Below are positions 1 to 64,000 of a stretch of DNA of 64,000 nucleotides, piece after piece. Every line of letters starts with the position of its first letter. Positions within the stretch are counted from its first letter, which is position 1. A program made the position numbers and the translations under genes. Source of the stretch: Comamonas avium (GTDB taxonomy: Bacteria; Pseudomonadota; Gammaproteobacteria; Burkholderiales; Burkholderiaceae_C); assembly GCF_014836675.1 (NCBI RefSeq), contig NZ_JACSQK010000002.1:372001-436000 (forward strand), given 5' to 3'. The notes beneath the pieces are model-generated. The model was not told where the DNA came from, did no database searches, and was given only the letters and a program-made list of their open reading frames with translations.

Positions 1-621
1 GCCCATTTCGTGGGTCACCACAATCATGGTCATGCCTTCCTTGGCCAGACTGCGCATCACTTCCAGCACTTCCTGCACCATCTCGGGATCGAGCGCGCTG
101 GTGGGTTCGTCAAACAGCATCACCTGTGGCTCCATGGCCAGCGCACGCGCAATGGCCACGCGCTGCTGCTGACCACCCGAGAGCTGCCACGGGTACTTGT
201 GTGCATGGTCCTGCATGCCCACGCGTTCGAGCAATTGCATGGCTTTGGCGTTGGCAGCGCTGCGCGATATCTTGTGGATGCGCCGGGGTGCCAGCGTCAC
301 GTTGTCCAGCACCGTCATGTGACCGAACAGGTTGAACTGCTGAAACACCATGCCCACTTCGCAGCGCTGCTTTTGCAGCGTGGCTTCGTGGTCGGTGACG
401 GGCACGCCGTCGATGGTGATCGTGCCGCCGTCGTGCGGCTCCAGGCGGTTGAGTGCCCGCAGCAACGTGGATTTGCCCGAGCCAGAAGCGCCGATGATGA
501 CGGTTACTTCGCCCTTGCTGAATGCGGTGGATACACCTTGCAGCACCTGGTGCGTGCCAAAGCTTTTGGTCACCTTGTTGCAGACGATGTAGGGCGTGCG
601 GGTATTGGCAGCTTGGCTCAT
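1..621 (-). CDS. Polar amino acid ABC transporter ATPase, 3'-truncated by window edge
   Basis: Cytoplasmic ATPase that would power uptake of a polar amino acid through the neighbouring permease. The 207 visible residues hold Walker A GASGSGKS (about 44-51), the Q-loop in VFQQFN (92-97), signature LSGGQ (147-151), Walker B VMLFDEP (167-173) and the switch His in VVTHE (201-205), so the nucleotide site is complete; only the C-terminal tail lies beyond base 1. The ATG overlaps the stop of the permease gene (ATGA, 618-621), which indicates translational coupling. It belongs to the GlnQ/HisP group; the substrate cannot be read from the sequence. Confidence 0.93.
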
Positions 622-1400
622 TTTTGGCGGCCTTCCACGTCAAAACGGTATTCGATGGCTGCGGTCACCTGGGTCACCAAAGTGGTCAGCACCAGGTAGG
701 TGACGCCCACCGTCAGCAGCGTTTCTACAGGCTGAAAGGTAGACGACTGGATGCGGTTGCCCACGTTGGTCAGCTCTACCACGCCAATGGCGTAGGCCAG
801 CGAAGAGTCTTTGAGCAAAGCCACAAAGTTGCTCACCAGTGGAGGCAGCGAAATCTTGAACGCCTGCGGGAACACCACATCGGTGAACACACGGGTTTTG
901 GGCAAACCCAGCGCACGGGCGGCTTCAGCCTGCCCGCGGGGCACGGCGTTGAGGCCGGCGCGCACGGCTTCGGCGTTGTAGGCCCCCACATTGAGCGCCA
1001 GCGCAATCACCGCAGCGGCAAAGTCAGGCAGATTCAGGCCTGGCACAAGCACCGGCAGGGCAAAGTACATGAACAGAATCTGTACCAGCAGCGGCGTGCC
1101 GCGAATGATCCAGATGTAGGTGCTGGCAATGCTGCGCAGCAGGCCATTGCCCGAGGTACGGGCCAGCGCTGCAGCCACGCCCAGCAGCAGGCCGGCAGAG
1201 CCACTGATCAAGGTCAGGTACAGCGTGGTGCGTGCGCCTTCGGCAAATTCGCCGGCGTGGTCACCAATTGGTTCGGGAAGCAGGGCCAGCAACTGGCCGA
1301 GTGCAGACACCACCACCACCATCAGCAACAGGGCTGTGACCAGGGTGGCGTTGCTGCGTTGGGTGCGGCTCCAGTGGGTGGGCCAGATAGCAGTAAGCAT
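618..1400 (-). CDS. Polar amino acid ABC transporter permease (His/Glu/Gln/Arg family)
   Basis: Inner-membrane permease of 260 residues. The first TM segment lies near residues 18-42. The typical family stretch [13 protein letters not shown] is followed by the EAA-type coupling loop [14 protein letters not shown], which docks on the ATPase, then [14 protein letters not shown]-type sequence. It lies between the ATPase (4-base overlap) and the binding-protein gene (109 bases upstream), with a terminator-like hairpin in that gap. A single permease gene is visible; it could act as a homodimer, or a partner may lie outside the window. Confidence 0.92.
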
Positions 1401-1414
1401 AGAAAAACCAGAAT

Positions 1415-1453
1415 GGAAAAACGAAAACGCCCTGGAGCAATCTCTTCAGGGCG
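1415..1453 (-). terminator. Intra-operon terminator/attenuator between binding protein and permease
   Basis: On the minus strand a 7-bp stem CGCCCTG/CAGGGCG (1428-1434 with 1447-1453) with a 12-base loop is followed by TTTTCGTTTTTCC. It lies between the binding-protein gene and the permease gene. Partial termination here would yield more binding protein than membrane components, as is common in ABC importer operons. Confidence 0.6.
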
Positions 1454-1509
1454 TAGGGTGCAGTGGCCGGGCGCTAGCGCTGACGGACCACGGGGCTACC
1501 CATGCTTCG

Positions 1510-2280
1510 TTATTCCGGGCAGCGGATGTCTTCCTGGAACCACTTTTGCGAGATCTTGGCGTAGCTGCCATCTTTCAAAGACTCGGCAAATGCCTTGTTC
1601 CATGCGGCTGCCAAAGCCTGGTTGTCTTTGGAGACAGCCGAGGCAACGCGTTCGACAAACAGCAGCTCGCCCTGGTTGAACTTGATCTTGCTGTTCTTTT
1701 GCAGCATTTCCTTGGCCAGGAAACGCTCGGTCACCCACGCGTCAACGCGCTTGGTCATCAGCGCATTGAGGGCGGCTTCGTTGGTGGGAAAGTTCACCAC
1801 ACGTTGGACACCGGGCACGTTCTTTTGAACGTAGTCCAGGTAGGTCGTGCCGGTTTGCGCAGAGACGGTCTTGCCGGTCAGATCCTTGGCACTTTTGATA
1901 GCGTCGGTCAGTGCAATCACCTGAGCCCCTGAGCAGTAGTGCGGGGCGGTGAAGGTGACGGCCTTTTCACGCTCGGGGGTGATGCCGTGCGAGGAGATCA
2001 CCAAATCCCAGCGGTCTTGCTTCAGGCCAGTCAGCAGGGCGTCGAAGGAAATGGTTTTCCATTCGGTCTTCAGCCCCATTTTCTGGGCCATCAGCTCGGC
2101 CAGCTCCACCTCAAAGCCGGTCAGCTTTTTGCCTTCAAAGTAGGCAAACGGGGTGTAGTAGCCTTCAGTGGCCAGACGGATAGTGCCGTCTTTTTGGATG
2201 GCTTCGAACGAGCGGGCGTGGGCACCAGCTGTAGCCAACACTGCAACGGCGGCAGCGGCGATCAGGGAAATGCGTTTCAT
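1510..2280 (-). CDS. Polar amino acid ABC transporter periplasmic substrate-binding protein
   Basis: Family 3 solute-binding protein of 256 residues. It starts with a cleavable signal peptide (MKRISLIAAAAVAVLATAGAHA, cut before RSFEAI), followed by the motif GYYTPFAYFEGKKLTGFEVEL that opens this fold, and later LKQDRWDLVISS and VSAQTGTTYLDYV. The ATG at 2280 is preceded by AGGA about nine bases upstream; an in-frame extension to 2466 lacks the signal peptide at its start and is not favoured. It is the first gene of the importer operon and captures the ligand in the periplasm. Ligand unknown. Confidence 0.92.
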   Translation of the reverse strand: MKRISLIAAAAVAVLATAGAHARSFEAIQKDGTIRLATEGYYTPFAYFEGKKLTGFEVELAELMAQKMGLKTEWKTISFDALLTGLKQDRWDLVISSHGITPEREKAVTFTAPHYCSGAQVIALTDAIKSAKDLTGKTVSAQTGTTYLDYVQKNVPGVQRVVNFPTNEAALNALMTKRVDAWVTERFLAKEMLQKNSKIKFNQGELLFVERVASAVSKDNQALAAAWNKAFAESLKDGSYAKISQKWFQEDIRCPE

Positions 2281-2542
2281 GTGTAGTTCCTGGAGACATT
2301 CGCAGGGTCCAGACCCCCGGCCCCAGAGATGGGGCCTCCGCACGCACCACGCGGCGCGGAAAAAAATAGAGGCCACAGCCAGCACACAACAGTGCCCGGC
2401 AGTGCCGCTGGGTGTTGGTGTCAATGCACCAAAAAAGAGCGGCTTGGCGGCGAAAGCAACCCGCAATTATAGAAGTGAGACTTCGCCAGCGCAGAAGGCT
2501 GCCTGAGCAGCCCCCAAGGGTTTGCGTCTACGAGGCTCGGGT

Positions 2543-3301
2543 TTACCCGCCAAAGGCATCCCAGCCGGTTTTACAGATCAGCAGGCTGACCACCACAATG
2601 AAAATCACGCGGACAAAGCCTGCGCCATGGCGCAGCGCCATCCAGGTGCCCAGCACGCTGCCCAGCACGTTGGCAATGGCCAGGGGAATGGCAAAGTGCC
2701 ACCACACGTGCCCCTTTATCGCAAACAGGGCAATGGCCGCCAGGTTGGTCATCACGTTCATGAGCTTGGCGTTGATGGACGCGTTCAAGAAGTCATAGCC
2801 CAGCAGACGGACGAGCAAGAAGACAAAAAAGCTGCCCGTGCCAGGTCCAAAAAAGCCGTCGTAAAACCCGATGACCAGACCGATACCTGCTGTCAGCCAC
2901 TGCGCAGCGCGCTGGCTGCGGTGGGGGGTGTGTTCACGGCCCAGCTCTTTTTTGGCCAGTGTGTAGATCAGCACGCCCAGCAAGATGAAGGGCAGCAGCT
3001 TGCGCAGAAAGTCGGGGTTGACCAGGGTCACGGCCCATGCACCTGCAAAGGCACCGACACCTGCTGCCACGATGCCCGGAATGATGGTGGGCCAGGTGAT
3101 GGAGATGCGGCGGCTGTACTGCCACGTTGACATGGCCGTGCCCCAGACCGCAGCACTTTTGTTGGTGCCAAACAAGGTGGCGGGTGCAGCGGTGGGAAAT
3201 GCAGCAAACATGGCGGGCACCAGTATTAGCCCGCCACCGCCCACGATGGCATCCACAAAACCAGCCAGGGCTGAAGCCAGAGAGATAAAGATCCATTCCA
3301 T
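2543..3301 (-). CDS. TSUP (TauE/SafE) family membrane transporter
   Basis: Polytopic inner-membrane protein of 252 residues. The two-fold family signature is visible: GFVDAIVGGGGLILVP near the N-terminus and GFYDGFFGPGTGSFF in the middle, each opening one half of the protein. TSUP proteins move small anions such as sulfite, sulfonates or sulfoacetate, or act in export; no neighbour identifies the substrate. The ATG at 3301 begins directly with the family N-terminus (MEWIFISLASALAGF); a TTG 54 bases upstream is in frame but adds polar residues of no known role. A minus-strand terminator lies about 50 bases upstream of the start, so the gene may have an attenuated leader. Confidence 0.88.
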   Translation of the reverse strand: MEWIFISLASALAGFVDAIVGGGGLILVPAMFAAFPTAAPATLFGTNKSAAVWGTAMSTWQYSRRISITWPTIIPGIVAAGVGAFAGAWAVTLVNPDFLRKLLPFILLGVLIYTLAKKELGREHTPHRSQRAAQWLTAGIGLVIGFYDGFFGPGTGSFFVFLLVRLLGYDFLNASINAKLMNVMTNLAAIALFAIKGHVWWHFAIPLAIANVLGSVLGTWMALRHGAGFVRVIFIVVVSLLICKTGWDAFGG

Positions 3302-3349
3302 GGTGGTCGATTGTGCGCTGCCCTGACGGCGTGAAGCTGTCACTTGCCC

Positions 3350-3380
3350 AAACAAAAAGCGCCGGGGGTACCGGCGCTTT
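3350..3380 (-). terminator. Strong minus-strand terminator upstream of the TSUP gene
   Basis: A perfect 10-bp stem (AAAGCGCCGG at 3356-3365 with CCGGCGCTTT at 3371-3380) has a five-base loop and, read on the minus strand, runs into TTTTTGTTTGGG. No protein gene lies upstream on that strand before the ammonium transporter region, so the terminated transcript is either a small RNA or the leader of the TSUP gene. Confidence 0.65.
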
Positions 3381-3594
3381 GGAAAGGCATCTCATTGGCG
3401 GATGCTTTTTAGATATTGGTCTGTTTGTGGATCGAGTTTGTCTCCTCGGGCCCTCTTTGCTACACCTTGGTGCAGCGCTTGAGTGGATGGACTGTAACGG
3501 CTGCATCGGTCTGGTGCATCGGGGATTTCCCGCAAGCTTGTTCGGAAACGTCTGACAGCCATGTGGTGGGGGCGCAGCTAGCGCAAAGACAGCC
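3381..3594. other. Structured gene-free region between TSUP and amt genes
   Basis: The TSUP-amt gap has no credible open frame. Read on the minus strand it offers several short stems: CGGG/CCCG (in the 3519-3533 region), GCTGCAC CAAG GTGTAGC (about 3459-3476), CGAG/CTCG (about 3431-3448) and GCATC/GATGC (3387-3405), followed by the terminator at 3350-3380. Read on the plus strand the GCATC/GATGC stem is followed by TTTTT. This could be an RNA gene or a regulatory leader; I could not match it to a riboswitch class or to 6S RNA. Confidence 0.35.
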
Positions 3595-3610
3595 GGGCAC
3601 AGCTTGTGCT
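3595..3610 (+). promoter_or_regulatory. Sigma-54-type promoter for the ammonium transporter gene
   Basis: GGGCACAGCTTGTGCT has the GG-N10-GC core of -24/-12 promoters (GG at 3596-3597, GC at 3608-3609) and GGCAC matches the -24 consensus. A start about 12 bases on would leave a leader of roughly 25 bases before the amt ATG. RpoN/NtrC control of amt genes under nitrogen limitation is established in other proteobacteria. Confidence 0.55.
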
Positions 3611-3645
3611 TGGTGGCTGTCACCAAAAAGCAAAGGGGGATGGAC

Positions 3646-4956
3646 ATGAAGATGCACAACACGCTGGGCTGGATGGTGCTTGCTGCTGCGCTGATGGCAC
3701 TGCCCGTGCGGGTGCAGGCGCAGCACATGGTGGGGTTTGACGAAATTCGTGGTGCCGACACGGCCTGGGTGCTGGTATCTGCGGCGCTGGTGCTGCTGAT
3801 GACGCTGCCCGGCGTGGCGCTGTTTTACGCGGGCATGGTGCGCGGCAAAAATGTGCTCAACACCTTGGCGGCAGTACTGGGCGCTGCTTGCGTGGTCAGT
3901 GTGGTGTGGTTTGCCGTGGGCTATTCGCTGGCTTTTACGCCCGGTAACCGCTGGCTGGGAGGGCTGGAGCGCATCTGGTTTGCGGGGCTGGATTACCAGC
4001 TGGCGGCGCAGCAGCTGTCGGTCAGCCACATGGCTGCGCATATTCCGGAGGCAGCCTACGCCCTGTTTCAACTGACGTTTGCCATCATAACTGCTGCGTT
4101 GATCGTGGGGGCTGTTGTAGAGCGCATGCGGTTTGGTGCGCTGATGCTGTTTATGGCGCTGTGGAGCCTGTGCGTCTACGTGCCCGTGGCCCACTGGGTG
4201 TGGGAGCCCGGTGGCTGGCTGGCGCGCATGGGGGCGCTGGACTTTGCTGGCGGGGCCGTGGTGCATGTGAATGCGGGCGCTGCAGGGCTGGCCTGCGCCT
4301 GTTATCTGGGCAAGCGCACGGGCTATGGACGCGAAGCGTTTCAGCCCTACAACCTGGGCTGGACCATGCTGGGCGCATGCCTGCTGTGGGTGGGCTGGTT
4401 CGGTTTCAATGGTGGCTCTGCCCTGTCAGCCGACGGGCGCGCAGCACTGGCCATGGTGGTGACCCATCTGGCAGCAGCCGGCGGTGCGATTGGCTGGGCG
4501 GCAGGCGAGTGGATGTTCCGCCGGCGCGTCTCGCTGCTGGGCTTGTGCTCGGGTCTGGTTGCCGGTTTGGTGGCGGTCACGCCCGCAGCCGGTTTTGTGG
4601 ACATGGGCTCGGGGCTGCTGATTGGCGCGATGGCTGGCCTGGTCTGCTACTGGGGCGCAACGGGTTTCAAGCGCTGGCTGGGTGCCGATGATTCGCTGGA
4701 CGTGTTTGGCGTACACGGCCTTGGGGGCATGGTGGGCTCCATCCTCACCGGGGTGTTTGTCAGCAGCACCATCTCGGGCGCCAGTGGCAACCTGCTGGCG
4801 CAAACCGTGGCCGTGGTTGCGGTGGCCGTGTACAGCTTTGTGGCCACCTGTGTGCTGATGTGGCTGACCGACCGGGTGACCCCGGTGCGGGTGGAGCTGC
4901 ACGATGAGCAGCAAGGTCTGGACATTACCCAGCACCGGGAGCACGTGGGGCAGTAA
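3646..4956 (+). CDS. amt: Ammonium transporter (Amt family)
   Basis: Inner-membrane ammonium channel of 436 residues. An N-terminal signal sequence (MKMHNTLGWMVLAAALMALP, cut near VQAQ) precedes eleven predicted TM helices. Signature segments include VALFYAGMVRGKNVL, the pore histidine region GAVVHVNAG, LDFAGG with the conserved Asp, and the second pore His in FGVHGLGGMVG. The ATG at 3646 follows AAAGGGGG at six bases; an ATG at 3640 is in frame but too close to that site. A sigma-54-like promoter lies just upstream. No glnK is adjacent, unlike the usual glnK-amt pair; a small unknown gene follows instead. Confidence 0.95.
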   Translation: MKMHNTLGWMVLAAALMALPVRVQAQHMVGFDEIRGADTAWVLVSAALVLLMTLPGVALFYAGMVRGKNVLNTLAAVLGAACVVSVVWFAVGYSLAFTPGNRWLGGLERIWFAGLDYQLAAQQLSVSHMAAHIPEAAYALFQLTFAIITAALIVGAVVERMRFGALMLFMALWSLCVYVPVAHWVWEPGGWLARMGALDFAGGAVVHVNAGAAGLACACYLGKRTGYGREAFQPYNLGWTMLGACLLWVGWFGFNGGSALSADGRAALAMVVTHLAAAGGAIGWAAGEWMFRRRVSLLGLCSGLVAGLVAVTPAAGFVDMGSGLLIGAMAGLVCYWGATGFKRWLGADDSLDVFGVHGLGGMVGSILTGVFVSSTISGASGNLLAQTVAVVAVAVYSFVATCVLMWLTDRVTPVRVELHDEQQGLDITQHREHVGQ

Positions 4957-5052
4957 GCATGAACCCGATGCTCCAGCCTGCGGCGTGCGGTGGGAGACCG
5001 CCATGCCCTGGAGTCACAGGGCTCGGTGCAGCAATCAAGCAAGGAGTGGGTG

Positions 5053-5379
5053 ATGGCAAACAGTGAACGTGTGGCAACGGCAGCACACCTGCATGTAGCC
5101 TTGCGGCGCAAGGCGGGCCGTGTGACCGATACCGACTGGATGGCCGAAAACGACGACTACGCGCGTGAAGTGGTGCGCGTTGCACGGGCCAAAGCCCGGG
5201 AAGACGGAGATGCGCAACTGGCTGACCTGGCCAGCAAGCTGGAGGCGCTGCTGCCGACCGGTGCACAGCCAGCCTCACCGTCCGTACCGCCGCTGGCGCA
5301 GCGGGCGAGCCGAAATCTGCGCGAAAGCAATGCGCCGGGGGCTGGCGATGCTGAACGCTATATCGGGGGCTTGCGCTGA
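5053..5379 (+). CDS. Conserved hypothetical protein downstream of amt
   Basis: Soluble 108-residue protein with no signal peptide or TM segment. The first 75 residues are rich in charged and Ala residues and probably helical (RKAGRVTDTDWMAENDDYAREVVRVARAKA); the tail is Pro/Ala/Ser-rich and ends YIGGLR. The ATG at 5053 has AAGGAG six bases upstream, which beats the earlier in-frame ATG at 4990. It lies 96 bases after amt on the same strand and may share its nitrogen-controlled transcript. I do not recognise a family; function unknown. Confidence 0.7.
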   Translation: MANSERVATAAHLHVALRRKAGRVTDTDWMAENDDYAREVVRVARAKAREDGDAQLADLASKLEALLPTGAQPASPSVPPLAQRASRNLRESNAPGAGDAERYIGGLR

Positions 5380-5480
5380 GTGCTGTTGCCCGTTACCCGC
5401 CGGTGCGAGGCCATTGCCATGCAGGCGCTGTGGCTTGCCGCCTGGCCCTGCACGGCATCGTGTGTAAAAAGCGGCGGTGA

Positions 5481-5574
5481 TTAAAAGTGAGCTTGTATCG
5501 CTTATGCAGTGGCGTTTTTAAATACTTTTATATCTGAAAGCGTTGTGTATTAAGCGTTAACAGCTCACTTTTTA
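5481..5574. repeat. Palindromic intergenic element, copy 1
   Basis: About 94 bases with outer inverted arms (GTGAGCTTGTATCGCTTA against TAAGCGTTAACAGCTCAC) and an A/T-rich inner part with TTTAAATACTTTTATAT. It has the same architecture as the elements at 14453-14551 and 48092-48189. It lies between a plus-strand gene and the convergent GMC oxidoreductase gene, where it could end transcription from both sides. Confidence 0.7.
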
Positions 5575-5606
5575 AGTGGATCTGCGCTTCAGTTGTTTTG
5601 TAGTCG

Positions 5607-7331
5607 TCAAACCGTCAGGGCGTGAATGGGCTCATCCATGGCAGAAGCGACAGCCGTTTCCACTTTGGCGTTGCGTGCCTTGCGGTCTGCGCGAATCCAT
5701 TGCGCCGCTTTTTCAGCCAGCATCAGCGTTGGGCTGTTGGTGTTGCCGCTGGTGATGGTGGGCATGGCACCGGCATCCACCACACGCAGTGCCTGCACGC
5801 CACGCACACGTAAATGGCTGTCAAGCACGGCCATGCTGTCGCCGTCACGCCCCATCTTGGTGGTGCCTACGGGGTGGAAGATGGTGGTGGCAATGTCGCC
5901 CGCCAGCCGGGCCAGCTCTTCATCGGTCTGGTATTGCGTGCCCGGCTTCCATTCCTCTGGCTTGTAGCGTGCCAGCGCAGGCTGGCTGACGATGTTGCGC
6001 GTCACGCGCAGGCTGTCTGCTGCTACCTGGCGGTCATGTGCCGTGCTCAGGTAATTGGGGGCAATCGAGGGTGCGTCCTCAAAATTGGGGCTCTTGATCT
6101 GCACCGTGCCACGGCTGGAGGGGTTGAGGTTGCACACGCTGGCCGTGAAGGCGGGAAAGCTGTGCAGCGGCTCGCCAAACGCATCCAGCGACAAAGGCTG
6201 CACGTGGTATTGCAGATTGGGGTGCGGCATGTCGGGGTGGCTGCGCGTGAACGCACCCAGCTGTGAGGGTGCCATGCTCATTGGCCCCGTGCGGTGCAGC
6301 AGGTATTCCAGCCCGATGCGCATCTTGCCCCAGCGTGTCGCGGTCAAGGTGTTGAGCGTGGGCGTGTCATTGACCTTGTAGACCGAGCGGATCTGCAGGT
6401 GGTCTTGCAAGTTGGCCCCCACGCCCGGCAAATCCAGCGTGACTGGAATGCCCTTGTCGCGCAGTAAATTGGCCGGGCCAATGCCCGACAGTTGCAGCAA
6501 CTGCGGTGAATTGATGGCCCCCGCGCACAGGATGACCTCTTCCGTGGCCGTGAGGTGTTCCAGCTCATCGCCAATCCAGGCTTTCACTCCGGTGCAGCGC
6601 AATGAGCCATCGGACTGGCGCTCTGTGACCAGACGGGTGGCCTGGGCCATGGTCCACATCTCGAAATTAGGGCGGCCATAGCATTTCGGGCGCAAGAAAG
6701 CCTTGGCGGTGTTCCAGCGCAGCCCATCTTTCTGGTTCACTTCAAAGTAGCCCACACCTTCGTTGACTCCGGTGTTGAAGTCCGGGGTGGCAGGAATGCC
6801 CGCCTGCTGTGCAGCCTCGGAAAAGGCATCCAGAATGTCCCAGCGCAGGCGCTGTTTTTCGACGCGCCACTCACCCTTGTTGCCGTGCCAAGCGGCAAAC
6901 GCCGCATCGTGGGGCTGGCCTTCATCCAGTCGCCAGTGGCTTTCGTGCTTTTTGAAGGCAGGCAACACGTTGTCCCAGCGCCACGCGTCATCGCCCGTCA
7001 GCTGTGCCCACTGGTCGTAATCGCGGGCCTGACCGCGCATGTAGATCATGCCGTTGATGCTGGAGCAGCCACCCAGTGTTTTGCCGCGTGGATAGCGCAG
7101 GCTGCGTCCGTTGAGCCCGGCATCTGGTTCTGTCTGATACAGCCAGTCTGTGCGTGGGTTGCCTATGCAGTGCAGGTATCCAACGGGGATGTGGATCCAG
7201 TGGTAATCGTCTTTGCGACCCGCTTCGAGTAATAAGACCCGCACATTGCGGTCTGCGCTGAGGCGGTTACACAGCAAGGCGCCTGCGGTTCCGCCTCCGA
7301 TGATGATGTAGTCGAAAGTGGTGTCGCTCAT
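5607..7331 (-). CDS. GMC family FAD-dependent oxidoreductase (choline/alcohol dehydrogenase-like)
   Basis: Flavoprotein of 574 residues that would oxidise an alcohol to an aldehyde. The N-terminus carries the FAD-binding Rossmann motif (FDYIIIGGGTAGALLCNRLS), then GMC signature 1 (GKTLGGCSSINGMIYMRG) and signature 2 (GAINSPQLLQLSGIGP); the catalytic His is in IFHPVGTTKMG and the second base region in TSGNTNSPTLMLAEKAA. The ATG at 7331 puts the Rossmann motif at residue 6 as in the family; the ATG at 7367 lies inside an inverted repeat and is rejected. It stands alone, divergent from the lipid-transport operon. Substrate cannot be read; choline or an aliphatic alcohol are possibilities. Confidence 0.92.
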   Translation of the reverse strand: MSDTTFDYIIIGGGTAGALLCNRLSADRNVRVLLLEAGRKDDYHWIHIPVGYLHCIGNPRTDWLYQTEPDAGLNGRSLRYPRGKTLGGCSSINGMIYMRGQARDYDQWAQLTGDDAWRWDNVLPAFKKHESHWRLDEGQPHDAAFAAWHGNKGEWRVEKQRLRWDILDAFSEAAQQAGIPATPDFNTGVNEGVGYFEVNQKDGLRWNTAKAFLRPKCYGRPNFEMWTMAQATRLVTERQSDGSLRCTGVKAWIGDELEHLTATEEVILCAGAINSPQLLQLSGIGPANLLRDKGIPVTLDLPGVGANLQDHLQIRSVYKVNDTPTLNTLTATRWGKMRIGLEYLLHRTGPMSMAPSQLGAFTRSHPDMPHPNLQYHVQPLSLDAFGEPLHSFPAFTASVCNLNPSSRGTVQIKSPNFEDAPSIAPNYLSTAHDRQVAADSLRVTRNIVSQPALARYKPEEWKPGTQYQTDEELARLAGDIATTIFHPVGTTKMGRDGDSMAVLDSHLRVRGVQALRVVDAGAMPTITSGNTNSPTLMLAEKAAQWIRADRKARNAKVETAVASAMDEPIHALTV

Positions 7332-7362
7332 GATCTTCGCCAGCGGTAACTGGCCTAAAACA

Positions 7363-7381
7363 AGCATCCGAAGTGGATGCT
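7363..7381. promoter_or_regulatory. Inverted repeat in the divergent GMC/mla promoter region
   Basis: AGCATCC-GAAGT-GGATGCT, perfect 7-bp arms, lies 32 bases upstream of the GMC start and 174 bases upstream of the mlaE start. Its size and place fit an operator for a dimeric regulator; no regulator gene is adjacent. It could also be an RNA hairpin in the GMC leader. Confidence 0.35.
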
Positions 7382-7554
7382 AGTGCTGCCATTTTGAAGA
7401 GATGCTGCCGTCTGTCGATAGGGAAAGCGTGTAGTCCCAGGCTTACGGATTAGTAAGGTTGTTGCCAAGTGGCTGACACGCCTGCCCGCGCTCTGCCTTC
7501 GGACTCTTCGTAGAAAACTTGTAAGCTTGGCGCACTTTGGCTTTGCACGTTGCT

Positions 7555-8682
7555 ATGACAGACACCACTCCACGCTTGACGATCACCTCGGACGACCAGG
7601 GTGCGTGGGCGCTGCTGCAAGGGCGCTGGGGGGCCGCAGAACTGGGGCAGCGCAAACATTGGCAAGCGCTGCAAAAAGCCTTGAAGGCCTGTGGTGCCAA
7701 CCCTGCACAAGGCTGGGATCTGCAGGGGCTGCAGTGGCTGGACCACGTGGGTGCGCAGTTGCTTTGGAACCACTGGCAGCATGCATGGCCACAGAATCTC
7801 AGGCTCACAGACGGCCAGCGCGCCATGCTCACGCGCGTGGCCTCATTCCAGCAGGCCCCCGCGCCGGCGCGCAAGCCCTGGTGCTGGATGGACCAGGTCA
7901 ACCAGCTGGGCCTGCTGGTGCTGCATTCGCTGGACCACTTGCTGCATCTGGTGGAGCTGGTGGGCCAACTGGCGCTGGATTTCGGGTCTTTGCTGCGCAA
8001 TCCGCGCAAGGGCCCATGGCGCGATTTTTCGGGTCACCTCTACAGCATGGGGGCTACGGCGCTACCCATTACAGCGCTGGTGGGCTTCCTGATCGGGGTG
8101 GTGCTGGCCTATCTGATGGCCTTGCAGCTGCGTCAGTTCGGGGCGGAAGCCTTCATCGTGAATATTTTGGGCATCTCTTTGATCCGCGAGCTGGGGCCAC
8201 TGCTGGCTGCCATCTTGGTGGCGGGGCGATCAGGCTCTGCAATTACGGCGCAAATTGGTGTGATGCGCGTGACCGAGGAGCTGGATGCCATGCAGGTCAT
8301 GGGCATACGCCACGGTTTCAGGCTGGTCATGCCGCGCGCCATGGCCCTGGCGGTGGCCATGCCCTTGATCAGTTTGTGGACCACGCTGGCCGCTCTGGGC
8401 GGCGGCATGCTGGCAGCGGATTTGACCATGGGCATTTCTGCAGGGTATTTCTGGCAAACGTTGCCCGACGCGGTGGAGGTCGGCAATCTGGTGCTGGCCA
8501 TGTCCAAGTCTGTGGTGTTTGGCATCTTCATCGCCCTGATCGGCTGCCACTGGGGCCTGCGGGTGCAGCCCAATACCCAGAGCCTGGGGGAGGGCACCAC
8601 GGCCTCGGTGGTGTCATCCATCACCATGGTCATCATCGTGGATGCTATTTTTGCCATTGCGTTCAAGGACGTGGGGTTCTAG
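7555..8682 (+). CDS. MlaE-type lipid ABC permease with N-terminal STAS-like domain
   Basis: Inner-membrane permease of a phospholipid transport system, 375 residues against about 260 for classical MlaE. The extra N-terminal part (about 1-110) looks like a fused STAS/MlaB-type domain (WDLQGLQWLDHVGAQLLWNH). The MlaE core follows, with GFLIGVVLAYLMALQLRQFG, the conserved ELGPLLAAILVAGRSGSA loop and EELDAMQVMGI. Start: the ATG at 7555 is chosen over an in-frame TTG at 7537; neither has a clear ribosome site. It is the first gene of a four-gene operon with three bases to the ATPase gene. Confidence 0.9.
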   Translation: MTDTTPRLTITSDDQGAWALLQGRWGAAELGQRKHWQALQKALKACGANPAQGWDLQGLQWLDHVGAQLLWNHWQHAWPQNLRLTDGQRAMLTRVASFQQAPAPARKPWCWMDQVNQLGLLVLHSLDHLLHLVELVGQLALDFGSLLRNPRKGPWRDFSGHLYSMGATALPITALVGFLIGVVLAYLMALQLRQFGAEAFIVNILGISLIRELGPLLAAILVAGRSGSAITAQIGVMRVTEELDAMQVMGIRHGFRLVMPRAMALAVAMPLISLWTTLAALGGGMLAADLTMGISAGYFWQTLPDAVEVGNLVLAMSKSVVFGIFIALIGCHWGLRVQPNTQSLGEGTTASVVSSITMVIIVDAIFAIAFKDVGF

Positions 8683-8685
8683 GCC

Positions 8686-9483
8686 ATGACAGCAATGCAC
8701 AACACCGAACCCGTCGTCATCGTCGACAAGCTTTGGAGCATCTTTGGTGAGGGCGATAAAGCCTTTGCAGTGCACCAGGATCTGGATTTGACGGTGTTTC
8801 GCGGAGAAATGCTGTCGATTGTGGGGGGATCTGGCACGGGCAAGACCGTGCTGCTGCGGCAGATTCTGGGCTTGCTGCACCCCGGCAAAGGCAGTGTCAC
8901 AACGCTGGGCAAACCTGCGGCGCAACTGTGCGGTGAGGGCGCTGCCGCCCGTGTGGGCATGCTGTTTCAGCACGGGGCACTGTATTCAGCCTTCAATGTG
9001 CTGGAGAACATCGGTTTTGCGCTGCGCGAGCAAGGCACGCTGCCAGAGGCCATGGTGGATGAGGCCGCCATGATCAAGCTGCAGATGGTCGGCCTGAAAC
9101 CGGAGCACGCCACGCGCATGCCTGCAGATCTTTCGGGTGGTATGGTCAAGCGCGTGGCGCTGGCTCGCGCCTTGATCATGGACCCCCCGCTGCTGCTGCT
9201 CGATGAGCCAACGGCTGGGCTGGATCCCACCAGTTCTGATGAATTTTGTGCGCTGCTGCGCGAGCTGCACGCCGAGCTGGGGCTGACCGTCATCATGGTC
9301 ACGCACGACTTGGACACCTTGTTCGCTCTGTCCAGCCGCGTGGCCGTGCTGGCCGAAAAGCGGGTGCTGGTAACAGGTACGCCGCGCGAGGTGGCGCAAT
9401 TTAAGCATCCGTTTATTGAAACGTTCTTTCAGGGTGAGCGTGGTCGTCGTGCCATGGCGCCAGTCCCGCAAGGAGGGCATTAA
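8686..9483 (+). CDS. MlaF-type lipid ABC transporter ATPase
   Basis: Cytoplasmic ATPase of 265 residues with Walker A GGSGTGKT, signature LSGGMVKR (the LSGGM form is characteristic of MlaF rather than LSGGQ), Walker B LLLLDEPTAGLDP, and switch His in VMVTHDLDTL. It would drive lipid movement through the STAS-MlaE permease encoded three bases upstream, with the MCE protein downstream. The start ATG at 8686 lies next to the permease stop; a second in-frame ATG at 8695 is possible. Confidence 0.93.
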   Translation: MTAMHNTEPVVIVDKLWSIFGEGDKAFAVHQDLDLTVFRGEMLSIVGGSGTGKTVLLRQILGLLHPGKGSVTTLGKPAAQLCGEGAAARVGMLFQHGALYSAFNVLENIGFALREQGTLPEAMVDEAAMIKLQMVGLKPEHATRMPADLSGGMVKRVALARALIMDPPLLLLDEPTAGLDPTSSDEFCALLRELHAELGLTVIMVTHDLDTLFALSSRVAVLAEKRVLVTGTPREVAQFKHPFIETFFQGERGRRAMAPVPQGGH

Positions 9484-9485
9484 CC

Positions 9486-10463
9486 ATGGAAAACAAATCC
9501 CATGCCATGGCCGCAGGCACATTTGTGCTGGCGCTGGCTGTTTTGCTGGCAGGTCTGGCCTTGTGGCTGACCCGCGATCGCCATGAATACAGGCTCTATG
9601 AGCTGTCCACGGCGGATGCCATCAGTGGGCTGCAAAGCCAGGCGACGGTGCGCTACAAGGGGGTGGCCGTCGGGAAGGTGACAGACATTACGTTTGACGA
9701 TGCGCAGCAAGGCAACGTGCTGATTCGCATTGCTGTGGACAGCAAGGCCCCAGTCTCCACCACGGGCACGTTCGGCATGCTGGGCTATCAGGGAGTGACG
9801 GGCATTGCACACATTCAGCTCGATGATCTGACCCCGCCGGGCGCAGAGATGCCCCCCGGGGAAAGCGGCCTGCCCCGTCTGCCCATGAAATCTTCCCCTC
9901 TGAGCGTGCTTGCGGATCAGGGGATGACGATTTTGAGCAAAGTGGATGAGGCGACCAAGCGCATCAACCAGCTTTTGGGCGATGACAATCAGGCGCGGTT
10001 CAGCAGCTTGCTGTCGAACCTGTCGGACGCCGCAGGCAATGTGAGCGAGGTGACGCGGTCCATGAACATCACCTTGCGTGAGCAGGTCGTGCCCGCGGTG
10101 CGCGAGTTTCCCGCCATGGCGCAGGATGCACGGCGTGCCATGCAAGCGATGGAGCGCGCAGGCGACGAGGCGGGCGCACTGGCCAAAGATGTGCGCAAGA
10201 TGACTTCGGCTGTGCAGGAGCCCGGTGGGGTGCTGGAGCAAATGACCGCCGGCTCTCAGTCCATGGCGCGTGCAGCAGAGCGCTTTGACCGCGCCACTTT
10301 GCCCGGTATCAACCAGGCGGCCACTGACGTGTCCTCTGCGGCACGGCAGCTGGGCAGTGCAGTTTCTGGCATTGGAGACAACCCCCAGGCCTTGATATAC
10401 GGCGTGGGCGGCAAGCCTGGTCCGGGTGAGCCGGGTTTTGTTGCCCCGCCAGCCAATCAATGA
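9486..10463 (+). CDS. MlaD-like MCE domain substrate-binding protein
   Basis: Membrane-anchored periplasmic lipid-binding protein of 325 residues. One N-terminal TM helix (about 10-28, FVLALAVLLAGLALWL) is followed by a single MCE domain (about 40-118: ISGLQSQATVRYKGVAVGKV, then GYQGVTGIAHIQLDD) and a long, mostly helical C-terminal region to residue 300. E. coli MlaD is about 183 residues, so the helical extension is large and might span part of the periplasm. It follows the ATPase by two bases and overlaps or abuts the lipoprotein gene. Confidence 0.9.
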   Translation: MENKSHAMAAGTFVLALAVLLAGLALWLTRDRHEYRLYELSTADAISGLQSQATVRYKGVAVGKVTDITFDDAQQGNVLIRIAVDSKAPVSTTGTFGMLGYQGVTGIAHIQLDDLTPPGAEMPPGESGLPRLPMKSSPLSVLADQGMTILSKVDEATKRINQLLGDDNQARFSSLLSNLSDAAGNVSEVTRSMNITLREQVVPAVREFPAMAQDARRAMQAMERAGDEAGALAKDVRKMTSAVQEPGGVLEQMTAGSQSMARAAERFDRATLPGINQAATDVSSAARQLGSAVSGIGDNPQALIYGVGGKPGPGEPGFVAPPANQ

Positions 10464-10474
10464 GGATGCAGCAT

Positions 10475-11146
10475 ATGCAAACAATGAAATCAGGCCTCTT
10501 GAACGGGCGCAGCTTGCTGGCTGGTGGCTTGCTGGCGGTGCTGCTGGCGGGTTGCAGCAACTTGCCACAGCCTCCCCAGGCGGTTGCGCGCTATGACTTG
10601 GGTGTGCCCCCGGCCTTGGCCCCTGCCAGCGATGCGCTGCAGCCCGTGGCGCTGGCCAAGATGCAGGCCCCTTTGCAGTCAGACGGCAATACCGCCGTGC
10701 GTTACCGGCTGGCCTATGCCGATGCCCAGGTGCTGCACGCCTATGCCCAGGCCCGCTGGAGTTTGCCGCCCGCGCAGATGGTGTTGCAGCGGTTGCGTGA
10801 GCACCTGGGCCAAGGTGGGCGGGTCGTACTGTCTGCAGAAGCCGGGGAACTGCCGCCCAGTGTGCAGGGCAGACAGGTTCCGGTGTTGCGCTTGTCGCTG
10901 GAAGAATTCAGCCATGTGTTTGCCAGTGCACGCCAGAGCGCTGGCTGGGTGCGGGTACGCGCCACCCTGGTCGACCCCGCACCGCAAGGCGATGTGCTGC
11001 TGGCGCAGCAGGTCTTTGAAGTGCGCCAGCCAGCCGCTGCGCCCAATGCATCGGCGGGCGTACAGGCTCTGGCGCAGGGCGTCGATGCGATAGGCCAGCA
11101 AATGCTGCTTTGGCTACAGACCGTAACGGCTGTCAGCAAGCGTTGA
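10475..11146 (+). CDS. PqiC/ABC-type transport auxiliary lipoprotein
   Basis: Predicted outer-membrane lipoprotein with lipobox LLAGC near residue 25 and the fold typical of ABC transport auxiliary proteins (YDLGVPPALAP..., then YRLAYADAQVLHAYAQARWS). In related systems such a lipoprotein anchors the MCE assembly to the outer membrane. Several in-frame ATGs overlap the end of the upstream gene (10460, 10466, 10475, 10484); 10475 has GAGG nine bases upstream and is preferred, while 10460 would give an ATGA overlap. Last gene of the lipid-transport operon. Confidence 0.85.
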   Translation: MQTMKSGLLNGRSLLAGGLLAVLLAGCSNLPQPPQAVARYDLGVPPALAPASDALQPVALAKMQAPLQSDGNTAVRYRLAYADAQVLHAYAQARWSLPPAQMVLQRLREHLGQGGRVVLSAEAGELPPSVQGRQVPVLRLSLEEFSHVFASARQSAGWVRVRATLVDPAPQGDVLLAQQVFEVRQPAAAPNASAGVQALAQGVDAIGQQMLLWLQTVTAVSKR

Positions 11147-11319
11147 GGCCTGCCTTGCAGCCATGGGCGGCATGGTCTTACCGTCCGTCGCCTGCAGTGA
11201 CTACGTCTGCCACCCACGTGACTCAGTACAGTGAATGTTCGCGCTGCACAACAGTAAAGCCATGATTTATTTGGTTTTTCTGCTGTGCGGCATGGATGAA
11301 TGCACGTAAAGGAGTCGCT

Positions 11320-11538
<219 letters not shown>

Positions 11539-11552
11539 GCCATTGAGGGCGC

Positions 11553-11585
11553 AAAGCATGGGCGCGTGCCGCCCATGCTTTTTTT
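11553..11585 (+). terminator. Rho-independent terminator after the CsbD gene
   Basis: AAAGCATGGGCG with CGCCCATGCTTT (11553-11564 with 11570-11581), loop CGTGC, then an unbroken run of T to 11585. It separates the CsbD gene from the periplasmic-protein gene, whose start is only 25 bases away, so the latter needs its own promoter or depends on read-through. Confidence 0.85.
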
Positions 11586-11609
11586 ATATCTCTGAGACAA
11601 GGAGTCGCT

Positions 11610-12188
11610 ATGCAATTCACCCCAAAATTAATAGCAATGACCGCAGCCGCATTGATGGCTACCTCTGCTTTTGCACTGACTGCAGAAGAACATAAGGCCG
11701 AGCAGCAGCGCATCACGGCCGAATACAAGGCAGCCAAAGCGCAGTGCACATCGCTGACCGCGAATGCCAAGGATGTCTGTGAAAAAGAGGCTGAGGGCCG
11801 CGAGAAAGTAGCCAAGGCAGAGCTGGAGCACCGCAAAGATCCAACCGAAAAGCGGCGCTACAACGTTGCCAAGACCAAGGCCGATACTGCCTACGCAGTG
11901 GCCAAGGAAAAGTGTGACGACCTCAAGGGCAATGCCGAGGATGTGTGTGAAAAAGATGCCAAGGCACAACACGTGAAAGCTCTGGAAGCGGCCAAGGTAG
12001 CGGATGCGCGGGCAGACGGCAGCAAAGATGGCAACGCCAAGGCGGCGCACGTGTCTGAGGTTCGCAAGGACGCAGCACAGAATGTGCGTGAAGCCGACTA
12101 CAAGGCGGCCATGGAGCGTTGCGATGCCCTGTCGGGCGACGTGAAGGACAAATGCCAAAACGATGCCAAGCGTACTTTTGGCCAGTAA
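11610..12188 (+). CDS. Periplasmic protein with three Y-x6-C-x10-C helical repeats, unknown function
   Basis: 192-residue protein with a signal peptide (about 1-23, cut after TSAFA). The mature part is highly charged, Ala/Lys/Glu-rich and probably all helical. Three repeat units share Tyr, Cys and Cys at fixed spacing: Y39-C46-C57, Y95-C102-C113 and Y164-C171-C182, with the core C..L..NAKDVCEK(E/D)A. Such paired cysteines would form disulfides that pin helical hairpins in the periplasm. The ATG at 11610 follows AAGGAG. I recognise no family with known function; the pairing with CsbD suggests a stress role, which is inference. Confidence 0.75.
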   Translation: MQFTPKLIAMTAAALMATSAFALTAEEHKAEQQRITAEYKAAKAQCTSLTANAKDVCEKEAEGREKVAKAELEHRKDPTEKRRYNVAKTKADTAYAVAKEKCDDLKGNAEDVCEKDAKAQHVKALEAAKVADARADGSKDGNAKAAHVSEVRKDAAQNVREADYKAAMERCDALSGDVKDKCQNDAKRTFGQ

Positions 12189-12252
12189 TGGCTGAAATTT
12201 GACGCTGCATGGCGCATGACACATGACGTGTGGCATATAGCGTGCACAACCA

Positions 12253-12275
12253 AGCCCTGCAATGCAGGGCTTTTT
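12253..12275 (+). terminator. Rho-independent terminator after the Cys-repeat protein gene
   Basis: AGCCCTGC-AAT-GCAGGGCT (12253-12260 with 12264-12271) followed by TTTTTGC. It lies 65 bases after the stop codon of the periplasmic-protein gene. Confidence 0.8.
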
Positions 12276-12324
12276 GCTTTAGGGAAAACAAGGCTGTAGG
12301 TCAATGCCTTGGGCTGGTCAGAAT

Positions 12325-12338
12325 TTGATGTGACGCAA
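12325..12338 (+). promoter_or_regulatory. Possible FNR/ANR-type site upstream of the hemerythrin gene
   Basis: TTGATGTGACGCAA keeps the TTGAT half-site and the four-base spacer of the FNR box (TTGAT-N4-ATCAA) but only a partial second half (CGCAA). It sits 66 bases before the hemerythrin start. Oxygen-linked control would suit an oxygen-binding protein, but the match is modest. Confidence 0.25.
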
Positions 12339-12403
12339 ATCCCTAAGAAATCTCCTCTTTAAGCTCGGTTCACTGAAACAAACCCATAAGAAGGAGTTGC
12401 ACT

Positions 12404-12931
12404 ATGGCGACGTTGGAATGGAGCGCAGCTTTGGAGCTGAACGTTCCTGCCATGGATGAAACGCACAAAGAGTTTGTCGATCTGCTGGCGGCTGTGGAAA
12501 GCGCTGCGGACGAAGAACTTGAACCGCTGTGGCAAGAACTGATCGCGCATACGGAAGCCCACTTTGGGCAGGAAGACCGCTGGATGGAGGCCACAGGCTT
12601 TTCTGTAGGCAACTGCCATGCCACCCAGCACAAGGTGGTGCTGGAAATCATGCGAGAAGGTGCCAAGAACGGTGAGCAGGGCAACTTCACCATGATTCGC
12701 GGCATGACGCCGGAGCTGGCCTCCTGGTTCAGCTACCACGCCCAGACCATGGATGCGGCCTTGGCGCAGCACATGCAAAGCGTCGGCTTTGACCCGGAGA
12801 CGGGCGAAGTGGCCCACACGGAGTCTTTGCCCGAGCAACTGATCAGCGGTTGTGGCGGTGCGTGTTCCAAGCCCGAAGACCATGACCAGCATTCGGTTCA
12901 GGCACACAAGGTAGCGCAAGCGGCGGCGTAG
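12404..12931 (+). CDS. Bacteriohemerythrin
   Basis: 175-residue cytoplasmic hemerythrin, a non-heme di-iron protein that binds oxygen. The ligand set is visible: H21, then H49 and H53 with E57 (HTEAHFGQE), H72 and H76 (CHATQHK), and H112 with D117 (YHAQTMD). The domain ends near residue 125. A C-terminal tail of about 50 residues carries GCGGAC (C150, C154) and several His, which could bind another metal or be redox-sensitive. The ATG at 12404 follows AAGGAG. It stands alone in its transcription unit. Confidence 0.93.
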   Translation: MATLEWSAALELNVPAMDETHKEFVDLLAAVESAADEELEPLWQELIAHTEAHFGQEDRWMEATGFSVGNCHATQHKVVLEIMREGAKNGEQGNFTMIRGMTPELASWFSYHAQTMDAALAQHMQSVGFDPETGEVAHTESLPEQLISGCGGACSKPEDHDQHSVQAHKVAQAAA

Positions 12932-12981
12932 CCGCCCGGGCTGCTTGGCACGCACGGCGGCAACCGTGCGTGAACAAAAGC

Positions 12982-13614
12982 CTAGCCTGCCAGGACGGGA
13001 AAAATCTTCACCAGGCCGCCCGCCATCACTTCGATGGCCAGCGCGGCCAAAATCAAGCCCATCAGCCGCGTCATCACATTGATGCCGGTTTTGCCCAGAA
13101 CGCGGGCGATGGGCTCTGCCATCGAAAAACTACCCCACACGCAAGCGGCCACCACAATTCCATAGCCCACCAGTGCCAGGTGTTGCCAGAAATTGGCGGC
13201 CTGATCGGCGTAAATCACCACGGTGGACATGGCTGCGGGGCCTGTGAGCAGGGGGATGGTGAGTGGAACGACCGCAATGCTGTTGCCCATGGCCGCTTTT
13301 TCGGCCCCGGCTTCCAGCGTGGCTTCGTGAGGGCGGTCTTCTGCAGGGCGTGCGTTCAGCATGTTCATGGCACTGAGCAGCAGCAGCAAGCCGCCGCCGA
13401 CCTGAAAACTTTGCAGCGATATGTTGAAGAAATCCAGTACCTGCAGGCCAATCAGTGCGCATGCGGCAATCACCACAAACGCGCTGAAGGCCGCGGTGCG
13501 GATGGTTTGCGTGCGCTGCTCAGCGTTAAATCCCTGGGTGTAATGGATGAAAAACGGCACGATCGCCAGCGGGTTGACGATGGCGACCAGGGTGATCAGC
13601 GGTTTTAAATCCAT
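12982..13614 (-). CDS. MarC family integral membrane protein
   Basis: 210-residue inner-membrane protein with six predicted TM helices in two similar halves. Family hallmarks are IVNPLAIVPFFIHYTQG at the start, FQVGGGLLLLLSAMNML in the centre, and IAVVPLTIPLLTGPAAMSTVV before the second half. MarC-type proteins are often annotated as antibiotic-resistance related, but their transport role is not established. Convergent with the hemerythrin gene, divergent from the dienelactone hydrolase gene. Confidence 0.92.
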   Translation of the reverse strand: MDLKPLITLVAIVNPLAIVPFFIHYTQGFNAEQRTQTIRTAAFSAFVVIAACALIGLQVLDFFNISLQSFQVGGGLLLLLSAMNMLNARPAEDRPHEATLEAGAEKAAMGNSIAVVPLTIPLLTGPAAMSTVVIYADQAANFWQHLALVGYGIVVAACVWGSFSMAEPIARVLGKTGINVMTRLMGLILAALAIEVMAGGLVKIFPVLAG

Positions 13615-13747
13615 GGGCGGTAGGCGTTGGGAGTGAATGGGCTAAGTGGAACGCAGATTGCTTAAAGTTACCAGTGGTGTGGTCGAAGTGTAGGTAAGGT
13701 TGGTGCGGATGAGACCATGGCACAACGACAACATACAAGGGGCAGGC

Positions 13748-14446
13748 ATGGGACAGTTTGTACAGCTAATGGCAGCAGACGGGGTGCAAATCCCTGCATG
13801 GGTGGCACAGCCCGAAGGGCCGGTGCGCGGCGCACTGGTGGTGGCGCAGGAGATTTTTGGCGTGAATGCGCACATCCGTGCCGTGACCGATCGGCTGGCT
13901 GCGCGGGGTTTTGTGGCGATTGCTCCGGCACTCTTTGCACGGCTGGAGCCGGATGTGGATCTGGGCTATGACGCCGAAGGCATGGCGCGCGGCAAAGCGC
14001 TGAAAGCGGCCGCAGAGGCTTTGCCGGGTGAGGGCGTGCTGCAAGATGTTCGGGCTGCCGCGCAGTGGGTGCAGCAATCGAGCGGCGAGCGTGTGGGCAT
14101 GCTGGGGTTTTGCTGGGGCGGCCTGCTGACGTGGCGCGCGGCGCAGCAGCTCGATGAGCTTTCTGCGGCTGTGTGCTACTACGGGGGCGGTATGACGGTT
14201 GCGCCTGACATGGCGCGCATGCCACGCATTCCGGTGATGGCGCACTTTGGCACGCTGGATGCGCATATCTCGGTGGACAGCGTGCAGGCCTTCAGCCATG
14301 CACACCCGAGTGTACAGGTGCATTTGTACGAGGCCGACCACGGTTTTAACTGTGACCAGCGTGGCAGTTATGACGACATCAGCGCGGTGCAGGCCAAAGA
14401 CCGCACGCTGGCATTTTTTGACCAGTATTTGCGCCGTTCGCTGTGA
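13748..14446 (+). CDS. Dienelactone hydrolase family protein
   Basis: Cytoplasmic alpha/beta hydrolase of 232 residues. The nucleophile is Cys in GFCWGG, as in dienelactone hydrolase, with Asp in FGTLDAHI and His in EADHGFNC completing the triad. QEIFGVNAHIRAVTDRLAARGF is the family N-terminal motif. Clc-type enzymes open dienelactones in chloroaromatic degradation, but no catechol pathway gene is nearby, so a general carboxylesterase role is as likely. The start at 13748 follows AAGGGGCAGGC; an upstream in-frame ATG at 13700 is less likely. Confidence 0.9.
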   Translation: MGQFVQLMAADGVQIPAWVAQPEGPVRGALVVAQEIFGVNAHIRAVTDRLAARGFVAIAPALFARLEPDVDLGYDAEGMARGKALKAAAEALPGEGVLQDVRAAAQWVQQSSGERVGMLGFCWGGLLTWRAAQQLDELSAAVCYYGGGMTVAPDMARMPRIPVMAHFGTLDAHISVDSVQAFSHAHPSVQVHLYEADHGFNCDQRGSYDDISAVQAKDRTLAFFDQYLRRSL

Positions 14447-14452
14447 TGTGCC

Positions 14453-14551
14453 ATTAAAAGAGAAGCTGCTTGCGCTGTATTCATAAGCATTTCAAATACT
14501 TTTGTATTTGAAGTTATTGACTCATAAGCGTTAGCAGCTCTTCTTTTTAAT
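14453..14551. repeat. Palindromic intergenic element, copy 2 (best preserved)
   Basis: Outer arms AAAAGAGAAGCTGCTTGCGC and GCGTTAGCAGCTCTTCTTTT pair almost fully; an inner perfect inverted repeat TTCAAATAC-TTTT-GTATTTGAA sits at the centre. It fills the whole gap between two convergent genes, and its right end supplies the TAA stop codon of the CorA gene (14547-14549). The runs of A and T at its ends make it a plausible bidirectional terminator. Confidence 0.8.
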
Positions 14552-15656
14552 CATTGTTGCCCAGCAAGCTGTCTTTTTCAATGTACCGGCGGCGCCAGAA
14601 GAACACCAGCAGCACCAGGCCAATCAGGCCCATGGCGCCCATGGCCCACCAAAAACCATCTTCTTTGTGCACCAGGGGCAGAACGTCAAAGTTCATGCCG
14701 AACACGGCCGCAATCAAGTTCAGTGGCAGAAAGATGGCGGTCAGTGTGGTGAGGGTGCGCATGATGTCGTTGGCACGGTTGCTCTGTGCGGAGAAGTGCA
14801 TTTGCATGGCGGCTTCGGCACTTTGCTCCATGCGGTGCACGTGGTGAATCACGCGTTCAATGTGCTCCAGCACGTCGCGCGAGCGCACGCGCAGCAGCTC
14901 CAGCGCGCGGCGTGCGGTTTTGCTGCTGTCTTCGCTGCTCCAGCCGTCCAGCGAATCAATCCAGTCTTGCACGGCAGCGCGCTGGTCTTCACAGATTTCA
15001 TCGAGCTGGTGCAGCCCCAGGCGCGCCTGCAGCACCTCGGCCCAGTCGTTAAAGCGGGATTTGGGGTTGAGCAAGGCCATCTGCCAGCCATCGATTTGCT
15101 TGGCCATGTCGCGGCGCAGGCTCTGGTAGCCGTCCACCATCTGGTCGATCTGGCGCAGCATCAGGTCAGCACTGCTGGGCGGCAGGCGGCTGCCTGCGCT
15201 GCGTTTTTCGGGGAAAGTGCCTGCAGGCGAGAGCAAGCGCTGCAGGTAGTGCTCACGCACGGGGCATGCGCTGGGGTGCACGCTGAGCAAGATCTCGTCA
15301 AACACCGCAAAGCCCACGGGCGCGGTAGGCAGCCCTTTGGTGGTGGAGGGCGCTTGGGCCTGCGGCAGGTCCAGTCGGCGAAATACCAGCACGTCGTAAT
15401 CCGACGTGAAGTCAAACGTGGATGGGATGTGTGCGTTCAGCAGGTCGGAGATGTGCAGATCCACCAGCGGTGTGCCGCACAGCGACAGCAGCAGTGGCTG
15501 AACAGCCGCTAGCTGCGCCTCAAATTCGCTGCGCTCGCAAGAGAGCCAGTAAAACGCACCGGCCTCGGGGCGCGGCAGGGCGGTGGACTCGGCGGGCGGC
15601 CAGGTGCCCAGGTCTTGCACCTGTTTGGTGGCAGGCTGAATCAGCAGCAGTTGCAT
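14547..15656 (-). CDS. corA: CorA family divalent metal ion transporter
   Basis: 369-residue member of the CorA Mg2+/Co2+ channel family. A long N-terminal cytoplasmic domain (1-300, acidic and helical) leads into two C-terminal TM helices; the pore motif GMN is present as AAVFGMNFDVLP at the end of TM1 (about 318-320), and the C-terminus is basic (FFWRRRYIEKD). Mg2+ import is the usual role; related ZntB and Co2+-selective members share this layout, so ion specificity is open. It converges with the dienelactone hydrolase gene, and the stop codon lies inside a palindromic element. Confidence 0.88.
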   Translation of the reverse strand: MQLLLIQPATKQVQDLGTWPPAESTALPRPEAGAFYWLSCERSEFEAQLAAVQPLLLSLCGTPLVDLHISDLLNAHIPSTFDFTSDYDVLVFRRLDLPQAQAPSTTKGLPTAPVGFAVFDEILLSVHPSACPVREHYLQRLLSPAGTFPEKRSAGSRLPPSSADLMLRQIDQMVDGYQSLRRDMAKQIDGWQMALLNPKSRFNDWAEVLQARLGLHQLDEICEDQRAAVQDWIDSLDGWSSEDSSKTARRALELLRVRSRDVLEHIERVIHHVHRMEQSAEAAMQMHFSAQSNRANDIMRTLTTLTAIFLPLNLIAAVFGMNFDVLPLVHKEDGFWWAMGAMGLIGLVLLVFFWRRRYIEKDSLLGNND

Positions 15657-15753
15657 AGATGTAAGGTCAAAAAGGCCAAAAACGCAGGCTGTTCAGGCGC
15701 TGACAGCTATGAAAACCGGGCGGCTGTGCAGCCACCCGGTGCAGGCCCAGAGG

Positions 15754-16869
<1,116 letters not shown>

Positions 16870-16882
16870 CTAGATTGGCCTC

Positions 16883-16974
16883 CGAGCGCGGCTTGCCGCA
16901 TTCCCTGCTTCACCTCCCTGAGCAGGCCTCTTTCCAGAGGAATTTTCACGCCCGGCCTTGGCCGGGCTTTTTTT
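16883..16974 (+). ncRNA. Candidate C-rich-loop small RNA (or structured hemJ leader)
   Basis: Four hairpins in tandem: GCGG/CCGC (16888-16899), CCTGCT/AGCAGG (16904-16926) with loop TCACCTCCCTG, CCTCT/AGAGG (16927-16940) with loop TTCC, and terminator GCCCGGC/GCCGGGC (16950-16967) with seven T. An extended -10 motif TGCTAGATT (16868-16876) is placed for a start near 16883. The CACCTCCCT loop is complementary to Shine-Dalgarno sequences, as in known C-rich-loop sRNAs. The terminator lies before the hemJ start, so this is a separate transcript or an attenuated leader. Confidence 0.55.
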
Positions 16975-17003
16975 GCGCCAAGTCTGCGCCTTACACTGTG
17001 CCC

Positions 17004-17426
17004 ATGTTGTGGGTCAAAGCTTTTCATATCGTCTTCGTGACCAGCTGGTTTGCTGGTCTTTTCTACCTGCCGCGCATCTTTGTGAATCTGGCCATGGTGA
17101 CGCCGGGCTCTGTGGCAGAGCGTGAACGCCTGATCGGTATGTCGCAGCGATTGTTGCGCTTCACCACCATCTTGGCGATTCCTGCCATTGCACTGGGCCT
17201 GTGGCTGCTGCTGGGCTTTGGTTTTTGGCAAGCGGGCGGCTGGGTGCATGCCAAGCTGGTGTTGGTACTGGCCGTAGCGGGTTATCACTACAGCTGCGGC
17301 GTGTTGCTGCGTCAGTTGATGGCCGGAACATGCCAGCGCAGCCACCGCTGGTTCCGCTGGTACAACGAACTGCCCGTGCTGCTGCTCGTGGCCATCGTGA
17401 TCCTCGTCGTTGTGAAGCCTTTTTAA
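17004..17426 (+). CDS. hemJ: HemJ-type protoporphyrinogen IX oxidase (CopD-like membrane protein)
   Basis: Inner-membrane protein of 140 residues, the usual length for HemJ, with four predicted TM helices. MLWVKAFHIVFVTSWFAGLFYLPR contains the invariant His (residue 8) and the FYLPR motif; LVLVLAVAGYHYSCG and RWYNELPVLLLVAIV follow. HemJ oxidises protoporphyrinogen IX to protoporphyrin IX, and the divergent hemB neighbour supports a heme role. The ATG at 17004 gives the family N-terminus exactly. Confidence 0.88.
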   Translation: MLWVKAFHIVFVTSWFAGLFYLPRIFVNLAMVTPGSVAERERLIGMSQRLLRFTTILAIPAIALGLWLLLGFGFWQAGGWVHAKLVLVLAVAGYHYSCGVLLRQLMAGTCQRSHRWFRWYNELPVLLLVAIVILVVVKPF

Positions 17427-17457
17427 ACCTCGTCCGCCCACCGGAAAGGGGCAGCCT

Positions 17458-18558
17458 GTGTTCAAGACCTCGGCATGGCCACTGGCCATGCTGTACATCG
17501 CACTGATTGTCTTCGCCAGCTTGTTTCCGTTCGACGGCTGGCGGGTGCAGGGCATTTCGCCCTGGGTGTTTGTGACGGCGCCACTGCCTCCTCCGTACTG
17601 GACGTGGTTTGACGTCAACACCAACATTGTGGGTTATGTGCCTTTGGGTTTCCTGTTGGCGCTGGGAGGGCTGCGCAGTGGCTGGCGGGCCTGGTCCATT
17701 CCCGCCGCATTTCTGAGTGGTGCAGCGCTGTCGCTGAGCATGGAGTTTTTGCAAATCTACTTGCCGCGACGTGTCCCCTCCAATCTGGATTTTGTGCTCA
17801 ACGCCGCAGGCGCATTGATGGGCGCTTTGCTGGCTGCCGCCTTGGAGCGGCTGGGTGCTCTGGAGCGATGGAGCGTATTTAGGCAGCGCTGGTTTGATCA
17901 GCAGCCCCACGGGGGACTGGTGCTGATTGGTCTGTGGCCCATTGCTCTGCTCTTTCCGGCGACGCTGCCTTTTAGCCTGGGGCAGGTGCTGGAGCGGCTG
18001 GATAAAACACTGGACGAATGGCTGGAGGGTACGCCCTTCATGGACTGGCTGCCCCTGCGCGAAGAGCCGCTGGTACCGCTGATGCCCAGTGCAGAAATGC
18101 TGTGCGTCATGCTGGGTTTGCTGGCGCCTTGTCTGCTGGGTTACATGCTGATGGTCCATCGCGGCCGTCGGGCGGTGTTGGCCATCGTTGTCATTGCGGC
18201 GGGCATTGCGGCCACTGCGTTGTCATCGGCCATGGCTTATGGCCCCAACCACGCCTGGGCGTGGAACACGCTGCCCACACAGGCGGGAATTGTGGCGGCC
18301 ATCTTGCTGGCTGTCTGCGCGCTGCCAGTGCCACGTCGCTGGTGTGCAGTGCTGCTGATTTTGGTGCTGATGTGGCAGCTCAACTGGCTCAACCAGGCAC
18401 CGCTTAACCCCTACTTTGCCGACACCCTGCAGTCTTGGGAGCAGGGACGCTTCATGCGTTTTTACGGGCTGGGGCAATGGCTGGGCTGGGCCTGGCCCTA
18501 TGCTGTGCTGGGCTATGTGGCGCTGCGCCTGACACAGCGGCAACCTGAGCCTAGCTAG
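17458..18558 (+). CDS. VanZ family membrane protein
   Basis: 366-residue polytopic membrane protein. The N-terminal third is a VanZ-like domain with LFPFDGWR, the conserved NIVGYVPLGFLLALG and SLSMEFLQIYLPRRVPSNLDFVLNAAG. The remainder has about six more hydrophobic segments of unclear family. It starts at GTG (17458), seven bases after GGAAAGGGG. It lies 31 bases after hemJ on the same strand and may be co-transcribed. VanZ proteins confer low-level teicoplanin resistance in Gram-positives; the role here is unknown. Confidence 0.85.
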   Translation: MFKTSAWPLAMLYIALIVFASLFPFDGWRVQGISPWVFVTAPLPPPYWTWFDVNTNIVGYVPLGFLLALGGLRSGWRAWSIPAAFLSGAALSLSMEFLQIYLPRRVPSNLDFVLNAAGALMGALLAAALERLGALERWSVFRQRWFDQQPHGGLVLIGLWPIALLFPATLPFSLGQVLERLDKTLDEWLEGTPFMDWLPLREEPLVPLMPSAEMLCVMLGLLAPCLLGYMLMVHRGRRAVLAIVVIAAGIAATALSSAMAYGPNHAWAWNTLPTQAGIVAAILLAVCALPVPRRWCAVLLILVLMWQLNWLNQAPLNPYFADTLQSWEQGRFMRFYGLGQWLGWAWPYAVLGYVALRLTQRQPEPS

Positions 18559-18614
18559 GGCACCTTTTCACTGGCCCAGTGGATTGCATGGCCACGGCCT
18601 AGAATGTTTGCACC

Positions 18615-18959
18615 ATGAGTGAACACACCTCCAGCGGCTACTACAGTCGCCATATTTTCTTTTGCCTGAACGAACGCCCCAATGGCGAAGACTGCTGTGC
18701 TTTGCATGGCGCCAAGGAAGGCTTTGACCACTGCAAAAAAGCCGTGAAAGATGCCGGCCTAGCGGGCAAAGGCCAGGTGCGCGTGAACAAGGCAGGCTGT
18801 CTGGATCGCTGTGCTGCAGGCCCGGTCGCCGTGGTCTACCCCGAGGGGACGTGGTACACCTTTTTCGATACCGCAGACATTGACGAAATTGTCGAGTCAC
18901 ACCTGAAAAACGGCACAGTGGTTGAACGTTTGCTGGTTCCCCCGGAACTTGGCCGCTGA
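18615..18959 (+). CDS. Thioredoxin-like (2Fe-2S) ferredoxin domain protein
   Basis: 114-residue soluble protein of the thioredoxin-like 2Fe-2S ferredoxin family. Probable cluster ligands are C17 with C27 or C28, and the closing pair C62-x3-C66 (AGCLDRCAAGPVAVVYPEG), the family signature. It likely shuttles electrons in the cytoplasm; the partner is unknown. It lies 56 bases after the VanZ gene. Confidence 0.88.
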   Translation: MSEHTSSGYYSRHIFFCLNERPNGEDCCALHGAKEGFDHCKKAVKDAGLAGKGQVRVNKAGCLDRCAAGPVAVVYPEGTWYTFFDTADIDEIVESHLKNGTVVERLLVPPELGR

Positions 18960-18992
18960 AACCGACTCACAGCCCCAATCCCAAGTGTTTCT

Positions 18993-19030
18993 GGCCGCCA
19001 GTGCTTATTCATAAAGCGCAGGTAGCTATA
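18993..19030. repeat. Short palindromic element (outer arms only)
   Basis: GGCCGCCAGTGCTTAT and ATAAAGCGCAGGTAGC form an imperfect inverted repeat with a two-base centre. It resembles the outer arms of the longer elements in this window without their inner part. It lies directly upstream of the alpha/beta hydrolase gene. Confidence 0.55.
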
Positions 19031-19046
19031 AATTAGGTAGTTGCAA

Positions 19047-19679
19047 TTGAACGCCCAAACAGAACGATTCACCCTCGCCGGCGCTGCCGGTCTGATCGAA
19101 GCCCTGCGTGACCGCCCTGCGGGCACGCCCAAAGGCGTGGCGGTGATCGCCCATCCGCACCCCTTGTTTGCCGGCACCATGGACAACAAAGTAGTGCAGA
19201 CCTTGGCACGCGCCTTTGTGCAAGCGGGCTGGGAAGCCATTCGTTTTAACTTTCGCGGCGTCGGTGCCAGCGAAGGTGTGCACGATGCAGGCAAGGGCGA
19301 GGCCCAGGATTTGATGGAAGTGGTACGCCAGGTGGCGCCCCAGGGTGCAGTGGCGCTGGCAGGGTTCTCCTTCGGTGCATTTGTCACCACGCACGCGGTA
19401 GCTGCTTTATGGGATGAGGCACGGGTTGAAAAAGTAGTACTGGTTGGCACGGCTGCCAGCCGCTTTGAACCCGCCACGCTGCCTCCGGCTGCCCATGACC
19501 GCACGCTGGTGCTGCATGGTGAGAAAGATGACACCGTGCCGCTGCAATCGGTCATGGACTGGGCGCGCCCGCAGATACTGCCTGTAACAGTTGTCCCGGA
19601 TGGGGGGCATTTCTTCCACGGACAATTGCCTTTGCTCAAAGGCTTGGTGCTTCGTCACCTGAGTGCTGTGCACCTGTGA
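19047..19679 (+). CDS. Alpha/beta hydrolase
   Basis: Soluble hydrolase of about 210 residues. The nucleophile elbow is GFSFGAF, preceded by the oxyanion region HPHPLFAGTMDNKVVQ and the motif NFRGVGASEG; catalytic Asp in HGEKDDTVP and His in PDGGHFFHGQ complete the triad. No ATG exists near the 5' end; TTG at 19047 has AGG nine bases upstream and TTG at 19041 is the alternative. The sequence resembles the CocE/NonD-like small hydrolases of proteobacteria; substrate unknown. Confidence 0.85.
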   Translation: MNAQTERFTLAGAAGLIEALRDRPAGTPKGVAVIAHPHPLFAGTMDNKVVQTLARAFVQAGWEAIRFNFRGVGASEGVHDAGKGEAQDLMEVVRQVAPQGAVALAGFSFGAFVTTHAVAALWDEARVEKVVLVGTAASRFEPATLPPAAHDRTLVLHGEKDDTVPLQSVMDWARPQILPVTVVPDGGHFFHGQLPLLKGLVLRHLSAVHL

Positions 19680-19725
19680 GTGCGCAGCTTTTTTCTGCTG
19701 ATTTTTTGATAACCGAGTTGTGTTC

Positions 19726-20895
19726 ATGAAGCCTGTTTTCTCGACCCTGCGCACGCTGGCATTGACCGCGGCCATGGCGCCTTTGTGGGTGAATGCCCAA
19801 ATTGCACAGTTGCAGCCGCCAGAAATTGCTGCGCGCACCTATATGCTGGTGGATGTGACGGCCAACCAAGTGCTGGCATCCAAGGATGTGGACGCTCCTG
19901 TAGAGCCTGCATCGCTGACCAAGCTGATGACGGGTTACCTCGTGTTTGATGCACTGCGTTCCAAGAAGATCACGCTGGAGCAGCGCCTGCCTGTGAGCGA
20001 GCAAGCCTGGAAGATGCCTGGCTCGCGCATGTTTATCGATCCCAAGATGCAAGTGCCTGTCGAGGACTTGATCAAGGGCATGATCGTGCAGTCTGGCAAT
20101 GACGCCACCATGGCGCTGGCCGAGGGCGTGGGCGGTACCAAGGAAAACTTTGTGCGCCTGATGAACGAGCAGGCTAAAGCGCTGGGTATGACGGGTACCG
20201 TCTACAAGAACCCTGAAGGACTGACCGAGCCCGGCCATCTGACGACCGCGCGTGACCTGTCTATTTTGGCAATACGCCTGATGCGTGACTTCCCCCAGTA
20301 CACGCACTACTACGCCATCAAGGAATACCGCTATCAAGGCACGCCAGCGGCCAATGGCCGAAACCGCAATACCTTGCTGTTCCGTGACCCTACGGTCGAT
20401 GGCCTCAAAACAGGTCACACCAATGCTGCAGGCTACTGCTTGGTTTCTACTGCCAATCGCGAAATCCCCAACGTGGGTGGTCGCCGGATGCTCTCTATTT
20501 TGCTGGGTGCCGCCAGCGACAACGCGCGTGCCAATGAAAGCCAGAAGCTCTTGAACTGGGGCTATACGGCCTATGACGCAGTCAAGCTGTTTGATGCAGG
20601 GCAGGCGATGGAAGAGGCGCAAATCTGGAAGGGCACCAAAGGCACCATCAAGGTCGGGCGTGAAGGCGCAACTGTCGTGACAGTACCTTCGGGAAGCTCT
20701 GGCAAGGTCACCACCCAGGTGGTGCGTACTGATCCTTTGTTGGCACCGATTGCCAAGGGCCAGCAAGTGGGCACTTTGAAGGTGCTGGTGGCAGATCAAG
20801 TCGCTGCTGAATTGCCCATCGTTGCGCTGGAAGGCGTGGATGAAGGTGGTTTCTTTGGTCGCACCTGGGATGCCATCCGACTGTGGATTCGTTAA
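19726..20895 (+). CDS. D-alanyl-D-alanine carboxypeptidase (PBP5/6 type)
   Basis: 389-residue low-molecular-weight penicillin-binding protein that trims the terminal D-Ala of peptidoglycan stem peptides in the periplasm. A signal peptide (cut near WVNAQ) precedes the three serine-peptidase motifs SLTK, SGN (VQSGNDATMALAE) and KTGH (DGLKTGHTNAAGYC). The beta-sheet C-terminal domain ends in an amphipathic membrane anchor (GFFGRTWDAIRLWIR). The ATG at 19726 is preferred over GTG at 19720. DacA/DacC are the close relatives. Confidence 0.93.
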   Translation: MKPVFSTLRTLALTAAMAPLWVNAQIAQLQPPEIAARTYMLVDVTANQVLASKDVDAPVEPASLTKLMTGYLVFDALRSKKITLEQRLPVSEQAWKMPGSRMFIDPKMQVPVEDLIKGMIVQSGNDATMALAEGVGGTKENFVRLMNEQAKALGMTGTVYKNPEGLTEPGHLTTARDLSILAIRLMRDFPQYTHYYAIKEYRYQGTPAANGRNRNTLLFRDPTVDGLKTGHTNAAGYCLVSTANREIPNVGGRRMLSILLGAASDNARANESQKLLNWGYTAYDAVKLFDAGQAMEEAQIWKGTKGTIKVGREGATVVTVPSGSSGKVTTQVVRTDPLLAPIAKGQQVGTLKVLVADQVAAELPIVALEGVDEGGFFGRTWDAIRLWIR

Positions 20896-20910
20896 CGCGA
20901 GCCACGAAAG

Positions 20911-20944
20911 CGGCAGGAGCCTAATACTTGGGTGCCTGCCGTTT
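20911..20944 (+). terminator. Probable terminator after the carboxypeptidase gene
   Basis: CGGCAGG (20911-20917) pairs with CCTGCCG (20935-20941), followed by TTTAAT. The loop is 17 bases and the T run short, so termination may be partial. Confidence 0.5.
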
Positions 20945-20957
20945 AATCACATATGAC

Positions 20958-20986
20958 TTGCTCTGGGTTTGCCAAGCTGGTACATT
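20958..20986 (+). promoter_or_regulatory. Probable promoter of the rpsL-rpsG-fusA-tuf array
   Basis: TTGCTC (20958-20963), a 17-base spacer, and TACATT (20981-20986). It lies 66 bases before rpsL, the first gene of the str operon. Between promoter and start there is a small palindrome (TTCGGAATTTCCGAA). Confidence 0.55.
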
Positions 20987-21052
20987 CGAGAGCTTTTCGG
21001 AATTTCCGAAGGGTTTCACGTTTTCGTTTTTTACGTTTAGGGACGTTATTTA

Positions 21053-21430
21053 ATGCCAACCATTAACCAACTCGTGCGTCAGGGCCGCACGGTAGAAGTT
21101 GTTAAATCCAAGAGCCCTGCTATGGAAAACTGCCCCCAGCGCCGTGGCGTGTGTACCCGTGTGTACACCACGACACCTAAGAAGCCTAACTCGGCTTTGC
21201 GTAAGGTGGCTAAGGTGCGTCTGACCAACGGTTTCGAAGTTATTTCGTACATCGGCGGTGAAGGCCACAACCTGCAAGAGCACAGCGTGGTGCTGGTGCG
21301 TGGTGGTCGTGTAAAGGACTTGCCAGGTGTGCGTTACCACATCGTGCGCGGTTCGCTTGACCTGCAAGGCGTCAAGGATCGCAAGCAGTCCCGTTCGAAG
21401 TACGGTGCTAAGAAGCCTAAGGCTAAGTAA
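21053..21430 (+). CDS. rpsL: 30S ribosomal protein S12
   Basis: 125-residue S12, located at the decoding centre of the small subunit. The N-terminus [12 protein letters not shown] and the decoding loop [13 protein letters not shown] are conserved; lysines 43 and 44 and the second loop [13 protein letters not shown] are of the streptomycin-sensitive type. First gene of the str operon, followed by rpsG after a 165-base spacer with a hairpin. Confidence 0.98.
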
Positions 21431-21490
21431 GCCCTGGTTTCGAAAAACAAACGGTGTTTGATTCGCCTGACTGGCGCGGTCAAACGTAGT

Positions 21491-21520
21491 GACCCGAAGC
21501 GCAAGTGTTTTGCGTGGGTC
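21491..21520 (+). promoter_or_regulatory. Hairpin in the rpsL-rpsG spacer
   Basis: GACCC/GGGTC enclosing CGCAA/TTGCG with a five-base loop. In E. coli the rpsL-rpsG spacer binds S7 for autogenous control; this structured 165-base spacer is in the same place, so an equivalent role is reasonable but not shown. Confidence 0.45.
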
Positions 21521-21595
21521 GAGTAAGTGAGAGTCTTTGATTAGCTCTCGCGGTGTCTGAAAAGTCACCAACTGAAGCAAAGATAGAGGTGAAAA

Positions 21596-22069
21596 ATGCC
21601 ACGTCGTCGCGAAGTCCCCAAACGTGAAATTCTGCCGGATCCTAAGTTCGGTAATGTAGAGCTGTCCAAATTCATGAACGTGATCATGGAAGGCGGCAAG
21701 AAGGCTGTTGCAGAACGCATCATTTATGGTGCTCTGGAACTGATCGCCAAGAAGCAGCCTGAAAAAGATGCTTTGGAAGTGTTCGTCACAGCCATCAACA
21801 ACATCAAGCCCATGGTGGAAGTGAAGTCCCGCCGCGTGGGTGGTGCTAACTACCAGGTGCCTGTTGAAGTGCGTCCCGTCCGTCGTCTGGCTCTGTCCAT
21901 GCGCTGGTTGAAGGAAGCTGCCCGTAAGCGTGGCGAAAAGTCGATGGCCCAACGTCTGGCCAACGAAATGATGGAAGCCACCGAAGGTCGTGGCGGCGCC
22001 ATGAAGAAGCGTGATGAAGTGCACCGTATGGCCGAAGCCAACAAGGCCTTCAGCCACTTCCGCTTCTAA
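21596..22069 (+). CDS. rpsG: 30S ribosomal protein S7
   Basis: 157-residue S7, primary binder of the 16S rRNA 3' domain. [20 protein letters not shown] is the conserved N-terminus, with [16 protein letters not shown] and [15 protein letters not shown] further on, and a C-terminus [15 protein letters not shown]. Second gene of the str operon; S7 is the usual operon repressor. Confidence 0.98.
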
Positions 22070-22226
22070 TCTGCTTATTGCAGTTTGAAACAGACGGGCC
22101 GCTCGCAAATTTTGCCGGCGGCCTTGTCTCGATTCAAGGCGCCCTCATATAGAGCTGCTGGTCCCGGCGCCACAAGGCTGGGTGATCAGACTCTCTCCCC
22201 CCCATACGATCAATCAAGGATCAATC

Positions 22227-24335
22227 ATGGCTCGCAAGACCCCCATTGCCCGTTATCGCAACATCGGTATTTCGGCGCACATCGACGCAGGTAAGACCAC
22301 TACCACTGAACGTATCCTGTTTTATACAGGCGTGACCCACAAGCTGGGTGAAGTGCATGACGGCGCTGCGACCACCGACTGGATGGAGCAAGAGCAAGAG
22401 CGCGGCATCACCATTACTTCGGCTGCTGTGACTTGCTTCTGGAAGGGCATGGACCTGTCCTACCCCGAGCACCGTTTCAACATCATTGACACCCCCGGCC
22501 ACGTGGACTTCACTATTGAAGTGGAGCGTTCCATGCGCGTGCTGGACGGCGCTTGCATGGTGTACTGTGCTGTGGGCGGCGTGCAGCCTCAGTCTGAAAC
22601 TGTGTGGCGTCAAGCTAACAAGTACAAAGTGCCTCGCCTGGCCTTCGTGAACAAGATGGACCGTACCGGTGCCAACTTCTTCAAGGTCTATGAAGGCATG
22701 AAGACTCGTCTGAATGCGAACCCAGTGCCTGTGGTGATCCCAATTGGTGCTGAAGACAAGTTCGAAGGCGTAGTTGACTTGGTCAAGATGAAGGCCATCA
22801 TCTGGGACGAAGCTTCCCAGGGCATGAAGTTTGAGTACCAGGACATTCCTGCTGACTTGGTGGAAACTGCCAACAAGTGGCGTGAAAATCTGGTCGAAGC
22901 TGCTGCTGAAGCCAACGAAGACCTGATGAACAAGTACCTGGAAGAAGGTACTTTGTCTGAAGAAGAAATCAAGGCCGGTATCCGTGCCCGTACGCTGGCT
23001 GTTGAAATTCAGCCCATGCTGTGCGGTACTGCCTTCAAGAACAAGGGTGTGCAGCGCATGCTGGACGCCGTGATCGACTATCTGCCAGCGCCTGTGGATA
23101 TCGACGACGTGACCGGTACCGATCCCGACGACGAAGAAAAGAAGCTGAGCCGCAAGGCTGACGACGAAGAGAAGTTCTCTGCGTTGGCGTTTAAGCTGAT
23201 GACCGATCCGTTCGTGGGTCAGCTGACTTTCGTGCGCGTGTATTCGGGTGTTCTGTCCAAGGGCGAAACCGTTCTGAACTCTGTAAAGGGTAAGAAAGAG
23301 CGTATCGGCCGTATCGTGCAGATGATGGCCAACGATCGCGTGGAAGTCGACGAAATTCGCGCCGGTGACATCGCCGCTTGCGTGGGCTTGAAGGATGTGA
23401 CAACAGGCGAAACCCTGTGTGCATCCGATGCGCCTATCGTGCTGGAGCGCATGGTGTTCCCTGAGCCCGTGATTGCACAGGCAGTGGAGCCAAAGACCAA
23501 GACTGACCAGGAAAAGATGGGTATTGCCCTGTCGCGCCTGGCGGCTGAAGATCCTTCCTTCCGTGTGCGTACCGACGAAGAATCGGGCCAGACCATCATT
23601 GCTGGTATGGGCGAATTGCACCTGGAAATTATCGTGGACCGCATGAAGCGCGAGTTCAACGTGGAAGCCAACGTGGGCAAGCCCCAGGTTGCTTACCGCG
23701 AAACTGTGCGCAGCACGGTCAAGGATGTGGACGGCAAGTTTGTTCGTCAGTCCGGCGGTAAGGGTCAATACGGTCACGTGGTGTTCACATTGGAGCCACA
23801 AGAGCCAGGTAAGGGCTTTGAGTTTGTTGACGCCATCAAGGGTGGTGTGGTTCCTCGCGAATACATTCCTGCTGTTGAAAAGGGTGTGATCGAAGCCCTG
23901 ACCTCCGGTGTGCTGGCTGGCTACCCCGTTGTGGACGTGAAGGTTACTTTGACCTTCGGTTCGTACCACGATGTGGACTCGAACGAAATGGCGTTCAAGA
24001 TGGCCGCTATCTTCGGTTTCAAGGAAGCAGCTCGCAAGGCCAATCCTGTCATCCTCGAGCCAATGATGGCCGTGGAAGTGGAAACGCCAGAAGACTACGC
24101 CGGTACTGTGATGGGTGACTTGTCTGCCCGTCGTGGTCTGGTGCAGGGCATGGACGACATGGTTGGTGGTGGTAAGGCGATTAAGGCAGAAGTGCCTTTG
24201 TCCGAAATGTTTGGTTACGCTACTTCGTTGCGTTCACAGACACAAGGTCGCGCCAGCTACACCATGGAGTTCAAGCACTACGCTGAAGCTCCTCGCAACG
24301 TGGCTGAAGCCATCGTTGCAGCTCGCGCTAAGTAA
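22227..24335 (+). CDS. fusA: Elongation factor G
   Basis: 702-residue translocation GTPase. The P-loop [13 protein letters not shown] begins at residue 17, the switch region carries [13 protein letters not shown] and DTPGHVDF, and NKMDRTGA is the guanine motif; domains II-V follow to the C-terminal [18 protein letters not shown]. The ATG at 22227 has AAGGA upstream; the longer in-frame start at 22182 adds 15 non-conserved residues. Third gene of the str operon. Confidence 0.98.
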
Positions 24336-24365
24336 TTAGCAAATCGGTCATAATTGATCGGTTGT

Positions 24366-24493
24366 CCGCAGTCGTTTTTTGCGACTGCGGGCAGATTGCC
24401 GGTCTGCGATCGCGTGCCACTTTGTTACCTGTGCGAAGTGAATTAGCAATGCGATGCAGACCTTAAAACCACACACAGGTCTGCTCTTTTATT
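24366..24493 (+). promoter_or_regulatory. Leader with competing stems (putative attenuator) before tuf
   Basis: A stable hairpin CCGCAGTCG/CGACTGCGG (24366-24390) is followed by GGTCTGCGATCGC (24401-24413), which can pair with GCGATGCAGACC (24451-24462). That same GCAGACC can instead pair with GGTCTGC (24478-24484), a stem followed by TCTTTTATT. The two pairings exclude each other, as in an antiterminator/terminator switch. It lies in the 171-base fusA-tuf spacer. Confidence 0.45.
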
Positions 24494-24506
24494 CGGAGAA
24501 TTTGCA

Positions 24507-25697
24507 ATGGCAAAAGAAAAATTCGAACGTACCAAGCCCCACGTGAACGTGGGTACTATTGGCCACGTTGACCACGGTAAGACTACCCTGACAGCTGCTA
24601 TCGCTACTGTGCTGTCCAAGCACTTCGGCGGCGAAGCTCGTGACTACTCGCAGATCGACAACGCACCCGAAGAAAAGGCTCGTGGTATCACGATCAACAC
24701 TTCGCACGTTGAGTACGAAACTGCAACCCGTCACTACGCTCACGTTGACTGCCCAGGCCACGCTGACTATGTGAAGAACATGATCACTGGTGCTGCTCAG
24801 ATGGACGGCGCTATCTTGGTTTGCTCCGCTGCTGACGGCCCTATGCCCCAGACACGCGAGCACATCCTGCTGGCTCGCCAGGTTGGCGTTCCTTACATCA
24901 TCGTGTTCCTGAACAAGTGCGACATGGTGGACGACGAAGAGCTGCTGGAGCTGGTCGAAATGGAAGTGCGCGAGCTCTTGGACAAGTATGACTTCCCAGG
25001 TGACGACACTCCAATCATCCGCGGTTCGGCTAAGCTGGCCCTGGAAGGTGACCAGTCCGACAAGGGTGAGCCTGCTATCTTGAAGCTGGCTGAAGCTCTG
25101 GATACCTACATCCCAACACCTGAGCGTGCTGTGGACGGTGCCTTTGCAATGCCTGTGGAAGACGTGTTCTCGATCTCCGGTCGCGGTACCGTGGTGACAG
25201 GCCGTATCGAGCGCGGCATCATCAAGGTCGGCGAAGAAATCGAAATCGTCGGTATCAAGGACACTGTCAAGACCATCTGCACTGGCGTGGAAATGTTCCG
25301 CAAGCTGCTGGATCAAGGTCAAGCTGGTGACAACGTGGGCCTGCTGCTGCGCGGCACAAAGCGTGAAGACGTGGAACGCGGCCAAGTGCTGTGCAAGCCC
25401 GGCTCCATCAAGCCCCACACACAGTTCACTTCCGAAGTGTATGTGTTGTCCAAGGACGAAGGCGGTCGCCACACTCCTTTCTTCAACAACTACCGTCCTC
25501 AGTTCTACTTCCGTACAACTGACGTGACAGGCTCCATCGAGCTGCCAGAAGGCAAGGAAATGGTTATGCCTGGCGATAACGTGTCGATCACTGTGAAGCT
25601 GATTGCTCCTATCGCTATGGAAGAAGGTCTGCGCTTCGCTATCCGCGAAGGTGGCCGTACTGTTGGTGCCGGCGTTGTTGCCAAGATCATTGCTTAA
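24507..25697 (+). CDS. tuf: Elongation factor Tu, copy 1
   Basis: 396-residue GTPase that carries aminoacyl-tRNA to the ribosome. GTPase motifs GHVDHGKT (19-26), DCPGH and NKCD are intact. It is fourth in the str operon, 24 bases before rpsJ. The protein is identical to the copy at 59703-60893, and the two genes are identical at DNA level apart from silent changes in codons 5 to 8. Ribosome site GGAG lies ten bases before the ATG. Confidence 0.98.
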
Positions 25698-25721
25698 TTC
25701 TTAGCAAACTAGGAATTAACA

Positions 25722-26033
25722 ATGTCCAAGCAAAAAATCCGTATCCGCCTGAAGGCTTTCGATTACAAGTTGATCGACCAGTCTGCAGCCGAAATCGTTG
25801 ATACCGCCAAGCGTACTGGCGCGATCGTTAAGGGTCCTGTGCCATTGCCTACACGCATGAAGCGCTTCGACATCTTGCGTTCGCCCCACGTGAACAAGAC
25901 TTCGCGTGACCAGCTGGAAATCCGCACTCACCAACGTCTGATGGACATTGTCGATCCTACCGACAAGACTGTTGACGCACTGATGAAGCTGGATCTGCCA
26001 GCCGGCGTAGACGTCGAAATCAAACTGCAATAA
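25722..26033 (+). CDS. rpsJ: 30S ribosomal protein S10
   Basis: 103-residue S10 (also NusE, which joins NusB in antitermination). [21 protein letters not shown] and the loop [22 protein letters not shown] are conserved. It directly follows tuf, so the str and S10 arrays are joined here; a 202-base structured spacer separates it from rplC. Confidence 0.98.
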
Positions 26034-26042
26034 GAACGAACT

Positions 26043-26148
26043 GGCACTGTCCGCAGTGCCTTGTGAGGTCTTCTTTTAACGCGAACTTGCTTGAAAAAGC
26101 AGTTCGCGTTAAAATTTGGAGCTTCGCCAAATTGGGCGGAGTTTTATT
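26043..26148 (+). promoter_or_regulatory. Three stacked hairpins in the rpsJ-rplC spacer
   Basis: First, GGCACTG/CAGTGCC (26043-26060). Second, a perfect 14-bp arm pair TTTTAACGCGAACT/AGTTCGCGTTAAAA (26074-26114) extended by GCTT/AAGC round a GAAA tetraloop with one bulged T. Third, CTTCGCC/GGCGGAG (26122-26141) followed by TTTTATT, which is terminator-like. The layout resembles a regulated leader for rplC onward, comparable in role to the L4-controlled S10 leader of E. coli but placed after rpsJ. Confidence 0.55.
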
Positions 26149-26235
26149 AACCTTCTTTCGTGCACTTCGGTTATCCGATGGGGTGCAACGCTGGGCCAAT
26201 TGCAGTTACAGCGGCGAAAGTTTTGGAGCAAACAA

Positions 26236-26910
26236 ATGAGTCTGAGCAACTCCCTGGGGTTGCTGGGCCGCAAGGTGGGCATGATGCGTCTGTTCACTGA
26301 TGATGGGGACGCAGTGCCTGTCACAGTGGTGGATGTTTCTAACAACCGAGTGACCCAGGTTAAAACCCAAGAGAACGATGGCTATGTGGCTTTGCAAGTC
26401 ACTTTCGGTACACGCAAGGCTTCTCGCGTGACCAAGCCTGAAGCCGGCCACCTCGCTAAAGCGGGTGTGGAAGCCGGTGAAGTTACCCAAGAATTCCAAG
26501 TTACCGAAGAGATCGCTGCTAAGTACGCGGCAGGCGCAGCCTTGCCCGTGCTGGATCTGTTCAGTGTTGGCCAGAAGGTAGATGTGCAGGGCACTTCTAT
26601 TGGTAAGGGCTTCGCTGGCACGATCAAGCGTCACAACTTTGGCGCACAGCGTAATTCCCACGGTAACAGCCGCTCGCACCGCGTGCCTGGCTCTATCGGT
26701 ATGGCACAAGACCCAGGTCGCGTGTTTCCCGGTAAGCGCATGACAGGTCACATGGGCGTTGAGACCGTGACTACACAAAACCTGGATGTGGTTCGTATTG
26801 ACGAAGCACGCCAACTGCTCTTGATCAAGGGCGCTATTCCCGGATCCAAGGGTGGATTCGTGTCTGTGCGTCCAGCTATCAAGGCTAAAGCTTCCAAAGG
26901 AGCGAACTAA
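26236..26910 (+). CDS. rplC: 50S ribosomal protein L3
   Basis: 224-residue L3, an early-assembly protein near the peptidyl transferase centre. [19 protein letters not shown] at the N-terminus and the central loop [20 protein letters not shown] are diagnostic. The ATG at 26236 follows TTTTGGAGC; an in-frame upstream ATG at 26116 lies in the hairpin region and is rejected. The stop overlaps the rplD start (TAATG). Confidence 0.98.
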
Positions 26911-27533
26911 TGCAGCTCGAACTCCTGAATGAACAAGGCCAAGCCGCTTCGAAGATCGATGCGCCTGAAACCGTGTTTGACCGTGCATACAACGAAGACC
27001 TGATCCATCAGATCGTCACTGCCTACCGTGCCAATGGCCGTCAAGGTACACGCGCTCAGAAGGATCGTGAGCAAGTTCGTCACAGCACTGCCAAGCCTTT
27101 CAAGCAAAAGGGTACTGGCCGTGCACGTGCTGGTATGACTTCCTCGCCTCTGTGGCGTGGAGGCGGACGCACCTTCCCTAATCTGCCTGAAGAAAACTTC
27201 ACGCAAAAGATTAACAAGAAGATGTACCGCGCTGGTATGGCTTCCATCTTGTCCCAGCTGGCCCGCGATGGTCGTCTGGCCGTGGTGGAATCGTTGACCG
27301 TTGACACTCCGAAGACCAAGGCTCTGGCTGACAAGTTCAAGTCCATGAACCTGCAATCGTCGGTGATGGTGATCACCGAGGAAATCGACGAGAACCTGTA
27401 TCTGGCTTCGCGCAACCTGAAGAACGTGTTCTTGGTGGAACCCCGCTACGCAGATCCCGTTTCTCTGGTGCATTACAAGAAAGTACTCATCACTAAGGGT
27501 GCTATCGACAAACTCAAGGAGATGTTCGCATGA
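26910..27533 (+). CDS. rplD: 50S ribosomal protein L4
   Basis: 207-residue L4, lining the exit tunnel; in E. coli it also represses the S10 operon. The extended tunnel loop is present ([20 protein letters not shown]). Overlaps rplC by one base and rplW by four (ATGA), so translation is coupled through the three genes. Confidence 0.98.
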
Positions 27534-27844
27534 GCACACTCAAGTTTGACGAAGGTCGTCTGATGCAAGTGCTGGTCGCTCCTATCGTGTCCGAAAAGGC
27601 CACCATGGCAGCCGAGCAGTCCAACGCTGTGACGTTCAAAGTGCTGCAAAACGCTACCAAGCATGAAATCAAGGCCGCTGTGGAATTGATGTTCAAGGTT
27701 GAAGTGGCTGGCGTTTCTGTAGTGAACACCAAGGGCAAGACCAAGCGCTTTGGCAAGACCATTGGCCGTCGCGACAACATTCGCAAGGCTTATGTTCGCC
27801 TGAAGCCCGGTCAAGAGCTGAACCTGTCCGGGGAGGCTGCTTAA
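27530..27844 (+). CDS. rplW: 50S ribosomal protein L23
   Basis: 104-residue L23 at the exit-tunnel rim, docking site for trigger factor and [24 protein letters not shown] and [18 protein letters not shown] are conserved. Start codon overlaps the rplD stop; two bases to rplB. Confidence 0.98.
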
Positions 27845-27846
27845 TC

Positions 27847-28671
27847 ATGGCTGTTATCAAACTTAAACCTACTTCGCCCGGCCGCCGTGGTGCAGTTAAG
27901 GTAACTCGTGACCACCTGTTCAAAGGCCCAGGTTTCGCTCCTCTGTTGGAAGCGCAATCGGAAAAAGCCGGTCGTAACAACAACGGTCACATCACAACAC
28001 GCCACAAGGGCGGTGGTCACAAGCACCACTACCGTGTGGTTGACTTCAAGCGCAACAAGGACGGCATCCCCGCCAAGGTTGAGCGCATTGAGTACGACCC
28101 TAACCGCTCTGCGCACATCGCTTTGGTGTGCTATGCCGACGGCGAGCGTCGTTACATCATTGCTCCTCGCAACCTGGCCGTTGGCGCCAGCATTGTGAGC
28201 GGCTCTGAAGCACCGATTCGCGTGGGTAACACCTTGCCTATCCGCAACATCCCTGTGGGTTCGACCATCCACTGTATCGAACTGCAACCTGCAGGCGGCG
28301 CGCAAATCGCCCGTTCCGCTGGTGCGTCCGCTACATTGCTGGCTCGCGAAGGCGTCTACGCTCAAGTGCGTATGCGTTCTGGCGAAGTGCGCAAAATTCA
28401 TATCGAATGCCGCGCAACCATCGGTGAAGTTGCCAACGAAGAACACAGCCTGCGCCGTTACGGTAAGGCCGGTGTGAAGCGTTGGATGGGTATTCGTCCT
28501 ACCGTCCGCGGTACTGCAATGAACCCAATCGATCACCCGCACGGTGGTGGTGAAGGTAAGACAGGCGAAGGCCGTCACGCAGTTGACCCATGGGGTAACC
28601 TGACGAAGGGCTACCGTACCCGTAACAACAAGCGCACACAAAGCATGATTGTGTCGCGTCGTAAAAAGTAA
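27847..28671 (+). CDS. rplB: 50S ribosomal protein L2
   Basis: 274-residue L2, needed for subunit joining and peptidyl transfer. [19 protein letters not shown] in the first half and the invariant [19 protein letters not shown] in the last quarter identify it. The C-terminal basic tail [14 protein letters not shown] is complete. Confidence 0.98.
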
Positions 28672-28681
28672 GGGGTAGCAA

Positions 28682-28957
28682 ATGACTCGTTCTCTTAAAA
28701 AGGGTCCGTTTGTTGACCATCACTTGGTTGCTAAGGTTGAAAAAGCCGTCGCTACCAAGGACAAGAAGCCAGTTAAGACATGGTCGCGTCGCTCCATGGT
28801 TCTGCCTGATTTCATCGGTCTGACCATCGCTGTGCACAACGGCAAGCAGCACGTGCCTGTCTACATCACCGACCAAATGGTAGGTCACAAGTTGGGCGAA
28901 TTCGCTCTGACTCGTACCTTCAAGGGTCACCCCGCCGACAAGAAGGCCAAGAAGTAA
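28682..28957 (+). CDS. rpsS: 30S ribosomal protein S19
   Basis: 91-residue S19, head of the small subunit. [21 protein letters not shown] and the tail [15 protein letters not shown] are typical. Ten bases after rplB, ten before rplV. Confidence 0.98.
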
Positions 28958-28966
28958 GGAACGACC

Positions 28967-29299
28967 ATGTCTGAAACACGTGCAGTCCTCCGTGGCGTCC
29001 GCTTGTCGGTTGACAAGGGTCGCCTCGTCGCGGATCTGATCCGCGGCAAGAAGGTGGATCAAGCTCTGAACATCTTGACTTTCACGCAGAAAAAAGCTGC
29101 TGTGATCGTCAAGAAGGTTCTGGAATCCGCAATCGCCAACGCTGAGCACAATGACGGCGCCGATATCGACGAATTGAAGGTCAAGACCATCTACGTTGAA
29201 CAAGGCACGACGCTCAAGCGCTTCACAGCGCGCGCCAAGGGTCGCGGCAATCGCATCAGCAAGCCTACATGTCACATTTATGTGACAGTCGGTAACTGA
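28967..29299 (+). CDS. rplV: 50S ribosomal protein L22
   Basis: 110-residue L22 whose hairpin reaches into the exit tunnel. [20 protein letters not shown] and the tunnel loop [18 protein letters not shown], the site of macrolide-resistance changes elsewhere, look wild type. Between rpsS and rpsC in standard order. Confidence 0.98.
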
Positions 29300-29315
29300 G
29301 GCCAAAAGGAAGAAT

Positions 29316-30176
29316 ATGGGACAGAAAATCCATCCTACCGGCTTCCGCCTTGCTGTAAGCCGTAACTGGGCTAGCCGTTGGTACGCTAGCAACCGTGACT
29401 TCGCCGGCATGCTGGCTGAAGACATCAAGGTTCGCGAGTACCTGAAGGCTAAGTTGAAGAACGCTGCTGTGGCACGCGTGGTGATCGAGCGTCCTGCAAA
29501 GAACGCCCGCATCACAATCTACTCGGCCCGTCCTGGTGTTGTGATTGGCAAGAAGGGTGAAGACATTGAGGCCTTGAAGAAGGAACTCACTGCTCGCCTG
29601 GGTGTGCCAGTTGCTGTGAACATCGAAGAAGTGCGCAAGCCTGAAATCGATGCCAAGCTGATCGCCGACTCCATCTGCCAGCAGCTGGAAAAGCGCATCA
29701 TGTTCCGTCGCGCAATGAAGCGTGCGATGCAGAACGCCATGCGTCTGGGTGCTCAAGGCATCAAGATCATGTCGTCCGGTCGTCTGAACGGTATCGAAAT
29801 CGCCCGTACTGAGTGGTACCGCGAAGGCCGCGTGCCATTGCACACTCTGCGTGCTGATATCGACTACGGCTTCTCCGAAGCTAAGACCACCTACGGCATC
29901 ATCGGCGTGAAGGTTTGGGTTTACAAGGGTGATACCTTGGGCCGTAACGACCTGCCCGCAGTTGAGACTCCCCGTCCTGATGACGAGCGTCGTCCACGTG
30001 GCCCCCGCCGCGATGGTCGTCGTGACGGCGCAGGTCGTGGTGCCCGCCGCCCCACAGGCGGTAACGCAGCTCCCGCTGACGGCAGCGACAAGCCAGCCGG
30101 CGCAGGCGCTGACTCCGTTAAGCGCGTTCGCAAGACTGACGCGCCCGCTACAGCAGCGGACGGTAAAGGAGAATAA
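29316..30176 (+). CDS. rpsC: 30S ribosomal protein S3
   Basis: 286-residue S3 with KH domain ([20 protein letters not shown]). The conserved core ends near residue 212; the remaining 70 residues are low-complexity, rich in Arg, Pro, Gly, Ala and Asp ([19 protein letters not shown]). E. coli S3 is 233 residues, so this tail is an extension of the kind seen in many betaproteobacteria. Confidence 0.97.
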
Positions 30177-30178
30177 AC

Positions 30179-30595
30179 ATGCTGCAACCTGCACGCCGTA
30201 AGTTCCGTAAGGAACACAAGGGCCGCAATACCGGTATCGCTACACGTGGCAACGCAGTTGCTTTCGGCGATTTCGGTCTGAAGTCTACCGACCGTGGTCG
30301 TCTGACAGCTCGCCAGCTGGAAGCCGCTCGTCGTGCGATTTCGCGTCACGTTAAGCGTGGCGGCCGTATCTGGATTCGTGTGTTCCCCGATAAGCCAATT
30401 TCCACTAAGCCTGCTGAAGTGCGTATGGGTAATGGTAAGGGTAACCCCGAGTACTACGTTGCCGAAATCCAGCCCGGCAAGATCATCTACGAAATCGTGG
30501 GTGTGTCTGAAGAGCTGGCCCGTGAAGCGTTCCGCTTGGCTGCTGCAAAGCTGCCTCTGCGCACAACCTTCGTTGCCCGTCACATTGGTGAATAA
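30179..30595 (+). CDS. rplP: 50S ribosomal protein L16
   Basis: 138-residue L16 near the A-site. [19 protein letters not shown] at the start and [20 protein letters not shown] in the middle are conserved. Two bases after rpsC and 11 before rpmC. Confidence 0.98.
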
Positions 30596-30606
30596 GGAGA
30601 GATCAC

Positions 30607-30804
30607 ATGACTAAAGCTGCTGAACTCCGCCAAAAAGACGTGGCCGCTGTGGAAGCTGAAGTGAAGTCCTTGCAAAAGGCTCACTTCGGTCTGCGTATGC
30701 AAAAGGCCACGCAACAACTTGGCAACACTGCCACGCTCAAGGCTACACGCCGCGACGTAGCTCGTGCCAAGACCATTCTTGCTGAAAAGCAAGCCGCCAA
30801 GTAA
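30607..30804 (+). CDS. rpmC: 50S ribosomal protein L29
   Basis: 65-residue L29, a helical hairpin at the exit site. [20 protein letters not shown] and [12 protein letters not shown] identify it. AGGAGAG lies before the ATG. Confidence 0.97.
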
Positions 30805-30813
30805 GGAGCCGAC

Positions 30814-31083
30814 ATGACGGAAGCTAAAACATCCCTCAAGCGCACCTTGGTTGGCAAGGTGGTAAGCGACAAGCGCGCTAAGACAGTAACCGTAATGGTG
30901 GAGCGTAGCGTTATGCACCCCCTGTACGGCAAGATCGTGGTTAAGTCCTCGAAGTACCACGCTCACGACGAGCAAGGTGAATTCAAGATGGGCGATACCA
31001 TCGAAATCACCGAAAGCCGTCCGCTGTCCAAGACCAAGAACTGGGTTGCAACCCGCTTGGTGCAAAAGGCTGCTCTGGTTTAA
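30814..31083 (+). CDS. rpsQ: 30S ribosomal protein S17
   Basis: 89-residue S17, an early 16S rRNA binder. [22 protein letters not shown] and [23 protein letters not shown] are typical. It is the last ribosomal gene of this array: a strong terminator follows and rplN, rplX and the rest of the spc operon are not in the window. Confidence 0.98.
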
Positions 31084-31112
31084 GCGTTCAACCGCTTTGA
31101 CTGCATAGTCTT

Positions 31113-31145
31113 AAAAAGCGACCCACAATGTGGGTCGCTTTTTTG
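31113..31145 (+). terminator. Strong terminator ending the S10 array
   Basis: AAAAAGCGACCCACA and TGTGGGTCGCTTTTT form a near-perfect stem with a tiny loop, ending in six T. It lies 30 bases after the rpsQ stop. Confidence 0.9.
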
Positions 31146-31219
31146 TTTTCTGCCCTGTCCCCATGCGTTTTGCAGCGGGGATACAAGCAAGGCAATTTCT
31201 CGTTAATTGAAAGACACAC

Positions 31220-31726
31220 ATGATCAAAGTTGGAGACACACTGCCCGCAGTGAAGCTGATGGAATACGTGGAAGTGGAAGGCAATGGCTGCAGCATTGGC
31301 CCCAACCCCGTAGAGCTGCCACAAGCGTTGGCTGGCAAGACCATTGCGCTGTTTGCAGTGCCCGGTGCCTTTACTCCTACGTGCTCGGCGCAGCATCTGC
31401 CTGGCTATATCGAGCAAGCAGACGCTTTCAAGGCTGCTGGTGTGGATGAAATCTGGTGCGTGGCCGTGAACGATGCCTTTGTCATGGGCGCCTGGGGCCG
31501 TGATCAAAAAGCAACCGGCAAGGTTCGCATGATTGCCGACGGTGATGCCGCTTTGGCCAAGTCGCTGGGTCTGACTTTGGATTTGAATGGCAAGGGGCTG
31601 GGTCTGCGCAGCAACCGTTACTCCATGCTGATCAAAGATGGCAAAGTCGTCACTTTGAATGTGGAAGGTCCTGGCAAGTTTGACGTCTCGGATGCCAATA
31701 CCTTGCTGGAGCAAGCCAAGGCTTAA
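31220..31726 (+). CDS. Peroxiredoxin (atypical Prx5 type)
   Basis: 168-residue cytoplasmic peroxiredoxin that reduces hydrogen peroxide and organic peroxides. The peroxidatic Cys is in PGAFTPTCSAQHLPGY, the Prx5 signature. A second Cys in DEIWCVAVNDAFVMGAW is conserved in this group. It has its own leader and terminator and is separated from the ribosomal array by a terminator. Confidence 0.95.
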   Translation: MIKVGDTLPAVKLMEYVEVEGNGCSIGPNPVELPQALAGKTIALFAVPGAFTPTCSAQHLPGYIEQADAFKAAGVDEIWCVAVNDAFVMGAWGRDQKATGKVRMIADGDAALAKSLGLTLDLNGKGLGLRSNRYSMLIKDGKVVTLNVEGPGKFDVSDANTLLEQAKA

Positions 31727-31753
31727 GCTTGCGTATTACGTAAGCACATTAAG

Positions 31754-31779
31754 AAAGCGCTGCAGTTGCAGCGCTTTTT
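31754..31779 (+). terminator. Terminator after the peroxiredoxin gene
   Basis: AAAGCGCTGCA-GT-TGCAGCGCTTT (31754-31777) with a short T run. It serves the plus-strand gene and, read backward, the convergent minus-strand gene that ends at 31787. Confidence 0.85.
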
Positions 31780-31786
31780 ATTTGGG

Positions 31787-32371
31787 CTAATCGCTCGGAC
31801 CTTCACGTTTGGGCAGGGGGGCAGCGAGAGCACCATGCTCGGGTCTCCATCGCCCTGTTTGCAGTACCTGTGCCACTCCGCGCGAGCGCGCTTCCTGCTC
31901 CACGGTATTGCGCCAGTTGTTGAGCTCTTGGCTGCGCATATCACTGCTTTGCACCTGTAAAACGGTACGCAGACACTGCATCAGGCGCTGGACCATGGCG
32001 GAAGGTTGCGCGCCCGGCCTCATCCAGCGGTAGCCAGCAGAGGCTTCGGCCCCTAAGTGAGTAGAAAACCGTTTCAGCTCAATCGGGGATGCTGAGCGCA
32101 TGAGGTCAAAAACTTCAGAGGCATGGGGCTTGGCAGGGAGCAGGGCTTGCACTAGCTCGGGGTGCTGTACCAAAAGCCGTACCAAGAGTGCCAGTGAGGG
32201 ATCACTGACTGGCTCCTCGGGTGCGTTGCGCACCATGTCTGTCCAGCGCGTGATGGACAGGTTCAGCAGCCAGATCGTGTCGTGTGTACTCAGGCCAAAA
32301 GCTAGACGCAACGTTTCCAGGTCACGCCCAATGACGGGGCGGTTTGATGGAATCAGACTGGATTGGAGCAT
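31787..32371 (-). CDS. Hypothetical protein with possible XRE-like helix-turn-helix N-terminus
   Basis: About 194 residues, no signal peptide or TM. Residues 14-50 (IGRDLETLRLAFGLSTHDTI, then WLLNLSITRWTDMVR) have the spacing of an XRE-type helix-turn-helix, though divergent; the middle is Leu-rich and helical. Start: ATG at 32371 has AAGG about eight bases upstream; ATG at 32431 would add 20 residues without a ribosome site. No known family recognised; the gene lies 72 bases after the acetyltransferase gene on the same strand. Confidence 0.65.
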   Translation of the reverse strand: MLQSSLIPSNRPVIGRDLETLRLAFGLSTHDTIWLLNLSITRWTDMVRNAPEEPVSDPSLALLVRLLVQHPELVQALLPAKPHASEVFDLMRSASPIELKRFSTHLGAEASAGYRWMRPGAQPSAMVQRLMQCLRTVLQVQSSDMRSQELNNWRNTVEQEARSRGVAQVLQTGRWRPEHGALAAPLPKREGPSD

Positions 32372-32443
32372 GCACAAAGCCTTGGGATTTTCAGTCAGGA
32401 TGCATGCGTGAGCCGCCGCAGATGTGGGCATCTGTGCATGGCA

Positions 32444-32941
32444 TTAGAAAATATTGGCTTTGAGGTAGTGCGCCCCGGGGATGGGGTTGTAGTAGTACGG
32501 CTCAATGCTTTCAAAGCCCAGGTCAGTGTACAAGTTGCGCGCGGCTTCCATGTCATCCAGGGTGTCGAGCAGCACGCTGGCATAGCCCGCTTGACGGGCT
32601 GCATCCAGTGTGGCTTCGGCCAGCTGACGGCCCAGGCCAAAACCGCGAAAGGCTTTGCGCACATACAGGCGCTTCATTTCAGCAGCGTTGGCTGTGTCAG
32701 CGCTATCCAGTGGCCGCAGGGCGCAGCAACCTGCCAGCGAGCTGTCAACGTACGCGAGCAAAATCACACCGCGAGGGGCAGCGTAGTCACCGGGAAGGTG
32801 AGCAAGCTCATGCGCAAAATTTTGAAAAGCCAGATCAAGCCCCAGGCTGTCTGCGTATTCGCTAAACAGCTGGGCTGCGCTGGTCATCTCCTGGGCGGTG
32901 GTGGCAGTTTCTATGGCCACACAGTGCTGGTCCACGTTCAA
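32444..32941 (-). CDS. GNAT family N-acetyltransferase
   Basis: 165-residue acetyl-CoA-dependent acyltransferase. Motif A is MKRLYVRKAFRGFGLGRQLAEATLD with the acetyl-CoA pyrophosphate loop RGFGLG; motif B is LDTLDDMEAARNLYTDLGFESIEPYYYNP. The substrate (small amine or protein) is unknown. Confidence 0.9.
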   Translation of the reverse strand: MNVDQHCVAIETATTAQEMTSAAQLFSEYADSLGLDLAFQNFAHELAHLPGDYAAPRGVILLAYVDSSLAGCCALRPLDSADTANAAEMKRLYVRKAFRGFGLGRQLAEATLDAARQAGYASVLLDTLDDMEAARNLYTDLGFESIEPYYYNPIPGAHYLKANIF

Positions 32942-33010
32942 AACAGGGGTGCTTTAGTTGGAAGAAACAAGTCCACAGTGTAGCCACACAGGGGCAGCAG
33001 GGACATAGGG

Positions 33011-33694
33011 TTAGAACGTGGCCCGCGTCCACACCCAATAGGCCATCACAGCGCAAGCTGCTGCAAAGAAGAATGCGGGCAGCACAGCGGCCCAGCCATC
33101 GCGGCTGGGAGGCAAGTCTTGTGGCTGATTGAGCTTGTCACCGTGCAGCATGGCTGCAACCAATGGCTTGCGTTTGACGATGCGGTAAAAAACCAGCGCG
33201 ACAATGTGTAAACCCAAGATGGCATACACCAGCCATTGGCCCCAGCCTTTATGCCAGACGCTGGCCCACGCAATGGTGTCACCCGAGACGTAGCGTACCA
33301 AAGAGCCTGCAAAAGCAATTTCATCATCGCTGACCAGCCCTGTGCCCACTTGCATGCCCAAAATGAGCAGCATGGCGATGACCGAGAGTGCCCCGAGCGG
33401 GTTGTGGCCAGCATTGTCTGCAGGTGTGCCTTGGCCTTGGAGATAGCGCACCAAGCGCGCCGGGCTGGGGATGAAAGTGGTAAAGCGTGACCAGTAGCCA
33501 CCCGAAAAGCCCCAGATGATGCGAAATAGCAGCAAAGCCAGCACAGCATGGCCTAGACGCAAGTGCCACTCCATGGCGTTGCCGCCGATTTGGGCGGTGA
33601 CGATCAAGGCGGTGGTGCACAAAGCCAGCAACCAGTGAAAGAGGCGGGTGGGCAGATCCCAGATGCGCAGGCGAGGGGTGGTGCGAATACTCAT
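33011..33694 (-). CDS. Cytochrome b561-type membrane protein
   Basis: 227-residue inner-membrane cytochrome b with four core TM helices plus a C-terminal helix. Heme ligands are likely the His in RLFHWLLA, HLRLGHAVLALLLFRIIWGF and LGLHIVALVFYR. It starts with a basic N-terminus (MSIRTTPRLRIWDLPTR). Divergent from the cytochrome c' gene 149 bases away; b561/c' pairs are common and probably exchange electrons. Confidence 0.9.
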   Translation of the reverse strand: MSIRTTPRLRIWDLPTRLFHWLLALCTTALIVTAQIGGNAMEWHLRLGHAVLALLLFRIIWGFSGGYWSRFTTFIPSPARLVRYLQGQGTPADNAGHNPLGALSVIAMLLILGMQVGTGLVSDDEIAFAGSLVRYVSGDTIAWASVWHKGWGQWLVYAILGLHIVALVFYRIVKRKPLVAAMLHGDKLNQPQDLPPSRDGWAAVLPAFFFAAACAVMAYWVWTRATF

Positions 33695-33843
33695 GCGGTG
33701 ACTGTACGGGGTGAAGGGTGGCAGTTGCTGCGGAGCGTCAAAAAAATGTCAATGGCTTGGGCAACTGCGCTGGCACAACGACAATCCCTGTGGATTGCTC
33801 GATTATGTCGGTCTGTTTCATCACAAAAAAAGGAAGTTCCCAC

Positions 33844-34305
33844 GTGTCATACAAAACCTTGTCTACGCTTGCTTTGGCCTTGTCGGCTGCTTTGATGGGT
33901 GTTTCGGCTTCTGCCGATACGTTGAAGTTTGGCAAGACAGAAGACGCCATCAAGTACCGTCAAAACGCCTTGTTCGTCATGAGTCAGCATTTTGGCTCGC
34001 TAGGTGCTATGGCCAATGGCCGCGCGGAATTCAACGCCGATCTGGCCAAGCAAAACGGTGCGGTGCTGCAAACGTTGGCCGCCTTGCCTTGGCAGGCGTT
34101 TGGGAAAGGCACCGAGGGCGGCAAGAGCAAGCCCGAAATCTGGAAAGAAAAGACCAAGTTTGACGACCATGCCAACAAGTTCGTGGCAGAAGCCGGCAAG
34201 CTGGGCGCCGCCGCAAAGACTGGCGATCTGGCGCAGCTGAAAGCCGCTTTCGGCCCTGCAGCGCAAACTTGCAAGGCTTGCCACGACGTTTTTCGCAACC
34301 GTTGA
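33844..34305 (+). CDS. Cytochrome c'
   Basis: 153-residue periplasmic cytochrome. A signal peptide (cut near VSASA) is followed by the four-helix cytochrome c' fold with the heme site CKACHDVFRNR at the extreme C-terminus. Cytochromes c' bind NO and can protect against nitrosative stress. GTG start at 33844, seven bases after AGGAAG; upstream in-frame codons lack a ribosome site. Confidence 0.92.
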   Translation: MSYKTLSTLALALSAALMGVSASADTLKFGKTEDAIKYRQNALFVMSQHFGSLGAMANGRAEFNADLAKQNGAVLQTLAALPWQAFGKGTEGGKSKPEIWKEKTKFDDHANKFVAEAGKLGAAAKTGDLAQLKAAFGPAAQTCKACHDVFRNR

Positions 34306-34348
34306 TTGCGGAAGTTGCCCAAGCCAGGACCTGTAAGGCACTGGCATA

Positions 34349-34380
34349 AAAAAGAGCTACCAGCGCTGGCAGCTCTTTTT
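34349..34380. repeat. Compact palindromic element acting as bidirectional terminator
   Basis: AAAAAGAGCT-A-CCAGCGCTGG-C-AGCTCTTTTT is a 32-base perfect palindrome apart from one mismatched pair. It sits between convergent genes (cytochrome c' and the TlpA-like gene) and ends in T runs on both strands. Its AGCGCT core links it to the longer elements. Confidence 0.8.
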
Positions 34381-34397
34381 ATTGCACTGTGGCTTGC

Positions 34398-34901
34398 TTA
34401 AGCCTGTGCAAGGAGTTTTTCGATCAGCTTGTGCAGCTCTTCAAAATTGGGCTGACCAATATAGGTCTTCACAATTTCACCTTGTTTGTTGACGATGTAG
34501 GTAGTGGGGGTCAGCTTCACATCGCCCCAGGCCTTGGCCACGGCACCTGTGTTGTCCAGCGCCACGTTAAATGGCAGCTGGCGCGATTGGGCAAAGTTCA
34601 CCACGTAGCTCGGCGGGTCGTAGCTCATGGCTATGGCCAGCGTGTCAAAACCCTGGTCTTTGTACTTGTTATGGGTGGCGATGATTTCGGGCATTTCTGC
34701 CACGCAGGTCACGCAGCTGGTAGCCCAGAAATTGACCAGGGTGACCTTGCCTTTGAGGTCATTGGTGCTTTTGCTGGAGCCATCGAGCAGCACAAAATTG
34801 GACTGCGGTGCGGTTTGCGAGCTGTCGCTCAAAAAGACATAGCCGCCCACGCTTGCGAAAGCTGCAAGCACCACGCCTGCCACGATGTGTTTGATTGCCA
34901 T
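34398..34901 (-). CDS. TlpA-like membrane-anchored thioredoxin
   Basis: 167-residue protein with an N-terminal signal anchor (residues 4-24) and a periplasmic thioredoxin fold. The active site is CVTC in VNFWATSCVTCVAEMPEI; the cis-Pro loop is KLTPTTYIVNKQG. TlpA/ResA-type proteins reduce apocytochrome c or other periplasmic thiols, consistent with the cytochrome genes next door. The ATG at 34901 is preferred; an ATG at 34952 adds 17 residues before the anchor. Confidence 0.9.
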   Translation of the reverse strand: MAIKHIVAGVVLAAFASVGGYVFLSDSSQTAPQSNFVLLDGSSKSTNDLKGKVTLVNFWATSCVTCVAEMPEIIATHNKYKDQGFDTLAIAMSYDPPSYVVNFAQSRQLPFNVALDNTGAVAKAWGDVKLTPTTYIVNKQGEIVKTYIGQPNFEELHKLIEKLLAQA

Positions 34902-35007
34902 AGCCTCTATTGTGCCCAGTTGAGATAAATGTAGCTGGGCAAGCCCGAGCATTGTTCTAAACGATGGAGTGAAATAAGCGGGGAAAGTTCGCTATCCAGT
35001 TTGGGGC

Positions 35008-35601
35008 ATGACTGCCGATAATGCAGATATGAGCAAAATCCAAACCCTGATGCGTTGCGCAATGGCTGTTGCCACTGCGGTGGTGTTGACCGCCTGCGGC
35101 GAGCAGGGGCCGCAACTGACGTGGCAGCCCGTGTCGCTGCAAGATGCCCATTTGGAGATGAAGTTTCCCTGCGATCCGCAGTTTGCGCGCACGCCGGTGG
35201 ATTTTGGAATGGAAATGGGCAGCGTGCCTGTCAACATGATGGGCTGTGACGCGGTGGACTCCACGTTCGCGCTATCGCACTGGCTGCTCGAAGATGGCAA
35301 GCAGGCGGACGACGCGCTGGCATTTTGGGAAGCCGCTGTGCTCTCGCGGCTGCAGGCCGTGGATGGCAAAGACGACAAAAGTGGCGCTCCCTTTGTGCCT
35401 CAAGGCGCTATGGATTTGCCACGATCCATCCGCGCGACGGTGCAAGGCATTGGCCCAGCCGGGTGGACGGTGACCACCCATGGCGTGTGGTTTGCGCGCA
35501 AGGAAGGCGACAAAGCCCGCATTTTTCATGCGGTGGTGTATGCACCCAAACCCGCGCACGAAGCGGCAGGTACTTTTTTCAAAAGCATTGCACTGAAATA
35601 A
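35008..35601 (+). CDS. Hypothetical lipoprotein
   Basis: 197-residue protein with a lipoprotein signal (CAMAVATAVVLTAC, lipobox LTAC). The mature domain begins with PQLTWQPVSLQDAHLEMKFPCDPQFAR and has two further Cys. No known family recognised. Start may be 35008 or the in-frame ATG at 35029, which would give a more standard signal peptide. It precedes the PTS genes by 93 bases; a functional link is not evident. Confidence 0.75.
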   Translation: MTADNADMSKIQTLMRCAMAVATAVVLTACGEQGPQLTWQPVSLQDAHLEMKFPCDPQFARTPVDFGMEMGSVPVNMMGCDAVDSTFALSHWLLEDGKQADDALAFWEAAVLSRLQAVDGKDDKSGAPFVPQGAMDLPRSIRATVQGIGPAGWTVTTHGVWFARKEGDKARIFHAVVYAPKPAHEAAGTFFKSIALK

Positions 35602-35694
35602 AGAGCGCTGGTGTGTGTGGCTGACTGCCATGCAGGCCTATGCTGCAGGTGCAAATACAGTGCTGCGCGCCATAATGGCGATGAAAAGATACCT

Positions 35695-36156
35695 ATGACT
35701 ACGACTGCCAACCACATTCTGTTAATTGCCCATGCACCTTTGGCGCAAGCCTTGCGCGAGTGTGCGCTGCACGTGTTTGCAGACTGTGGGGACGATGTCA
35801 GTGTGCTGGATGTGCCTCCCAACGAAAACCCTGAAATCACGCTGCAAGTTGCGCGGGTGCTGCTGGCCCAAAGCGGCGCTGAGCGCACGCTGGTGCTGTC
35901 AGATGTGTTTGGGGCCACACCCAGCAATGTGGCGCACCGTTTGGTAGAAGGCAGCGCTGCGCGTTTGTTGGTGGGGGTGAACTTGCCCATGCTGCTGCGC
36001 GCACTGTGCTATCGCCATGAACCATTGGAGCAGCAAGCCGCTCGCGCATTGGCCGGTGGCCAGCAAGGCATGCTGCAAGTGGGGTGCGGCAATGCGCCCC
36101 AAAACCAGACTTCCCGGAAAGAACATGGTCAAGACAGAGATCACCATCAGCAATAA
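35695..36156 (+). CDS. PTS EIIA component, mannose family
   Basis: 153-residue cytoplasmic EIIA-Man domain with the phospho-acceptor His near residue 13 (LLIAHAPLAQALRECA). LVLSDVFGATPSNVA matches the family motif. In Betaproteobacteria this gene with ptsH and ptsI forms a phosphorelay without sugar permeases, thought to regulate rather than transport. The 3' end overlaps ptsH by 32 bases. Confidence 0.9.
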   Translation: MTTTANHILLIAHAPLAQALRECALHVFADCGDDVSVLDVPPNENPEITLQVARVLLAQSGAERTLVLSDVFGATPSNVAHRLVEGSAARLLVGVNLPMLLRALCYRHEPLEQQAARALAGGQQGMLQVGCGNAPQNQTSRKEHGQDRDHHQQ

Positions 36157-36394
36157 ATTGGGTTTGCATGCACGCGCGTCTGCCAAGTTGACCAAGCTGG
36201 CAGGCAGTTTTCCGTGTGAAGTGTGGATGAGCAAGGGCGAGCGGCGCATTAACGCCAAAAGCATCATGGGCGTCATGATGCTGGCGGCGGGTGTGGGCTC
36301 GGTGGTAGAGCTGGAAACCGACGGAGACCAAGAGCAAGAAGCGCTAGATGCTTTGGTGGCACTCATCAACGATAAGTTTGGTGAAGGCCAGTAA
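36125..36394 (+). CDS. ptsH: Phosphocarrier protein HPr
   Basis: 89-residue HPr that passes phosphate from EI to EIIA. The phosphorylated His is in NKLGLHARASAKL (His 15) and the regulatory Ser site is INAKSIMGVMML. HPr kinase is not in the window. The start lies inside the end of the EIIA gene, with GGAAAG as ribosome site, so the two are translationally linked. Confidence 0.95.
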   Translation: MVKTEITISNKLGLHARASAKLTKLAGSFPCEVWMSKGERRINAKSIMGVMMLAAGVGSVVELETDGDQEQEALDALVALINDKFGEGQ

Positions 36395-36479
36395 AGCTGT
36401 CGCGCAGACTTGAGTCTGCCGTCTTTCCCTTCATCAAGACTTGCATTCGGCGCGGCACAAAGCCGAAAAGGACAAAGGC

Positions 36480-38243
36480 ATGACATTTGCCATCCATGGA
36501 TTGCCGGTTTCACGCGGCATAGCGATTGGCCGTGCGGTGGTGGTTGCAGCCAGTCGCGTAGAGGTTCGCCACTATTTCATCGAAGCCTCGCAGGTGGCCA
36601 CCGAGCTGGCGCGCGCACGCAAGGCACGCGATGCCGTGATCGATGAGCTGCAGCGCCTGGTCAGCGACTTGCCCGAGGATGTGCCGGGGGAATTGGCCGC
36701 CTTGCTGGAGGTGCACCTCATGCTGCTGCAAGACGAGATACTGACTTCGGGCGTGCGCCACTGGATTGCCGAGCGGTTGTACAACGCCGAGTGGGCGCTG
36801 GTAACGCAGCTGGAGCAAATCTCGCGTCAGTTCGATGAGATGGAAGACCCTTACCTGCGCGAGCGCAAAGCCGATCTGGAGCAGGTGGTGGACCGCATCT
36901 TGCGGCATATGCGTGGCATTGCAGCCAGCCCGGTGTCGCAACCACCAGCGGTGGCACAAGACGGCATGCAGCCGGTGCTGGAAGGCATGGCCGATGCGCC
37001 CCTGGTGCTGGTGGCGCAAGACCTGTCGCCTGCGGACATGCTGCAATTTAAGCGCAGCGTGTTTACCGGGTTTGTCACGGCCGTCGGGGGCAAGACAAGC
37101 CACACGGCCATTGTGGCGCGCAGTATGGATATTCCGGCTGTTGTCGGGGCACGCGCTGCCAGCCAGCTGATTCGCCAGGATGACTGGATCATCATCGACG
37201 GCAACGCTGGCATTGTGCTGGTTGATCCTTCACCGATCGTGCTGGAGGAATATCGCTTTCGCCAGCGACAAGACGTGCTGGAGCGCCAGCGTCTGGCCAG
37301 GCTGCGGCATACGCCTTCGGTCACTTTGGACGGGCAGAAGATTGAGCTGCTGGCCAACATTGAACAACCGGACGATGCTGCCGCTGCCGTGCATGCAGGC
37401 GCCGTGGGTGTAGGCCTGTTTCGCAGCGAATTTTTGTTCATGGGCAGGGAGGGAAAACTGCCCGGTGAAGAAGAACAGTTTGCCGCCTACAAGGCAGCGG
37501 TAGATGGCATGCAAGGCTTGCCCGTGACCATTCGCACCGTAGATGTCGGGGCAGACAAGCCACTGGACAAGAAAAGCTCTAAAGATGCATCGCTCAACCC
37601 TGCGCTGGGTTTAAGGGCCATCCGCTGGAGCTTGGCAGAACCGGCCATGTTTCGCACCCAGTTGCGTGCCATTTTGCGGGCGGCTGCTTTTGGCCGAGTG
37701 CACTTGCTGTTTCCCATGGTGTCGCACTTGCACGAGGTGCACAGCATCGTGGCCCAGGTCAAACTGGCGCAGGCCGAGCTAGATGCTCGTGGCGCAGCTT
37801 ACGGCATGGTGCAGTTGGGCGCGATGATTGAGATTCCTGCTGCCGCCATCATGGTGCGCAGTCTGCTCAAGCACTTTGATTTTGTCTCGATCGGCACCAA
37901 TGATTTGATCCAGTACACGCTGGCGATTGATCGTGCTGATGAAGCTGTGGCGCATTTGTATGACCCGCTGCACCCTGCTGTACTGGGTTTGGTGGCGCAG
38001 GTGATTGAAGCGGCCAACGACATGGGCAAGCAAGTGTGCGTGTGCGGAGAGATGGCCGGTGACGCGGGCATGACGCGCCTTTTACTGGGGCTGGGGCTGC
38101 GCAGCTTTTCCATGCACCCGGCGCAGATATTGAGCGTTAAGCAAGAAGTGCTGCGTGCCGATACGCGCAAACTGCAGCCTTGGGCCCAGCAGGTGCTGTG
38201 CGCCGATGCACCGGCGGCCATGCTCGAAGATGTGGGTAAATAA
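36480..38243 (+). CDS. ptsI: PTS enzyme I (phosphoenolpyruvate-protein phosphotransferase)
   Basis: 587-residue EI. The phospho-His is in GGKTSHTAIVARS, the PEP-binding barrel has LFRSEFLFMGRE, VDVGADKP and the conserved CGEMAGDAGMTRLLLGLGL with the catalytic Cys. The ATG at 36480 has AAAGG upstream; an earlier in-frame ATG at 36441 is unlikely. Third gene of the PTS cluster, 85 bases after ptsH. A probable Fur-controlled RNA lies just downstream. Confidence 0.96.
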   Translation: MTFAIHGLPVSRGIAIGRAVVVAASRVEVRHYFIEASQVATELARARKARDAVIDELQRLVSDLPEDVPGELAALLEVHLMLLQDEILTSGVRHWIAERLYNAEWALVTQLEQISRQFDEMEDPYLRERKADLEQVVDRILRHMRGIAASPVSQPPAVAQDGMQPVLEGMADAPLVLVAQDLSPADMLQFKRSVFTGFVTAVGGKTSHTAIVARSMDIPAVVGARAASQLIRQDDWIIIDGNAGIVLVDPSPIVLEEYRFRQRQDVLERQRLARLRHTPSVTLDGQKIELLANIEQPDDAAAAVHAGAVGVGLFRSEFLFMGREGKLPGEEEQFAAYKAAVDGMQGLPVTIRTVDVGADKPLDKKSSKDASLNPALGLRAIRWSLAEPAMFRTQLRAILRAAAFGRVHLLFPMVSHLHEVHSIVAQVKLAQAELDARGAAYGMVQLGAMIEIPAAAIMVRSLLKHFDFVSIGTNDLIQYTLAIDRADEAVAHLYDPLHPAVLGLVAQVIEAANDMGKQVCVCGEMAGDAGMTRLLLGLGLRSFSMHPAQILSVKQEVLRADTRKLQPWAQQVLCADAPAAMLEDVGK

Positions 38244-38282
38244 CCGTTGGTCGGGCGATGACCTTGTTTGCGAAGAAACTAT

Positions 38283-38312
38283 TTGCGATTAATTCTCATT
38301 CAGTGTTATAGT
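38283..38312 (+). promoter_or_regulatory. Fur-box promoter after ptsI
   Basis: -35 TTGCGA (38283-38288), 18-base spacer, -10 TATAGT (38307-38312). The 15-base TGCGATT-A-ATTCTCA (38284-38298) matches the TGAGAAT-N-ATTCTCA Fur pattern at 12 of 14 positions and overlaps the -35, the classical arrangement for iron-dependent repression. Confidence 0.6.
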
Positions 38313-38317
38313 TCACT

Positions 38318-38426
38318 CACTGAGTCCGCTAGACATTCTCTGGTGGGGAAGCTCCAAGGACTGCAGTGGTTTTAAGTTTCATCGTGGGGCGACAAGCAGG
38401 CCTGTAAAGCCTGTAAGTCGTTTTTT
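38318..38426 (+). ncRNA. Candidate Fur-repressed small RNA (iron-responsive, RyhB/NrrF-like role)
   Basis: About 109 nt with no open frame. The predicted 5' end folds as CACTGAGTCC (38318-38327) with GGACTGCAGTG (38358-38368), one bulge, enclosing GGGG-AAG-CTCC. A mostly unpaired stretch follows, then a terminator: CGAC and GCAGGC pair with GCCTGT and GTCG (38390-38420), followed by TTTTTT. Transcription would start six bases after the -10. Such RNAs repress iron-protein mRNAs when iron is low; targets are unknown here. Confidence 0.6.
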
Positions 38427-38487
38427 GCCAGCCAGCGGATTGCCCGGTTAGCCACGCATTTTTTCTTGCGATGCAACGTCAGGTACA

Positions 38488-38578
38488 CAAAATGAGAGCT
38501 ATTAGCGCATAAGACCAGGCGCTTTCAAGTATGAATGACTTGTAAAGCAAGGCTTGATCAGCGGTAGTAGCTACAAAA
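38488..38578. repeat. Palindromic intergenic element, degenerate copy
   Basis: Outer arms AGAGCTATTAGCGCATAAGA and TTGATCAGCGGTAGTAGCTA pair imperfectly; the inner repeat GCTTTCAAGT/ACTTGTAAAGC is well kept. It overlaps by a few bases a separate terminator at 38575-38604, in the gap between ptsI and lipA. Confidence 0.6.
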
Positions 38579-38604
38579 AAAGCAACCTTTGGGTTGCTTT
38601 TTTT
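38575..38604. terminator. Bidirectional terminator between the ptsI region and lipA
   Basis: AAAAAAAGCAACC-TTT-GGGTTGCTTTTTTT: 13-bp stem with T runs on both strands. It would end lipA transcription on the minus strand and anything reading through from the PTS/sRNA region on the plus strand. Confidence 0.85.
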
Positions 38605-38618
38605 GTGGGCAGCGTGCT

Positions 38619-39599
38619 TTAAACGCCGGCTGCGTGGGCTTGCTCGTCGGCGTGGTAGCTGGAGCGCACCATGGCGCCTACGGCTGCATGCGTGAAGCCC
38701 ATTTTGTAGGCTTCTTCTTCAAACATCTTGAACGTGTCGGGGTGTACGTAGCGACGCACTGGCAGATGGCTGTTGGTGGGCGAGAGATACTGGCCAATTG
38801 TCAGCATCTCGATGTCGTGCGCACGCATGTCGCGCATGATTTGCAAGATTTCTTCGTCGGTCTCGCCCAAGCCCACCATGATGCCGCTCTTGGTGGGAAC
38901 GTTGGGGTGCAGTGCCTTGAACTTTTTCAGTAAATTGAGCGAGAACAGGTAGTCCGAGCCGGGGCGCGCTTCCTTGTACAGGCGGGGCGCTGTTTCCAGG
39001 TTGTGGTTCATCACATCGGGCGGGGCTGCCTTCAAAATCTCGAGGGCGCGGTCATCGCGGCCGCGGAAGTCAGGCACCAAAATTTCAATTTGCGTCAGTG
39101 GCGACAGCGCGCGAATTTGCTGAATGCATTCCACAAAGTGGCCAGAGCCGCCGTCCCGCAGATCATCGCGGTCCACGCTGGTGATCACTACATATTTCAG
39201 GCGCAGGCGGGCAATGGTCTCAGCCAGCTTGCGCGGCTCGTCCACATCCAGCGGGTCGGGGCGGCCATGCCCCACGTCGCAAAACGGGCAGCGACGCGTG
39301 CACTTGTCACCCATGATCATGAACGTGGCCGTACCTTTGCCAAAGCACTCGCCAATGTTGGGGCATGACGCTTCTTCGCAAACGGTGTGCAGCTTTTGCT
39401 CGCGCAGGATGTCTTTGATTTCGTAAAAGCGCGTGGTGGGGCTACCCGCTTTGACGCGGATCCAGTCCGGCTTTTTCAGCGTTGGCGCGTGCTCAACCTT
39501 CACGGGAATGCGTGAAAGTTTGGCGGCCGCCTTTTGTTTGGCCAAGGGGTTGTAGTTTTCGGCGGACTGCGCTTCGCGCACGACTTCGTTGCTGCTCAT
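38619..39599 (-). CDS. lipA: Lipoyl synthase
   Basis: 326-residue radical SAM enzyme that inserts two sulfurs into octanoyl groups on E2 and GcvH proteins. Both cluster sites are visible: auxiliary [12 protein letters not shown] (Cx4Cx5C) and radical [11 protein letters not shown] (Cx3Cx2C). The closing RSSY motif ([10 protein letters not shown]) supplies the Ser ligand of the auxiliary cluster. It lies 10 bases after lipB, in one operon with it and a YbeD-like gene. Confidence 0.97.
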
Positions 39600-39609
39600 G
39601 GTGTAGGTC

Positions 39610-40326
39610 TCAGGGCGCGAGGCGGGTGATCAGCTGGTTGCCGAACACTTGAGCCACCTCGTTCCAGGTTGTCTGGACGCCAATTGTAGAAAGATCAACA
39701 GTTGCCATCTCTGTATAACCGCAAGGGTTGATACGGCGGTAAGGCTCCAGGTCCATGGCCACGTTCAGTGCCACGCCGTGGTAGGTGCAGTGGCGGCTGA
39801 CTTTGATGCCCAAGGCCGCAATCTTGCCCAAACCTGTGAAGTCTGGCTGCGGGGCGGGGTTACTGGCGTCACGGTGCTGCGGGCGCTGCGCCAGCATGGC
39901 ATGGCTGCGTGGGTCGTCCAGTCGCACATAGATGCCAGGGGCGCCACCTACGCGGTGACCTGTGATGCCGTAGTGCGCCAAGGTGCGGATCACAGCTTCT
40001 TCCAGGCGGTAAACATACTCTTTAACGAAATAACCCCTGCGCTGCAGATCAAGCAGCGGATACGCCACCACCTGCCCAGGCCCGTGGTACGTCACCTGGC
40101 CGCCACGGTTGGTAGAGACGACCGGAATGTTGCCGGGCACCAAAACATGCTCGGCTTTGCCTGCCAAGCCTTGTGTGAATGTGGGGCTGTGCTCACACAG
40201 CCATAGCGCGTCAGCAGTAGATGCATCGCGGCTGGCGGTGAAGGTCTGCATGGCCGTGTTGCAGGCGGCGTAGTCCACACGCCCGAGCAGCCGTGCGTCC
40301 ATAGCCGGTGGCGGCAACTCGTTCAA
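39610..40326 (-). CDS. lipB: Octanoyltransferase LipB
   Basis: 238-residue cytoplasmic enzyme transferring octanoate from ACP to lipoyl domains. Family motifs: [37 protein letters not shown] with the catalytic Lys, and [13 protein letters not shown] with the catalytic Cys. The start is probably TTG at 40326, four bases overlapping the upstream stop and preceded by AAGG; an ATG at 40302 has no ribosome site. Confidence 0.95.
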
Positions 40327-40613
40327 AGAACAACCTTCACCATGGGGTGGCTGGTCAAAGCACGGTAGAGGTTGTCCAGCTGTTCACGGCTGGTGGCGGT
40401 CACGGTAATGGTGACGCCCAGATATTTGCCGGTGCTGCTGGGGCGCAACTCCACCGTTGCTGCATCAAAGAAAGGGTCAAACTCTTTGGCGACCTGGGTG
40501 ATGGCATGAACAAAATCATCCGCATGCAAACCCATAACCTTGATAGGAAACAGGCTGGGGTATTCGATCAGTGAGTCCTTGCGCGGATCGGTGCTAGCGG
40601 AAGTGTCGGTCAT
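40323..40613 (-). CDS. YbeD/DUF493 family protein
   Basis: 96-residue soluble protein with the DUF493 pattern: [14 protein letters not shown], then [38 protein letters not shown] and a C-terminal MVKVVL. It has a ferredoxin-like fold in E. coli YbeD and is almost always next to lipB, as here; an ACT-like regulatory role is suggested but unproven. First gene of the lip operon. Confidence 0.93.
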
Positions 40614-40844
40614 GGTGATGATGGGGTTGGAAGCAAAGGGTTTTGCTTGGTACGTCGGTCATTGTGCGCTATGGTTGCGCCGCTGGTCTCAGGACTGAAT
40701 AAACAGTCCTAAATGTCATTCTTTGAGGCTGCGCAATAGGGTAAGCCCACGATCTTGTTGGCATCTGGATACATGCCTGCGAAAATTGTCCGTGAAAACC
40801 CCCGAACGATGTCGGAGGTAGCCGGTTCAAAACGGGTTTCTACG

Positions 40845-40850
40845 TATAAT
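40845..40850 (+). promoter_or_regulatory. Candidate -10 element for the atp operon
   Basis: A perfect TATAAT lies 45 bases before the atpI start, in TACGTATAATCAG. No good -35 is visible at the usual distance (TTCAAA at 40826 is four bases too close), so the assignment is tentative. Confidence 0.35.
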
Positions 40851-40895
40851 CAGAGGCTTTGTAAAAATTCCGATTGAGTTTTGGCTCGTGAACAC

Positions 40896-41372
40896 ATGAA
40901 ACATCAAGCCCCTGAATCGGAATTTGAGGACGAAGAGCCGCAAATCAAGCCCCTGACGCCTGAAGAGGCAGCAGAGTGGCGCAAACGGCAGCCCAAGATG
41001 TCCATGTGGCGTGTTTTGGCTGTGCAAGCACTGGTAGGTGTTGCGGTTGCGCTGGTGGCTTGGTGGTTTGTGGGTCGTGCCGCTGGATGGTCTGCCGCTT
41101 ATGGTGCGCTGGCTATCGTGCTGCCCGCTGCGTTGTTTGCCCGAGGTGTCGCGCGCAACAGTGGTCGTGCAGCAAATGCGCCGGGTGCGATCGCAAGGCT
41201 TTTTGCCTGGGAATTTGTCAAGCTGGTGCTGTGCATTGCCATGTTGGCGGCAGCACCAGGTTTGGTGCCAAACCTGCATTGGCTGGCGTTGCTGGCAGGA
41301 ATGGTTGTAACGATGAAAACGTACTGGCTGGTCTTGCTTGCAGGGCGAGCCAGTGTCCGAAAAACCGATTGA
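40896..41372 (+). CDS. atpI: ATP synthase protein I
   Basis: 158-residue membrane protein at the head of the atp operon. A charged N-terminal tail (ESEFEDEEPQIKPLTPEEAAEW) precedes four TM helices; FAWEFVKLVLCIAML is typical. AtpI aids assembly of the c-ring. The ATG at 40896 is chosen over TTG at 40881; neither has a strong ribosome site. Confidence 0.9.
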   Translation: MKHQAPESEFEDEEPQIKPLTPEEAAEWRKRQPKMSMWRVLAVQALVGVAVALVAWWFVGRAAGWSAAYGALAIVLPAALFARGVARNSGRAANAPGAIARLFAWEFVKLVLCIAMLAAAPGLVPNLHWLALLAGMVVTMKTYWLVLLAGRASVRKTD

Positions 41373-41393
41373 TATTGAGAGAAGAGTTCACAG

Positions 41394-42257
41394 ATGGCAG
41401 CCGACGCGCACGCTCCAACAGCAAGTGAATACATTGTTCACCACTTGCAGCACCTGCAAAATATCAAGCAGAACTCCATCATCGATTTCTCGGTGGTGAA
41501 CCTTGACTCCGTGGTGGTTAGCTTTATCTGCGGCGCGATCGGTTTGTTCGTGTTGTGGCTGGCCGCTCGCAAGGCAACGTCTGGCGTGCCAGGCCGTTTT
41601 CAGGCTGCAGTCGAAATGCTGGTCGAAATGGTGGACAACCAGGCCAAGGCCAACATTCACAGCGCTGAATCGCGCAAGTTCATTGCGCCTTTGGCGCTGA
41701 CCGTGTTTGTCTGGATTTTCCTGATGAACGCCATGGACTTGTTGCCCGTCGATTTGCTGCCTTTGTTGTGGCAAACCGCCCAAGGCGATTCGCACGCTTA
41801 CCTGCGTGTTGTGCCTACCGCTGACTTGTCGACAACACTGGGCCTGTCCACCGGTGTGCTGCTGCTGTGCTTCTACTACAGCGTAAAGATCAAGGGCGCA
41901 GGTGGCTGGGCCCACGAACTGGTGACAGCACCTTTCGGTACTTCCAAGAATCCTGTCTTCGCTCTGATTTTGGGCGTGATTAATCTGCTGATGCAGATCA
42001 TTGAATATGTTGCCAAGACTGTCTCGCATGGCATGCGACTGTTCGGCAATATGTACGCTGGTGAGTTGGTGTTCTGCCTGATTGCCCTGATGGGTGGCGC
42101 GGCTGCCATGTCTCTCTCTGGTGTGTTGCTCCCTGTGGGGCACATCATTGCAGGCTCTATCTGGGCGATCTTCCATATTTTGATCATCACCCTGCAGGCC
42201 TTCATTTTCATGATGCTGACGCTGATTTATCTCGGCCAGGCGCATGAAGCCCACTGA
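41394..42257 (+). CDS. atpB: F0F1 ATP synthase subunit a
   Basis: 287-residue membrane stator subunit forming the proton half-channels. The essential Arg is in [36 protein letters not shown] is the first conserved helix. It lies 21 bases after atpI. Confidence 0.97.
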
Positions 42258-42288
42258 CCTTCCCCTTTCAACTTCAACTTTCCTTTAA

Positions 42289-42552
<264 letters not shown>

Positions 42553-42587
42553 GCTCCGATCAACGCCCTAGAAAGAAAGGTGTTGCC

Positions 42588-43058
42588 GTGAGTATTAACG
42601 CGACCCTGTTCGTTCAGTGCATCGTCTTCCTGATCTTGGTGCTGTTCACGATGAAATTCGTGTGGCCCCCGATTGCGAAGGCCTTGGATGAGCGAGCCCA
42701 GAAAATCGCCGATGGCCTCGCTGCTGCCGACAAGGCCAAGTCCGAGCTGAGCGCTGCTAACAAGCGCGTTGAGCAGGAACTGAGCCAGACGCGCAACGAG
42801 ACAGCATCGCGGCTTGCGGACGCCGATCGCCGCGCCCAGGCCATCGTTGAAGAAGCCAAGGCCCGCGCGACAGAAGAAGGCAACAAGATTGTTGCTGCTG
42901 CCCGCGCCGAAGCTGAACAGCAAGCTATTGCTGCCCGTGAAGCGTTGCGTGAGCAAGTGGCTGCATTGGCTGTCAAGGGCGCTGAGCAAATCCTCCGCAA
43001 GGAAGTGAATGCCAGCGTCCATGCTGATCTGCTCAGCCGCCTGAAGACAGAGCTGTAA
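42588..43058 (+). CDS. atpF: F0F1 ATP synthase subunit b
   Basis: 156-residue peripheral stalk subunit: one N-terminal TM helix ([21 protein letters not shown]) and a long charged coiled coil. It starts with GTG (MSINATLF), after GAAAGAAAGG. Ten bases to atpH. Confidence 0.96.
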
Positions 43059-43067
43059 GGAAGCAAC

Positions 43068-43607
43068 ATGGCAGAACTCGCCACCATTGCCCGCCCTTAT
43101 GCTGAAGCATTGTTCAAGGCCAGCTCCGTCCCCGGTGTTGACTTGAACAGCACTGTCGCTTGGGTGGAGGAATTGGCGGCGATTGCCGCTAATCCGCAAT
43201 TGCGTCAACTGGCCGACAGCCCCAAGGTGACGGTCGAGCAAGTGCTCGGCGTCATCACTGGCGTGGCCCGTTCGGCTTTGCCCGATGCCGCTCGCAACTT
43301 CCTGCGCGTCATCATCGAAAACGGTCGTCTGGACGCACTGCCCGAAGTGGCTGTGCAGTTCCGCGGCATCGTTAACCGCCTCAATGGCTCGTCCGATGCT
43401 GTTGTTGTCAGCGCTTTCCCGATTGAGGAAGCCGCACTGAACGACATCAGCACAGCGCTGGAAAAGCGTTTCGGTCGCAAGCTGAACCTGTCTGTCGAGA
43501 TCGATGCATCTTTGATTGGCGGCGTTCGTGTGGTGGTGGGCGACGAGGTGCTGGACACCTCCGTTAAGGCTCGTCTGGAACAAATGAAAGCGGCCCTCAC
43601 TGCGTAA
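43068..43607 (+). CDS. atpH: F0F1 ATP synthase subunit delta
   Basis: 179-residue OSCP-type subunit capping F1 and joining it to the b stalk. [15 protein letters not shown] opens the helical N-terminal domain; [26 protein letters not shown] is the conserved C-terminal part. Confidence 0.97.
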
Positions 43608-43651
43608 GCAGATTGAGGTCTCGGCTAACCAAAAGAAAGAAGGAAAGAGTC

Positions 43652-45211
43652 ATGCAACTCAATCCCGCAGAAATTTCTGAACTGATTAAGAGCCGCATCG
43701 AAGGGCTGGAAGCTAATGCCGATATCCGTAACCAAGGCACGGTCGTGTCGGTTACGGACGGTATCGTGCGCGTGCACGGCTTGTCGGACGTGATGCAAGG
43801 CGAAATGTTGGAATTCCCCGCTTCGGCAGATGGCCAGCCCTCGTTCGGCTTGGCACTGAACCTGGAGCGTGATTCCGTCGGTGCAGTGATCTTGGGTGAG
43901 TACACCCACATCGCTGAAGGTGACACTGTCAAGTGCACCGGTCGTATCCTGGAAGTGCCCGTGGGCCCCGAACTGATCGGCCGCGTGGTGAATGCACTGG
44001 GCCAGCCTATCGATGGCAAGGGTCCAATCAACGCCAAGATGACCGACGTGATCGAAAAGGTTGCACCTGGTGTGATCGCACGTCAATCCGTGGATCAGCC
44101 TCTGCAAACCGGTATCAAGTCGATCGACTCGATGGTTCCAGTGGGCCGTGGTCAGCGCGAGCTGATCATTGGTGACCGCCAGACTGGTAAAACAGCTGTT
44201 GCGATCGACGCGATCATCAACCAAAAGGGTCAGGGCGTTACCTGTATCTACGTTGCAATTGGTCAGAAGGCTGCTTCTGTCAAGAACGTGGTGCGTGCGC
44301 TGGAGCAAGCTGGCGCGATGGAATACACCATCGTTGTGGCTGCTACCGCCTCTGAATCGGCTGCCATGCAGTACGTGTCGGCCTACTCGGGTTGCACAAT
44401 GGGCGAGTACTTCCGCGACCGCGGTGAAGATGCTCTGATCGTTTATGACGATCTGTCCAAGCAAGCTGTGGCTTACCGTCAGGTATCGCTGCTGCTGCGT
44501 CGCCCACCAGGACGCGAAGCGTTCCCTGGCGACGTGTTTTATCTCCACTCGCGTCTGCTGGAGCGTGCCGCTCGTGTGAACGCTGACTATGTGGAAGCCT
44601 TCACCAAGGGTGAGGTCAAGGGTAAGACTGGTTCGTTGACTGCACTGCCTATCATCGAAACACAAGCGGGCGACGTGTCTGCTTTCGTTCCTACGAACGT
44701 GATTTCGATTACTGACGGTCAGATTTTCTTGGAAACCAGCCTGTTCAACGCCGGTATCCGTCCTGCGATCAACGCCGGTATCTCGGTGTCCCGCGTGGGT
44801 GGTGCTGCTCAAACCAAGCTGGTCAAGGGCCTGTCCGGCGGTATCCGTACCGACTTGGCTCAGTACCGTGAACTGGCTGCGTTCGCGCAGTTCGCCTCCG
44901 ATCTGGACGACGCAACCCGCAAGCAACTCGATCGTGGTGCACGCGTGACTGAACTGCTCAAGCAGGCTCAGTACTCGCCATTGAGCACTGCCTTGATGGG
45001 CGCTACGCTGTTTGCCGTGAACAAGGGCTTCATGGACGACATCGCAGTCAAGCAAGTGCTGCCTTTTGAAGCTGGTCTGCACCAGTTCCTGAAGACCAGC
45101 CATGGCGCACTGCTGGATCGTCTGAACGAAAAACGTGCTTTCGACAAGGAAGGCAAGGACGAAGCTGAATTGAGCGCGGCTATTGCTGCGTTCAAGAAGT
45201 CGTTCGCTTAA
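43652..45211 (+). CDS. atpA: F0F1 ATP synthase subunit alpha
   Basis: 519-residue non-catalytic nucleotide-binding subunit. P-loop GDRQTGKTA, the region [16 protein letters not shown], and the sensor Arg in [13 protein letters not shown] are present. The ATG at 43652 follows AAGGAAAGAG; an in-frame start at 43613 is not conserved. Confidence 0.98.
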
Positions 45212-45229
45212 TCCGGACGAGGAGCCATC

Positions 45230-46099
45230 ATGGCAGCAGGCAAGGAAATACGCGGCAAGATCAAATCGGTGGAAAACACCAAGAAGATCACTAAAGCCAT
45301 GGAAATGGTAGCTGCATCCAAAATGCGCAAGGCGCAGGAACGGATGCTGGCTGCCCGTCCATACAGCGAAAAAGTCCGCAACATTGCAGCCCATCTTGGC
45401 GAAGCCAACCCTGAGTACGTGCATCCCTTCATGAATGTGAATGTGGATGCAAAGAAAGCCGGCGTCATTGTTGTGACGACCGACAAGGGGTTGTGCGGCG
45501 GCATGAACACGAACGTGTTGCGTGCCGTGACCACCAAGTTGCGTGAACTGCAGGATGCAGGCGTTTCCGCTGAGACAGTGGCCATTGGCAGCAAGGGACT
45601 GAGCTTCCTGAACCGTATTGGTGCCAAGGTGGTCTCTCAAGCCACAGCACTGGGCGATCAGCCTCACCTGGACAAGCTCGTTGGGCCTGTCAAGGTGCTG
45701 TTGGACCAATACGCTGAAGGTAAGTTGAACGCGGTGTATCTGAGCTACACCAAGTTCATCAACACCATGAAGCAAGAGTCGGTGGTGGAGCAATTGCTTC
45801 CATTGTCGAACGAGCAAATGCAAGCCGAGAAGACGGGTGCATCGTGGGAATACATCTACGAACCTGACGCACAGAGCGTGATCGACGATCTGCTGATTCG
45901 TTACGTAGAGTCCCTCGTGTACCAAGCTGTTGCGGAAAACATGGCGTCCGAGCAATCGGCGCGCATGGTGGCCATGAAGGCCGCGACCGACAACGCTGGC
46001 AGTGTCATTGGCGAGTTGAAGCTGGTCTACAACAAGACGCGTCAGGCTGCTATTACGACCGAGTTGTCGGAAATCGTGGCTGGCGCTGCCGCTGTGTAA
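45230..46099 (+). CDS. atpG: F0F1 ATP synthase subunit gamma
   Basis: 289-residue central rotor shaft. [32 protein letters not shown] forms the N-terminal coiled coil and the C-terminal partner helix is conserved ([21 protein letters not shown]). [12 protein letters not shown]-type motif occurs as [13 protein letters not shown]. Confidence 0.98.
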
Positions 46100-46109
46100 A
46101 CGGCTTTAA

Positions 46110-47543
<1,434 letters not shown>

Positions 47544-47619
47544 TTGGCAAGGCAGACCGGGGCGAAATCCTCGGTTTGCTCTGTATTAAGCCCAGTCCCC
47601 CCTTTTCTGAGGAGCAAAG

Positions 47620-48036
47620 ATGAAGACCATCCACGTTGATGTGGTAAGTGCCGAAGAGTCTATCTTCTCGGGTCCAGCGCGCTTTGTCGCTCTGCCTGGC
47701 GAAGCAGGCGAATTGGGCATTCTGCCCAAGCACACACCGCTGATTTCTCGCATCAAGCCCGGTTCTGTACGCATCGAATTGCCCGATGGTAGCGAAGAGT
47801 TCATCTTCGTGGCCGGTGGCATTTTGGAAGTGCAGCCCAATTGCGTTACGGTTCTGTCTGATACCGCCATCCGTGGCAAGGATCTGGACGAGCAAAAAGC
47901 AAAAGTGGCAAAGGCTGCTGCAGAAGAAGCCATGAAAAACGCAAAAAATGACGTTGATCTGGCCAAGGCTCACTCCGAGCTGACTGTGCTGGCAGCCCAA
48001 GCGGCAGCGCTGCGCAAGTACCGCGGCAAGCACTGA
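47620..48036 (+). CDS. atpC: F0F1 ATP synthase subunit epsilon
   Basis: 138-residue regulatory subunit: beta-sandwich ([35 protein letters not shown]) and C-terminal two-helix inhibitory tail. Last gene of the atp operon, followed by a strong terminator. Confidence 0.97.
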
Positions 48037-48049
48037 TCGGTGTCCCGAT

Positions 48050-48079
48050 AAAAAAAGCCACCTTTGGGTGGCTTTTTTT
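48050..48079 (+). terminator. Terminator of the atp operon
   Basis: AAAAAAAGCCACC-TTT-GGGTGGCTTTTTTT, 13-bp stem, 13 bases after the atpC stop. Its T/A symmetry means it could work on both strands. Confidence 0.92.
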
Positions 48080-48091
48080 ATGCCTGTTATC

Positions 48092-48189
48092 AAAATGAAA
48101 GCGCTTGGCGCTTGCCTATAAACAGTTTCAAATATAAATAGTATTGAAACTGTTGATGCATAAGCGCTGGCCACTCTCTTTTTAATTTT
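48092..48189. repeat. Palindromic intergenic element, copy 3
   Basis: Inner repeat CAGTTTCAAATAT/AGTATTGAAACTG is well preserved; outer arms (GAAAGCGCTTGGCGCTT... and ...AAGCGCTGGCCACTCTC) are partly decayed. It ends one base before the ATG of the next gene, so the right arm occupies its ribosome-binding region. Confidence 0.7.
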
Positions 48190-48190
48190 C

Positions 48191-48838
48191 ATGCGCTATC
48201 TTGGTACTTTGGTGGAGTGGAATGACCAGCGCGGCTTTGGTTTTGTCCAGGCCGATGAGGGGGGAGAGCGTGTGTTTGTACACATCAGTGCTTTTCAGCC
48301 CAGACCTTCTGCACTGGCGCGGCCGCAGTGTGGCTGGCGTGTTGATTTTGCCGTCGGGGTGCAGAGTGGCAAAAAACGCGCGCAAAACGTTGTTTGGCGC
48401 AATGTAGAACGTGCAGCGGCGCCAAAGGCCCCTTCAAAAGGGGGGCGTTCACACGTTCATGCGGATAGCAGTTACTTGGCAATCTTGGCTTTTGTACTGA
48501 TTTTTCTGTGTGTGGCCGCGGTGTGGGGCATGCATGCATGGGTGGCCTCGCTCTATGCAGTGCTCAGCCTGATCACCTTCTTTGCCTACTGGAAAGACAA
48601 AGCAGCGGCGCTGGCTGGCCGTTGGCGCACGCCGGAATCAACCTTGCATGCATTGGCTGTGCTGGGCGGCTGGCCGGGTGCCATCCTGGCGCAACAGTGG
48701 TTGCGTCACAAAAGCAGCAAGGCGCAATTTCAGCTGATTTTCTGGCTCACGGTGGTACTTAACGTGGCAGCCTTGGTGTGGCTGCATTCGCCATGGGGCC
48801 GTGAATGGTTGGCCTTATTGCACGCACAAGGGCGGTGA
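48191..48838 (+). CDS. Cold-shock domain plus DUF1294 membrane protein
   Basis: 215-residue two-domain protein. Residues 1-70 are a cold-shock nucleic-acid-binding fold with RNP1 (RGFGFVQ) and RNP2 (VFVHISAF). After a basic linker come about four TM helices of DUF1294, with FFAYWKDKAAALAGRWRTPE and the GGWPGAILAQQWLRHKSSKAQF signature. An RNA-binding domain tethered to the membrane is unusual, though this fusion recurs in proteobacteria. No Shine-Dalgarno is visible because a palindromic repeat abuts the start. Confidence 0.9.
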   Translation: MRYLGTLVEWNDQRGFGFVQADEGGERVFVHISAFQPRPSALARPQCGWRVDFAVGVQSGKKRAQNVVWRNVERAAAPKAPSKGGRSHVHADSSYLAILAFVLIFLCVAAVWGMHAWVASLYAVLSLITFFAYWKDKAAALAGRWRTPESTLHALAVLGGWPGAILAQQWLRHKSSKAQFQLIFWLTVVLNVAALVWLHSPWGREWLALLHAQGR

Positions 48839-48928
48839 AAAGTTTTTTGCACCTTGCTGTGACGCACACAGTCACACAGTCTGAGGTAGTGAGCACACAG
48901 CCAGGCGAGGTGAAAAGGATTTGCCGAC

Positions 48929-49474
48929 TTACCGATCTTTGCTAAACCGTCCTTGCACGACGGGGGCATCCGGTAAGCCGGGGTCACAAGAATCTGCGTG
49001 GCATGCCGCGTTGCGTGGAAAGTGTGCGATCAGCAGCGCAGAGACGCGTTCCAGCGCACGTTCCATGCCGTCTGCATAGGCGGCCTGCTGAAAAGCTCTT
49101 TGCATGTCTTGAAGCAGCGCATCCCAGGTGGCCTGAGGCACGGCGCGTGCGGCTGCGCGGTCAGCAATGATTTCAATGGCGTGGTCCGCAAGCAGCAGGT
49201 AAATCAGCACACCGTTGTTGTGCTCCGTATCCCATGTGCGCAATTTGCCAAACAGCCCGACAGCCCGCTCCCGGGCCGTGGCGTTGCGCCAGATGTAGCT
49301 GTAAGGTAGCCCGCCTTCCACACACAGACGGATTTGACCGGTATGTTGGGATTCACTCTGGGTGACTGCGTGCTCTAGGCGTCGCAGTACTTCGGGAGGA
49401 AATGCAGCTTTGACCTGGCCTTCTGTCCAGCGATGGCGCCACAGGCGAGCAATGCGTTGTATCAGTGATGCCAT
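48929..49474 (-). CDS. TPM domain protein
   Basis: 181-residue soluble protein with a TPM-type domain (residues about 35-150): SESQHTGQIRLCVEGGLP, then NNGVLIYLLLADHAIEIIADRAAA. It is the partner of the YgcG-like gene three bases upstream and of lemA; the trio is a common conserved cluster. Biochemical function unclear. Confidence 0.88.
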   Translation of the reverse strand: MASLIQRIARLWRHRWTEGQVKAAFPPEVLRRLEHAVTQSESQHTGQIRLCVEGGLPYSYIWRNATARERAVGLFGKLRTWDTEHNNGVLIYLLLADHAIEIIADRAAARAVPQATWDALLQDMQRAFQQAAYADGMERALERVSALLIAHFPRNAACHADSCDPGLPDAPVVQGRFSKDR

Positions 49475-49477
49475 GTT

Positions 49478-50380
49478 CTACCAGCTCCCTGAGGCACCAC
49501 CGCCTCCAAAACTACCACCCCCGCCGGAGCTGAAACCTCCGCCGCCAAAGCCCCCACCACCGCGCCCCCCGCCAAAGCCGCCGCCTCCTATGGAAGGGCC
49601 ACCGCCACCACGTCCTCCGCCGCCCGAGCCATTCGCCAGCAAGGTGACCAGTAACGCGATGACGCCTGCTGCCCCGGCCAATATGAAGCTGGTGGTGAAG
49701 ATAAATGCCAGAAAGCCAGCGCCGCCGCCCACAATGGCCGAGCCCATTTTTCTGCCAAAGATCCTGCGTATGACTGGCGCAATCACCATCACGGCAAAGA
49801 ACAGAAAAATGGCCAGACCTTCAAGGTCTACGCTCTGCGATGTCTGGCTGGGCGTAGAGGATGTCGGTGGGGGTAATTGCTCACCGGCGATGCGAGCGGC
49901 CACTTGGTCGAGTGCCGCCAAAATGCCGCCAGCATAGTCGTTTTGGCGAAAGTGCGGCCCCATTTGCTGCTCAATGATGCGCGATGCAGCCAAGTCCGGA
50001 ATGGCCCCCTCCAGCGCGCGCGCTACCTCCATGCGCATGCGCCTGTCATTCTTGGCAATGACGATCAGCAGCCCATCTCCCACGTCTTTGCGGCCAATTT
50101 TCCAGGTGCTGGCTACCCGGTGCGCATACGGTGCAATGTCCTCCGGAGAGGTGCTGGGCACTATCAGCACCACGACTTGCGAGCCAGATTTCTCTTCGAT
50201 CTCGCGCAAGCGCAACTCAATGGCCGCGGCCTGTTCTGGGCTGAGCGTTTGGGTTTGATCGATCAGCCGCGCAGTGAGTGCTGGCACTGGTTGCAAGGCT
50301 TGTGCACTAGCGGAGTGCCACGGCACCAGCACTGCAAGAAGTAAAGCTGCCAGCGCGCGCCAGATATGCGCAAAAGCCAT
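49478..50380 (-). CDS. TPM domain membrane protein with Gly-rich tail (YgcG-like)
   Basis: 300-residue protein: signal peptide (cut near SASAQA), periplasmic TPM domain (VPALTARLIDQTQTLSPEQ, then SGSQVVVLIVPSTSPEDIAPYA), two or three TM helices (residues 190-250), and a C-terminal low-complexity tail of Gly with Ser/Arg that ends GASGSW. Such tails are typical of YgcG proteins. Between lemA and a second TPM gene. Confidence 0.9.
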   Translation of the reverse strand: MAFAHIWRALAALLLAVLVPWHSASAQALQPVPALTARLIDQTQTLSPEQAAAIELRLREIEEKSGSQVVVLIVPSTSPEDIAPYAHRVASTWKIGRKDVGDGLLIVIAKNDRRMRMEVARALEGAIPDLAASRIIEQQMGPHFRQNDYAGGILAALDQVAARIAGEQLPPPTSSTPSQTSQSVDLEGLAIFLFFAVMVIAPVIRRIFGRKMGSAIVGGGAGFLAFIFTTSFILAGAAGVIALLVTLLANGSGGGGRGGGGPSIGGGGFGGGRGGGGFGGGGFSSGGGGSFGGGGASGSW

Positions 50381-50425
50381 ATGTGATCCTAAGTTGGAAG
50401 GCAGCCCGTTACAGGCTGCAGACCC

Positions 50426-51013
50426 TTATTTGGTGCCAAAGTCCACGGTGGGTGGGCGAGCAATTTCAGCTTCGTTTTGCACGGTGAAAGTGGGCTTGGC
50501 CTTGTAGCCAAACACCATGCCGGTCAGATTGGTGGGGAAGCTGCGCGCCAGTACGTTGTACTGCTGCACCGACTGGATGTAGGCGTTGCGTGCCACAGTA
50601 ATGCGGTTTTCTGTGCCTTCCAGAGTTACGCGTAAATCACGGAATGCCTGGTTGGCTTGCAGTTGTGGGTACTGCTCAGCCACCACCATCAGGCGCGACA
50701 GCGCACCGGTCAGTTCGCCCTGGGCTTGCTGAAATTTTTCGAAGGCAGCGGGGTCATTGATCAGCTCGGGTGTCGCCTGGATGGAGGTGGCCTTGGAGCG
50801 TGCCTCAATCACCTTGGTGAGCGTTTCTTGTTCAAAATTAGCTTCGCCTTTGACAGAAGCGACGATGTTGGGGACCAAATCTGCACGGCGTTGGTACTGG
50901 TTAAGCACTTCACTCCACTTGGATTTGGTGTCCTCATCCAGGCGCTGAAAGTCGTTGTAGCCGCAGCCCGTCAAAGCGGTGGCAACCAGTAACAGTGCAA
51001 GCAAGCGTTTCAT
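50426..51013 (-). CDS. lemA: LemA family lipoprotein
   Basis: 195-residue LemA protein with lipobox LTGCGYNDFQ, so probably membrane-anchored facing the periplasm. Conserved NQYQRRADLVPNIVASVKGEANFE and YNVLARSFPTNLTGMVFGYKAKP. First gene of the lemA-TPM-TPM cluster. Confidence 0.93.
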   Translation of the reverse strand: MKRLLALLLVATALTGCGYNDFQRLDEDTKSKWSEVLNQYQRRADLVPNIVASVKGEANFEQETLTKVIEARSKATSIQATPELINDPAAFEKFQQAQGELTGALSRLMVVAEQYPQLQANQAFRDLRVTLEGTENRITVARNAYIQSVQQYNVLARSFPTNLTGMVFGYKAKPTFTVQNEAEIARPPTVDFGTK

Positions 51014-51159
51014 GGTGTGTCCCTTAGATGTGTGATGTGTTGGGGCGTATTGTGGCGGTCTCGAATAGCCGTAATTTGTAGGGCAACAGCGTGCAAAGCA
51101 GCGTGTGTTGCGGTTATCTTTAACTTCTGCATGATTACAGAGACAAAAGAATCGCCGTT

Positions 51160-51696
51160 ATGGATGACATCGTAAAACAAGCGTTGACGAAATGGCCCAA
51201 TGTGCCTGACTGCTGGGGTTGGTTGGGCCTGGATATGCGCGGCAACTGGTGGTTGCGCGATGCCCAAGCACAGGCCCAAGGAACATTTGCGCAGAGTAAG
51301 GGCGCGTTGTTAGAGCACGAGAAGCTGAAAGCCTTTATTGGACGCAATTACGAGGTGAATGCGCAGGGCCACTGGTTTTTTCAAAATGGCCCGCAGCGTG
51401 TGTACGTTGAGCTTGAAAATACGCCAATGGTGTGGCGCGTACATGCGGACGGCCACGTGGTGGCGCATACCAACCAACCTGCGCAGCAAGTGCAGCAGTG
51501 CTTGGTGGATGAAGTGGGGCACGTCTATTTGCTGTGCGATGGTGTACTGGGCATTGTGCACACGCAAGACATGGTGCACGTTGCGGATGCGCTGGAGTCG
51601 CAGCGATGGACTGCACAGGAGGTGCTGATGCGCAGCTTGCCTGAACGCTTTGGTTTTGTGCGCAGCCCGCAAGCACTGTCCACTGCTGCACCCTGA
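51160..51696 (+). CDS. Conserved hypothetical protein, DUF2946-like naming uncertain
   Basis: 178-residue soluble protein: DDIVKQALTKWPNVPDCWGWLGLDMRGNWWLRD, then LKAFIGRNYEVNAQGHWFFQNGPQRVYVELENTP. The pattern (WFFQNGPQRVYVELE) recurs in Burkholderiales proteins of unknown function that I cannot name with certainty. It has no signal peptide or TM segment and is Trp-rich. Divergent from lemA, convergent with the cytochrome c5 gene. Confidence 0.8.
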   Translation: MDDIVKQALTKWPNVPDCWGWLGLDMRGNWWLRDAQAQAQGTFAQSKGALLEHEKLKAFIGRNYEVNAQGHWFFQNGPQRVYVELENTPMVWRVHADGHVVAHTNQPAQQVQQCLVDEVGHVYLLCDGVLGIVHTQDMVHVADALESQRWTAQEVLMRSLPERFGFVRSPQALSTAAP

Positions 51697-51721
51697 AAAA
51701 GAGGGTGCAGATTTGAAAAAC

Positions 51722-51748
51722 AAAAAGGATCCGTGAGGATCCTTTTTT
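51722..51748. terminator. Bidirectional terminator
   Basis: AAAAAGGATCC-GTGA-GGATCCTTTTTT between convergent genes. Confidence 0.88.
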
Positions 51749-51768
51749 GAGCTGAGGCCGCAGGCTAA

Positions 51769-52290
51769 TTACTTGGCCGCTTCGCCCTCTTTGGCTTCGG
51801 GCTGTGGTTCTGGGAAATTGCCGCCAGCGGAGTTGGCCATGAAAGCTACGCCGCGGGAAATTTCCAGGTCATTGAACTCACCACCACCTTGCGGGGACAT
51901 TGCTCCCTTGCCCTTCAACGCAGAGTGAACCAGCGTCTCAAAGCCTTGGGCCAAGCGTGGGCCCCAGTCACCAGCTTCGCCAAATTTGGGCGCGCCTGAG
52001 ACCCCAGTTGCGTGACAAGCAGCACACTGGACCTTGTACACCTCTTCACCAGCACGCAGTGGGCGGTCTGCATCACGAATTTCAATCGACCCCACTTTTT
52101 GGATGCGCTGGGCTTGCGCCAGCTCTTGCATGCCAACACCAGCGCCTGTTTTGGGGGCTGAGCCCACAAAGTTCACCAAGCCGATGATCAAAATCACGGG
52201 CAGGATAAAGGCAAGTGCAACCGTGATCAGCAGTTGTTTGGAGTTCTTGATCGGGCCTGTATGGGCTTCTTCGTGGTGCTTGTCGCTCAT
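51769..52290 (-). CDS. Cytochrome c5-type monoheme cytochrome
   Basis: 173-residue cytochrome anchored by an N-terminal TM helix (residues 19-42) with a periplasmic heme domain; heme site CAACH in EEVYKVQCAACHATGVSGAP and the distal Met in GKGAMSPQGGGEFND. The c5 pattern (AGEEVY...CAACH...GAPKFGDAGDWGPR) is close. It likely feeds electrons to a terminal oxidase. Confidence 0.93.
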   Translation of the reverse strand: MSDKHHEEAHTGPIKNSKQLLITVALAFILPVILIIGLVNFVGSAPKTGAGVGMQELAQAQRIQKVGSIEIRDADRPLRAGEEVYKVQCAACHATGVSGAPKFGEAGDWGPRLAQGFETLVHSALKGKGAMSPQGGGEFNDLEISRGVAFMANSAGGNFPEPQPEAKEGEAAK

Positions 52291-52408
52291 AGCGTCCTCT
52301 GGTTATCGGGGGCGGGAAAAACCAACGGAGAATTATATCGATGGGCTTTTTTGGACCCCTCGCCACAGTGACCGTTTAGCCGTCACTGTGGCGCAGAGTT
52401 GACGCACC

Positions 52409-53824
52409 TCAACGATTGTTGACTTCCTGCTTGCCAAGGCTGGCTTCTGACCAACCACCGCCCAAAGCCTTGTACAGGTTGATCTGATTGAGCAGTTGCG
52501 TCAGCCGGACTTGTACGTCGGCTTGCTCCAGCGCAAACAGCGAGCGCTGTGCATCCAGCAGGTCAAGGTAGCTGGCAACACCATTGCGATAACGCAGGTC
52601 AGACAGGTAAAAGCGTTTGCGCTCTGCCTCGGCCTGCGCCGTTTGGGCACGTGCTTGCTCTGCCAGCGTGGTGCGCCCTGCCAGAGCGTCAGACACTTCC
52701 TTGAAGCCTGTTTGAATCGACTTTTCGTACTGTGCCACCGCAATCTCGCGACCGGCTTTGGCCGATTCGAGATTGGCCGTCAGGCGTCCACCTGTAAAGA
52801 TGGGCAGGTTGATAGAAGGGCCGATATTAAAGCCCCAGGTGCCGCTCTTGAACAGGTTGGACAGTTCATTGCTGACGCTGCCGTACTGTGCGGTCAGAGA
52901 AATACTCGGGAAGAACGCAGCACGTGCCGCGCCAATGTTGGCATTGGCTGCAATCAGTTGCTGCTCTGCAGCACGAATGTCGGGGCGGCGTGCCAGCAAA
53001 TCCGAAGGCAAGCCGGCGGGAATGTCCGCCATGGGGGTTGTCTCAGCCAGCTTGGCACCCTGAATGCTGGTGAGCAACTGCGCAGGTATTTGCTGGCCGA
53101 GCAGCAAAGTCAGTGCGTTTTCGTCCAAGGCGCGCTGGCGTTGCTGTTGGGCGAAAGTAGCGCGAGCAGCTTCTGTCAAAGACTCCGCCTGGCGGTAATC
53201 CAGTTCAGACGAGAACCCCGCATCAAACCGCAGCTTGGCCAGTTTGATGGACTCTTCTCGCGTCACCAGGGTCCGGCGGGAAATGTCCAGCAGTTCCTCA
53301 TCGGCAATCAAGGCCAGCCAGCCTTGGGCCACGCTGGTGACCAGCGTGAGTTCGTAAGCCTTGCGGCCTTCATCCGTGGCCAGGTATTGGGCCAAAGCGG
53401 CTTCTTTCAGGCTGCTGATGCGGCCAAAGAAGTCGAGTTCCCAGGCGGACACTGCCAGCCCTGCGGTGAAGGTATTGCCCAGCTCACCGGTGATCTGGCT
53501 GTTGCCACGGTTGGCGGACGCCACTCCTCCCACACTGGGAAATAGTGCAGAGCGTTGAATTTGGAACTGGGCGCGAGCCTGTTCTAAATTCAAGGTGGCA
53601 ATGCGCATGTCTCGGTTGTTGGCCAGTGCCAGGTCAATGAGCTGCTGCAGGCGTGGGTCGGTGAAGTAGTCACGCCATGCCACAGCTGTGTTTTGCCCTT
53701 GCGCAGAGGCCTGAGGATAGGCCTCTGGAACAGGCGCAGTAGGGCGCTCGTAGGTCGGAATCAGCGAGCAGCCTGACAAGAGCGCTGCAACGGCTACCGC
53801 GATGAGTGAAAAGTGCTTAGGCAT
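52409..53824 (-). CDS. RND efflux outer-membrane lipoprotein (OprM/NodT family)
   Basis: 471-residue TolC-like channel with lipobox LLSGC and the two OEP repeats (ATLNLEQARAQFQIQRSALFPSV; later NANIGAARAAFFPSISLTAQYG). It overlaps the end of the RND pump gene by eight bases, so it is the last gene of the efflux operon. Confidence 0.95.
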   Translation of the reverse strand: MPKHFSLIAVAVAALLSGCSLIPTYERPTAPVPEAYPQASAQGQNTAVAWRDYFTDPRLQQLIDLALANNRDMRIATLNLEQARAQFQIQRSALFPSVGGVASANRGNSQITGELGNTFTAGLAVSAWELDFFGRISSLKEAALAQYLATDEGRKAYELTLVTSVAQGWLALIADEELLDISRRTLVTREESIKLAKLRFDAGFSSELDYRQAESLTEAARATFAQQQRQRALDENALTLLLGQQIPAQLLTSIQGAKLAETTPMADIPAGLPSDLLARRPDIRAAEQQLIAANANIGAARAAFFPSISLTAQYGSVSNELSNLFKSGTWGFNIGPSINLPIFTGGRLTANLESAKAGREIAVAQYEKSIQTGFKEVSDALAGRTTLAEQARAQTAQAEAERKRFYLSDLRYRNGVASYLDLLDAQRSLFALEQADVQVRLTQLLNQINLYKALGGGWSEASLGKQEVNNR

Positions 53825-56800
53825 GGTGATCCACTCCTGCTGTGCCAGCGGGGGCGGTTGTAGTCGGTGGTGGGGTGGGCTTGCCCTTGAACAGGGTTCG
53901 AACCACTACAAAGAAGACAGGCACAAAGAGCACTGCAAGCACCGTGCCGGTGAACATGCCGCCCAGCACGCCAGTGCCGATGGCACGCTGGCTGGCTGAG
54001 CTGGCGCCTGTCGCAATGGCCAGTGGCACGACGCCCAGACCGAAGGCCAGCGAGGTCATGATGATGGGACGGAAGCGCAGATGGGCAGCTTCAAGCGCAG
54101 CTTCAATAATGCCTTTGCCTTCCGCTTGCAGATCTTTGGCAAATTCAATAATCAAAATCGCATTCTTGGCTGACAGGCCAATGACTGTAATCAGCCCCAC
54201 CTGGAAGTAAACGTCATTGGCGTAGCCGCGCATCAACGTTGCCAGCAGCACACCGATTACGCCCAAAGGCACGACCAAGATGACCGCCAGTGGAATGGTC
54301 CAGCTTTCGTACAGTGCCGCCAAACACAGGAAGACAGCCAAGATGGCAAAGCTATACAAAATCAGCGATTGCGATCCTGCCTGCTTTTCCTCGTAGGACT
54401 GGCCCGTCCATTCGTAGCCAAAACCTTCTGGCAGCTGCGAAATGATGCGCTCGACTTCGGCCATGGCTTCACCCGTGCTGTAGCCTGGGGCTGGAGCGCC
54501 CGAGATCTTCATGGCTGGGTAGCCGTTGTAGCGAACCGTTTGCTGAGCCCCATTGACCCAGCTGACAGTTGCAAATGCAGACAGCGGCACAGGTTGACCC
54601 TGGTCATTGGATGCGGTGATCTTGAGCAGATCATCCGGTTGCATCCGTGAGGGGGCATCTGCTTGCACTACCACACGCTGCAGGCGGCCACGATTTGGAA
54701 AGTCGTTCACGTAGGCAGAGCCCATGGCGGTAGACAGTGTGGTGTTGATGCTGTCAAAACCGACGCCAAGCGCATTGGCTTTGTCACGGTCAATCTCCAC
54801 GCGGATTTGCGGAGCATCTTCCAAACCGTCAGGTCGCACCTGCGCCAAGATAGGACTTTGTGCGGCCATGCCCAGGAACGTATTGCGTGCATTCACCAGT
54901 GCGTCGTGTCCCAGGCTGCCTCGGTCTTGCAGACGCACGCTAAAGCCCGAGGAGACTCCCAGTTCCGGTATCGGAGGAGGGCTGAGGGCAAAGATGAATG
55001 CGTCACGCACGTTCATCGTGGCGCCCATGATCCGGCCGGCTACGGCATCTGCATGCTGCTCGGGCTTGGTGCGCTCGTTCCAGTTTTTCAGCGTAATGAA
55101 CGCAAGGGCCGCATTTTGACCCTGGCCGGAAAAACTAAAGCCTACGACGCCAACCATGCTGCTGACTTCAGGCTGTTTCAGCACAAAGTCTTCCACTTGT
55201 TTCATGACGTCTACCGTGCGTTCAGCGGTTGCGCCAGCAGGTAACTGAATGTTCACAATCACTGTGCCCTGATCTTCACCGGGCAGGAAGGACGTGGGCA
55301 AGCGGTTATAGATGAGCGCCACGGCACCAATGATGGCTACGTAGATGATGAGGTAGCGCGTAGCCTTGTTGAGCATACGGCCAACCAAGCTTTCATAGCG
55401 CTTGGCACCCTTGGAGAAGGTGCGGTTGAACCAGCCGAAGAAACCTTTGCCTTCAAGGTGATGGCCTGCCTCGACAGGTTTGAGCAAGGTGCCGCACAGT
55501 GCAGGTGTCAACGACAAGGCCATGAATGCCGAAAAGCCAATCGACGCGACCATGACCGTTGCAAACTGGCGGTAAATATTGCCGGTGGAACCCGCAAAGA
55601 ACGCCAATGGCACGAAGACCGAAATCAGTACTACCGTCACACCCACAATGGCGCCAGAAATTTGGCCCATCGCCTTACGAGTCGCTTCCTTGGGAGGAAG
55701 GCCTTCCTCGCTCATGATGCGTTCCACGTTTTCCACCACCACGATGGCATCGTCCACCACAATGCCGATGACCAGCACCATGCCGAACATGGTCAGCACG
55801 TTGATCGAGAAACCCAGTGCGAGCAAGGTGGCAAAGGTGCCAAGCAGTGCCACAGGGACCACGATCGTCGGGATGATGGTGTAGCGCCAGTTTTGCAGGA
55901 ACAAGAACATCACCAGGAACACCAGGCCCACCGCTTCCAGCAGGGTGTGCGCAACCTTGGTGATGGAGATGCTCACGAAGTTCGAGCTGTCGTAAGGGAT
56001 GGAGTAACTCATGCCCTCAGGGAAAAACTTCGACAGCTCTTCCATCTTGGCTCGCACTGCGTTGGCCGCAGCCAAGGCATTGCCCGAAGGAGAAAGCTGC
56101 ACGCCAATACCGGCTGCTGGCTGGCCATTCAAGCGCGCTGTTGTTGCGTAGCTCTGCCCTCCGATTTCAATGCGTGCGACATCTTTCAAGCGAACTGCAG
56201 CACCAGAGGTGTTCGCTCGCAAAATGATGTTGCCGAACTCTTCGGGGGTAGAGAGCTGGCCGCGCACAGTCACCGTGGCCGTAATGCCTTGGCCTGCAAT
56301 GCCTGGGAGATCGCCAATGGCTCCTGAGGACACTTGCGCGTTCTGTGCGCGGATCGCAGCGATGACTTGTGCGCTGGAGAGTTTGAATCCTTCCAGCTTG
56401 GCTGGATCAATCCAGACGCGCATGGCTTGTTCGGAGCCGAACAATTGAACCTGTCCGATGCCTTCCAGACGCTGAATTTCAGGCACTACGTTGCGCGATG
56501 CGTAGTCTCCAATGCGTACAACGTCCCACTCGGGGTTCGAGGAAGACAGCATGGAGAACAGCAAGAAGTTGGAGGCGGACTTGTCCACCTTCACGCCTTG
56601 CTGTGTCACTGCCGCAGGCAGGCGAGGCGTGGCACGAGATAAGCGGTTCTGAACGTCCACTTGTGCCAGCTCAGGGTTGGTTCCCTGCTCAAAGCTGATC
56701 GTGACAGAGCCAGTACCGTTGGATTGAGCCACGGACTCCATGTACAACAGCCCTGTTGCACCGTTCATCTCGCGTTCAATCACCGACAGCACACTGTCTT

Positions 56801-56972
56801 CCAGTGTCTGTGCTGAGGCGCCTGGGTAGACGGCACTCACCACAATGGCAGGAGGGGCGACAGGAGGGTATTGCGCAATAGGCAACTGAGTGATGGCGAC
56901 AGCGCCGACCACCATGATGAAAAGCGCGACCACCCAGGCAAAGATGGGGCGCTCAATAAAAAATTTAGCCAT
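53817..56972 (-). CDS. RND multidrug efflux pump, HAE1 family (AcrB/MexB-like)
   Basis: 1051-residue inner-membrane proton antiporter. MAKFFIERPIFAWVVALFIMVVG begins TM1; the proton-relay pair is in GIVVDDAIVVVENVER and the relay Lys in SAKNAILIIEFAKDL. Two large periplasmic loops carry the substrate pocket. Middle gene of a complete tripartite system with an adaptor (upstream) and an outer-membrane channel (downstream); substrates are likely hydrophobic drugs, solvents or detergents. Confidence 0.97.
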   Translation of the reverse strand: MAKFFIERPIFAWVVALFIMVVGAVAITQLPIAQYPPVAPPAIVVSAVYPGASAQTLEDSVLSVIEREMNGATGLLYMESVAQSNGTGSVTISFEQGTNPELAQVDVQNRLSRATPRLPAAVTQQGVKVDKSASNFLLFSMLSSSNPEWDVVRIGDYASRNVVPEIQRLEGIGQVQLFGSEQAMRVWIDPAKLEGFKLSSAQVIAAIRAQNAQVSSGAIGDLPGIAGQGITATVTVRGQLSTPEEFGNIILRANTSGAAVRLKDVARIEIGGQSYATTARLNGQPAAGIGVQLSPSGNALAAANAVRAKMEELSKFFPEGMSYSIPYDSSNFVSISITKVAHTLLEAVGLVFLVMFLFLQNWRYTIIPTIVVPVALLGTFATLLALGFSINVLTMFGMVLVIGIVVDDAIVVVENVERIMSEEGLPPKEATRKAMGQISGAIVGVTVVLISVFVPLAFFAGSTGNIYRQFATVMVASIGFSAFMALSLTPALCGTLLKPVEAGHHLEGKGFFGWFNRTFSKGAKRYESLVGRMLNKATRYLIIYVAIIGAVALIYNRLPTSFLPGEDQGTVIVNIQLPAGATAERTVDVMKQVEDFVLKQPEVSSMVGVVGFSFSGQGQNAALAFITLKNWNERTKPEQHADAVAGRIMGATMNVRDAFIFALSPPPIPELGVSSGFSVRLQDRGSLGHDALVNARNTFLGMAAQSPILAQVRPDGLEDAPQIRVEIDRDKANALGVGFDSINTTLSTAMGSAYVNDFPNRGRLQRVVVQADAPSRMQPDDLLKITASNDQGQPVPLSAFATVSWVNGAQQTVRYNGYPAMKISGAPAPGYSTGEAMAEVERIISQLPEGFGYEWTGQSYEEKQAGSQSLILYSFAILAVFLCLAALYESWTIPLAVILVVPLGVIGVLLATLMRGYANDVYFQVGLITVIGLSAKNAILIIEFAKDLQAEGKGIIEAALEAAHLRFRPIIMTSLAFGLGVVPLAIATGASSASQRAIGTGVLGGMFTGTVLAVLFVPVFFVVVRTLFKGKPTPPPTTTAPAGTAGVDHHA

Positions 56973-56988
56973 GTGACAAGGTCCTCAG

Positions 56989-58245
56989 TTACTTGGCGTC
57001 GGTGCCTTGTGCAGCCGCTGCAGGTGCTTCAACTGGTTTGGCAGCAGCATCAGCTGGTGTCCATGGAACTGCCTTTACGGGGGTTCCTGGTGGCAGCATT
57101 TGCAGTTTCTGGAAGCCATCCACCATGACTTGTTCTCCGGCTTCAAGCCCTTGCTGAATCACCCAGCGGTTGCCGCTGGCCATACTCACCTTTACGGGGC
57201 GAACGCTTACCTTGCCATCTGCCGAGACGACGCGCACTGTGTCGCCTTGCTCGGTGCGTGTCACGGCTTGCTGGGGTACGGTGATGGCGTTGGTGGCTTG
57301 TGCCTGTTCCATGCGAATGCGCACATACAAGCCTGGAAGCAGCAGGCCCTTTGGATTGGGGATTTCTGCGCGCAGTGTGACTTGCCCGGTGCTGGCGTCA
57401 ACAGCCAAATCGCTAAATAGGAGTTTGCCGGGTGTGCCGTATTCGGAGCCGTCATCCAAAATGACATGCACTTCGGCAGCTTGCTGTCCAGCAGACTTCA
57501 GTTTCCCCTCAGCCATGGCTTTTCGCAGCTTGAAAGCATCAGTTGCAGACTGTGTGAAGTTGACATAAACAGGGTTGATTTGTTGAATCACGGCCAGGGG
57601 CGTTGCTTCACCTTGTCCAACCAGCGCGCCTTCAGTTACCAGTGCTTGACCAATGCGGCCTGCAATAGGTGCCGTGACGTTGGCATACCCCAGGTTGATG
57701 TCTGCGCTGCGAACCGTTGCTTTGGCAGCAGCGACTTCAGCCTGCGCTTGCTTTTGTGCAGACTCGGCGTTGACAAAATCTTGCTTGCTAATGGCGTTGG
57801 CCTCGACCAAGGGGCGAAAGCGCTCTAGCTGGGCAGTGGTCTGAACCAGATTGGCTTCTGCGCGGGCTAAGCTGGCGCGTGCATTTTGTGCACTGGCTTC
57901 GTAAGGTGCCGCATCGATGCGAAATAGCGGTTGACCGGCCTTGACGTCAGATCCCTCGGTAAACAGGCGTTTTTGCAAAATACCTGCACTCCGAGCGCGC
58001 ACTTCGGCGACACGAGAGGCCTCAACACGGCCTGGCAGCTCTGTAATGAGACCTACTTCGCCGGGTGTCGCCGTCACTACGCCGACAGGTACTTGTGGTG
58101 CTCCTCCTCCTTGTCCCCCAGCTGGCGATGACGTGGTGTCATCTTTGCCGCAAGCGGTGAGGGCAAGGGCGCATGCCAAAGCAATCGGGGCAGGGCTGAA
58201 AAGGCGTGCCCACGCATTGGTATGACCGGAGCGGAAGAGGTTCAT
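56989..58245 (-). CDS. RND efflux periplasmic adaptor (MexA/AcrA-like)
   Basis: 418-residue membrane-fusion protein with lipobox LTACGKDD, lipoyl half-motifs (GRVEASRVAEVRARSAGIL and IAGRIGQALVTEGALV) and a helical hairpin between. The ATG at 58245 has AAGGA six bases upstream; an in-frame start at 58296 is not favoured. First gene of the efflux operon, divergent from its TetR regulator. Confidence 0.95.
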   Translation of the reverse strand: MNLFRSGHTNAWARLFSPAPIALACALALTACGKDDTTSSPAGGQGGGAPQVPVGVVTATPGEVGLITELPGRVEASRVAEVRARSAGILQKRLFTEGSDVKAGQPLFRIDAAPYEASAQNARASLARAEANLVQTTAQLERFRPLVEANAISKQDFVNAESAQKQAQAEVAAAKATVRSADINLGYANVTAPIAGRIGQALVTEGALVGQGEATPLAVIQQINPVYVNFTQSATDAFKLRKAMAEGKLKSAGQQAAEVHVILDDGSEYGTPGKLLFSDLAVDASTGQVTLRAEIPNPKGLLLPGLYVRIRMEQAQATNAITVPQQAVTRTEQGDTVRVVSADGKVSVRPVKVSMASGNRWVIQQGLEAGEQVMVDGFQKLQMLPPGTPVKAVPWTPADAAAKPVEAPAAAAQGTDAK

Positions 58246-58331
58246 GATTGTCCTTAGAGGAATGGGCCTAAAGCTACACGCGCAGCAAGAACGCAAAGGT
58301 CAGTCAACTGCTTGCGTTCATTTGAAAGATG

Positions 58332-58359
58332 GATATACATACAATAATGAATGTATATC
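58332..58359. promoter_or_regulatory. AcrR-type operator between efflux operon and regulator
   Basis: GATATACAT and ATGTATATC (58332-58340, 58351-58359) with a ten-base centre. The sequence TACATACAATAATGAATG closely resembles the E. coli AcrR operator TACATACATT...AATGTATGTA. It lies midway in the divergent region, 87 bases before the adaptor start and 75 before the regulator start. Confidence 0.7.
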
Positions 58360-58433
58360 GGTGATTAATTGTAGCCGTGCTCCGGCAATTGATGCGTAGG
58401 CCTTGATTGGGAGTACATGCGAAAGGGGCAGAA

Positions 58434-59078
58434 ATGGCGCGGCGAACAAAAGAGGATGCGGAAGCAACCCGCAATAGGCTGCTGGATGCTGCGCAGGAAG
58501 TATTTCATGTAAAGGGTGTAAGGGGTGCGTCTTTGCTTGATGTGGCGCAGGCGGCTTCCTTGACACGAGGCGCCATCTACTGGCACTTCAAGGACAAGGC
58601 GGACTTGTTTGACGCCATGATGCAGCGGGTTACATCGCCATTCGAACAAGCATGCTTTCCTGAGCAGGGCGGATCTGGCAGCCAAGCTTCTGCTCTGCAG
58701 GGGATTTTAGATGTCCTGCGTATGGTGCTGCATTCTGTGAATACAGACGCTGCGATACGCAGTGTGTTTGAGATCGCACTCTACAAGGTGGAGTGCGTTG
58801 GTGAAATGTTCGCTGTGCGAGAACGGCGGATGATGGGCGTCATGCGGTTCAACTCAAGGCTTGAAGGTGCGCTCATGTTGGCTGCTGAACAAGCACGGGT
58901 TGAGCTGCCAGTTTCGGCAGCCAGCGCTGCTATAGGTCTGCATGCAGTATTTGACGGAGTTTTGCATGCGTGGCTGCTTCACGATGCCAGGCCTTTTGAT
59001 CTTGAGACGGAGGGGATGGCTGCGGTTTCTGTATATCTCAAGGGCTTGGGTCTGGGTGCTGCAAAAGAAATTGCGTGA
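58434..59078 (+). CDS. TetR family efflux repressor (AcrR/TtgR-like)
   Basis: 214-residue repressor. The HTH is SLLDVAQAASLTRGAIYWHFKDKADLF (residues about 33-60), matching AcrR; the C-terminal ligand-binding domain follows the AcrR pattern. It is divergent from the efflux operon and probably binds the palindrome at 58332-58359, repressing both. ATG at 58434 follows AAAGGGG. Confidence 0.93.
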   Translation: MARRTKEDAEATRNRLLDAAQEVFHVKGVRGASLLDVAQAASLTRGAIYWHFKDKADLFDAMMQRVTSPFEQACFPEQGGSGSQASALQGILDVLRMVLHSVNTDAAIRSVFEIALYKVECVGEMFAVRERRMMGVMRFNSRLEGALMLAAEQARVELPVSAASAAIGLHAVFDGVLHAWLLHDARPFDLETEGMAAVSVYLKGLGLGAAKEIA

Positions 59079-59159
59079 ATCTTTCTAAACTGGCGATATG
59101 TAAGGGTTAGAATCAGGGCTGCAGATTTTTTGGTAGTTCGCGTGCAGCGGGCGTCGTTA

Positions 59160-59235
59160 GCGGCTGTAGCTCAGTGGATAGAGTATTGGCCTCCGAAGCC
59201 AAGGGTCGTGGGTTCGATCCCCGCCAGCCGCACCA
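59160..59235 (+). tRNA. tRNA-Arg (anticodon CCG)
   Basis: Acceptor GCGGCTG/CAGCCGC, anticodon stem TTGGC/GCCAA with loop CTCCGAA, T-loop GTTCGATCC, encoded CCA end. It precedes the tRNA-Tyr-Gly-Thr-tuf group. Confidence 0.95.
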
Positions 59236-59242
59236 AGACTTA

Positions 59243-59293
59243 ACTTGAAAAAATATCTAAAAATATTTTCGAGAGCAAAAAGTTTGCTACAAT
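59243..59293 (+). promoter_or_regulatory. A/T-rich promoter region before tRNA-Tyr
   Basis: A run of A and T (59243-59269) resembling an UP element lies before TACAAT (59288-59293), 12 bases before the tRNA. The -35 is weak (TTTCGA, 15 bases away). It would drive the tRNA-tuf operon. Confidence 0.4.
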
Positions 59294-59305
59294 AGAAATC
59301 TCTAC

Positions 59306-59391
59306 GGAGGGGTGCCCGAGTGGCTAAAGGGGGCAGACTGTAAATCTGTTGGCTTACGCCTACACTGGTTCGAATCCAGTCCCCTCCACCA
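59306..59391 (+). tRNA. tRNA-Tyr (anticodon GTA)
   Basis: GGAGGGG/CCCCTCC acceptor, long variable arm of a class II tRNA, anticodon loop in CAGACTGTAAATCTG, encoded CCA. Confidence 0.96.
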
Positions 59392-59448
59392 TCTTTGATG
59401 GATAGAGATAAGTAAGCATCGCAAGGCGGTGTGCGCAAGCAAAAGTTT

Positions 59449-59522
59449 GCGGGAGTAGTTCAATGGTAGAACCCTAGCCTTCCAAGCTAATGACGCGGGT
59501 TCGATTCCCGTCTCCCGCTCCA
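59449..59522 (+). tRNA. tRNA-Gly (anticodon TCC)
   Basis: GCGGGAG/CTCCCGC acceptor, anticodon loop CTTCCAA between TAGC and GCTA, T-arm with GTTCGATTC, encoded CCA. Confidence 0.96.
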
Positions 59523-59552
59523 AGATTCGTGAGTTTGCATATGCAAACTTAT

Positions 59553-59627
<75 letters not shown>

Positions 59628-59702
59628 ATTTACGTGGTGCTTCTGTGTCAGATGGTTGCGCCGAAACCTCGTTAGCATTTGGTTTTTTTCGGAGTCGAAA
59701 AA

Positions 59703-60893
59703 ATGGCAAAAGAAAAGTTCGAGCGCACCAAGCCCCACGTGAACGTGGGTACTATTGGCCACGTTGACCACGGTAAGACTACCCTGACAGCTGCTATCGC
59801 TACTGTGCTGTCCAAGCACTTCGGCGGCGAAGCTCGTGACTACTCGCAGATCGACAACGCACCCGAAGAAAAGGCTCGTGGTATCACGATCAACACTTCG
59901 CACGTTGAGTACGAAACTGCAACCCGTCACTACGCTCACGTTGACTGCCCAGGCCACGCTGACTATGTGAAGAACATGATCACTGGTGCTGCTCAGATGG
60001 ACGGCGCTATCTTGGTTTGCTCCGCTGCTGACGGCCCTATGCCCCAGACACGCGAGCACATCCTGCTGGCTCGCCAGGTTGGCGTTCCTTACATCATCGT
60101 GTTCCTGAACAAGTGCGACATGGTGGACGACGAAGAGCTGCTGGAGCTGGTCGAAATGGAAGTGCGCGAGCTCTTGGACAAGTATGACTTCCCAGGTGAC
60201 GACACTCCAATCATCCGCGGTTCGGCTAAGCTGGCCCTGGAAGGTGACCAGTCCGACAAGGGTGAGCCTGCTATCTTGAAGCTGGCTGAAGCTCTGGATA
60301 CCTACATCCCAACACCTGAGCGTGCTGTGGACGGTGCCTTTGCAATGCCTGTGGAAGACGTGTTCTCGATCTCCGGTCGCGGTACCGTGGTGACAGGCCG
60401 TATCGAGCGCGGCATCATCAAGGTCGGCGAAGAAATCGAAATCGTCGGTATCAAGGACACTGTCAAGACCATCTGCACTGGCGTGGAAATGTTCCGCAAG
60501 CTGCTGGATCAAGGTCAAGCTGGTGACAACGTGGGCCTGCTGCTGCGCGGCACAAAGCGTGAAGACGTGGAACGCGGCCAAGTGCTGTGCAAGCCCGGCT
60601 CCATCAAGCCCCACACACAGTTCACTTCCGAAGTGTATGTGTTGTCCAAGGACGAAGGCGGTCGCCACACTCCTTTCTTCAACAACTACCGTCCTCAGTT
60701 CTACTTCCGTACAACTGACGTGACAGGCTCCATCGAGCTGCCAGAAGGCAAGGAAATGGTTATGCCTGGCGATAACGTGTCGATCACTGTGAAGCTGATT
60801 GCTCCTATCGCTATGGAAGAAGGTCTGCGCTTCGCTATCCGCGAAGGTGGCCGTACTGTTGGTGCCGGCGTTGTTGCCAAGATCATTGCTTAA
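59703..60893 (+). CDS. tuf: Elongation factor Tu, copy 2
   Basis: 396-residue EF-Tu, identical in protein to the copy at 24507-25697. Only four silent third-position differences near codons 5-8 were seen by eye; the rest of the gene and the first bases after the stop match. It is in the conserved tRNA-Tyr-Gly-Thr-tuf-tRNA-Trp-secE arrangement. The ATG at 59703 is chosen; an upstream in-frame start at 59679 is not conserved. Confidence 0.98.
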
Positions 60894-60906
60894 TTAGTTC
60901 GGGTTT

Positions 60907-60982
60907 AGGGGTATAGCTCAATTGGCAGAGCGTCGGTCTCCAAAACCGAAGGTTGTAGGTTCGATTCCTACTGCCCCTGCCA
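60907..60982 (+). tRNA. tRNA-Trp (anticodon CCA)
   Basis: AGGGGTA/TGCCCCT acceptor, anticodon loop in CGGTCTCCAAAACCG, encoded CCA; 13 bases after tuf. Confidence 0.96.
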
Positions 60983-60999
60983 CCATGTAGTGGTAACGC

Positions 61000-61026
61000 T
61001 AAGCCCGCCAGTAAATGGCGGGCTTA
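61000..61026 (+). promoter_or_regulatory. Perfect hairpin between tRNA-Trp and secE
   Basis: TAAGCCCGCCA-GTAAA-TGGCGGGCTTA, 11 bp, with no clear T run after it. It may mark a processing site of the tRNA-tuf-secE transcript or act as a weak terminator. A similar hairpin occurs before rplJ. Confidence 0.5.
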
Positions 61027-61070
61027 AGTGTCTTGTGCTCCAGCATAGTTGGAGTGAGAAAAAGTGAGAT

Positions 61071-61454
61071 ATGGCCACATCGCAAGTAGAAACAGTTCGC
61101 ACAGGTGCCGATAAGATCAAGTTGGTTGGTGCATTGCTTTTGGTGGTTGCTGCAGTAGCCGGGTTTTATTTGCTATCAAAGCAAGGATCTTTTGCTCAAT
61201 GGGGTGCGCTGACGGTGGGGCTGATTGCTGCCGCCGCGACATTCTTGGTTTCTGAGCAAGGCAAGCAATTGCTGGCCTTTGGTAAAGATTCTTGGAAAGA
61301 AGTCAAAAAAGTAGTGTGGCCAACTCGCAAGGAAAGCTTGCAGATGACCCTCTACGTTTTTGCGTTTGTAGTGGTCATGGCACTGTTTTTGTGGCTGACA
61401 GATAAAACGCTTGAATGGGCTCTTTATGATCTCATTTTGGGCTGGAGAAGCTAA
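61071..61454 (+). CDS. secE: Preprotein translocase subunit SecE
   Basis: 127-residue SecE with three TM helices, as in E. coli. The conserved amphipathic segment is [19 protein letters not shown] before the last helix. SecE clamps SecY. The stop overlaps the nusG start by one base (TAATG). Confidence 0.96.
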
Positions 61455-62044
61455 TGACTGATTCGATCGAACCTGTGTCGGGTGAGGCCGGTGCGTCTGC
61501 TCCTGTCAATCCTGATCTGCGTTGGTATATCGTGCATGCCTATTCGGGCATGGAAAAGGCGGTAGAGCGCAATATTACTGAGCGCATCAATCGCGCAGGT
61601 ATGCAAGATAAGTTTGGTCGTATTTTGGTTCCCACCGAAGAAGTGGTGGAAATGAAAAATGGCCAGCGCAAGACAACGGAGCGACGCCTATTTCCTGGCT
61701 ACGTCTTTGTCGAAATGGTCATGGAAGATGACACTTGGCACCTGGTCAAGCATACGAGCAAGGTTACTGGGTTTGTGGGCGGTGCAAAAAATCGCCCAGC
61801 ACCGATCTCTGAAGCTGAAGTTCAGAAGATTGTGAGCCAGATGCAAGAGGGCTCCGAAAAGCCTCGCCACAAGATTGAGTTTATGGTTGGTGAGTTTGTT
61901 CGCGTGAAGGAAGGTCCTTTCACGGACTTTAACGGTAGCGTTGAAGAAGTGAACTACGAGAAAAGCCGGTTGCGAGTTTCTGTAGCTATCTTTGGCCGCT
62001 CTACGCCGGTTGAGTTGGAATTCTCTCAAGTCGAAAAAACTTGA
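61454..62044 (+). CDS. nusG: Transcription termination/antitermination factor NusG
   Basis: 196-residue NusG: NGN domain ([33 protein letters not shown]) and C-terminal KOW domain ([23 protein letters not shown]). It binds RNA polymerase and Rho or S10. Translationally coupled to secE. Confidence 0.97.
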
Positions 62045-62139
62045 GATACGTTTTTAGTCCCGCGTATTGAAACAAAGGGGCTGTAATCACGGGGAGCTGC
62101 ACTTTGCTGTGTAGCGTTACTACCCGTTAGGAGCTAAAA

Positions 62140-62571
62140 ATGGCGAAAAAAATCGTCGGCTTCATCAAGCTGCAAGTGCCAGCTGGTAAGGCCAACCCAT
62201 CCCCTCCAATCGGTCCTGCGCTGGGTCAGCGCGGCCTGAATATCATGGAGTTCTGCAAGGCATTCAATGCGCAGACTCAAGGTGTTGAGCCAGGTCTGCC
62301 TTTGCCAGTGGTGATCACTGCTTTTGCTGACAAGAGCTTTACATTCGTTATCAAGACGCCTCCAGCAACTGTGCTGATCAAGAAGGCAATCAAGTTGGAT
62401 AAGGGTTCTTCGAATCCTTTGAAGGCTAAGGTTGGCAAGATCACCCGCGCTCAGCTGGAAGAGATCGCTAACACCAAGATGAAGGACATGAACGCTGCTA
62501 ACGTTGACGCTGCTGTGCGTACGCTGGCTGGTTCTGCTCGTTCGATGGGTGTGATCGTGGAGGGTTTGTAA
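62140..62571 (+). CDS. rplK: 50S ribosomal protein L11
   Basis: 143-residue L11 of the GTPase-associated centre. Pro-rich N-terminus ([21 protein letters not shown]) and C-terminal rRNA-binding helix set ([12 protein letters not shown]) are conserved. Two bases to rplA. Confidence 0.98.
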
Positions 62572-62572
62572 A

Positions 62573-63268
62573 ATGGCCAAGTTGACCAAGAAGCAAAAAG
62601 CCCTGCAGGGCAAGGTGGACTCCACCAAGCTGTACGCATTCCCTGAAGCTGTGGCTTTGGTGAAGGAAGCCGCTACTGCCAAGTTCGATGAATCCATCGA
62701 CGTGGCTGTTCAGTTGGGCGTTGATGCCAAGAAGTCGGACCAAGTGGTGCGCGGCGCTGTTGTGCTGCCTCACGGTACTGGTAAGACGACTCGCGTTGCT
62801 GTGTTCGCTCAAGGTGCTAAGGCTGAAGAGGCCAAGGCCGCTGGCGCAGACATCGTTGGTATGGATGATTTGGCTGCGATGGTTAAGGCTGGCGACATGC
62901 CTTTCGACATCGTGATCGCTGCTCCAGATGCTATGCGCATCGTGGGTCAGTTGGGTCAAATCTTGGGCCCACGCGGTCTGATGCCTAACCCTAAGGTTGG
63001 CACTGTGACTCCTGACGTTGCTACGGCTGTGAAGAACGCCAAGGCAGGTCAAGTGCAGTATCGCGTTGACAAGGCCGGTATCATTCATTCGACCATTGGC
63101 CGTCGTTCGTTTGACAACGATAAGCTGCAAGCCAACTTGGCTGCGCTGATTGATGCTCTGAACAAGTCGAAGCCAGCAACTAGCAAGGGTCTGTACCTGC
63201 GCAAGGTGGCTGTATCCTCCACCATGGGTGTGGGTGTTCGCGTTGAGACACAATCCATCGCAGCTTAA
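62573..63268 (+). CDS. rplA: 50S ribosomal protein L1
   Basis: 231-residue L1 of the stalk base; in E. coli it represses rplK-rplA. Motifs [19 protein letters not shown] and [15 protein letters not shown] are conserved. Followed by a spacer with a hairpin and the rplJ leader. Confidence 0.98.
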
Positions 63269-63281
63269 TTGCTAAAATCTT

Positions 63282-63305
63282 TAGCTCGCCAGAAATGGCG
63301 GGCTA
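63282..63305 (+). promoter_or_regulatory. GAAA-tetraloop hairpin after rplA
   Basis: TAGCTCGCCA-GAAA-TGGCGGGCTA, 10 bp with one G-U pair, no T run. Its core (GCCA...TGGCGGGC) resembles the hairpin before secE. Confidence 0.5.
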
Positions 63306-63499
63306 ATGTGGTGGGCTGAATGCGTTGCTTGGCAGCGTCTTCAGGTCATCCAAGACCGCTGGTGTGGCTTGCCACTTAATACTTCCAGCGCAGATGGCGA
63401 TCCCGCTGCAGATGGATAAATGTCCTTCTAACAGTTGGTCGCTGCAATAAGAGCGCACACAAAGGGAATTCTCTGCGTGTGCATTTTAAGGAGTAGACC
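63306..63499 (+). promoter_or_regulatory. Ribosomal L10 leader
   Basis: 194-base leader before rplJ containing CAAGACCGCTGGTGTGG and AGCGCAGATGGCGATCCCGC, which resemble the conserved parts of the L10 leader that bind the L10(L12)4 complex to repress rplJL translation. Identified by position and partial sequence likeness only. Confidence 0.6.
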
Positions 63500-64000
63500 T
63501 TGAGTCTGAATCGCAGTGAGAAAGAAGCGGTCATCGTTGAAGTGACCAGCCTCGCCGCTAAAGCTCAAACGCTTGTGATCGCGGAATACCGTGGCATCAC
63601 GGTCGCCGACATGACCAAACTGCGTGCTGATGCTCGCAGCAAGGGTGTGAGCCTGAGCGTGTTGAAGAACACGCTGGCCCGCCGTGCTGTCGCTGGTAGC
63701 GCGTTTGAAATTGTGGCTGACCAGATGACTGGTCCTCTGATCTATGGCTTCTCTGAAGACGCAGTGGCTGCCGCTAAGGTGGTGGCCGACTTCGCGAAGA
63801 CCAACGACAAGTTGGTAATTCGCGGTGGCGCTTTCGGTGGCAAAGCCCTGGACGTGGACGGTGTGAAGCAGTTGGCAAACATTCCTTCCAAGGAAGTTCT
63901 GCTGGCGCAAGTGTGCGGCTTGCTGATGTCCCCCATGTCGCGTACAGCCGTTGTGCTGGGCGCTCTGGCGGCTCAGAAGAGCGAAGGCTCTGCCGAAGTG
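63500..64000 (+). CDS. rplJ: 50S ribosomal protein L10, 3'-truncated by window edge
   Basis: First 167 residues of L10, which anchors the L7/L12 stalk. [44 protein letters not shown] and KNTLARRAV are typical. The start is TTG at 63500, six bases after AAGGAG; no in-frame ATG precedes the conserved N-terminus. rplL would follow outside the window. Confidence 0.96.

Follow-up and report, generated by a model that had tools for sequence, protein, structure and literature searches.

A stretch of DNA between ptsI and lipA of Comamonas avium is likely to hold a stand-alone gene for a Fur-repressed, trans-acting small RNA (sRNA), which would spare iron by pairing with mRNAs and would be one of a set of modules. 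The analyzed window comprises 64,000 nucleotides (contig NZ_JACSQK010000002.1, positions 372,001 to 436,000), and all coordinates below count from its first letter. A sequence-only reading had proposed a Fur-repressed small RNA at this place, and comparative evidence, in the form of Fur boxes, covariation and a conserved place, speaks for the proposal. The sRNA family is widespread and apparently undescribed. For the large bacterial family of Comamonas, Delftia, Acidovorax, Variovorax and others, it would supply a candidate for an iron-sparing sRNA.

Promoter and anatomy of the predicted RNA

The predicted gene follows ptsI (PEP-utilising enzyme I, 36441..38243, forward strand, Pfam PF02896, PF05524 and PF00391) and faces the convergent lipA (lipoyl synthase, 38619..39599, reverse strand, Pfam PF04055 and PF16881). 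Its putative sigma-70 promoter (38283..38312, forward strand) consists of TTGCGA at 38283-38288, an 18-base spacer and TATAGT at 38307-38312. All of these parts were found where the sequence-only reading had placed them, as were the Fur box TGCGATTAATTCTCA (38284..38298, forward strand, 12 of 14 positions), which overlaps the -35 element and is kept in same-genus copies, and the 5' stem, which begins at 38318, 6 bases after the -10 element. An extended -10 motif (TGT, 38304-38306) can be added to the promoter, which is kept in the alignment. A promoter scan returned 1 site against 0.4 expected from shuffles, and the folding z-score was -2.05, with 4 of 200 shuffles equally good; either number is weak alone. 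Because these single-sequence statistics are weak, the whole case depends on comparison.

The predicted sRNA (38318..38464, forward strand) is about 147 nt long if it starts 6 bases after the -10 element and ends at a conserved second T-run. It opens with a 5' hairpin (38318..38368, forward strand), predicted by folding, the arms of which covary among 34 copies. The top of this hairpin carries CUCUGGUGGGG (38338..38348, forward strand), a putative first seed; its CTGGTGGG motif was present in 34 of the 68 scored copies that are not linked to hemP (unlinked copies, see below), and in all but one (L019) of the 30 loci L001-L030. The hairpin is followed by the unpaired GUUUCAUCGUGGGG (38376..38389, forward strand), the putative main seed, which is kept in unlinked and hemP-linked copies. 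The linker 17-mer served as the query for the copy collection, so that invariance of the linker there is by construction; unlinked copies found by a covariance model show TCTTCATCGTGGGG and altered stems. Hairpin B (GCGAC...GUCG, 38390..38420, forward strand) has arms that covary in 120 unique arm pairs, with both sides altered in L360 and L383.

The sequence-only reading had let the RNA end with this second hairpin and the six T that follow it. Both are present, but the T-run (38421..38426, forward strand) is not preserved as such, being replaced by GTCGGTTT in L010, L013 and L015 and by GTCGATTC in L033, L077 and L079, and the conserved unit continues to a second T-run. The conserved, predicted RNA thus extends to 38464, about 38 bases beyond the end proposed earlier. 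The additional part contains hairpin C (38427..38457, forward strand), which would also be the terminator stem and in which two AGCCA motifs (38430-38434 and 38450-38454) face each other in a manner resembling the HmuP-responsive element (HPRE), and the second T-run (38459..38464, forward strand), the predicted 3' end. The latter was T-rich in 130 of 130 unique modules among the matches listed, for which the search expression had required both AGCCA motifs and the T-run. Fifteen further 17-mer matches among those listed lay outside the search expression: 5 were chance-like, 3 were cut by the end of the locus, and 7 were variants, including L085, L096 and L102 with CGCCA instead of the second AGCCA.

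Conservation and covariation show the predicted order of 5' hairpin, linker, hairpin B and hairpin C. Swapping hairpin arms between copies weakened the pairing, and the native combination was matched by none of 2000 permutations for each hairpin (5' hairpin, 34 copies; hairpin B, 120 unique arm pairs; hairpin C, 99). For hairpins B and C the outcome was the same after dereplication (56 copies). In alignment A1, 94.3% of the cells were standard pairs, the covariation score was reached by 0 of 500 shuffles, and sliding the partner lowered pairing to 43% or less; four pairs had changed on both sides, a count reached by 71 of 500 shuffles. The source copies of A1 and of the covariance model R1 were found by the exact 17-mer and then by an expression requiring both AGCCA motifs, and the invariance of these letters is partly by construction. 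Of the 56 dereplicated copies, eleven were excluded from A1 by hand; most of these had long hairpins or were second copies in a tandem. Same-genus genomes supply at least 11 of the 45 rows of A1, and copies from related species are not independent of one another.

A search of 4227 Rfam families at E values up to 10 gave no match over 38283-38464, in agreement with the earlier statement that no known iron sRNA is identifiable here by sequence. Lax thresholds yielded only sub-threshold matches outside the feature, several of them on the lipA terminator near 38573-38606. A strong bidirectional terminator hairpin (38570-38608) lies between the sRNA and lipA and attracts most of the sub-threshold matches. 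The loci of eight relatives gave one tRNA and four sub-threshold matches, two of which overlap the module end in L034, while one touches its edge in L050.

RyhB, PrrF, NrrF and HrrF are Fur-repressed iron-sparing sRNAs. Like them, the window sRNA has a stand-alone gene with a Fur box of its own and a presumed iron-sparing action, but it differs in the lack of an Rfam match and in its putative seeds, the G-rich UCAUCGUGGGG and CUGGUGGGG.

Distribution of the module and rival explanations

A DNA search with 38265-38440 matched 54 of 100 genomes, including the window's own, at E values of at most 0.1, with many short and partial alignments among the weaker matches. Thirty loci were fetched and aligned. 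They share the Fur box, the -10 region, the linker, both AGCCA motifs and the second T-run and differ in the hairpin arms. The 1.5-kb upstream flank contained ptsI in 29 of the 30 loci, with its end more than 1 kb distant in some (e.g. L020-L022), and the downstream flank contained lipA in 24, one locus (L003) stopping before lipA could appear. Conservation after ptsI, which the sequence-only reading had suggested checking, was therefore found, in that the stretch with its Fur box, -10 element and hairpins recurs in same-genus genomes.

R1 (45 rows) found the module in 58 of 200 genomes of the family, representing 39 of 126 genera, at E values up to 0.01, and it gave 115 matches in 47 of 53 genomes of the genus Comamonas. 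Among these 115 matches, 35 lie directly behind hemP and 80 are unlinked. The unlinked copies number 0 to 4 per same-genus genome and have different 5' parts. The hemP gene (PF10636) was found in 46 of the 53 genomes, and unlinked copies occurred in 44 of these 46 as against one of the 7 genomes without hemP (G033, 75% complete), a comparison in which kinship is uncontrolled. The hemP-less genomes at 99% completeness (G011, G023, G026 and G035) had no unlinked copy.

The exact 17-mer occurred, among the matches listed, in Variovorax, Acidovorax, Paracidovorax, Delftia, Hydrogenophaga, Polaromonas, Rhodoferax, Ramlibacter and Comamonas. Other listed matches, such as those in Planctomycetota and Novosphingobium, have no module around them and appear to be fortuitous. 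The Comamonadaceae sRNA also occurs in a record under the name Pantoea sp. 18069 (L127 / G039:C12), a name that looks wrong. In plasmid records, the window stretch found no match and a module query found one, in Variovorax. Tandem modules, each with its own T-run, stand behind hemP in L078, L091, L150 and L153, which include Corticibacter and Lampropedia.

Fur-like boxes matching at least 11 of 14 positions were found upstream of all 80 unlinked same-genus copies. For 68 of them, the best 7-1-7 match in the 170 upstream bases scored 11 in 4 copies, 12 in 34, 13 in 28 and 14 in 2, and shuffles of these 68 (20 of each) reached at least 11 in 1.4% and at least 12 in 0.2% of the cases. The other 12 copies scored 11 (8 copies), 12 (3) and 13 (1). 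At the family level, none of 49 hemP-linked copies reached 11 of 14 (range 7 to 10), as against 13 of 16 others. Since three of these 16 are same-genus copies already counted, the fraction outside the genus is 10 of 13; the unlinked copies below 11 were L232 (7), L254 and L284 (10 each). These counts stem from 76 family-level R1 matches, of which 70 loci were read and 65 had a recognized core (5 had none); the scan omitted G259 and G312. In the 600 bases scanned at hemP of the window's genome, the best Fur site reached 11 of 14 slightly ahead of the hemP frame, a score that is weak at that length.

These results bear on explanations of the feature other than an sRNA gene. It might be the conserved 3' end or terminator of ptsI and nothing more, in line with its place behind ptsI on the same strand and its hairpins with T-runs; however, promoter and Fur box are kept, and there are copies elsewhere in the genome, one of them behind hemP, so that we regard this explanation as very improbable. 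Scarcely more credible is a mobile or repeated element whose hairpins would be incidental. The kept place between ptsI and lipA across species, the modest number of unlinked copies and the Fur-like boxes upstream of all 80 argue against it, even though genomes can hold several copies and tandem copies occur behind hemP. A repeated element of Bordetella has copies in Comamonadaceae according to the accessible text of a publication (PMC3110155).

The transcript might also be a short mRNA for a small protein under Fur control. Such proteins exist, HemP being one, and two short frames overlap the feature: a 35-codon frame with a TTG start (38268-38375) and, on the other strand, a 38-codon frame. 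Yet the 35-codon frame begins upstream of the promoter, none of the window's open reading frames of at least 80 amino acids overlaps the feature, and length changes and hairpin covariation extend across the unit, which leaves this explanation with hardly any probability. Our preferred explanation is the stand-alone sRNA gene.

Relation to hemP and BrrF

The genome of the window contains a second copy of the module (G000:C2:39983-40073), located directly after hemP and followed by an HbpS-like gene (PF03928). All 10 hemP-linked loci tested in the family have such a gene downstream (at a distance of 1.9 kb in L050), as do 10 of 20 distinct Burkholderiaceae loci linked to hemP, for which L218 and L300, the same place, were counted once and L296 was excluded.

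This arrangement recalls BrrF (NcS63, BTH_s39) of Burkholderia. According to the available part of its description (PMC7377471), BrrF is processed from the 3' end of hemP and controlled by Fur through hemP. Lack of iron induces it more than 50-fold, and its action lowers acnA, fumA, sdhA, sdhC, sodB and katB; brrF is stated there to be always downstream of a hemP homolog, without a Fur box directly upstream. These findings are restated in the accessible text of a review on Burkholderia sRNAs (PMC10987360). BrrF and the window family share the link to Fur, the predicted targets overlap (acnA and sdhC), and the second copy in the window's genome lies directly after hemP with the HbpS-like gene downstream. 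By eye, the order of elements is also shared: GUGGGG, a hairpin, GCC/GGC, two AGCCA motifs around a hairpin, and a U-run. In contrast, the window copy sits in the gap from ptsI to lipA, is preceded by a Fur promoter of its own and bears an additional 5' hairpin, and its core is UCGUGGGGCGAC rather than UUGUGGGGACCACC.

A BrrF core pattern, TTGTGGGGACCACC, for which the window carries TCGTGGGGCGAC, occurred in 28 of 60 Burkholderiaceae genomes, and a reversed control pattern in none. Eighteen of 20 loci read with this core lie within 100 bases of the hemP stop by pattern, and L309 also does so by eye. The match in L296 looks like a chance match inside a gene. The order of elements in BrrF-type copies, as judged by eye, is GUGGGG, hairpin, GGC, AGCCA, hairpin, AGCCAnGC and U-run. 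The BrrF-type copies (L291-L310 except L296) also carry AGCCA motifs, and many of them have a GACCCC able to pair with their own GUGGGG.

A covariance model of the hemP-linked Burkholderiaceae copies (R2) matched L208, L303, L298 and L218 with E values of 2e-23 to 2e-19; its training set includes L298 and L218 (the same place as L300), whereas L208 and L303 are outside it. The R2 match to the window (E 1.7) was not significant, nor was its best match to hemP-linked Comamonas copies (E 0.56), which was at the right place. Conversely, R1 does not list the Burkholderia-type copies L208 and L218. As the covariance models do not cross-match, the module is BrrF-like by place and design and is not BrrF by sequence. 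A position at the 3' end of hemP, as described for BrrF, was found for the sister copy and not for the window copy.

The sequence-only reading had called the sRNA an independent or divergent betaproteobacterial member. Comparison supports a divergent type, but a BrrF-like relative can be named, and because the same 3' module stands behind hemP, in the place and with the element order of BrrF, the window sRNA is probably not wholly independent of known iron sRNAs. In the likeliest history, a hemP-linked, BrrF-like 3'UTR RNA would have been duplicated and would have gained Fur promoters of its own. The window copy is distinguished by a Fur promoter of its own and by an additional 5' hairpin, whose loop is a second G-rich one. 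The family would illustrate how an RNA residing in the 3' end of an mRNA may give rise to several free genes with Fur promoters of their own.

Six Comamonas genomes (G007, G013, G017, G019, G031 and G048; loci L037-L042, L046, L047 and L356-L388) have two hemP genes each. Neither hemP has an R1-detectable module behind it, and the genomes carry four unlinked copies with Fur boxes and unlike 5' parts. Here the modules have apparently been released from hemP completely.

Predicted targets and the AGCCA pair

When iron is sufficient, Fur on the box over the -35 element would block the promoter. When iron is scarce, the RNA of about 147 nt would be made, exposing one G-rich stretch at the top of the 5' hairpin and the other in the unpaired linker ahead of hairpin B and terminator hairpin C. 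Both stretches are predicted to pair with mRNAs for iron-using enzymes where translation begins, the best candidates being acnA and sdhC, perhaps joined by fumA and sodB, and pairing would lower translation of these enzymes and thereby save iron. We hold iron sparing by start-site pairing to be the likeliest role, with moderate confidence.

Start regions of the window's own genome were scored for pairing, with 490 starts taken from Comamonadaceae loci and from the window as the background. The acnA start paired with the linker at -20.0 (equally strong in 0.41% of the background), the sdhC start with the loop at -17.5 (0.61%), the fumA start with the linker at -16.0 (5.7%), and the start of the Fe-type sodB at -13.4 (15.7%). 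The background fractions were 58.8% for the Mn-type sod, 12.5% for acnD, and 9.6% (linker) and 6.3% (loop) for leuC. The latter was intended as a negative control, but it encodes what we take to be an Fe-S enzyme and is therefore not a clean control. AcnA, SdhC, AcnD, LeuC and an Fe-S type fumarase of this genome scored above NCBIfam cut-offs; its two superoxide dismutases fit the Fe and Mn models best, respectively, each below the cut-off.

Among relatives, the median background fraction was 12.5% for the 7 acnA orthologues scored (two reach 5%), 10.8% for 20 sdhC orthologues with the loop (four reach 5%), 4.8% for fumA and 15.1% for sodB. Out of 300 seed shuffles, 0 did as well for acnA, 2 for sdhC with the loop, 3 for fumA with the linker, 5 for sodB with the linker, 12 for the SodA-like gene with the loop and 17 for leuC with the linker. 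The seed contains CAU, which favours any AUG. Loci with doubtful starts (L502, L445 and L469) were kept in the seed-shuffle test and dropped in the background test, the second fumarase of G007 (L485) was a dropped or doubtful row in both, and superoxide dismutase matches without a fetched locus (3 of 33) were unscored. Overall, support for the predicted targets is modest and, across relatives, uneven, and fumA and sodB appear weaker than acnA and sdhC.

In the window's genome the acnA start is ccccagATGAAAC; L468 has cacgATGAAA there, and L467 has caacgATGAAA. At the fumA start, cttcacgATGAC is present in 10 of 21 cases. The starts of both genes resemble the complement of UUUCAUCGUGGGG.

The AGCCA pair of hairpin C leads to a further reading, compatible with a role in pairing. 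The accessible text of PMC9131926 gives the HPRE of Chromobacterium violaceum chuR as CCCGCAAGCCAGCCGACAGCCAGCCAGCG with a repeated AGCCAGCC; ChuP is reported there to bind heme and to exert its effect after transcription. HemP/HmuP acts at the transcriptional level in some species and post-transcriptionally in others, according to the available part of PMC11442138. The HPRE of Ensifer shmR and Chromobacterium chuR and vbuA has, in the same accessible text (PMC9131926), repeated AGCCA(GCC) around a short spacer. The sRNA resembles this arrangement in its AGCCA pair, whose motifs form opposite sides of an internal loop within hairpin C. The window has the pair with one GCCAGCCA unit and a second unit shorter than the repeated AGCCAGCC. 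In the portion of PMC9131926 available, HPREs are described in 5'UTRs of receptor genes, whereas the window's pair forms the 3' half of an sRNA; this copy is followed by the convergent lipA and does not lie in the 5'UTR of a TonB-dependent receptor gene. The openly accessible texts on Fur sRNAs, Comamonadaceae, BrrF/hemP and HPRE/HmuP, as far as they were available, contained neither this sRNA family nor an HPRE in an sRNA.

The facing AGCCA motifs may act as a HemP/HmuP-responsive element, so that the sRNA would either depend on HemP, a small protein that binds heme, as its partner or would soak up HemP and thereby tune heme-receptor expression, an idea that we put forward as possible but doubtful. 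It fits the chuR element, and across loci of the order (L171-L220) the 220 bases after hemP contained an AGCCA pair in 33 of 46 cases (shuffles: mean 1.9, maximum 5), while 25 of the 46 had a GCCAGCC pair (shuffles: 0.03); four of the 50 loci could not be placed, and the 46 include a few from families discussed above. The sRNAs preserve the two AGCCA motifs and vary in the hairpin that separates them, and unlinked copies accompany hemP in the genus. On the other hand, the sRNA's pair is shorter than the full AGCCAGCC pair, module selection required both motifs, CGCCA takes the place of the second one in three variants, and the co-occurrence with hemP is confounded by kinship and incomplete genomes, the sole exception being the genome at 75% completeness.

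Tentatively, the iron-starvation sRNAs of Comamonadaceae, and perhaps BrrF too, could combine a G-rich pairing seed with a HemP-binding hairpin, in which case a heme-binding protein produced under the same Fur control would determine, according to the heme level, if the sRNAs act or are kept from acting. If true, this would be a class of sRNAs with a heme-responsive protein partner, joining iron sparing to heme uptake, and it offers a testable link between sRNAs and HemP/HmuP, a small protein of disputed mode of action. A loose pattern of AGCCAGCC...AGCCAG had 27 matches in the window's own genome and is too common to find receptor targets. The locus L212 (G185) has, behind hemP, TTGGGGACCCG...CGGGTCC followed by a GCCAGCC pair, and may be an intermediate.
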